Below are positions 1 to 20,715 of a stretch of DNA of 20,715 nt, piece after piece. The notes under the pieces are model-generated. The model did not search any database, was not told where the DNA came from, and was given only the letters and a program-made list of their open reading frames with translations. Source of the stretch: a virus. Positions within the stretch are counted from its first letter, which is position 1. Each line of letters begins with the position of its first letter. The position numbers and the translations under genes are program-made. The stretch spans positions 1 through 20,715 of the IMG/VR virus record IMGVR_UViG_3300007734_000446; one strand, written 5' to 3'.

Positions 1-482
1 GCGGCAATGTAATGCTTGCCTTCGTCGCTGGTTGCCCATGACGAGACAAACTCGTTCAGTTCCTTATCACCGATGATGGCCTTCCGAGCATCCCCATCGG
101 TAATAATCTTCGCCTGAGAACCTAGCATTGCCTTCACAGCGGGTAGGAACTGATTAGCAACCCCTGCTTTAACCAATGCGTCTGTCAACCCGTTATCTAG
201 AAGAAGTTTCTGGGTAAAGCCTGATTCAGATGCCAAAGCGTCCTGCGCTTGCTTCAGCAACTTTGCCTGTTCCTTGCTGGACTTCTGTGCTGATCCTAAA
301 TCGACCTCTAATGCGTCAATCTTGGACTGCAATCTGTCCAGTTCAGCAGGATCAATTGCTTTGCCCTTTCGTGCTTCCTTGAGTTCGGCTAGAAGCTCCT
401 GATTCTTCTTTGCTAAACCGCCAGTCGCGGCTTCGATGGCCTCGTCAATCTTGGCCTTCAATTCTTCTTCGCTGATATCCAT
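1..482 (-). CDS. Scaffold-like capsid assembly protein, N-terminal part (runs off the window)
   Basis: The reading frame opens with ATG at 482 (MDISEEELKAKIDEAIEAA) and stays open to the left edge, so about 160 residues are seen and the C-terminus is missing. The protein is rich in Glu, Lys, Ala, Gln and Leu. Roughly residues 10-85 look like a long alpha-helical coiled coil, as is usual for internal scaffold proteins that guide prohead assembly. It follows terminase, portal and Mu F-like genes on the same strand, the normal place for a scaffold gene just before the major capsid gene, which should lie beyond the edge. The ribosome binding site (AGAGGT) is modest. I cannot name a family from sequence alone. 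A minor structural protein of the phage GP20 type is an equal alternative. Confidence 0.6.
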   Translation of the reverse strand, partial: MDISEEELKAKIDEAIEAATGGLAKKNQELLAELKEARKGKAIDPAELDRLQSKIDALEVDLGSAQKSSKEQAKLLKQAQDALASESGFTQKLLLDNGLTDALVKAGVANQFLPAVKAMLGSQAKIITDGDARKAIIGDKELNEFVSSWATSDEGKHYIA

Positions 483-571
483 CTATACCTCTGGTGTTGA
501 TGGTGTCCCTCTGGGACGGGGTTGAGTTACTCAGTAACCTACGGATATGCAAACAGATTTATAAATCCGTG
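483..571 (-). promoter_or_regulatory. Intergenic stretch with three short palindromes
   Basis: This gap between the minor head gene and the scaffold-like gene carries three perfect inverted repeats: GTCCC-TCT-GGGAC at about 507-519, GTTAC-TCA-GTAAC at 526-538, and the 12-base palindrome GATTTATAAATC at 556-567. On the minus strand a TTGACA hexamer (575-570) overlaps the upstream stop codon, but no good -10 hexamer lies at the right distance. The gap is unusually wide for this tightly packed arm. It may hold a promoter, a processing site or a weak terminator that sets capsid and scaffold expression apart from the packaging genes. Confidence 0.3.
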
Positions 572-1621
572 TCAAATACCGGCTTTTTTGAATGCCGTTG
601 CATCCTTTGATCGTAATTGCTTGAGGGTATATTCCTTGCCTGATTGATCGACAAACCGATCTAGGGCCATACCCTCTCTAAACAGTTTTGCTCTGTTAGG
701 CCCAAGAACTTCATCTTGAAATGCGGCTGGCTTTTTCTTTAGCCAAGATTGGTATGTTTCTGCTTCAGGAACTTGTCCATCCATTGATGCTCTGGTTCCT
801 GCCGGGGCTTCGTCGAGATTGATCCCGAGTTCTTTCCATGACTTGAGAACAGGAGTTGTGGAACTTCTGCACCGAAAATGCGCTGGTGGTCTAGGCCCAG
901 AATCAACAGGGTATATAGTTCCATCCCGTGACTGGCATATTGGAGTTGTCCTTGCATCCAGCGTAGAAATCCATTGCACCCCTTTGATAAGGTCATCATT
1001 TGCCCCGTAAAAAGTCTGTCTTGCCTCGTTTGCCGTATGAGCAACCGCAGTTGAAACCAATGCTTGTGCTTGCCTCATGTTCAAGGCAGTCACGCCATCC
1101 GTATAGTTCAGAGCCTTGGTTCCAATTACTCGTTTAGTGATCTGGCCGTAAGATTCACCTTCGACAATTCCCATTCGTACCGCATCGCGTATTCTGGTGT
1201 AGCTGTCTTCGTCTAGCTTTTGGATCCATTCCTTGAGCAATTTCCCTTCAAATGGCTTTGATTCAACGGCCGCAATCAGGGTTTCTGCTGATGGCGTAAC
1301 CATGTTGAGTTCAACAGGCGTTGACTCTCTGATGACTTGCTCTTGATGGTTGGCTTCGTATTCAGCCAGTTCTGACAACTCACCGGCAAGATCGTGTCCT
1401 GCTTCTTCCCATGATGCGCTGATAATGTTTCGGATGCCCTGAAGCCTTGCGTCAACTTCGTCAACGCTCATGCCTGATTCAAGATCAAACAGTTGCTTGG
1501 TCAGGTCTTTGTCGGCCTTACCTAGAACTTTTAGGATCCGGGAAACGACACCAGACTCATAGCGCAAGAGGTAAATCTGATGCGCTATGGCCCTGTCTCT
1601 GATTTCGTCGTTTGCGGTCAT
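572..1621 (-). CDS. Phage Mu F-like minor head (head morphogenesis) protein
   Basis: This 349-residue protein belongs by its motifs to the Mu gpF / SPP1 gp7 family (PF04233), minor capsid proteins that work with the portal during prohead assembly and can enter the cell with the DNA. The diagnostic block lies in the C-terminal part: a helix around residues 185-205 (ALVSTAVAHTANEARQ), then TPICQSRDG with Cys229 and Asp233, then PPAHFRCRS with His248 and Cys251. These Cys/Asp/His/Cys residues are the conserved family signature. The N-terminal 180 residues are helical and less conserved, as is usual. The ATG at 1621 overlaps the portal stop codon as ATGA, so the two are translationally coupled. 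Confidence 0.88.
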   Translation of the reverse strand: MTANDEIRDRAIAHQIYLLRYESGVVSRILKVLGKADKDLTKQLFDLESGMSVDEVDARLQGIRNIISASWEEAGHDLAGELSELAEYEANHQEQVIRESTPVELNMVTPSAETLIAAVESKPFEGKLLKEWIQKLDEDSYTRIRDAVRMGIVEGESYGQITKRVIGTKALNYTDGVTALNMRQAQALVSTAVAHTANEARQTFYGANDDLIKGVQWISTLDARTTPICQSRDGTIYPVDSGPRPPAHFRCRSSTTPVLKSWKELGINLDEAPAGTRASMDGQVPEAETYQSWLKKKPAAFQDEVLGPNRAKLFREGMALDRFVDQSGKEYTLKQLRSKDATAFKKAGI

Positions 1622-3006
1622 GCGCTAGTGGGCATTCCCGGAGGAGTCATGTCGATGCGTTCTTTTTCGTCCATGAATGAAACACCGGGGGTAATCAAAT
1701 CGCCTTTGACCAGATTATCAAAAAGAGTTTCGTGGCTGATGGCTCCTGCTTGCCATGACTTCACCAGTTCAGCTACGTCCTGATAGGTCATGCTGTTGGG
1801 AAGGTAATCGCGATTTACCTCTAGACGAACGTCTCCTGCAATCCCTGCCCATGCCGCCATCCACTCAAGGCAATGCGTGATTCCAATGCTGATTGATTGC
1901 GCCATTGAAGCAAGAACTGAGTTTTCACCTGCACGATGAATAGCCGCTGTCTGGGCTGTTTCCTGTATGCGCTTTTCTGGAGCAAGGATTCTGGCCCCCA
2001 GCGTAGCCATCATGGATTCCTTAGACTTTAACGCTTCCCTGAGTTCTTGGAGTCCTTGCCCTGAGAATTCCAGATAGAAGGCCTTGGCGGCTGGGTCAGG
2101 CAAAATCCAAGCTGTTCCTGATCCAATCCGAAAAGACGTGGTGTCATCTGGATAGAATCCTGTGACAACAGGAGTTGGAAGCCCTGTAAAGTGAAGTCCG
2201 TGTTCGTAGTCTGCCGTGGTTCGATAGTGGGACAAGTTGACATCAACAAGGTCAAGGAGAGGAGGCTTGTCAACACATGGGGTATTGTCCCTGACCCCAA
2301 AGAATTCAAACGGGATTCTGGCAATCGGTCTGCCTTGGGACTGAGGATAGATTTCAGATTCAACATACCAATCCCCCTTGTCGTTCTTCCTAAACACCCG
2401 CTGACGGTAGATTCCTTCTGGCAAATCAAGAACACGGTACTGTTCTTCGCATTCAGATTTGAACTCGTCCTCTGCGACTTCGTATTCTTCTTCAATCACA
2501 ACCATCGTTAGGACTTCTGAACCCGCAATGCGCTGGGTTTTCCAGTTGATGATGGATTCAGCATCGTAGAGCCTCATATAAGGCCGCATACCAAGTGCTT
2601 GAGCCCGTGCCACGGTCAAGGCATCTGCCATCGGAGGATGATCCACAAGGACACCACAGCGTCCGATCTTGACCACTTCCTCTGCAATCATCTCTGCAAA
2701 CTGGTGCAGAGAAACACCAGACATAGATACGTCAGCAATCAATGATTCCATGCCAGCCGGTGACTCAATCACAGGTGGCTTTAGAAACATCAGGCCGGTA
2801 AGCCCATCGATGGTGCGCTGAGTAGCGTTATAGAACAATGCTCTATTCTTGTAGGCTTTGTATTCTTCGTCGGTTTGCCCTGACAGCCGAGGCAGATATT
2901 TGATGCCGTATTCGTGAATCTCATCCTGACCTTCGGCGGCGTGTTCGCACCGTTCCCATTGGTCATAGTGTTCCGAATATTCTTCGTGCTGTGTGTCTAC
3001 GGCCAT
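1618..3006 (-). CDS. Portal protein, DUF4055-like
   Basis: This 462-residue protein sits immediately downstream of the large terminase and upstream of the Mu F-like gene, the standard portal position. Its sequence resembles the DUF4055 group of phage structural proteins: an acidic N-terminus, then YKAYKNRALFYNATQRTIDG and GLTGLMFLKPP near residues 50-75, and a central YRTTADYEHGLHFTGLPTPV block. The portal forms the dodecameric ring at one capsid vertex through which terminase pumps DNA. Its length is typical. Only one base separates the ATG at 3006 from the terminase stop. The assignment rests on position plus family resemblance, because portals have few invariant residues. Confidence 0.82.
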   Translation of the reverse strand: MAVDTQHEEYSEHYDQWERCEHAAEGQDEIHEYGIKYLPRLSGQTDEEYKAYKNRALFYNATQRTIDGLTGLMFLKPPVIESPAGMESLIADVSMSGVSLHQFAEMIAEEVVKIGRCGVLVDHPPMADALTVARAQALGMRPYMRLYDAESIINWKTQRIAGSEVLTMVVIEEEYEVAEDEFKSECEEQYRVLDLPEGIYRQRVFRKNDKGDWYVESEIYPQSQGRPIARIPFEFFGVRDNTPCVDKPPLLDLVDVNLSHYRTTADYEHGLHFTGLPTPVVTGFYPDDTTSFRIGSGTAWILPDPAAKAFYLEFSGQGLQELREALKSKESMMATLGARILAPEKRIQETAQTAAIHRAGENSVLASMAQSISIGITHCLEWMAAWAGIAGDVRLEVNRDYLPNSMTYQDVAELVKSWQAGAISHETLFDNLVKGDLITPGVSFMDEKERIDMTPPGMPTSA

Positions 3007-3007
3007 A

Positions 3008-4282
3008 TTAGATACCTATCACTCGCGCAAATTGCGGCCTGCTTGTCTGAATAGGATAGCGATATACCACAAAATAACCCGCCCCGTCATTGATGTGATC
3101 AAAACCAGATGCCTTGTCTGGCTCTCCGCTCTTGCTATACGCTTGTTTTTCCAAGGCTTCAGCTAATGACGGGCATTTGTCCACATTGACTTTATATCGC
3201 CGCTCTTCCAGCATTTTGTTCATGGACAAAACGCGATCTTTAACGGCAGGGTTGCGCCCATCAACGCAAACCTGGAATCCGGCGGCGCGTAGCAAAGCAT
3301 GGTCAGACACTGAAGCGTTATTGGTTTTGCGTGAAGATCCGCTGGCGTCTGGATAGATCATGATGTGATGCCCTTCGTAGCGCTCTTTGATGATCCTTAT
3401 CACGTCTGGCGTGTCGAATGCTTTGACAATTTCATCCACAACGTAAGGCTCATCATTTCGAATGATGTGAATTGCGGCGGCCATGTTGGTGACGTTGAAA
3501 TCCATCCCAATATGTAATGGTTCCTTTGGCCTTGGAGTTGCATCGGTTGCATTTAGTCTGCGATCAAATGCCGGATAAACTGATCCAGTGTTGAGATTGA
3601 CGAACTGCCCGTCCAGATAGGCCGCAAGCTGTGCGCTTGAGTAACTGGCTTTAAGCTGCTCAATGTAACCGGCTGGAAGATATGGATTGCTTGATGTCGG
3701 AGCCCTAATTAGCTCATAGCCTGGTCTAAGCGTTTTTCCAAACATCTCATACATCCATGAAAATCCTTCTGGCGTTGATACAGCTCCAAGCGTATTCGGT
3801 GCGCCGTCTGGCTTCTTTTGACGGCATCGGCCAAGCATCTTAATCCAAACATCGGCAGCCTGATCCTGTCTAAGCGTATCCGCTTCGTCAATGATGCCGT
3901 CAGCAATTTCAAAACCTACCAACCGAGACGGATTATCAGCCGACCGAAAAATGATCTGACTTTCATTCTCCAGTGTCATGATGCTGTCTGATTTGTTGAG
4001 CTTGTACCGAACACCCCATTCGGTTAGTAAATCCTCAAACCGTGGCCATGCAATCAATCTGACAAGATCAAATGTCGGCTCGACAAAGCCAAAATCCATT
4101 TTCGGGTATTGCAGCGCCTTGACAGCAATCCTGATGACAGCGGCCTGTGACTTTCCCGCACCGTAGCCCGCCACCATGCCAGGATGGATAGCCTCTGAAA
4201 AAACAAACCGCTCTTGCGGATTAGTGAGGACCAGTCTTATCCGATTGATATTCGGCTTCAATGGGCGGCCTTTCGATAGCAA
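3008..4282 (-). CDS. terL: Terminase large subunit
   Basis: This is the DNA packaging motor: an N-terminal ATPase and a C-terminal RNase H-like nuclease that cuts concatemeric DNA. Walker A is VAGYGAGKSQ (residues about 37-46), Walker B is DGIIDEAD (about 128-135), and GAVSTPEGF near 166-174 fits motif III. The nuclease domain begins at HIGMDFNVTN (acidic residue D261), continues with YPDASG (D312) and ends with FDHINDGAGY. The 424-residue length is normal. The start is unsure: 4282 is a TTG with no good ribosome binding site, whereas a second TTG at 4261 (LKPNIN) is preceded by AAAGG at suitable spacing. Either start lies inside the terminase small subunit gene, so coupled translation is likely. 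Confidence 0.93.
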   Translation of the reverse strand: MLSKGRPLKPNINRIRLVLTNPQERFVFSEAIHPGMVAGYGAGKSQAAVIRIAVKALQYPKMDFGFVEPTFDLVRLIAWPRFEDLLTEWGVRYKLNKSDSIMTLENESQIIFRSADNPSRLVGFEIADGIIDEADTLRQDQAADVWIKMLGRCRQKKPDGAPNTLGAVSTPEGFSWMYEMFGKTLRPGYELIRAPTSSNPYLPAGYIEQLKASYSSAQLAAYLDGQFVNLNTGSVYPAFDRRLNATDATPRPKEPLHIGMDFNVTNMAAAIHIIRNDEPYVVDEIVKAFDTPDVIRIIKERYEGHHIMIYPDASGSSRKTNNASVSDHALLRAAGFQVCVDGRNPAVKDRVLSMNKMLEERRYKVNVDKCPSLAEALEKQAYSKSGEPDKASGFDHINDGAGYFVVYRYPIQTSRPQFARVIGI

Positions 4283-4577
4283 AGTGATAACCAGCGGTCA
4301 CGGCAACTTCGCCAGTTTGTTCGACGCGGGAAAGTTTGGGCGCAGCGTATTCTGCCAATTTTGCAAGGATGTCGAGCGCTTTGTAAGGATCAGTTTCGGC
4401 AACCTTGTTGAGCCAAGTTGACACGTTGTCGGCGTTATCTTGAAGAAGTTGATTGATAGTCTCTCTAAATTCGCGGGTTGCATGGTTAAGAGCGCCTTTG
4501 GGCCTTCCTTTGCCCATGTTACTTAAATTGCCTGTATCTCTCTGTATTTTAGAGTCTTGATCTTCTGTTGACTTCAT
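4221..4577 (-). CDS. terS: Terminase small subunit
   Basis: The frame is 118 residues when started at the ATG at 4577 (MKSTEDQDSK), chosen because GGAGG lies six bases upstream. An upstream in-frame ATG at 4619 lacks this support, and one at 4517 (MGKGRPKGAL) has no good site. The GRPKGALNHATREFRETI segment and the helical body up to AAPKLSRVEQTGE resemble small terminase subunits, which bind the packaging site and load the large subunit. The C-terminal tail overlaps terL by about 60 bases. The assignment leans on position next to terL and on the N-terminal motif. It overlaps the MazG-like gene upstream by 29 bases. Confidence 0.75.
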   Translation of the reverse strand: MKSTEDQDSKIQRDTGNLSNMGKGRPKGALNHATREFRETINQLLQDNADNVSTWLNKVAETDPYKALDILAKLAEYAAPKLSRVEQTGEVAVTAGYHFAIERPPIEAEYQSDKTGPH

Positions 4578-4905
4578 CCCATTCCTCCGGAGTTGCATCA
4601 TCAATAGATTCTTTGACAAATAATCCGTTAATCATCTTGCCTTTTCGGTCTTTGATTTCCTGCCATGCCGCTTCGATACATTCATCTATGCTCATATTCC
4701 ACATATGCGCCTGGATAACGAGCGTGACAAATATATCGCCAATGGCATCCATTGTCGATGTTATCTGCGCGTCATTAATGGCATCAAATAATTCGTCTAG
4801 TTCTTCCTGCGTCTTATCGGCTTGACGTTTTCGGCTTGATCCGTGAACTGGATCGAATATCCCTCTGGCTTTTGCCCATTCAATAATGTCTTGCTCTCTG
4901 TGCAT
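4549..4905 (-). CDS. MazG-like nucleotide pyrophosphohydrolase
   Basis: This 118-residue all-alpha protein has the MazG/dUTPase-superfamily pattern: KTQEELDEL around residues 31-39 supplies the first acidic cluster and DAIGDIFVTLVIQ around 53-65 the second (normally ExxE and ExxD, here with Asp replacing some Glu). Helices such as MSIDECIEAAW follow, then KDRKGKMINGLFVKE, a tail typical of phage MazG-like proteins. Such enzymes hydrolyse (d)NTPs to NMP and pyrophosphate; phage versions are proposed to clean the nucleotide pool or lower alarmones. The ATG at 4905 is preceded by GGAG at seven bases and overlaps the upstream gene by 26 bases. Substrate cannot be read from the sequence. Confidence 0.78.
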   Translation of the reverse strand: MHREQDIIEWAKARGIFDPVHGSSRKRQADKTQEELDELFDAINDAQITSTMDAIGDIFVTLVIQAHMWNMSIDECIEAAWQEIKDRKGKMINGLFVKESIDDATPEEWDEVNRRSRL

Positions 4906-5095
4906 TCAATAGCTCCATTGTTTGTTGTCTGATGCTGGCGATTGTATCCGCGTCAAGATCCTTGCGCCATCGTTCGATCCATCCTTTGCGCTGATCATTT
5001 GATGGCAGCGTAGTCAAAAAACGTGCTCGGCAGGAAGTGCAATGCCAGTTGTATTCGTAAATCGAAGGTTTACCTGTTTTTTTTATAGGTTGCAC
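4880..5095 (-). CDS. Small protein with one CxxC pair, unknown function
   Basis: The frame starts at a GTG (5095) with AAGGGAT upstream and gives 71 residues. One CTSC pair (about residues 19-22) sits in YNWHCTSCRARFLTTLP; the rest is basic and helical (RKGWIERWRKDL). With only two cysteines it could bind zinc only as a dimer or with other ligands. The GTG start and first codons lie inside a copy of the GGTTGCACT repeat described at 5088-5333, so the coding start and the repeat share sequence. I do not recognise a family. Support comes from the overlap with the MazG-like gene and the single-direction gene order. Confidence 0.6.
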   Translation of the reverse strand: MQPIKKTGKPSIYEYNWHCTSCRARFLTTLPSNDQRKGWIERWRKDLDADTIASIRQQTMELLNAQRARHY

Positions 5096-5333
5096 TGGCT
5101 GTATCCCTTATGCGGCGTGGCTTTCAGAGATTTTAGTGCAACCAGTGCATCTGAAACACGTTTTCTACTATGTATTTTTTTACGCGCATATCGCGTGTGT
5201 TGTAGTCTCTTTTTTTATTTATAGTCTTTTATCTATATAGGTTACACTGGTTACACTATAGATAGAAAGGTCAGCAAAATCAGCAAGTTAAGGCAGTGCA
5301 ACCTAAAAATCAGGTTGCACTGAGGTTGCCCTG
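5088..5333. repeat. Iteron-like repeat cluster and AT-rich noncoding region, candidate replication origin
   Basis: A 9-base unit GGTTRCACT recurs in a mostly noncoding stretch (5096-5302). Copies are at 5088-5096 (+), 5135-5143 (-), 5240-5248 (+), 5249-5257 (+, directly abutting the previous one), 5295-5303 (-), 5313-5321 (+) and a degenerate GGTTGCCCT at 5324-5332 (+). Between the second and third copies the DNA is strongly T-rich (about 5150-5236) and carries a small dyad ACGCG-CATAT-CGCGT at 5182-5196. The tandem pair is flanked by an 8-base inverted repeat (TATCTATA at 5230-5237, TATAGATA at 5257-5264). Iterons plus an easily melted tract beside a primase-helicase gene is the usual anatomy of a phage origin. 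That role is inference. Confidence 0.6.
5294..5322. repeat. Perfect 11-base inverted repeat over the primase stop codon
   Basis: CAGTGCAACCT at 5294-5304 and AGGTTGCACTG at 5312-5322 are exact complements around a 7-base AT-rich centre. The right half lies inside the last codons of the primase-helicase gene and the stop codon is at 5303-5305. On the leftward transcript this would form a strong hairpin without a following U-tract, so it is a poor intrinsic terminator. It contains two opposed copies of the GGTTRCACT unit and may be a binding site for a dimeric initiator, or an RNA 3'-end stabiliser. Confidence 0.6.
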
Positions 5334-7342
5334 TTTTTTGGCGCTTTGACTAGGCTGAGGCCATTTGACCGTTTACGCTGGTTCCTATTGCGCTTTCCAA
5401 TGTAGCCACCAGCCGCTGTTGCATCAGATCGCGTTGGTCGATCAATGCCGACGCTGATGAGGATGTCTGTGACGGTTTTCCATTCCCAGAGCGACTCTGG
5501 GTCGTCCCAAGCAAGGCGCGTATCAATACGCTCGGCAATCGGATCAATGGACGTAAATTGCTCGTTGTGCGCGTTTAGTAAATCCATTTCTTCGGCGGTG
5601 AGAAAATAAGATTCTCCTTCCCTGTAATAATGAAGTACCTCAGCCCAAAGCTGCTGCATATCAATATCGTGCGTATGTTTAATGGTGGCTGCTTCAATAG
5701 TCCAGAATCGTCTATTGCCTGTAGGGTCATTCAAAAATTGCTTTGGATTGACTGACCCAAAAAATACAGTGCGCCTTGCGTAGTGAGATTTCTTTCTAGC
5801 ATAAGCTCGCCTCAATACGTCTGACTTATTCGTGATGAACGCCTTGAGAGCCGCAATATCGGACTTTCTAAAGGTTGAATCTAACTCGCCTAGCTCTACC
5901 ATCCAGAACGAGCAGGCTTGCTCTACAGAGTCCTTATCATCAGGCCGCAGCATCATGCCTTCCTTTAGGAGCTCAAGTTCTTCTGGGACCAATGATTTAA
6001 ACCATTTAGTCTTGCCAAGATATTGTTCACCTTGAATAACAAGAATGCCTGGAGCGGCCACGCCTGTCGGTGAGAATGCGGCGGCTACAGCCGATAAAAG
6101 CCATCGACGAATAAGAATCTCTTTGAGGTCATTGTCTTGATTGTTGACACAAGTGATGGTTTCAAACAAATCAACAATTCGAACAACGCCATCCCATGCT
6201 TTTGACTCAATCCATGTTGCTACTGGGTTGTAGAGATTTTGATCGGCAATGAACGTCAGAAACTCCGGCACTTTGGCGGTGGGATAGCCAAATCGTGAGC
6301 ATTCCGAGATGATCCACGCAAGACTTGCATTGTCCTTGTTATCAACGCTGAAAGATTTGCCTGGGATAAGGATCTCATCATCCTTGCTGATGACGTTGTA
6401 GCGGACATTAATGCCTAGCCTGTCGATAATCTGTTTTAGATTCTCAATGTGCGCTAAAGGCTTTCCTTTGTCATTGCAATGCTTTAGAGGCTCCCAATAG
6501 TTTGTGACGATCTCAGGAGCAATGATGGTTGGATCGGCTTGCACTGGCTCGACGTATTCCCACAAAGGAGCCGCTTTGCAGATGTTGACTAGGGTTTCCT
6601 TGGCTCCTCCCGCATTCAACCAATCTGATACATCGCCTTTTTCTGGCAAATCAGGCAGCTCAATGATGCGGATGGAGGTCGCTACATTGCGTAGCTTGCA
6701 GGCCACCATGTAGGCGTGATCGGCTCCGGCCTTGTCATTGTCTGGCAAAATAATGACGACGCGGTTTCTGAAATATGGCACAAGATCGTCTGGAAACTTT
6801 CCTGCGCCGCCGCTGTTGCACGTTGCGGTTAGGCCAAGCGCACGAAGAGCATCAACGTCTTTTTCGCCTTCTACGATAAGTACGGTGTTCTGTTGCGATA
6901 ACATTTCAGGCAACCGATACGGAATCGGTTTGATGCCCTTAATGCTCCAGGAGCCGTCTCCAGCTCGCTGTTTAAAGGTTTTTGGATTGTCGTAACGGAG
7001 GACTTGATACTTTAGCTCCCCATGCTCATCGACGTAGTTATATGTCGCCGTAAGCGTTCCGTTACGTTTTGATGGAATAGGTTTTGACTCTGGCTTGATG
7101 CCGACGGACTCTAGCCATTTGATGGCTTCCGCAATAGATCCGCCTCGAATGTGTGTAATAAGATCCAATGGACCGCCGCCTGTCTCAGCTTCATGGTCAT
7201 ACCATCGGCCTTCGTCAAGATCGATTGACTTAGAGCCATTGGTCCCAAACCTGAGCCTTTGGCCATTGTTTTTTGAATCTGTCGGTCTGTCGCCTAAAAG
7301 TTCCCGAACGATCTCCGGGAAGTATTGATTAAATTCACTCAT
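5303..7342 (-). CDS. DNA primase/helicase: TOPRIM plus VirE-type (DUF) ATPase
   Basis: This 679-residue replication protein combines priming and unwinding functions. Residues 1-85 resemble a primase N-terminal domain without an obvious zinc finger (RWYDHEAETGGGPLDLI). A TOPRIM domain follows, with VEGEKD at 157-162 and LPDND at 199-203 as metal-binding acids. The C-terminal half is a virulence-associated-E-type P-loop ATPase: Walker A GEQYLGKT at 438-445, Walker B WMVELGELD at 480-488, and downstream ARRTVFFGSVNP and NRRFWTIEA. Such proteins start replication at phage or satellite origins. The ATG at 7342 has AGGACGG just upstream; that site lies in a structured leader. The last codons carry part of the origin-like repeat cluster. 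Confidence 0.9.
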   Translation of the reverse strand: MSEFNQYFPEIVRELLGDRPTDSKNNGQRLRFGTNGSKSIDLDEGRWYDHEAETGGGPLDLITHIRGGSIAEAIKWLESVGIKPESKPIPSKRNGTLTATYNYVDEHGELKYQVLRYDNPKTFKQRAGDGSWSIKGIKPIPYRLPEMLSQQNTVLIVEGEKDVDALRALGLTATCNSGGAGKFPDDLVPYFRNRVVIILPDNDKAGADHAYMVACKLRNVATSIRIIELPDLPEKGDVSDWLNAGGAKETLVNICKAAPLWEYVEPVQADPTIIAPEIVTNYWEPLKHCNDKGKPLAHIENLKQIIDRLGINVRYNVISKDDEILIPGKSFSVDNKDNASLAWIISECSRFGYPTAKVPEFLTFIADQNLYNPVATWIESKAWDGVVRIVDLFETITCVNNQDNDLKEILIRRWLLSAVAAAFSPTGVAAPGILVIQGEQYLGKTKWFKSLVPEELELLKEGMMLRPDDKDSVEQACSFWMVELGELDSTFRKSDIAALKAFITNKSDVLRRAYARKKSHYARRTVFFGSVNPKQFLNDPTGNRRFWTIEAATIKHTHDIDMQQLWAEVLHYYREGESYFLTAEEMDLLNAHNEQFTSIDPIAERIDTRLAWDDPESLWEWKTVTDILISVGIDRPTRSDATAAGGYIGKRNRNQRKRSNGLSLVKAPKNRATSVQPDF

Positions 7343-7426
7343 CGTCCGTCCTGATGAACCGTCGAAGGATTGCCCCAGCCCGGACGGTGACGGGTTTTCG
7401 GTAGCGAACCTAGGGGCGTTGTTATT
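7343..7426 (-). promoter_or_regulatory. Structured leader of the primase gene with two competing hairpins
   Basis: This 84-base gap precedes the primase start. On the plus-strand numbering, CCGTCC (7346-7351) pairs with GGACGG (7382-7387), and ACCGTC (7358-7363) pairs with GACGGT (7383-7388). Both stems use the same 3' partner, so they exclude each other. In the leftward transcript the first stem covers the AGGACGG ribosome binding site three bases before ATG, while the second leaves it free. A further stem with a bulge (GGTT..AACC, about 7394-7410) lies upstream. This looks like a translational on/off leader; no known riboswitch is recognised. Confidence 0.45.
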
Positions 7427-7732
7427 TTACTCTATAAGAGCAAGCGCCTCTTCAACACTCCTCGCCACTCCTGCAATTCCTCCGCAATATTGCACTCGCC
7501 AAATAAAGTTTTCCTGTTCTTTGGTTAGCCGTCCTGTTTTGGTTTTAACCTCAACGGCAAGAAATGATCCATCTGGCGCAATGCCTATAATATCGCTTGA
7601 CCCTCTGCACAATCCAAACTGAACCGGCCTGCCGTACTTGTCTGGCAATGCGCCGGTATTATTGCGCCAAACCATGCAACCGGCCTCCGATAAGGCCAAC
7701 ATGATCTCGTGCATGAGGGATTGTTCAGTCAT
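7427..7732 (-). CDS. VRR-NUC domain nuclease
   Basis: This is a 101-residue stand-alone VRR-NUC domain of the PD-(D/E)XK nuclease superfamily. Visible motifs are an N-terminal helix MTEQSLMHEIMLALSEAG, WRNNTGA, CRGSSDIIGI with the catalytic Asp at about residue 47, and AVEVKTKTGRLTKEQ with the catalytic Glu-x-Lys. The full length matches the minimal phage version. These enzymes cut branched or structured DNA in replication and recombination, which fits the place between the helicase/radical-SAM genes and the primase. The ATG at 7732 overlaps the upstream stop as ATGA. Confidence 0.9.
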   Translation of the reverse strand: MTEQSLMHEIMLALSEAGCMVWRNNTGALPDKYGRPVQFGLCRGSSDIIGIAPDGSFLAVEVKTKTGRLTKEQENFIWRVQYCGGIAGVARSVEEALALIE

Positions 7733-9129
7733 TTCGGTTTTGGCTCCCCTTTCGGAAGAATCATTCCAGGCGATTCAAGTAGGTTTGGCTTGAGGTAATA
7801 AGAAACACCTCTAGCTTTGCACTGACGCACAACATCCCATACCCATTCAAAATCGACGGCCTTTTCCGGGACGTAGCCTTCAGGTTGATTAGTTGCGGTT
7901 TGAGCACCAATCACCACCAGATCGCACCATGACAAATCATTAAATGTAATCGGCTCAAGCATCGGCTCCAAAGAGATCCACTTAACACCAGTAGTTTCAA
8001 AGGACTTCATCTCGCGTTCAACACGATCAACATCTGCCTGCTTGATAACGGACGCACCAAACCATGCTTTTGGTAGTCCCTCCAGCATCTTGTACCGATT
8101 AGGCCACTTGGTAAGAAACAAATATTCCCACTCTGGATTATCCATGCAGGCTTCAAATATCCGATGAATCCATTCATCGGGGACCCACTTACCGAATACG
8201 TCAGCCATCGAGCCAACAAATACACGCCCGTCGGATGGGTTATCGCTTTTCGGCACTTTGGTGTTCCTTGGAGCTTTCAGCCGGTATTCATAAAATGCCG
8301 GTTCAAATCCAAATGGATAATTACCTGCCATCTGGCCATTGTGAGTGATGGCTCGCGCATAACAAAAGTCGCAACCATGTAAACATCCAGCGATCGGGTT
8401 CCACGTCCATGATGCCCATTCGACATTGTCATTGGTGCTATTGAATTTTGTTTTTTGCGGTCTTGGTATTTCTTTAACCTTGCCATCTACTGTTATCACA
8501 GGAACCATTTCGCGCTGTGGTTTTGATTCTGGTGATGGCGCGTTAGCTTTAATTGTGGCTGATGCAGCCTCAACCTTTGCCATCGCCTCTTTAACCGCCA
8601 TCTCGCCATTAATCACCGCCTCCTTCAGCTCAGGAGCCTTGTCGAGCGTCTTGGCTTCGGATTCCCATCTCTCGATGGTCGGCTTGCTGACTCCGATCTC
8701 GGAAGCGTATTGTTTGGCGGATGGAATAACTCCATCAAATGATGGAGTTTTTGGCCTTCCCTCTGGCTTCACTCCTCTCATCTCCCTCAGCTTCAAGTAG
8801 AGCACTTTCCTTTCGTCTGGGCTCATGTGACGGCGGTGCAGATTGAGTCGCATCACATAGCCAGGATAGTCGGCAGCATAGGCTTCGCCTAGCGTAGTGA
8901 ACCGCTCTGTGGCGCCAGTGACAAGCAATGCCCGCAGACGGTTACGGCCATCAAGCAAATAACCATCATGCGTCAGCACCACCGGGATCTCTAATCCCTG
9001 ATTCCCGATAGAGTCGCACAAGTCCTGAAATTCCTGTCCTGTAATCAACGGGAATAGGTCGGCGGCTGGATGAACGCCAGCCAGATTGTAGGCTTCGACG
9101 CATTCTTCAATTGTCGGTTCTTCATACAT
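7729..9129 (-). CDS. ParB-like / radical-SAM-like fusion (phage Gp37/Gp68 family, DUF5131)
   Basis: A longer frame opens at 9246, but the start at 9129 (MYEEPTIEEC) is preferred: AAGGAG lies upstream and the ATG overlaps the TcmP stop. The 466 residues hold three parts. Residues 1-80 are ParB/sulfiredoxin-like, with DGYLLDGRNRLRA around 55-67. Residues about 95-185 include an HTH-like segment (SAKQYASEIGVSKPTIERWE). Residues 230-466 are the Gp37/Gp68 domain (PF07505) with WNPIAGCLHGCDFCYA carrying C249-x3-C253-x2-C256, the 4Fe-4S spacing of radical SAM enzymes, then FVGSMADVFG, LFLTKWPNR, WFGASV, WISLEPML and VIGAQT. Family members are usually coded beside a TcmP protein, as here. Reaction and substrate are unknown; the ParB part suggests a DNA-directed job. 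Confidence 0.85.
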   Translation of the reverse strand: MYEEPTIEECVEAYNLAGVHPAADLFPLITGQEFQDLCDSIGNQGLEIPVVLTHDGYLLDGRNRLRALLVTGATERFTTLGEAYAADYPGYVMRLNLHRRHMSPDERKVLYLKLREMRGVKPEGRPKTPSFDGVIPSAKQYASEIGVSKPTIERWESEAKTLDKAPELKEAVINGEMAVKEAMAKVEAASATIKANAPSPESKPQREMVPVITVDGKVKEIPRPQKTKFNSTNDNVEWASWTWNPIAGCLHGCDFCYARAITHNGQMAGNYPFGFEPAFYEYRLKAPRNTKVPKSDNPSDGRVFVGSMADVFGKWVPDEWIHRIFEACMDNPEWEYLFLTKWPNRYKMLEGLPKAWFGASVIKQADVDRVEREMKSFETTGVKWISLEPMLEPITFNDLSWCDLVVIGAQTATNQPEGYVPEKAVDFEWVWDVVRQCKARGVSYYLKPNLLESPGMILPKGEPKPK

Positions 9130-9895
9130 TAGAAAGCTCCTTCTTTGTCTTAAACAAAGCGTGAACCAAATTGGCAAAAGCATTGGTCTCGGTCTTGAAC
9201 CATGCGCCAACGACTTCGTATTCAGAATCCTTGAACGCCTGAGCAAATGCTTTTTCTGTTTGCGTTCGCCATTTGTCCGGCTGATTGACTAGATAGGCCC
9301 ATTGCGCGGCGTCCCCCTTAAGCGTGACCAAATAAGCGTCATGCCACCATTGCAGCAACGCAAGCTGCGCATTGAGGTGGTCATACCACACGTTCCTTTG
9401 CTCTTGCGGCAGCCTCTTAAGGCCACCCACATTGCAACCTAGCGTTGAAAATACGGTGGTTAATTGCGGGGCATACCGAAGCGCATCAGGCAGCGCCCAA
9501 TCGTTGATGGTATTTGGGTCATTGGAAACAAATAGAACTGAGTCCTTGTCCCAAATAGGGATCATATTGTGCGAGTCCCCATGAACGACATTTCGATGCG
9601 GAATGGCTAGCTTAAGGGTTTCTATTGAACCCGGTGTCTTCTCGTAAAAAACCGATCCCGTCCTAATGCCTTTTGATTCTAGCCATAACAAATGCCGATC
9701 AATAATCCCCGGACTTGTGGCTGTGCTGAATTCACTTGATACCCCATCGCCAGCAGTGCAATCTACAACTGCAAATGTTCTATCTTTGAATTTGATCGAA
9801 TGAACGCCAGCGGTCATACCTAGAATTCGATCCAAAGCGCTATGTTTTCCAGGTGTACGGTGTGACTTACCCACTCCACCTTCAATTTTTGCCAT
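9122..9895 (-). CDS. tcmP: Three-Cys-motif partner protein (TcmP-like)
   Basis: This 257-residue protein matches the TcmP pattern, the usual neighbour of Gp37/Gp68 three-Cys proteins: an N-terminal SHRTPGKHSALDRIL, then a Rossmann-like core with FAVVDCTAGDG (residues 41-51), an acidic strand end FYEKTP (E85), VVHGDSH (104-109) and LFVSNDPNT (121-129). The layout resembles class I methyltransferases, with a glycine-rich SAM-loop-like motif, but no activity is proven. The C-terminal half is helical and rich in Trp. The start is ATG 9895 with GGAG six bases upstream; a TTG at 9907 is less likely. Its stop overlaps the partner's start by eight bases, so the two are made together. The ribosome binding site is perfectly complementary to a sequence in the leader. 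Confidence 0.82.
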   Translation of the reverse strand: MAKIEGGVGKSHRTPGKHSALDRILGMTAGVHSIKFKDRTFAVVDCTAGDGVSSEFSTATSPGIIDRHLLWLESKGIRTGSVFYEKTPGSIETLKLAIPHRNVVHGDSHNMIPIWDKDSVLFVSNDPNTINDWALPDALRYAPQLTTVFSTLGCNVGGLKRLPQEQRNVWYDHLNAQLALLQWWHDAYLVTLKGDAAQWAYLVNQPDKWRTQTEKAFAQAFKDSEYEVVGAWFKTETNAFANLVHALFKTKKELSNV

Positions 9896-9980
9896 TTCTA
9901 ACTCCAATAAAAAAGCCGTCTCACTTTCTCCAGTAGCAATTGGGCGAGTGAACCCTCGGAGTTAGTAAAACGGCTTTCCT
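9896..9980 (-). promoter_or_regulatory. Pseudoknot-like leader that can hide the tcmP ribosome binding site
   Basis: In the leftward transcript AAAGCCGT (9977-9970) pairs with ACGGCTTT (9919-9912), extendable to 11 pairs with two G-U, and the 3' strand runs into six U. Between the arms lies CTAACTCC (9965-9958), an exact 8-base complement of GGAGTTAG (9905-9898), the tcmP ribosome binding site just past the 3' arm. The two helices therefore cross, as in an H-type pseudoknot, with 4 and 3 bases joining them. Smaller stems (TCACT/AGTGA, CGAG/CTCG) can form in the loop. The rest of the gap, 9981-10023, holds a short hairpin (GGCT..AGCC, 9997-10010). It could act as attenuator, translational switch or autoregulatory site. 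Confidence 0.6.
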
Positions 9981-10023
9981 AAAAGTACTCATATCAGGCT
10001 TGCTACAGCCCAAACCAATTATA

Positions 10024-10185
10024 TCACCGTTGAAGCATCTCCCTCAGCGACTCAGCCCTTGCTGTTGCCTCACTTGTGCCATCGGCCATTTTGATAGCAA
10101 CCCGCTCCAAAAACGACTCCAATTGCTCAAGCGTTGCCATCGGATAAGCATTTGTTAGCCATAGCTCATCATCATACGCGCTCAT
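10024..10185 (-). CDS. 53-residue protein of unknown function
   Basis: The start at 10185 (MSAYDDELWLTNAYP) is chosen because it overlaps the helicase stop as ATGA; an in-frame ATG 78 bases further up would lie deep inside the helicase gene. The product is helical (ATLEQLESFLERVAIKMAD, then TARAESLREMLQR) with no cysteine pairs, signal peptide or membrane segment. I do not recognise a family. Tight coupling to the helicase suggests an accessory role in DNA metabolism, which is inference. Confidence 0.6.
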   Translation of the reverse strand: MSAYDDELWLTNAYPMATLEQLESFLERVAIKMADGTSEATARAESLREMLQR

Positions 10186-11591
10186 AAATACTGCCTCGCT
10201 TCCGTAAACATGGCGGGTGTATGCTTTGTTCGCATCCGTGCGGCGTAGGTCATTACCGCCCATTCAGCGGGCTTGCTTAGTCCGCGCCGTTTACCAAGTT
10301 CAACCAAGTCCCTAAGCGTTCGAGCTTGCGCCTGCTCTTTCTTTTTGGCTCGTCTGGCCGCTTCAATGTCGATGGCTTGAAGCTCGCCATCTTGGTACTG
10401 AATCTCTCGGTTCTCAGTAAGCAATGATTCTGAGCAAACCGGGCACTCTTTCGGTCCAGGCCTAAATACTGCATAGCATTTTGGACACTGCTTGATCGTT
10501 GGTTTGTCATTATTTGAGGAGCGATTTTTCTTAGGATCGGGATTCAGGCTCCATTCACGCTCATCATCAGGCAGCCCATGCCTTTGCCAATTGCCAACGT
10601 GATCCAGAATAATCAACGCAGGCTTTCCATCTGCCGGTCTAAATCCGCGCCCGTTGCCCTGCATCCAGATAATCAATGATGCTGTTGGTCTGAGCCATTG
10701 AACCGACTCAATTGCAGGAACGTCTACGCCCTCGATCAGCAGCTCCACGTTAGTCAGAACTTTGGTTTCTCCTGACGCTATCCTCGAAAGTATGGCCTGC
10801 CTCTCATTTGACGGCGTTGTGCCGTCCATATGCTCGGCTTTGATGCCTTTTGCGTTATACGCCTCGCAAACGTGTTCGGCGTGCTTGATTGTGGCGCACA
10901 TGACCACGCAGCGTTTGCCATTGGCATATTTCAAATAATGCTCAACCGCATCGCCGGTGACGGTTGGCCTATCCATGATCTTCTCAAGGTCATTGGCTGC
11001 ATAATCGCCCATGCGCTCTTTAATGCCTTCCATGCTGACCTTGGTTTCTGTTCCGTAGAGGCGATAAGGACAGAGATATCCAGACTGAATGAGATCTCCT
11101 ACCGATGGCCCGATCACCATATCTTCAAAAACGTCTGCCAATCCTTTGCCGTCAGTGCGCTGTGGCGTTGCCGTAAGGCCCACAATAAGCGCCTTTGGAT
11201 AGGCTTCGATAATCGTTCGATAAGTGTTTGCCGCTGCTCGATGCGCCTCATCAATGATGATGAGTCCAGGCTCCTGTATCCGATCCAGTCGCCGAACAAG
11301 CGTTTGCACCGATGCCACCTGTACCGGCGTTCGCGTCATGGTCTTACCGGCGCAAATGACGCCATGCTGTAGCTTCTGGGCCCAAAGCGCACGACTGGTC
11401 TGAGTTAATAGCGTGTCACGATGAACGCAAAACATGGAGCTGATGCCCTTGGATGCCGCCGTTGCCATCATGTGAACCGTCAGCGCAGTTTTACCCGCGC
11501 CTGTTGGGGCCACCATCAAAACGGATTTGTGGGAATGAAGGGATTGGCGGGCGGCTGCTATAAGGTTGTTTTGATAGGGTCTTAACTGCAT
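10182..11591 (-). CDS. Superfamily II DEAH-box DNA helicase with C-terminal zinc ribbon
   Basis: This 469-residue helicase shows the full SF2 set: LRPYQNNLIAAA at the N-terminus, Walker A APTGAGKT (28-35), DEAH (114-117) in LIIIDEAHRAA, GLTATPQRTDG (138-147), then in the second RecA domain VEGVDVPA-like LLIEGVDVPAIE and QGNGRGFRP (motif VI). A CPKC...CPVC zinc ribbon follows near residues 365-390, then a basic helix. It resembles phage UvsW/RadD-type helicases that remodel recombination or replication intermediates using ATP. The ATG at 11591 overlaps the methyltransferase-like gene by ten bases; a GTG at 11603 is an alternative start. Confidence 0.88.
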   Translation of the reverse strand: MQLRPYQNNLIAAARQSLHSHKSVLMVAPTGAGKTALTVHMMATAASKGISSMFCVHRDTLLTQTSRALWAQKLQHGVICAGKTMTRTPVQVASVQTLVRRLDRIQEPGLIIIDEAHRAAANTYRTIIEAYPKALIVGLTATPQRTDGKGLADVFEDMVIGPSVGDLIQSGYLCPYRLYGTETKVSMEGIKERMGDYAANDLEKIMDRPTVTGDAVEHYLKYANGKRCVVMCATIKHAEHVCEAYNAKGIKAEHMDGTTPSNERQAILSRIASGETKVLTNVELLIEGVDVPAIESVQWLRPTASLIIWMQGNGRGFRPADGKPALIILDHVGNWQRHGLPDDEREWSLNPDPKKNRSSNNDKPTIKQCPKCYAVFRPGPKECPVCSESLLTENREIQYQDGELQAIDIEAARRAKKKEQAQARTLRDLVELGKRRGLSKPAEWAVMTYAARMRTKHTPAMFTEARQYL

Positions 11592-12167
11592 AAAAACCCC
11601 CACTGATCGGCCATAGCTTGGGCCACGCCGGGAAATGTAGCAGACCTGACCTTGCCTGATTTGTTATCTGAATACCATCGCGGCAAGCGTTTTCCTGTTG
11701 GCGAAATATAAAACTCACCTTTATTAACGATTTTTGTGGGCTGCAATGGTTCTAGCCCCTTGAGCCACAGGCAAGTGGTTTTTTGAAATGAATCGCCAAA
11801 TTGCCAAGGTTGAATAATTTGATCGGGTTTGCGCCATAGTTTTGACATGATGCCCACAGGATTCTCGATAGCAATACGAGGAATTTGCGCTTTGGCTAGA
11901 CACATAAAAAACGATGCGCCCGCATGTTGCCGTCCATCCATGCGTTTTCTTTCAAAATGTTTTGCGCCAGATACAGCCAAGTGCGTACATGGAGGGAACG
12001 CAATCATCATGTCCCAAGGGTAATCAAGAACATCAAACACGCTGCCCGCATAGTGTGGCCCCGGAGATTCTGTGGGTAACAAATCGCAACTCATGGCCTC
12101 ATGCCCCCCCCCTAATGAACGCATCGCGTACCGCGCCGCTATATTCGCAAGCGATTAGAACGCGCAT
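11582..12167 (-). pseudogene. DNA (cytosine-5?) methyltransferase-like gene, frame broken at a run of nine G
   Basis: The natural start is ATG 12167 (MRVLIACEYSGAVRDAFIR), with GGAGGGG just upstream and a one-base overlap with the regulator stop. After about 20 codons the frame meets nine consecutive G (12112-12104) and then a stop. With eight G it would read straight through into RGHEAMSCDLLPTESPG, the expected continuation of this phage methyltransferase-like family. The remaining frame is intact: DMMIAFPPCTHLAVSG carries the PPC motif of C5-cytosine methyltransferases, followed by RIAIENPVGIM (ENP motif), GDSFQKTTCLWLKGL and a C-terminal SATFPGVAQAMADQWG. The PPC and ENP motifs support base modification. 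The break could be a sequencing error, phase variation or ribosomal slippage. A frame starting at 12124 gives 180 residues but lacks the true N-terminus. Confidence 0.85.
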
Positions 12168-12334
12168 CACCCCTCCAAATACTCAATCAACCTCCGCACC
12201 GTGTCATGCGAGGGATTTGGTGTTTTGCCTGTCATCACATTGTGAATTGCCTGCCTACTTAGTCCAGTAGCCATTGCCACCATGCTCAAGCGCCTGTCTT
12301 TGAGCTTTTCCTTGATTTCATCAATCGTCATCAT
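12167..12334 (-). CDS. Xre/Cro-like helix-turn-helix regulator
   Basis: This 55-residue protein (MMTIDEIKEKLKDRRLSMVA) is a minimal DNA-binding domain: the SMVAMATGLSRQAIHNVMTG segment is a clear helix-turn-helix, and SHDTVRRLIEYLEG a closing helix. A GGAGG eight bases ahead of ATG 12334 supports the start; ATG 12331 is also possible. Its stop overlaps the start of the methyltransferase-like gene (TGATG). It is the first gene of the leftward arm, placed beside two overlapping divergent promoters and a 17-base palindrome. A Cro-like switch acting on both arms is the likely role. Confidence 0.85.
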   Translation of the reverse strand: MMTIDEIKEKLKDRRLSMVAMATGLSRQAIHNVMTGKTPNPSHDTVRRLIEYLEG

Positions 12335-12358
12335 CTGTAGTGCCTCCGTTTAAAACTA

Positions 12359-12387
12359 TTGACACCATAACATCGACGCTTTACAGT
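12359..12387 (+). promoter_or_regulatory. Rightward sigma70-type promoter
   Basis: TTGACA (12359-12364) is a perfect -35; after 17 bases comes TACAGT (12382-12387), a 4/6 match to the -10 consensus. It would drive the recombination operon starting at 12432. It overlaps the leftward promoter almost completely, so the two polymerases compete. Confidence 0.65.
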
Positions 12388-12392
12388 TTCAA
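12364..12392 (-). promoter_or_regulatory. Leftward sigma70-type promoter
   Basis: On the minus strand TTGAAA (12392-12387) is separated by exactly 17 bases from TATGGT (12369-12364). Transcription would start near 12357 and give a short leader before the Xre-like gene. Its -10 shares bases with the -35 of the rightward promoter. Confidence 0.55.
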
Positions 12393-12395
12393 CCA

Positions 12396-12412
12396 CTGGC
12401 AAATGTTGCCAG
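12396..12412. promoter_or_regulatory. 17-base palindrome, operator or attenuator
   Basis: CTGGCAA-ATG-TTGCCAG is a perfect 7-base inverted repeat with a 3-base centre. It lies just downstream of the rightward promoter and is followed by CTTTTT (12413-12418) and then AGGAG of the exonuclease gene. Its size fits an operator for the adjacent Xre-like dimer. Equally, the stem plus U-run fits a short attenuator in the rightward leader. Confidence 0.5.
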
Positions 12413-12431
12413 CTTTTTACAGGAGTCTTTT

Positions 12432-13211
12432 ATGATTACCCTTGACTTGTCCAACAAGGACTACCACGCGCATCCCGCGATCTCAAAATCTGGTCTTGAT
12501 TTGATCGCTCGATCACCTGCTCATTATCGTTACCGTGCACCTAAAGAACCATCACGAGCGATGGAGATTGGGACTGCAATTCATGCCGCACTGCTTGAGC
12601 CGCACCGTTATGCGGCTGAATACGTCATTGTGGACTGTGAAGCCAGGACTGCATCTGTTTATAAGGAAGCCGTCAAAGTGCATGGCTCTGAACGTGTTCT
12701 GACGCGCTCTGAGGCTGACAAGATCGCAGGAATGTCTGAATCCGTTCTTGGCAACATTCACGCGCAAACCATCCTCAAAGAGGCTGACACGGAAGTTTCG
12801 ATTATCACCAAAGATCCAGTGACTGGAGTTGACGTTAAGGCTCGCTTTGACGTGTTGCAATCCATGCGCTCACTAGACCTTAAAAAGACGCAAGATGTGC
12901 GCCCTGATGCGTTTGCAAAGTCCATTGCAAACTACCGTTACATGGTGCAAGCGGCTTTCTACTCTGACGTTTTTGAGTGGGAAACCGGCGACAAGCTAGA
13001 CGCTTTTGGGTTTCTTTGTGTTGAGGAAGAAATGCCGCACGCATCTGCTATTTATGTGCTAGATGATGATGCGCTTGAGTACGGTCGCAAATTGTATCGA
13101 CGTGACCTCAATCTGTACGCGGATTGCTTGGTCGCTGACGTATGGCCATCTATTGATACGTCACCGCAAGTCTTGAGCTTGCCGAACTGGGTCTACAAGG
13201 AGGTGCTGTGA
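12432..13211 (+). CDS. RecE-like PD-(D/E)XK exonuclease
   Basis: This 259-residue protein resembles the exodeoxyribonuclease VIII / YqaJ-type PDDEXK nucleases that make 3' single-stranded tails for RecT. The N-terminus ITLDLSNKDYHAHPAISKSG and MEIGTAIHAALLEP (44-57) are the family's entry motifs. The catalytic core follows: RFD with Asp140, LDLKK with Asp149-x-Lys151, and a QxxxY-like YMVQAAFYSDV (Gln173, Tyr177). ACAGGAG before ATG 12432 is a good ribosome binding site. It is the first gene of a four-gene recombination operon with recT and an SSB-like gene. Confidence 0.88.
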   Translation: MITLDLSNKDYHAHPAISKSGLDLIARSPAHYRYRAPKEPSRAMEIGTAIHAALLEPHRYAAEYVIVDCEARTASVYKEAVKVHGSERVLTRSEADKIAGMSESVLGNIHAQTILKEADTEVSIITKDPVTGVDVKARFDVLQSMRSLDLKKTQDVRPDAFAKSIANYRYMVQAAFYSDVFEWETGDKLDAFGFLCVEEEMPHASAIYVLDDDALEYGRKLYRRDLNLYADCLVADVWPSIDTSPQVLSLPNWVYKEVL

Positions 13212-13420
13212 TGCGACGCGCAAAATTAGAAACAACCGACTTTTGCAGGCAAATGCTAGAAGGCGCTAAAGCCGTTGATACATTGTCTTTGTCAATTGAT
13301 GACATACGCGCCATTGCTGGGGCGTTAGGGTCATTTACAGCGCTAATTGATCAATACGAACAGATTTATGCCATTGCCTATCCCTATAGCACAAAGATTG
13401 TTGAGGAGGATGACGCATGA
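13211..13420 (+). CDS. Small protein between exonuclease and RecT, unknown function
   Basis: Sixty-nine residues from ATG 13211 (a GTG at 13208 is an alternative), with AAGGAGG upstream inside the end of the exonuclease gene. The first base overlaps that gene's stop, and its end overlaps recT as ATGA, so it is embedded in the recombination operon. The sequence is acidic and helical (SIDDIRAIAGALGSFTALID) with a single Cys and no recognised motif. An accessory role in recombination is plausible only from context. Confidence 0.7.
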   Translation: MRRAKLETTDFCRQMLEGAKAVDTLSLSIDDIRAIAGALGSFTALIDQYEQIYAIAYPYSTKIVEEDDA

Positions 13421-14196
13421 ACGCTATTGTGCAAGTGCGCCAACAATTAATGGCTATGGCTCCAGAGCTTGCTAAAGTTCTGCCTGATCATGTGACACCT
13501 GAGAAATTTGAGCGGGTAACTTTGACAGCCTTACAGCGTAGCCCTGACCTCTTGGCTTGCGACAGAAAATCACTGTTTGAATCTGTCATGCAATGCGCCC
13601 AGGATGGCTTGATTCCCGATGGACGCGAAGCCGCGCTGACCAAGTTTGGTCAGAAAGTAGCCTATATGCCTATGGTTGCCGGGATATTAAAGAAAGTCCG
13701 TCAATCTGGTGAGCTTGCAACCATCACCGCGCAGATGGTTTACCAGATGGATGAGTTTGATTATTGGATTGATGACGATGGCGAGCATCTCAAGCATAAG
13801 CCTGAAATGATCCGGGAAGCCGGTGAGCCATTGGCTGTCTATGCAATGGCCCGAACTAAGGACGGCGGCGTCTATATTGAAGTCCTTCGCATGGCCGAGG
13901 TGCAAAAAATCCGATCCGTATCCAGAGGAGCAAACAATGGTCCGTGGGCACAATGGGCTGATCAAATGGCAAAAAAATCAGCCATTCGACGATTGGCAAA
14001 ACGCTTGCCCATGTCAACTGACTTAGAAACTGTGATACAGCGAGATGACCAGTTTTATCCGTATCAGGAACGTCAGGTTGATCAGGCTAATAAAGCCGTA
14101 TCAGCGCTGACGGCTATAGCGCAAGATGAGCTTGAAATCGCCGAAGAGCAACCAATAATTGAAACCACAACCACAACTAATGAGGGTATTTTCTGA
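13417..14196 (+). CDS. recT: RecT family single-strand annealing protein
   Basis: This 259-residue protein carries the RecT pattern: ERVTLTALQRSPDLLACD, LFESVMQCAQDGLIPDGREA, KVAYMPMVAGILKKVRQSG, and near the C-terminus NGPWAQWADQMAKKSAIRRL followed by LPMSTD. RecT binds single-stranded DNA left by the partner exonuclease and anneals homologous strands. The acidic C-terminal tail (EIAEEQPIIETTTTTNEGIF) is variable in the family. Start and stop overlap its neighbours (ATGA before; ATGG/TGA after), showing coupled translation of a two-component recombinase. Confidence 0.93.
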   Translation: MNAIVQVRQQLMAMAPELAKVLPDHVTPEKFERVTLTALQRSPDLLACDRKSLFESVMQCAQDGLIPDGREAALTKFGQKVAYMPMVAGILKKVRQSGELATITAQMVYQMDEFDYWIDDDGEHLKHKPEMIREAGEPLAVYAMARTKDGGVYIEVLRMAEVQKIRSVSRGANNGPWAQWADQMAKKSAIRRLAKRLPMSTDLETVIQRDDQFYPYQERQVDQANKAVSALTAIAQDELEIAEEQPIIETTTTTNEGIF

Positions 14197-14498
14197 TGGC
14201 TAAAAAACTCTACGATCTTGCAGTCAAGACCGGAACCTACAATGCAGGAGGCCAGGAAAAAGGTCGCTATGAAAATGTCGGCGCAGTCATGCAGTCCGAT
14301 GATGGTGGCAAATTTTTGATGCTGAAGCGAACATTTAATATCGCCGGTGTGCCTGATTTTAATGGTCGCAACAGCGATTCTGTTTTGGTGTCCATGTTCC
14401 CGCCGAAGGATGGCGAGCAGCAGACTCAACAACAGGCAGCTCCTGCGCGTCAAGCGCCGCAACAGCAACAGGGATATGTAGACGATATTCCTTTTTAG
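14196..14498 (+). CDS. SSB-like single-stranded DNA-binding protein with DDIPF tail
   Basis: This 100-residue protein has a basic, beta-rich body (KLYDLAVKTGTY, KFLMLKRTFNIAGV), a Gln/Ala/Pro-rich flexible linker (about residues 75-94) and the acidic end YVDDIPF. The final DDIPF is the hallmark tail of bacterial SSB, which docks repair and replication proteins. The body is shorter than in canonical SSB, so this is a divergent phage type. It closes the exonuclease-RecT operon, and a terminator follows directly. Function as an SSB is inferred from tail, linker and context. Confidence 0.75.
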   Translation: MAKKLYDLAVKTGTYNAGGQEKGRYENVGAVMQSDDGGKFLMLKRTFNIAGVPDFNGRNSDSVLVSMFPPKDGEQQTQQQAAPARQAPQQQQGYVDDIPF

Positions 14499-14517
14499 AA
14501 TCTGAGTTCCTAACTTG

Positions 14518-14545
14518 CCCCGGTTTAACCGCCGGGGATTTTTTT
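14518..14545 (+). terminator. Intrinsic terminator of the recombination operon
   Basis: CCCCGG (14518-14523) and CCGGGG (14532-14537) form a perfect six-pair GC stem around an 8-base loop, followed by A and seven T (14539-14545). It lies 20 bases after the SSB-like stop. The helicase-methyltransferase gene begins 22 bases later without a clear new promoter, so it may rely on read-through or antitermination. Confidence 0.85.
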
Positions 14546-14567
14546 GTGCCGATTACAGGAGATAGGC

Positions 14568-16757
14568 ATGGAATACGATCAATTTGTGGCTAACAAGCGC
14601 CGCACCGAGGTTGCCACCGGCCATGCGCCAGGTGCGCTTAATTCAAATCTTTTTGACTTTCAGCAAGCTATCGTAGCTTGGGCCGTTCGCCGTGGACGTG
14701 CCGCAATCTTTGCTGATACCGGGCTCGGTAAAACGCTGATGCAGTTGTCGTGGGCTGATGAGGTTGTGCGGCATACATCTGGGCGGGTTTTGATTTTGGC
14801 TCCGCTAGCCGTATCTGAGCAGACAATTAGAGAAGGGCATTTATTCGGCATTCACATCGAAAAGTATCAAGATCAGGATTCGATGGGCGTATTTATTACG
14901 AACTATGAGCGCATGGATCACGCGCTAGAACAGGAATGGCATGGCATTGTTTTGGATGAGTCATCTATCCTTAAGGCGCATGACGGCAAGACCCGCACCA
15001 AACTAATTGATCTATGTCAGGCCATACCTTATCGGCTGTCATGTACGGCAACGCCATCACCAAATGATTTCGAGGAGCTGGGAAATCAATGCGAGTTCTT
15101 GGGCGTGATGACGCGCACTGATATGCTTGCAACGTATTTTGTCAATGATACTGGCGACACAGGGACATGGCGACTTAAGGGATGGGGGGCCTCAAAGTTC
15201 TGGGAATGGATGGGATCGTGGGCTGTAGTTCTTCGCAATCCTTCAGATATTGGTTTTGATGGATCTCGATATCTTTTGCCTGATCCGGTTTACACAGAGC
15301 ATATGGTGGAGATAGAGGACCACTCAGGCGATTTATTTGCCAAGCCCGCAATGACCCTAACGGAGCGCAGAAAAGCCCAGCGTGATTCGTTAGAGGCCAG
15401 ATGCCGTGCATTGGCTGAAGTTGTCAATAAAAACAAAGATGAGCCGTGGCTAATTTGGTGTCACCTAAATGATGAGGCTGATTTGCTTCAATCTTTAATT
15501 CCCGGCTCCGTCAATGTGCAAGGCAGCGATTCACCAGAAAAAAAAGCCGCCAGAATGATGGATTTTTCAGATCGCAAATTGCGCGTATTGATTAGCAAGT
15601 CATCTATTTGCGGTTACGGCATGAACTGGCAACATTGCGCACGCATGGGTTTTGTAGGGCTTTCTGATTCGTTTGAGAAGTTCTATCAAGCCGTGCGTCG
15701 ATGCTATCGATTTGGGCAAAAACGGAATGTTGAAGTGCATATCTTCACTTCAGAAACCGAAGGCCAGATACTCGAAAACATCAAGCGCAAGGAAGCCCAG
15801 CATCATCAATTGAGCGAAAGCATGATTGAGCATATGAGAGACATTATGAACGAAGAATTAAAAGGGCAGAGAAACATTGTGGATGCTTATCAAGAATTGA
15901 GACATGAGCGCGACCGTTATACGGTCCTGCTTGGTGATTGCGTCAAGCATTCAAGAAAAATGGAAGATAACAGCATTGATTATTCCGTATTTAGCCCACC
16001 GTTTGCTGATCTTTTTGTTTACTCCAATTCTGACCACGATATGGGCAACTGCTCTGATGATGCCGAGTTTGTGGCTCAATTGCGATACCTGATTGCCGAA
16101 TTGTTCCGCATCATTAAGCCAGGCAGAAACGTATCGTTTCACTGCATGAACCTGCCGACCACCAAAATGCGCCAAGGCTATATTGGACTGCGTGATTTTC
16201 GCGGGGATCTGATACGCGCATTTCAGGATGCTGGATTCATTTACCATTCAGAAGTGTGTATTTGGAAAGATCCTGTAGTCGCCATGCAGCGCACAAAAGC
16301 GCTAGGGTTATTGCATAAGACCATTCGTGATAACGCATCCATGAGTCGCATGGGGTTGCCTGATTATGTTGTCACTATGCGTAAGACTGGAGATGCTGAT
16401 CCTAGAGTGACGCATGGCGATAGTTTGCCAGTTCATCTTTGGCAGAAATACGCTAGCCCAATTTGGGATGACATCAATCAAGGACGAACGCTTAACAAAA
16501 TGCCTGCTCGTGATGAAAGCGACGAAAAGCACATGTGCCCGCTTCAATTGGATGTGATTGAGCGGTGCATCCATCTTTGGACTAATCCTGATGATTTGGT
16601 GTTTTCGCCTTTTACTGGCATTGGCTCTGAAGGCTATTGCGCAGTCCGTATGGGCCGACGATTTATTGGAACTGAGCTCAAGCCACAATACTTTGATTTG
16701 GCTTGCCAAAATCTTGCCGAAGCCGCAGGAGCGCAACAGGCGGACTTATGGACCTGA
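14568..16757 (+). CDS. SNF2-like helicase fused to a DNA methyltransferase
   Basis: ATG 14568 is chosen because ACAGGAG lies just upstream; an in-frame TTG at 14544 sits inside the terminator. The 729-residue protein has an N-terminal SF2/SNF2-type ATPase: FDFQQAIVAWA, Walker A DTGLGKT (50-56), DESS (130-133) in place of DEAH, SCTATPSPND, and a second lobe ending in QAVRRCYRFGQKR (about 374-386). From about residue 440 it is a beta-class amino-methyltransferase: SPPF at 476-479 is the catalytic motif IV and FSPFTGIGS at 679-687 is the SAM-binding motif I, with FIGTELKPQYFDLA after it. SPP-type motifs are common in N4-cytosine enzymes, so N4mC or N6mA is possible. No nuclease domain is seen. 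Confidence 0.88.
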   Translation: MEYDQFVANKRRTEVATGHAPGALNSNLFDFQQAIVAWAVRRGRAAIFADTGLGKTLMQLSWADEVVRHTSGRVLILAPLAVSEQTIREGHLFGIHIEKYQDQDSMGVFITNYERMDHALEQEWHGIVLDESSILKAHDGKTRTKLIDLCQAIPYRLSCTATPSPNDFEELGNQCEFLGVMTRTDMLATYFVNDTGDTGTWRLKGWGASKFWEWMGSWAVVLRNPSDIGFDGSRYLLPDPVYTEHMVEIEDHSGDLFAKPAMTLTERRKAQRDSLEARCRALAEVVNKNKDEPWLIWCHLNDEADLLQSLIPGSVNVQGSDSPEKKAARMMDFSDRKLRVLISKSSICGYGMNWQHCARMGFVGLSDSFEKFYQAVRRCYRFGQKRNVEVHIFTSETEGQILENIKRKEAQHHQLSESMIEHMRDIMNEELKGQRNIVDAYQELRHERDRYTVLLGDCVKHSRKMEDNSIDYSVFSPPFADLFVYSNSDHDMGNCSDDAEFVAQLRYLIAELFRIIKPGRNVSFHCMNLPTTKMRQGYIGLRDFRGDLIRAFQDAGFIYHSEVCIWKDPVVAMQRTKALGLLHKTIRDNASMSRMGLPDYVVTMRKTGDADPRVTHGDSLPVHLWQKYASPIWDDINQGRTLNKMPARDESDEKHMCPLQLDVIERCIHLWTNPDDLVFSPFTGIGSEGYCAVRMGRRFIGTELKPQYFDLACQNLAEAAGAQQADLWT

Positions 16758-17089
16758 AGCGATGCTCACATTGCAAACAAACTAAGCCAGTTTCTGAGTT
16801 CCACCGCAATCTTGCGCGTAAAAATTCTTATCAGTCATGGTGCAAGCCTTGCAAGGTCTTTGCAAACCGCTCGGCCAGGTTGCTCAGTCCGACAGCACCA
16901 GAACAGCCAAGAGTGATGCCTCAGTTCTGTGGTACGCGCTACAACGCAAAACTGACGGATGAGGACGTTAGACTAATTCGTGGGCTTTTTGATGATTTGT
17001 CCTGCGCTGAGATAGCCCGCAAGTTTGAAGTGGCTCGAACAACGATCAGCTCCATTAAGCATGGATATTCTTGGTATCGACTAAAATAA
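16748..17089 (+). CDS. Zinc-finger plus helix-turn-helix protein
   Basis: ATG 16748 (MDLKRCSHCKQTKPVSEFHR) overlaps the end of the methyltransferase gene by ten bases, and AGGCGG lies upstream. The 113-residue protein has an N-terminal CSHC...CKPC zinc finger (Cys 6, 9 and about 32, 35), the type found before phage HNH and endonuclease VII-like domains. The C-terminal half (KLTDEDVRLIRGLFDDLSCA and EIARKFEVARTTISSIKHG) is a helix-turn-helix like those at the ends of homing endonucleases. The HNH catalytic segment is absent. It may be a regulator or a trimmed endonuclease. Its finger resembles that of the gene at 18235. Confidence 0.75.
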   Translation: MDLKRCSHCKQTKPVSEFHRNLARKNSYQSWCKPCKVFANRSARLLSPTAPEQPRVMPQFCGTRYNAKLTDEDVRLIRGLFDDLSCAEIARKFEVARTTISSIKHGYSWYRLK

Positions 17090-17102
17090 TTGTCAACAGT
17101 TG

Positions 17103-17131
17103 TTTACAGGATGACAATAGTTGATTAAGAT
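17103..17131 (+). promoter_or_regulatory. Promoter within a dyad, start of the accessory gene run
   Basis: TTTACA (17103-17108), 17 bases, then TAAGAT (17126-17131) is a credible sigma70-type promoter. It is enclosed by an inverted repeat ATTGTCA (17089-17095) / TGACAAT (17112-17118), and CAACAGTTG (17094-17102) is itself a palindrome. The dyad spans the -35 region, as an operator would. Transcription would begin near 17138 and make a leader containing the stem at 17151-17201. Confidence 0.5.
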
Positions 17132-17150
17132 TCAATTGTGCTCAGTTTAT

Positions 17151-17201
17151 GGCCCCGTTTCGCAAACCCAGATCGGGAGCGCGGACAAGAGCAGCGGGGC
17201 C
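17151..17201 (+). other. Structured RNA leader element, copy 1
   Basis: GGCCCCG (17151-17157) pairs perfectly with CGGGGCC (17195-17201). Inside, CGC-aaa-CCC-agatc-GGG-a-GCG (17161-17181) can form a second hairpin, then 13 bases remain before the closing strand. ACCCTTTTA and the ribosome binding site of the 17225 gene follow. A similar layout occurs at 18513-18556. At 51 bases it is too short for a tRNA. Confidence 0.45.
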
Positions 17202-17224
17202 ACCCTTTTATTTGGAGAGATAAG

Positions 17225-17401
17225 ATGACTAACCTTGGACCCAATACGCATCCAGGCTACTGCCCGGTCTGTTCAATAAAGGCAGACATCTGGAACGACA
17301 CGCGCAATGCGTGGGAATGCACTTACTGCAACTGGATCGGCACAACGCCTGATCGTGAACCCAAACTAAAGAGAGAGGACTACGTCAATGAAATTTTTTG
17401 A
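17225..17401 (+). CDS. Small zinc-ribbon protein
   Basis: ATG 17225 is preferred over an upstream in-frame ATG at 17138, because GGAGAG lies seven bases ahead and the upstream part is a structured leader. The 58-residue product has CPVC and CTYC pairs (about residues 13-16 and 32-35) spaced as in a zinc ribbon, with aromatic residues around (WNDTRNAWECTYCNW), and a charged C-terminus. Many phages carry such restriction-alleviation-like or generic zinc-ribbon proteins. No specific function can be stated. Its end overlaps the next gene. Confidence 0.75.
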   Translation: MTNLGPNTHPGYCPVCSIKADIWNDTRNAWECTYCNWIGTTPDREPKLKREDYVNEIF

Positions 17402-17603
17402 CCGCTTTGGAGCCTGGTTGATCAACACCAACGCCGGGATGATTTTCAGCATTCTCATCGCCTTGACCGGCGCAAGCATCACCGGATATAAAATTTTGAC
17501 CGGCCCCAAGGCGGTTACCATCAGCGCCAGTGAATTTACCTGTGTGCAAGCCGAGCCGTGGGGTATCGCCACTCGTTGCACAGCATATGCGAGGGTTCGC
17601 TAA
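17388..17603 (+). CDS. Small membrane protein
   Basis: The 71-residue product has one hydrophobic helix at about residues 17-38 (AGMIFSILIALTGASITGYK) behind a short charged N-terminus, then a soluble tail with two Cys (FTCVQAEPWGIATRCTAY). The orientation may be N-in with the tail outside, where the cysteines could form a disulfide. ATG 17388 overlaps the previous stop and has GAGAGGAC upstream. It could belong to a lysis or superinfection module, but no holin or spanin family is recognised. Confidence 0.65.
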   Translation: MKFFDRFGAWLINTNAGMIFSILIALTGASITGYKILTGPKAVTISASEFTCVQAEPWGIATRCTAYARVR

Positions 17604-17617
17604 CGAGCATTCTCACC

Positions 17618-17839
17618 ATGACCATTAACGATTGCGAAGTCGATGTGGAGTTCACATTCTGGAAAGGTTATGAGGCCACTTGGGATGATCCCGGTTGCCC
17701 TGATGAAGCAGAGGTAAGCAAGGTCTGGTATCCATCCAACAGCAAGGATCAGGTCAACATCCTGCCTGTCATGCACGAAGATGACATTCAGGCGATCTAC
17801 GATCACATTTATGACTCTTCAGGGCAAGACAATGATTAG
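17618..17839 (+). CDS. Conserved-looking phage hypothetical protein
   Basis: The ATG at 17618 gives 73 residues starting MTINDCEVDVEFTFWKGYEA; an upstream in-frame ATG at 17558 would overlap the membrane-protein gene. The pattern NDCEVDVEF...GCPDEAEVSKVWY...DDIQAIYDHI resembles short beta-rich phage proteins seen in many accessory regions. It is strongly acidic and has no membrane segment. The ribosome binding site is weak, so translation may be coupled to the upstream gene. Function unknown. Confidence 0.6.
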   Translation: MTINDCEVDVEFTFWKGYEATWDDPGCPDEAEVSKVWYPSNSKDQVNILPVMHEDDIQAIYDHIYDSSGQDND

Positions 17840-17942
17840 AATCCTTAAGGTGCTACTGGTGATGGCCTCCATTGCTGGATACGCTTACGTCAGCAACCAA
17901 GATTTTGAAGATCAACAGAAAGCCGAGGCCGCATACAAATGA
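17832..17942 (+). CDS. 36-residue membrane microprotein
   Basis: ATG 17832 lies within the end of the previous gene (8-base overlap) and the frame runs MIRILKVLLVMASIAGYAYV with a charged, helical tail ending EAAYK. The first 20 residues form a hydrophobic segment with a basic start, either a membrane anchor or a signal peptide. Its stop overlaps the next start as ATGA. The small size makes it uncertain, but the chain of overlaps argues that it is translated. Confidence 0.5.
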   Translation: MIRILKVLLVMASIAGYAYVSNQDFEDQQKAEAAYK

Positions 17943-18037
17943 AATCACTCCGCGCAATCAGAATGGCAATCATCTATTGGCAGATCGACTGGCTAATTGC
18001 GCGGGTGAGTAAGTTGATAAACCGTAAGCGGGTATAG
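17939..18037 (+). CDS. 32-residue basic microprotein
   Basis: ATG 17939 overlaps the previous stop as ATGA. The product (MKSLRAIRMAIIYWQIDWLI, then ARVSKLINRKRV) is an amphipathic helix with aromatic residues and a very basic end, which could lie along or cross the membrane. Nothing else is known. Support comes only from the overlap and composition. Confidence 0.4.
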   Translation: MKSLRAIRMAIIYWQIDWLIARVSKLINRKRV

Positions 18038-18137
18038 AGCGGTCAATCATCCCCGAGGCGCAACAGTACGGCGGGTCTCTCCACTCCTTTCTTGCTCGCA
18101 ATGTGTGGGTGCGCCATTTTTCATACACAGGAATGCA
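18038..18137 (+). other. Noncoding gap with a possible stem
   Basis: No open frame is convincing here. GGCGCA (18057-18062) is complementary to TGCGCC (18110-18115), which is followed by A and five T. A six-pair stem closing a 47-base loop before a T-run is a weak terminator or leader candidate. A CACAGGA ribosome binding site for the next gene ends the gap. Confidence 0.3.
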
Positions 18138-18248
18138 ATGGACTTTGAAGCAAAAATGACAGGGTTAATGATTATCGGGTTCATTCTGGTTATCGTCATT
18201 GAGTTTGTAGTGGGAAAGCACTACCTCAAAAACGATGACGAAGACTAA
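18138..18248 (+). CDS. 36-residue single-pass membrane protein
   Basis: ATG 18138 follows CACAGGA. Residues about 8-25 (TGLMIIGFILVIVIEFVV) form a clear membrane helix, followed by a charged acidic tail (KNDDED). The end overlaps the zinc-finger gene by 14 bases. The shape suits a small inner-membrane protein, such as an anti-holin or exclusion peptide, but no family is recognised. Confidence 0.55.
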   Translation: MDFEAKMTGLMIIGFILVIVIEFVVGKHYLKNDDED

Positions 18249-18507
18249 GGTCTGTTCAGCTTGCCTTGAATCAAAACCGCTTGATGATTTCGGTTGGAGG
18301 CTCAAAGGAGCCAGGAAGCCATACCAAGAAGCCAGATGCAAACCTTGCAGGGCGAAGGCCAACACAGAAATCAATCGACGGGCAAGGGAAGCTAAAGAAC
18401 TAGCCGAATACGAAGAAACGGTTTGTCCTTGCGATCTTTGCTCCAAGCAAACCACTTGCCAAGTTGAGTGTGTGAGCTTTAAGTGTTGGAGCGAACACGG
18501 AATATGA
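18235..18507 (+). CDS. Zinc-finger protein with two cysteine clusters
   Basis: The 90-residue product has CSAC...CKPC (residues 7-10 and about 35-38) in the same pattern as the finger of the 16748 gene, including the ...SKPLDDF and ARCKPCRAKAN segments. A second cluster near the C-terminus (CPCDLCSKQTTCQVECVSFKC) could bind another metal. The middle is a basic helix. It lacks the HTH of its relative. Possible roles are DNA binding or a trimmed endonuclease accessory; function unknown. ATG 18235 lies in the end of the preceding microprotein gene. Confidence 0.7.
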   Translation: MTKTKVCSACLESKPLDDFGWRLKGARKPYQEARCKPCRAKANTEINRRAREAKELAEYEETVCPCDLCSKQTTCQVECVSFKCWSEHGI

Positions 18508-18512
18508 GTTAC

Positions 18513-18556
18513 GGCCCCCACCCTTTTAATTAAGGGCTGTAGGAGTACCGGGGGCC
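18513..18556 (+). other. Structured RNA leader element, copy 2
   Basis: GGCCCCC (18513-18519) pairs with GGGGGCC (18550-18556). Directly inside, CCCTT (18521-18525) and AAGGG (18532-18536) form a hairpin with a 6-base loop, leaving 13 bases before the closing strand. ACC follows. The plan equals that of 17151-17201: the same outer stem type, an inner C-rich/G-rich hairpin next to the 5' arm, and a 13-base spacer with ARGAGYA. Confidence 0.5.
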
Positions 18557-18566
18557 ACCTTAAACA

Positions 18567-18616
18567 GAAGCATCTTTCCACCATATTTTGTGGGTTTCCA
18601 AATGGAAGGGTGCTTC
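18567..18616 (+). other. Long 14-pair RNA hairpin
   Basis: Bases 18567-18580 pair with 18603-18616 over 14 continuous positions (12 Watson-Crick, two G-U) around a 22-base loop that may hold CCA/TGG. No U-run follows, so it is not an intrinsic terminator. It stands 25 bases before the GTG of the 18642 gene and next to copy 2 of the stem element. Confidence 0.6.
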
Positions 18617-18641
18617 CCTTTAGGATGAACAGGAGAGACAA

Positions 18642-18992
18642 GTGACAGACAAAGAATTGATGCTCAGAGCCTACAAAGCCTTGGGCGTATTTAACGAACG
18701 CAATCCTACCCAGACCGTTGAGAACATCCTCATGGAACTTGAGGAGCGCATCAGCGAGATCGAGGAGCAGAAGCAGTTCTACAAGATGAGCAAGGAATCG
18801 CGGGACAAGATGCGTCTAGCGGCCCAGGGCAACAAAAGCCAATGGAACCCTGCCTACGATGCGCCATACCTTGAAATCAAGGCCCTTGTCGCAAAAGGCG
18901 TATCTGTCGTTTGCGCTTGCAAAGCCACAGGAATGAGTTCTGACGCATATTACCGGCGCAGACGGATTGAACTTCACGGGAAAGACAGATGA
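18642..18992 (+). CDS. Putative HTH protein
   Basis: The start is a GTG with CAGGAG upstream. The 116-residue product begins MTDKELMLRAYKALGVFN and contains a coiled segment (ELEERISEIEEQKQFY). It ends with LVAKGVSVVCACKATGMSSD followed by YYRRRRIEL, a helix-turn-helix like those of resolvases or small phage regulators. The basic tail fits DNA contact. The N-terminal TDKEL start resembles the 19477 gene. Its end overlaps the next ATG by four bases. Confidence 0.7.
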   Translation: MTDKELMLRAYKALGVFNERNPTQTVENILMELEERISEIEEQKQFYKMSKESRDKMRLAAQGNKSQWNPAYDAPYLEIKALVAKGVSVVCACKATGMSSDAYYRRRRIELHGKDR

Positions 18993-19204
18993 ACGCACCT
19001 AAGAAGATTTACTACGATGATTTTGCTGGAACCGTTAATCGTGAATGGATGGTTGGCGATACGGCCTACATCCGCGCCGACATTGTTGATGAGTTGGTGG
19101 AGGCGTTGGAAGCTATTGTTCGGTATGCAGGGAATAACGGGGATGACTATCTAGCAGATCAAGCCAGATTAGCTTTAACAAAGCTGGAGGAGAGCCATGA
19201 CTGA
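18989..19204 (+). CDS. Small phage hypothetical protein
   Basis: This 71-residue acidic protein (MNAPKKIYYDDFAGTVNREW...IVDELVEALEAIVRYAG) resembles short phage proteins with a beta hairpin followed by a helix. It ends in LTKLEESHD, where the codons for ESHD also contain the ribosome binding site and start of the next gene. The same ending occurs in the next gene, because a 15-base junction is duplicated. No function is known. Confidence 0.65.
   Translation: MNAPKKIYYDDFAGTVNREWMVGDTAYIRADIVDELVEALEAIVRYAGNNGDDYLADQARLALTKLEESHD
19190..19204 (+). repeat. Junction repeat, copy 1
   Basis: GAGAGCCATGACTGA occurs here and identically at 19470-19484. It encodes the last residues and stop of one gene while supplying the ribosome binding site and ATG of the next. 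It is a ready site for homologous swapping of small gene modules. Confidence 0.7.
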
Positions 19205-19484
19205 ACCAAAATTCACGCCGGGGCCTTGGTTTACTGACGATTACGGCTACATTTTTTCTGGTGAACGTAGGGACGCGCACATGATTGCCGAGGTTCGCGG
19301 GTGGGGATGGATTCAATACCTTCCAAACCCGGAACAAATCCAAGACGCCAACGCCCACCTAATCGCCGCCGCGCCGGAGCTTTATAAGGCTTTGGAATAC
19401 TGCATTAAACAGATACCAGAGTTTGGGGATGTTCCGGGAATTAAAGCCGCACTCGCCAAGGCGCGGGGAGAGAGCCATGACTGA
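19197..19484 (+). CDS. Conserved phage protein, FTPGPW type
   Basis: The 95-residue product starts MTEPKFTPGPWFTDDYGYIF and later has DANAHLIAAAPELYKALEYC. This combination (FTPGPW near the start and ANAxLIAAAPELxxAL) is widespread in phages and prophages of proteobacteria. The middle is a beta-rich segment with several Trp and Gly. The biochemical role is unknown. Its ATG lies within the duplicated junction, and its own last residues (ESHD) come from the second copy. Confidence 0.8.
   Translation: MTEPKFTPGPWFTDDYGYIFSGERRDAHMIAEVRGWGWIQYLPNPEQIQDANAHLIAAAPELYKALEYCIKQIPEFGDVPGIKAALAKARGESHD
19470..19484 (+). repeat. Junction repeat, copy 2
   Basis: This second identical copy of the 15-base junction lies 280 bases after the first. 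It joins the FTPGPW gene to the 19477 gene with the same overlap geometry. Confidence 0.7.
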
Positions 19485-19803
19485 CAAAGAACTCCTAGAA
19501 CTCGCGGCGAAAGCGGCGGGGTACATTCCTGTTGGTGAATCCGAAGAAGGGAATTTTTTGGTCTCTATGGATGGGAACAAAACGTACGGTGTTTGGAACC
19601 CTTTAGATAGTGATGCTCAGGCGCTGAGGTTGGCGGTGAAGTTGGAAATTTATGCCATTGTTGCTGCTGATCTAGGCGTAGTAAGTGCAAGGATTAGAAA
19701 CGGAGCGCGAATGTCATGGCGGGAAAACATTAACGACGACCCCTACGCCGCAACCCGCCGCGCCATTGTCCGAGCCGCCGCTGAAATTGGGAGGACGTTA
19801 TGA
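19477..19803 (+). CDS. Conserved phage protein, WNPL type
   Basis: ATG 19477 follows GGGGAGAG and overlaps the previous stop. The 108-residue product begins MTDKELLELAAKAAGY. It contains WNPLDSDAQALRLAVKLEI and ends DPYAATRRAIVRAAAEIGRTL, a pattern frequent in phage accessory proteins resembling NinX/DUF2591. An in-frame ATG at 19423 is less likely. Function is unknown. Confidence 0.75.
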   Translation: MTDKELLELAAKAAGYIPVGESEEGNFLVSMDGNKTYGVWNPLDSDAQALRLAVKLEIYAIVAADLGVVSARIRNGARMSWRENINDDPYAATRRAIVRAAAEIGRTL

Positions 19804-20192
19804 CTGATAGAGCGCGTGAGTTGTTGGGGATTGCGATTGAAGAATGGGATTCAGACCGTGATCTTTATGAGTTTCATAAAGTAATGGAAGAAATCCGCGC
19901 CTATCTTGCAGAGCCAGAGGCGAAGCGGAAAATACTGAGTGATGAGGAGATTTTTAACCTATACAACGAACATGAAGAAGAAACATCAGTCCATTCAACT
20001 ATTTTTCATTTTAACGAGTTTGCTAGGGCTATAGAAGCAAGAGTTTTGCAACGAGAACCGTTAAAAAAAGAACAAATCGAGAAAGGATTTCAGGAAACGG
20101 GATACAGAGAAGGAGAGTCTAGGGGTAGATGTTTTGTTTTAGGCGTTCGCTTCGCAGAAAAGCACCACGGGATTGGAGGTTGGGATGAGTAG
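19800..20192 (+). CDS. Phage hypothetical protein, paralogous to its neighbour
   Basis: The 130-residue product has two recognisable blocks: RELLGIAIEEWDSDRDLY...EIRAYLAEPE (about 5-38) and LSDEEIFNLYNEHEEE...FNEFARAIEARVL (about 46-82). Both recur in the next gene in the same order. A basic/aromatic C-terminus (CFVLGVRFAEKH) is unique to this one. ATG 19800 overlaps the previous stop as ATGA, with GGAGG upstream. No enzymatic motif is seen. Confidence 0.7.
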   Translation: MTDRARELLGIAIEEWDSDRDLYEFHKVMEEIRAYLAEPEAKRKILSDEEIFNLYNEHEEETSVHSTIFHFNEFARAIEARVLQREPLKKEQIEKGFQETGYREGESRGRCFVLGVRFAEKHHGIGGWDE

Positions 20193-20607
20193 GGAATTGT
20201 TGCGACGGGTAGTAGATGCTTGGGACGATGACGAAGAAGTCAGATATGACAATCAAGAGCGTGAAGCATTGATGAATGAAATCCACGACTTCCTCTCCAC
20301 CCCAGAGCCAACGCAGAATGAGGAGCCTGTGGCATGGATAAGCCATAACGGATTCAGATTCAACGCTGATATCGAACCGATTGAACATGGGGTAGAGGTT
20401 CCGCTCTTTCTCCACCCCGCCCCGCGCCCAGAGTTTGTGAGGTTGAGTGAGGAGGAGATTGCTAGTTGGTTTGGTGCGGCTATTGAAGGTAGTTTGATTG
20501 AGTTTGCCCGAGCCATTGAGGATGCGTTGAAGGAAAAGAACACCATCAACAAATCAGACCCAGACTCAATAGACCTACAGTCACGCTGTCGAGGTGACAA
20601 GCTATGA
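20185..20607 (+). CDS. Phage hypothetical protein with PVAWI-type insert
   Basis: ATG 20185 has GGAGG upstream; an in-frame ATG at 20173 overlaps that site. The 140-residue product starts SRELLRRVVDAWDDDEEVRY...EIHDFLSTPE and ends with LSEEEIASWFGAAIEG...IEFARAIEDALKEKN, both shared with the 19800 gene. Between them lies NEEPVAWISHNGFRF...VPLFLHPAPRPE, a short beta-rich unit common in phage accessory proteins. The protein seems modular; its role is unknown. Confidence 0.7.
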   Translation: MSRELLRRVVDAWDDDEEVRYDNQEREALMNEIHDFLSTPEPTQNEEPVAWISHNGFRFNADIEPIEHGVEVPLFLHPAPRPEFVRLSEEEIASWFGAAIEGSLIEFARAIEDALKEKNTINKSDPDSIDLQSRCRGDKL

Positions 20608-20715
20608 CCGGGAAATACCGCACAGGGAACTTTATGATCGTCCTGTTTGACCGCTACGGTACGAAACTTGACACCGTACTGGTTACGGCAGGGGGATTGC
20701 TAAAAGCGCAAGAGA
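20604..20715 (+). CDS. Start of a further small protein (runs off the window)
   Basis: ATG 20604 overlaps the previous stop (ATGA) and the frame stays open to the edge, giving 37 residues (MTGKYRTGNFMIVLFDRYGT...). Only the N-terminus is visible and no family is recognised. Confidence 0.55.
   Translation, partial: MTGKYRTGNFMIVLFDRYGTKLDTVLVTAGGLLKAQE

Follow-up and report, generated by a model that had tools for sequence, protein, structure and literature searches.

A phage leader RNA that is probably one copy of a family of pseudoknotted promoter-RNA-terminator units

What is the role of a structured leader that stands in front of a putative methyltransferase gene in a phage genome? The leader lies on the minus strand of the window, i.e., the whole 20,715-nucleotide stretch analysed here (IMG/VR virus record IMGVR_UViG_3300007734_000446, positions 1 to 20,715). 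The initial annotation regarded it as a tcmP leader whose pseudoknot-like structure masks the ribosome binding site of the gene, and considered a SAM-type riboswitch, an autoregulatory operator or a C4-like antisense system. The parts of the locus are the following.

10018..10026, minus strand: putative extended -10 promoter element TGATATAAT; its hexamer TATAAT starts 17 nt before the pairing segment (offset -17)
9996..10011, minus strand: 5' hairpin GGGC-UGUAGCAA-GCCU, found as a match to the motif descriptor; the 5' end of the RNA is probably at the base of this hairpin
10000..10006, minus strand: GUAGCAA, 5' strand of the predicted 7-bp loop-bulge (pseudoknot) helix, a perfect complement of 9939-9933
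9912..9977, minus strand: three-tier main hairpin (MFE fold)
9977-9964/9925-9912, minus strand: outer stem of the main hairpin (MFE fold)
9977-9970 with 9919-9912, minus strand: stem AAAGCCGT/ACGGCTTT, with CTAACTCC inside it (sequence)
9961-9957/9932-9928, minus strand: middle stem CUCCG/UGGAG (MFE fold)
9955-9952/9945-9942, minus strand: inner stem GGGU/GCCC (MFE fold)
9933..9939, minus strand: UUGCUAC, bulge 3' of the innermost hairpin and 3' strand of the predicted loop-bulge helix; the equivalent helix is paired in 36 of 36 relatives
9958..9965, minus strand: CTAACTCC, the anti-RBS segment of the initial annotation; its CUCC belongs to the middle stem
9909..9914, minus strand: U6 run, 3' end of a putative intrinsic terminator (sequence)
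9898..9905, minus strand: SD region GGAGTTAG of the next gene, predicted to be partly paired with the upstream ACUUU, not with CUAACUCC
9122..9895, minus strand: gene of a 257-aa protein with a putative methyltransferase fold (the "tcmP" of the initial annotation; structure-model matches)
7729..9135, minus strand: gene of a ParB-like/DUF5131 (radical-SAM-like) protein (PF07505, E 1e-35; TIGR04471 sub-threshold)

The letters on which the masking proposal was built are indeed there. All eight bases of CTAACTCC (9965-9958, minus strand) can form Watson-Crick pairs with the SD region GGAGTTAG (9905-9898), and this 8-base complement, the stem of 8-11 pairs and the six U are all where they had been placed. 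As to the two connections, said to be 4 and 3 bases long, the first is indeed 4 nt; the other measures 6 nt with the 8-bp stem and 3 nt only if the stem is extended to 11 bp. A perfect 8-bp SD complement arises in 0.9% of dinucleotide-shuffled leaders (P=0.009, post hoc), and among ~24 other upstream/start regions in the window the longest SD complement does not exceed 7. For a single feature chosen post hoc, this complementarity is mildly unusual.

Comparison with related leaders speaks against the masking helix. In L001, the sole close homologue of the window leader that was found (91% identical), CTAACTCC is replaced by CCGACTCC and GGAGTTAG is unchanged; two of the eight pairs are altered without compensation, giving a G-U pair and a mismatch. 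The covariation check proposed for this helix in homologous leaders thus came out negative. The longest SD complement is 8 bp in the window only, 6 bp in L001 and 5 bp in two sister elements that precede ORFs (the second copy in G015, and L016), where 5 bp is the chance level of the shuffles. In the predicted nested ensemble the probability of the masking helix is zero, and forcing it costs ~9 kcal/mol. The lack of compensatory change in L001, the absence of the helix from the sister elements and the position of CUCC in an internal stem argue against the proposed masking, and the anti-RBS helix was rejected as a conserved feature (it is not kept in L001, in the second G015 copy or in L016). 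As a separate observation, the predicted fold brings 9910-9885 together with 10000-9975, where the SD (GGAGU) is weakly paired to the upstream ACUUU; in a read-through mRNA this pairing could be an alternative cover of the ribosome site, and its bases are mostly kept in L001.

The leader is predicted to be strongly folded (MFE -34.7 kcal/mol, z -3.4 versus shuffles). A pseudoknotted structured RNA had been claimed, and the pseudoknot itself is borne out by the comparison; the helix had been drawn wrongly. The helix that is found instead joins the loop of the 5' hairpin (10011-9996; GUAGCAA) to the bulge at 9939-9933 (UUGCUAC) and crosses the outer stem. Between the window and L001, GUAGCAA/UUGCUAC changes to GUAGCUA/UAGCUAC, i.e., two distant substitutions compensate each other. 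Most substitutions in the main hairpin preserve pairing as well, and two break pairs of the outer stem. A 23-codon ORF that runs through the leader (MSTFRKAVLL...) was taken as non-coding, with no good SD upstream; window and L001 differ in it by six non-synonymous and two synonymous codons. A likeness of GGGCTGTAGC and GGGTTCACTCGCCC to pieces of a tRNA was also followed up, and ARAGORN found no tRNA.

Relatives of this structure were collected from IMG/VR in two scans. The first used the outer stem pattern only (AAAGCCG...ACGGCTTTTTT) and gave 37 distinct members; the second used a different internal motif and gave 94 further viral stretches, nearly all of them with the loop-bulge helix, which is part of neither search pattern. 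More than 100 phage sequences of IMG/VR have a common architecture: a -10 box 16-19 nt ahead of the pairing segment, a GUNNNNN loop, an NNNNNAC bulge and a terminator. A perfect loop-bulge helix of 7-8 bp is present at the identical topological place in 39 of 39 sequences (the 37 members, the window and L001), nearly always as GUNNNNN/NNNNNAC. The loop of a member forms on average 7.05 bp with its own bulge, versus 4.56 bp with the bulge of other members. In an alignment of 36 members (A4), the whole structure is 99.8% paired, helix 1 is paired in 100% of cells, and so is the loop-bulge helix, in which 57 double changes and no breaks were counted; all three of its variable positions change by double substitution only (in 18, 22 and 17 sequences), these counts being inflated by the relatedness of the aligned sequences. 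As a control, sliding the helix partners by 1-3 columns lowered the paired cells of the 36 members to 34-55%. A motif descriptor matched 76 places in 1.34 Mb of loci, the window leader included, versus one in shuffled sequence; it is the shuffled count that represents the background rate, as many of the loci had been fetched for carrying the RNA.

The distance to the promoter is similarly uniform. Of 101 distinct members, 92 have upstream a TAnnnT hexamer that agrees with the consensus in 4 or more of its 6 letters, 87 of these hexamers starting 18 or 19 nt before the pairing segment (-19 or -18), versus 22 of 101 in shuffles. In the six sequences in which an ORF follows directly, the -10 hexamer is at -16 to -19 and the ATG follows 12-16 nt after the U-run. 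The bulge is only 13-21 nt upstream of the U-run, and in every member the three-tier hairpin is predicted to be a very stable terminator. In the largest subgroup, further noncoding sequence begins within ~25 nt of the U-run, leaving scant room for another promoter.

How well does the window itself fit into this family? With covariance model R1, which was built without the window, the leader is the best match in the window, with a weak score (16.5 bits, E 0.02) that is in part owed to the stem by which the first set had been retrieved. Since this match is weak, the membership of the window is based on the loop-bulge helix, the compensatory change, the promoter distance and the descriptor. Indeed, the window has the 7-bp GUNNNNN/NNNNNAC helix, the -10 spacing and a three-tier hairpin directly before a U-run. 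Further copies were found by the model in related phages, and these had not been fetched by the stem pattern: the L001 phage carries a second copy (G015:9034-9134, 39.8 bits, E 2e-8, GUUGCAC/GUGCAAC), and in L016/L017, a phage with a 75%-identical helicase, a copy is located directly after the VRR-NUC gene (33 bits, E 2e-5, GUGGAAC/GUUCCAC). ORFs also follow two more divergent members, in L318 and L487.

The genes that follow these RNAs are diverse. Judged from reading of the translations rather than from profile matches, their products are deoxyribosyltransferase-like in L016, a small phage protein in G015, unknown in L318 and HNH/AP2-like in L487. Several members are located ~40-150 nt downstream of phage tRNA genes. 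In the large subgroup the next 100-450 nt are noncoding, in one case with a Betaproteobacteria-1 RNA directly downstream of the family member (L054:309-425). Two other downstream noncoding types were tested and had no Rfam match. Because the downstream neighbours of the sister RNAs differ, the RNA is not a switch specific for tcmP, and is unlikely to be one for any other single gene.

In the window, the leader forms the 5' edge of an accessory-gene cassette (10034-7735) comprising the leader, the methyltransferase-fold gene and, as its last part, the ParB/DUF5131 gene. The cassette is missing in L014 and L019, phages that are otherwise closely similar and have VRR-NUC directly behind the helicase operon; in this respect it resembles a moron insertion. 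The product of the 257-aa ORF has no match in Pfam, PHROG or NCBIfam (the last at E<=10), and a protein search of genomes and cultured phages gave no match either. Its AlphaFold2 model (pLDDT 75.5) has SAM-dependent methyltransferases as best PDB matches (RlmJ 6qe5, E 6.6e-7). The label "tcmP" (three-Cys-motif partner) thus lacks profile support, and what can be said is that the fold is methyltransferase-like. No such leader precedes the homologues that are 53-54% (L025-L028) and 35% (L030) identical to the protein.

Searches for a known counterpart were negative. For the window, Rfam 15 gave no match at the gathering threshold, and at E<=10 the region 9700-10200 matched nothing but two irrelevant eukaryotic families, in agreement with the initial statement that no known family is recognised; the suggested check against the SAM-II, preQ1 and C4 models returned no match even at that threshold. 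In cultured phages, blastn with the leader yielded short chance matches only, and blastn with four members and the window no full-length match. An exact 15-mer search of IMG/VR retrieved the known homologue and chance matches only. A scan of 84,980 bacterial species genomes with the pattern of one subgroup gave three matches (L161-L163), which have no GU..AC loop-bulge helix and look like chance. A limited search of the open-access literature revealed no description of such a phage RNA.

Phage small RNAs are a known kind, and we could not place this architecture among the known ones. The put RNA of HK022 is a promoter-proximal element with two adjacent hairpins in phage operons, as is the element here. 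It is a cis-acting antiterminator whose targets are terminators farther downstream, and it is not known to carry a U-run itself, whereas the present element ends in its own terminator. Betaproteobacteria-1 RNA (RF02932) and int-alpA RNA (RF02996) are candidate phage noncoding RNAs as well, but they differ in consensus and fold, and neither model matches the RNA itself. GOLLD and ROOL are likewise structured noncoding RNAs from environmental sequence, some of them in phages; however, they are large ornate RNAs forming multimers (PMC12286853), whereas the RNA of this family is ~100 nt long and has no Rfam match.

Several explanations of the leader have to be weighed against these data. A tcmP-specific leader in which CTAACTCC masks the SD, SAM-riboswitch-like or autoregulatory, would account for the exact 8-bp complement and would suit a downstream protein that looks like a SAM-dependent methyltransferase. 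It is very unlikely, as comparison of the sequences largely refutes it: besides the broken helix, the paired CUCC and the missing SAM-type Rfam match discussed above, homologues of the protein as close as 54% do without the RNA, and the sister RNAs precede unrelated genes or noncoding RNA. We give almost no credence to an antisense RNA of the C4 type (P1/P7 c4) directed at the translation start of the gene behind it. The layout is alike in principle: C4, too, is a structured RNA that shares an operon with the target behind it and is complementary to an SD, it measures ~80-100 nt, and it is located upstream of phage genes and has loops able to pair elsewhere. However, the leader has no match to RF01695 at E<=10, SD complementarity is not conserved, and a 5' hairpin followed by a three-tier hairpin with an intramolecular helix differs from the three stem-loops with a' and b' loops described for C4 (PMC5320573).

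It is highly improbable that the leader simply terminates the upstream operon, as an ordinary intrinsic terminator whose loop is oversized, everything else being coincidence. A GCCG/CGGC stem with U6 does stand directly after the upstream operon, and terminator-then-SD junctions are common in phages, but such a terminator would have no use for a fixed promoter spacing or for a covarying 7-bp loop-bulge helix, and the descriptor matches 76 places versus one in shuffles. More serious, although in our judgment still unlikely, is a generic attenuator or antiterminator acting in cis, in which the loop-bulge helix would form just before the polymerase reaches the U-run and would set passage downstream. 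The placement of the element directly after a promoter, the short distance from bulge to U-run, and the gene (in six sequences) or noncoding RNA close behind argue for it; the lack of a conserved alternative antiterminator pairing, the functionally unrelated downstream genes and the very stable terminator hairpin of every member argue against it.

We consider it probable that the leader is one copy of a family of structured phage RNAs that forms a portable promoter-RNA-terminator unit. The predicted fold, the 7-bp helix, the fixed distance to the putative promoter and the U-run are established by comparison of the family members. A sigma-70 promoter with an extended -10 would drive an RNA of ~100 nt, in which the 5' loop (GUNNNNN) would pair over 7 bp with the bulge (NNNNNAC) and so close the molecule into a compact, pseudoknotted (kissing) fold. 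As its two ends would be tucked in, this RNA may be a stable small RNA, most transcripts presumably being stopped at the U-run of the intrinsic terminator and the downstream gene being expressed through read-through. We give about an even chance to the view that most transcripts stop there and yield a stable small RNA with a function in trans. Because noncoding sequence or an ATG follows the U-run closely, read-through must play a part, and the RNA may not be purely stand-alone. A more far-reaching proposal, which we make tentatively and hold to be rather doubtful, is that the family is a widespread class of phage RNA, missing from the catalogues, in which the 5' loop docks into the terminator hairpin of the same molecule via a variable, almost always perfect 7-bp helix. 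Such an RNA could act either in cis on RNA polymerase (termination/antitermination) as a portable expression module of accessory genes, or in trans, where the variable nucleotides would serve as an address.

If the family reading holds, a small RNA unit that is absent from Rfam 15 is common among environmental phages, with a pseudoknot covariation strong enough for immediate modelling and testing. The unit borders accessory genes and stands next to phage tRNA genes, settings in which the control of expression is poorly understood. Its variable 7-bp helix offers an unusually clean handle for break-and-restore mutation, the family definition lets annotators find the unit, and a plausible but wrong riboswitch reading of the leader is corrected.

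Some minor observations concern the surroundings of these elements. A U-run followed by ATTG(CCC)GGAG and an ATG is a recurring phage junction. In unrelated cultured Acinetobacter, Pseudomonas and Klebsiella phages (L258-L262), a U-run is followed by ATTGCCCGGAGAAA and a nearby start codon; these loci were rejected as family members, being ordinary terminators without a pseudoknot. A second conserved-looking noncoding stretch, of several types, stands directly after the RNA in L045:1200-1480, L048:11560-11960, L168 and L170. Homologues of the 257-aa protein (35-93% identity) adjoin a DUF5131 gene in the loci seen, and in four of the loci (L025:2546, L026, L027:2511, L028:2564) a CsrA-like gene (MLVLSRKVNEVLVINYG...) precedes the methyltransferase-like homologue, its end overlapping the start codon of the latter.
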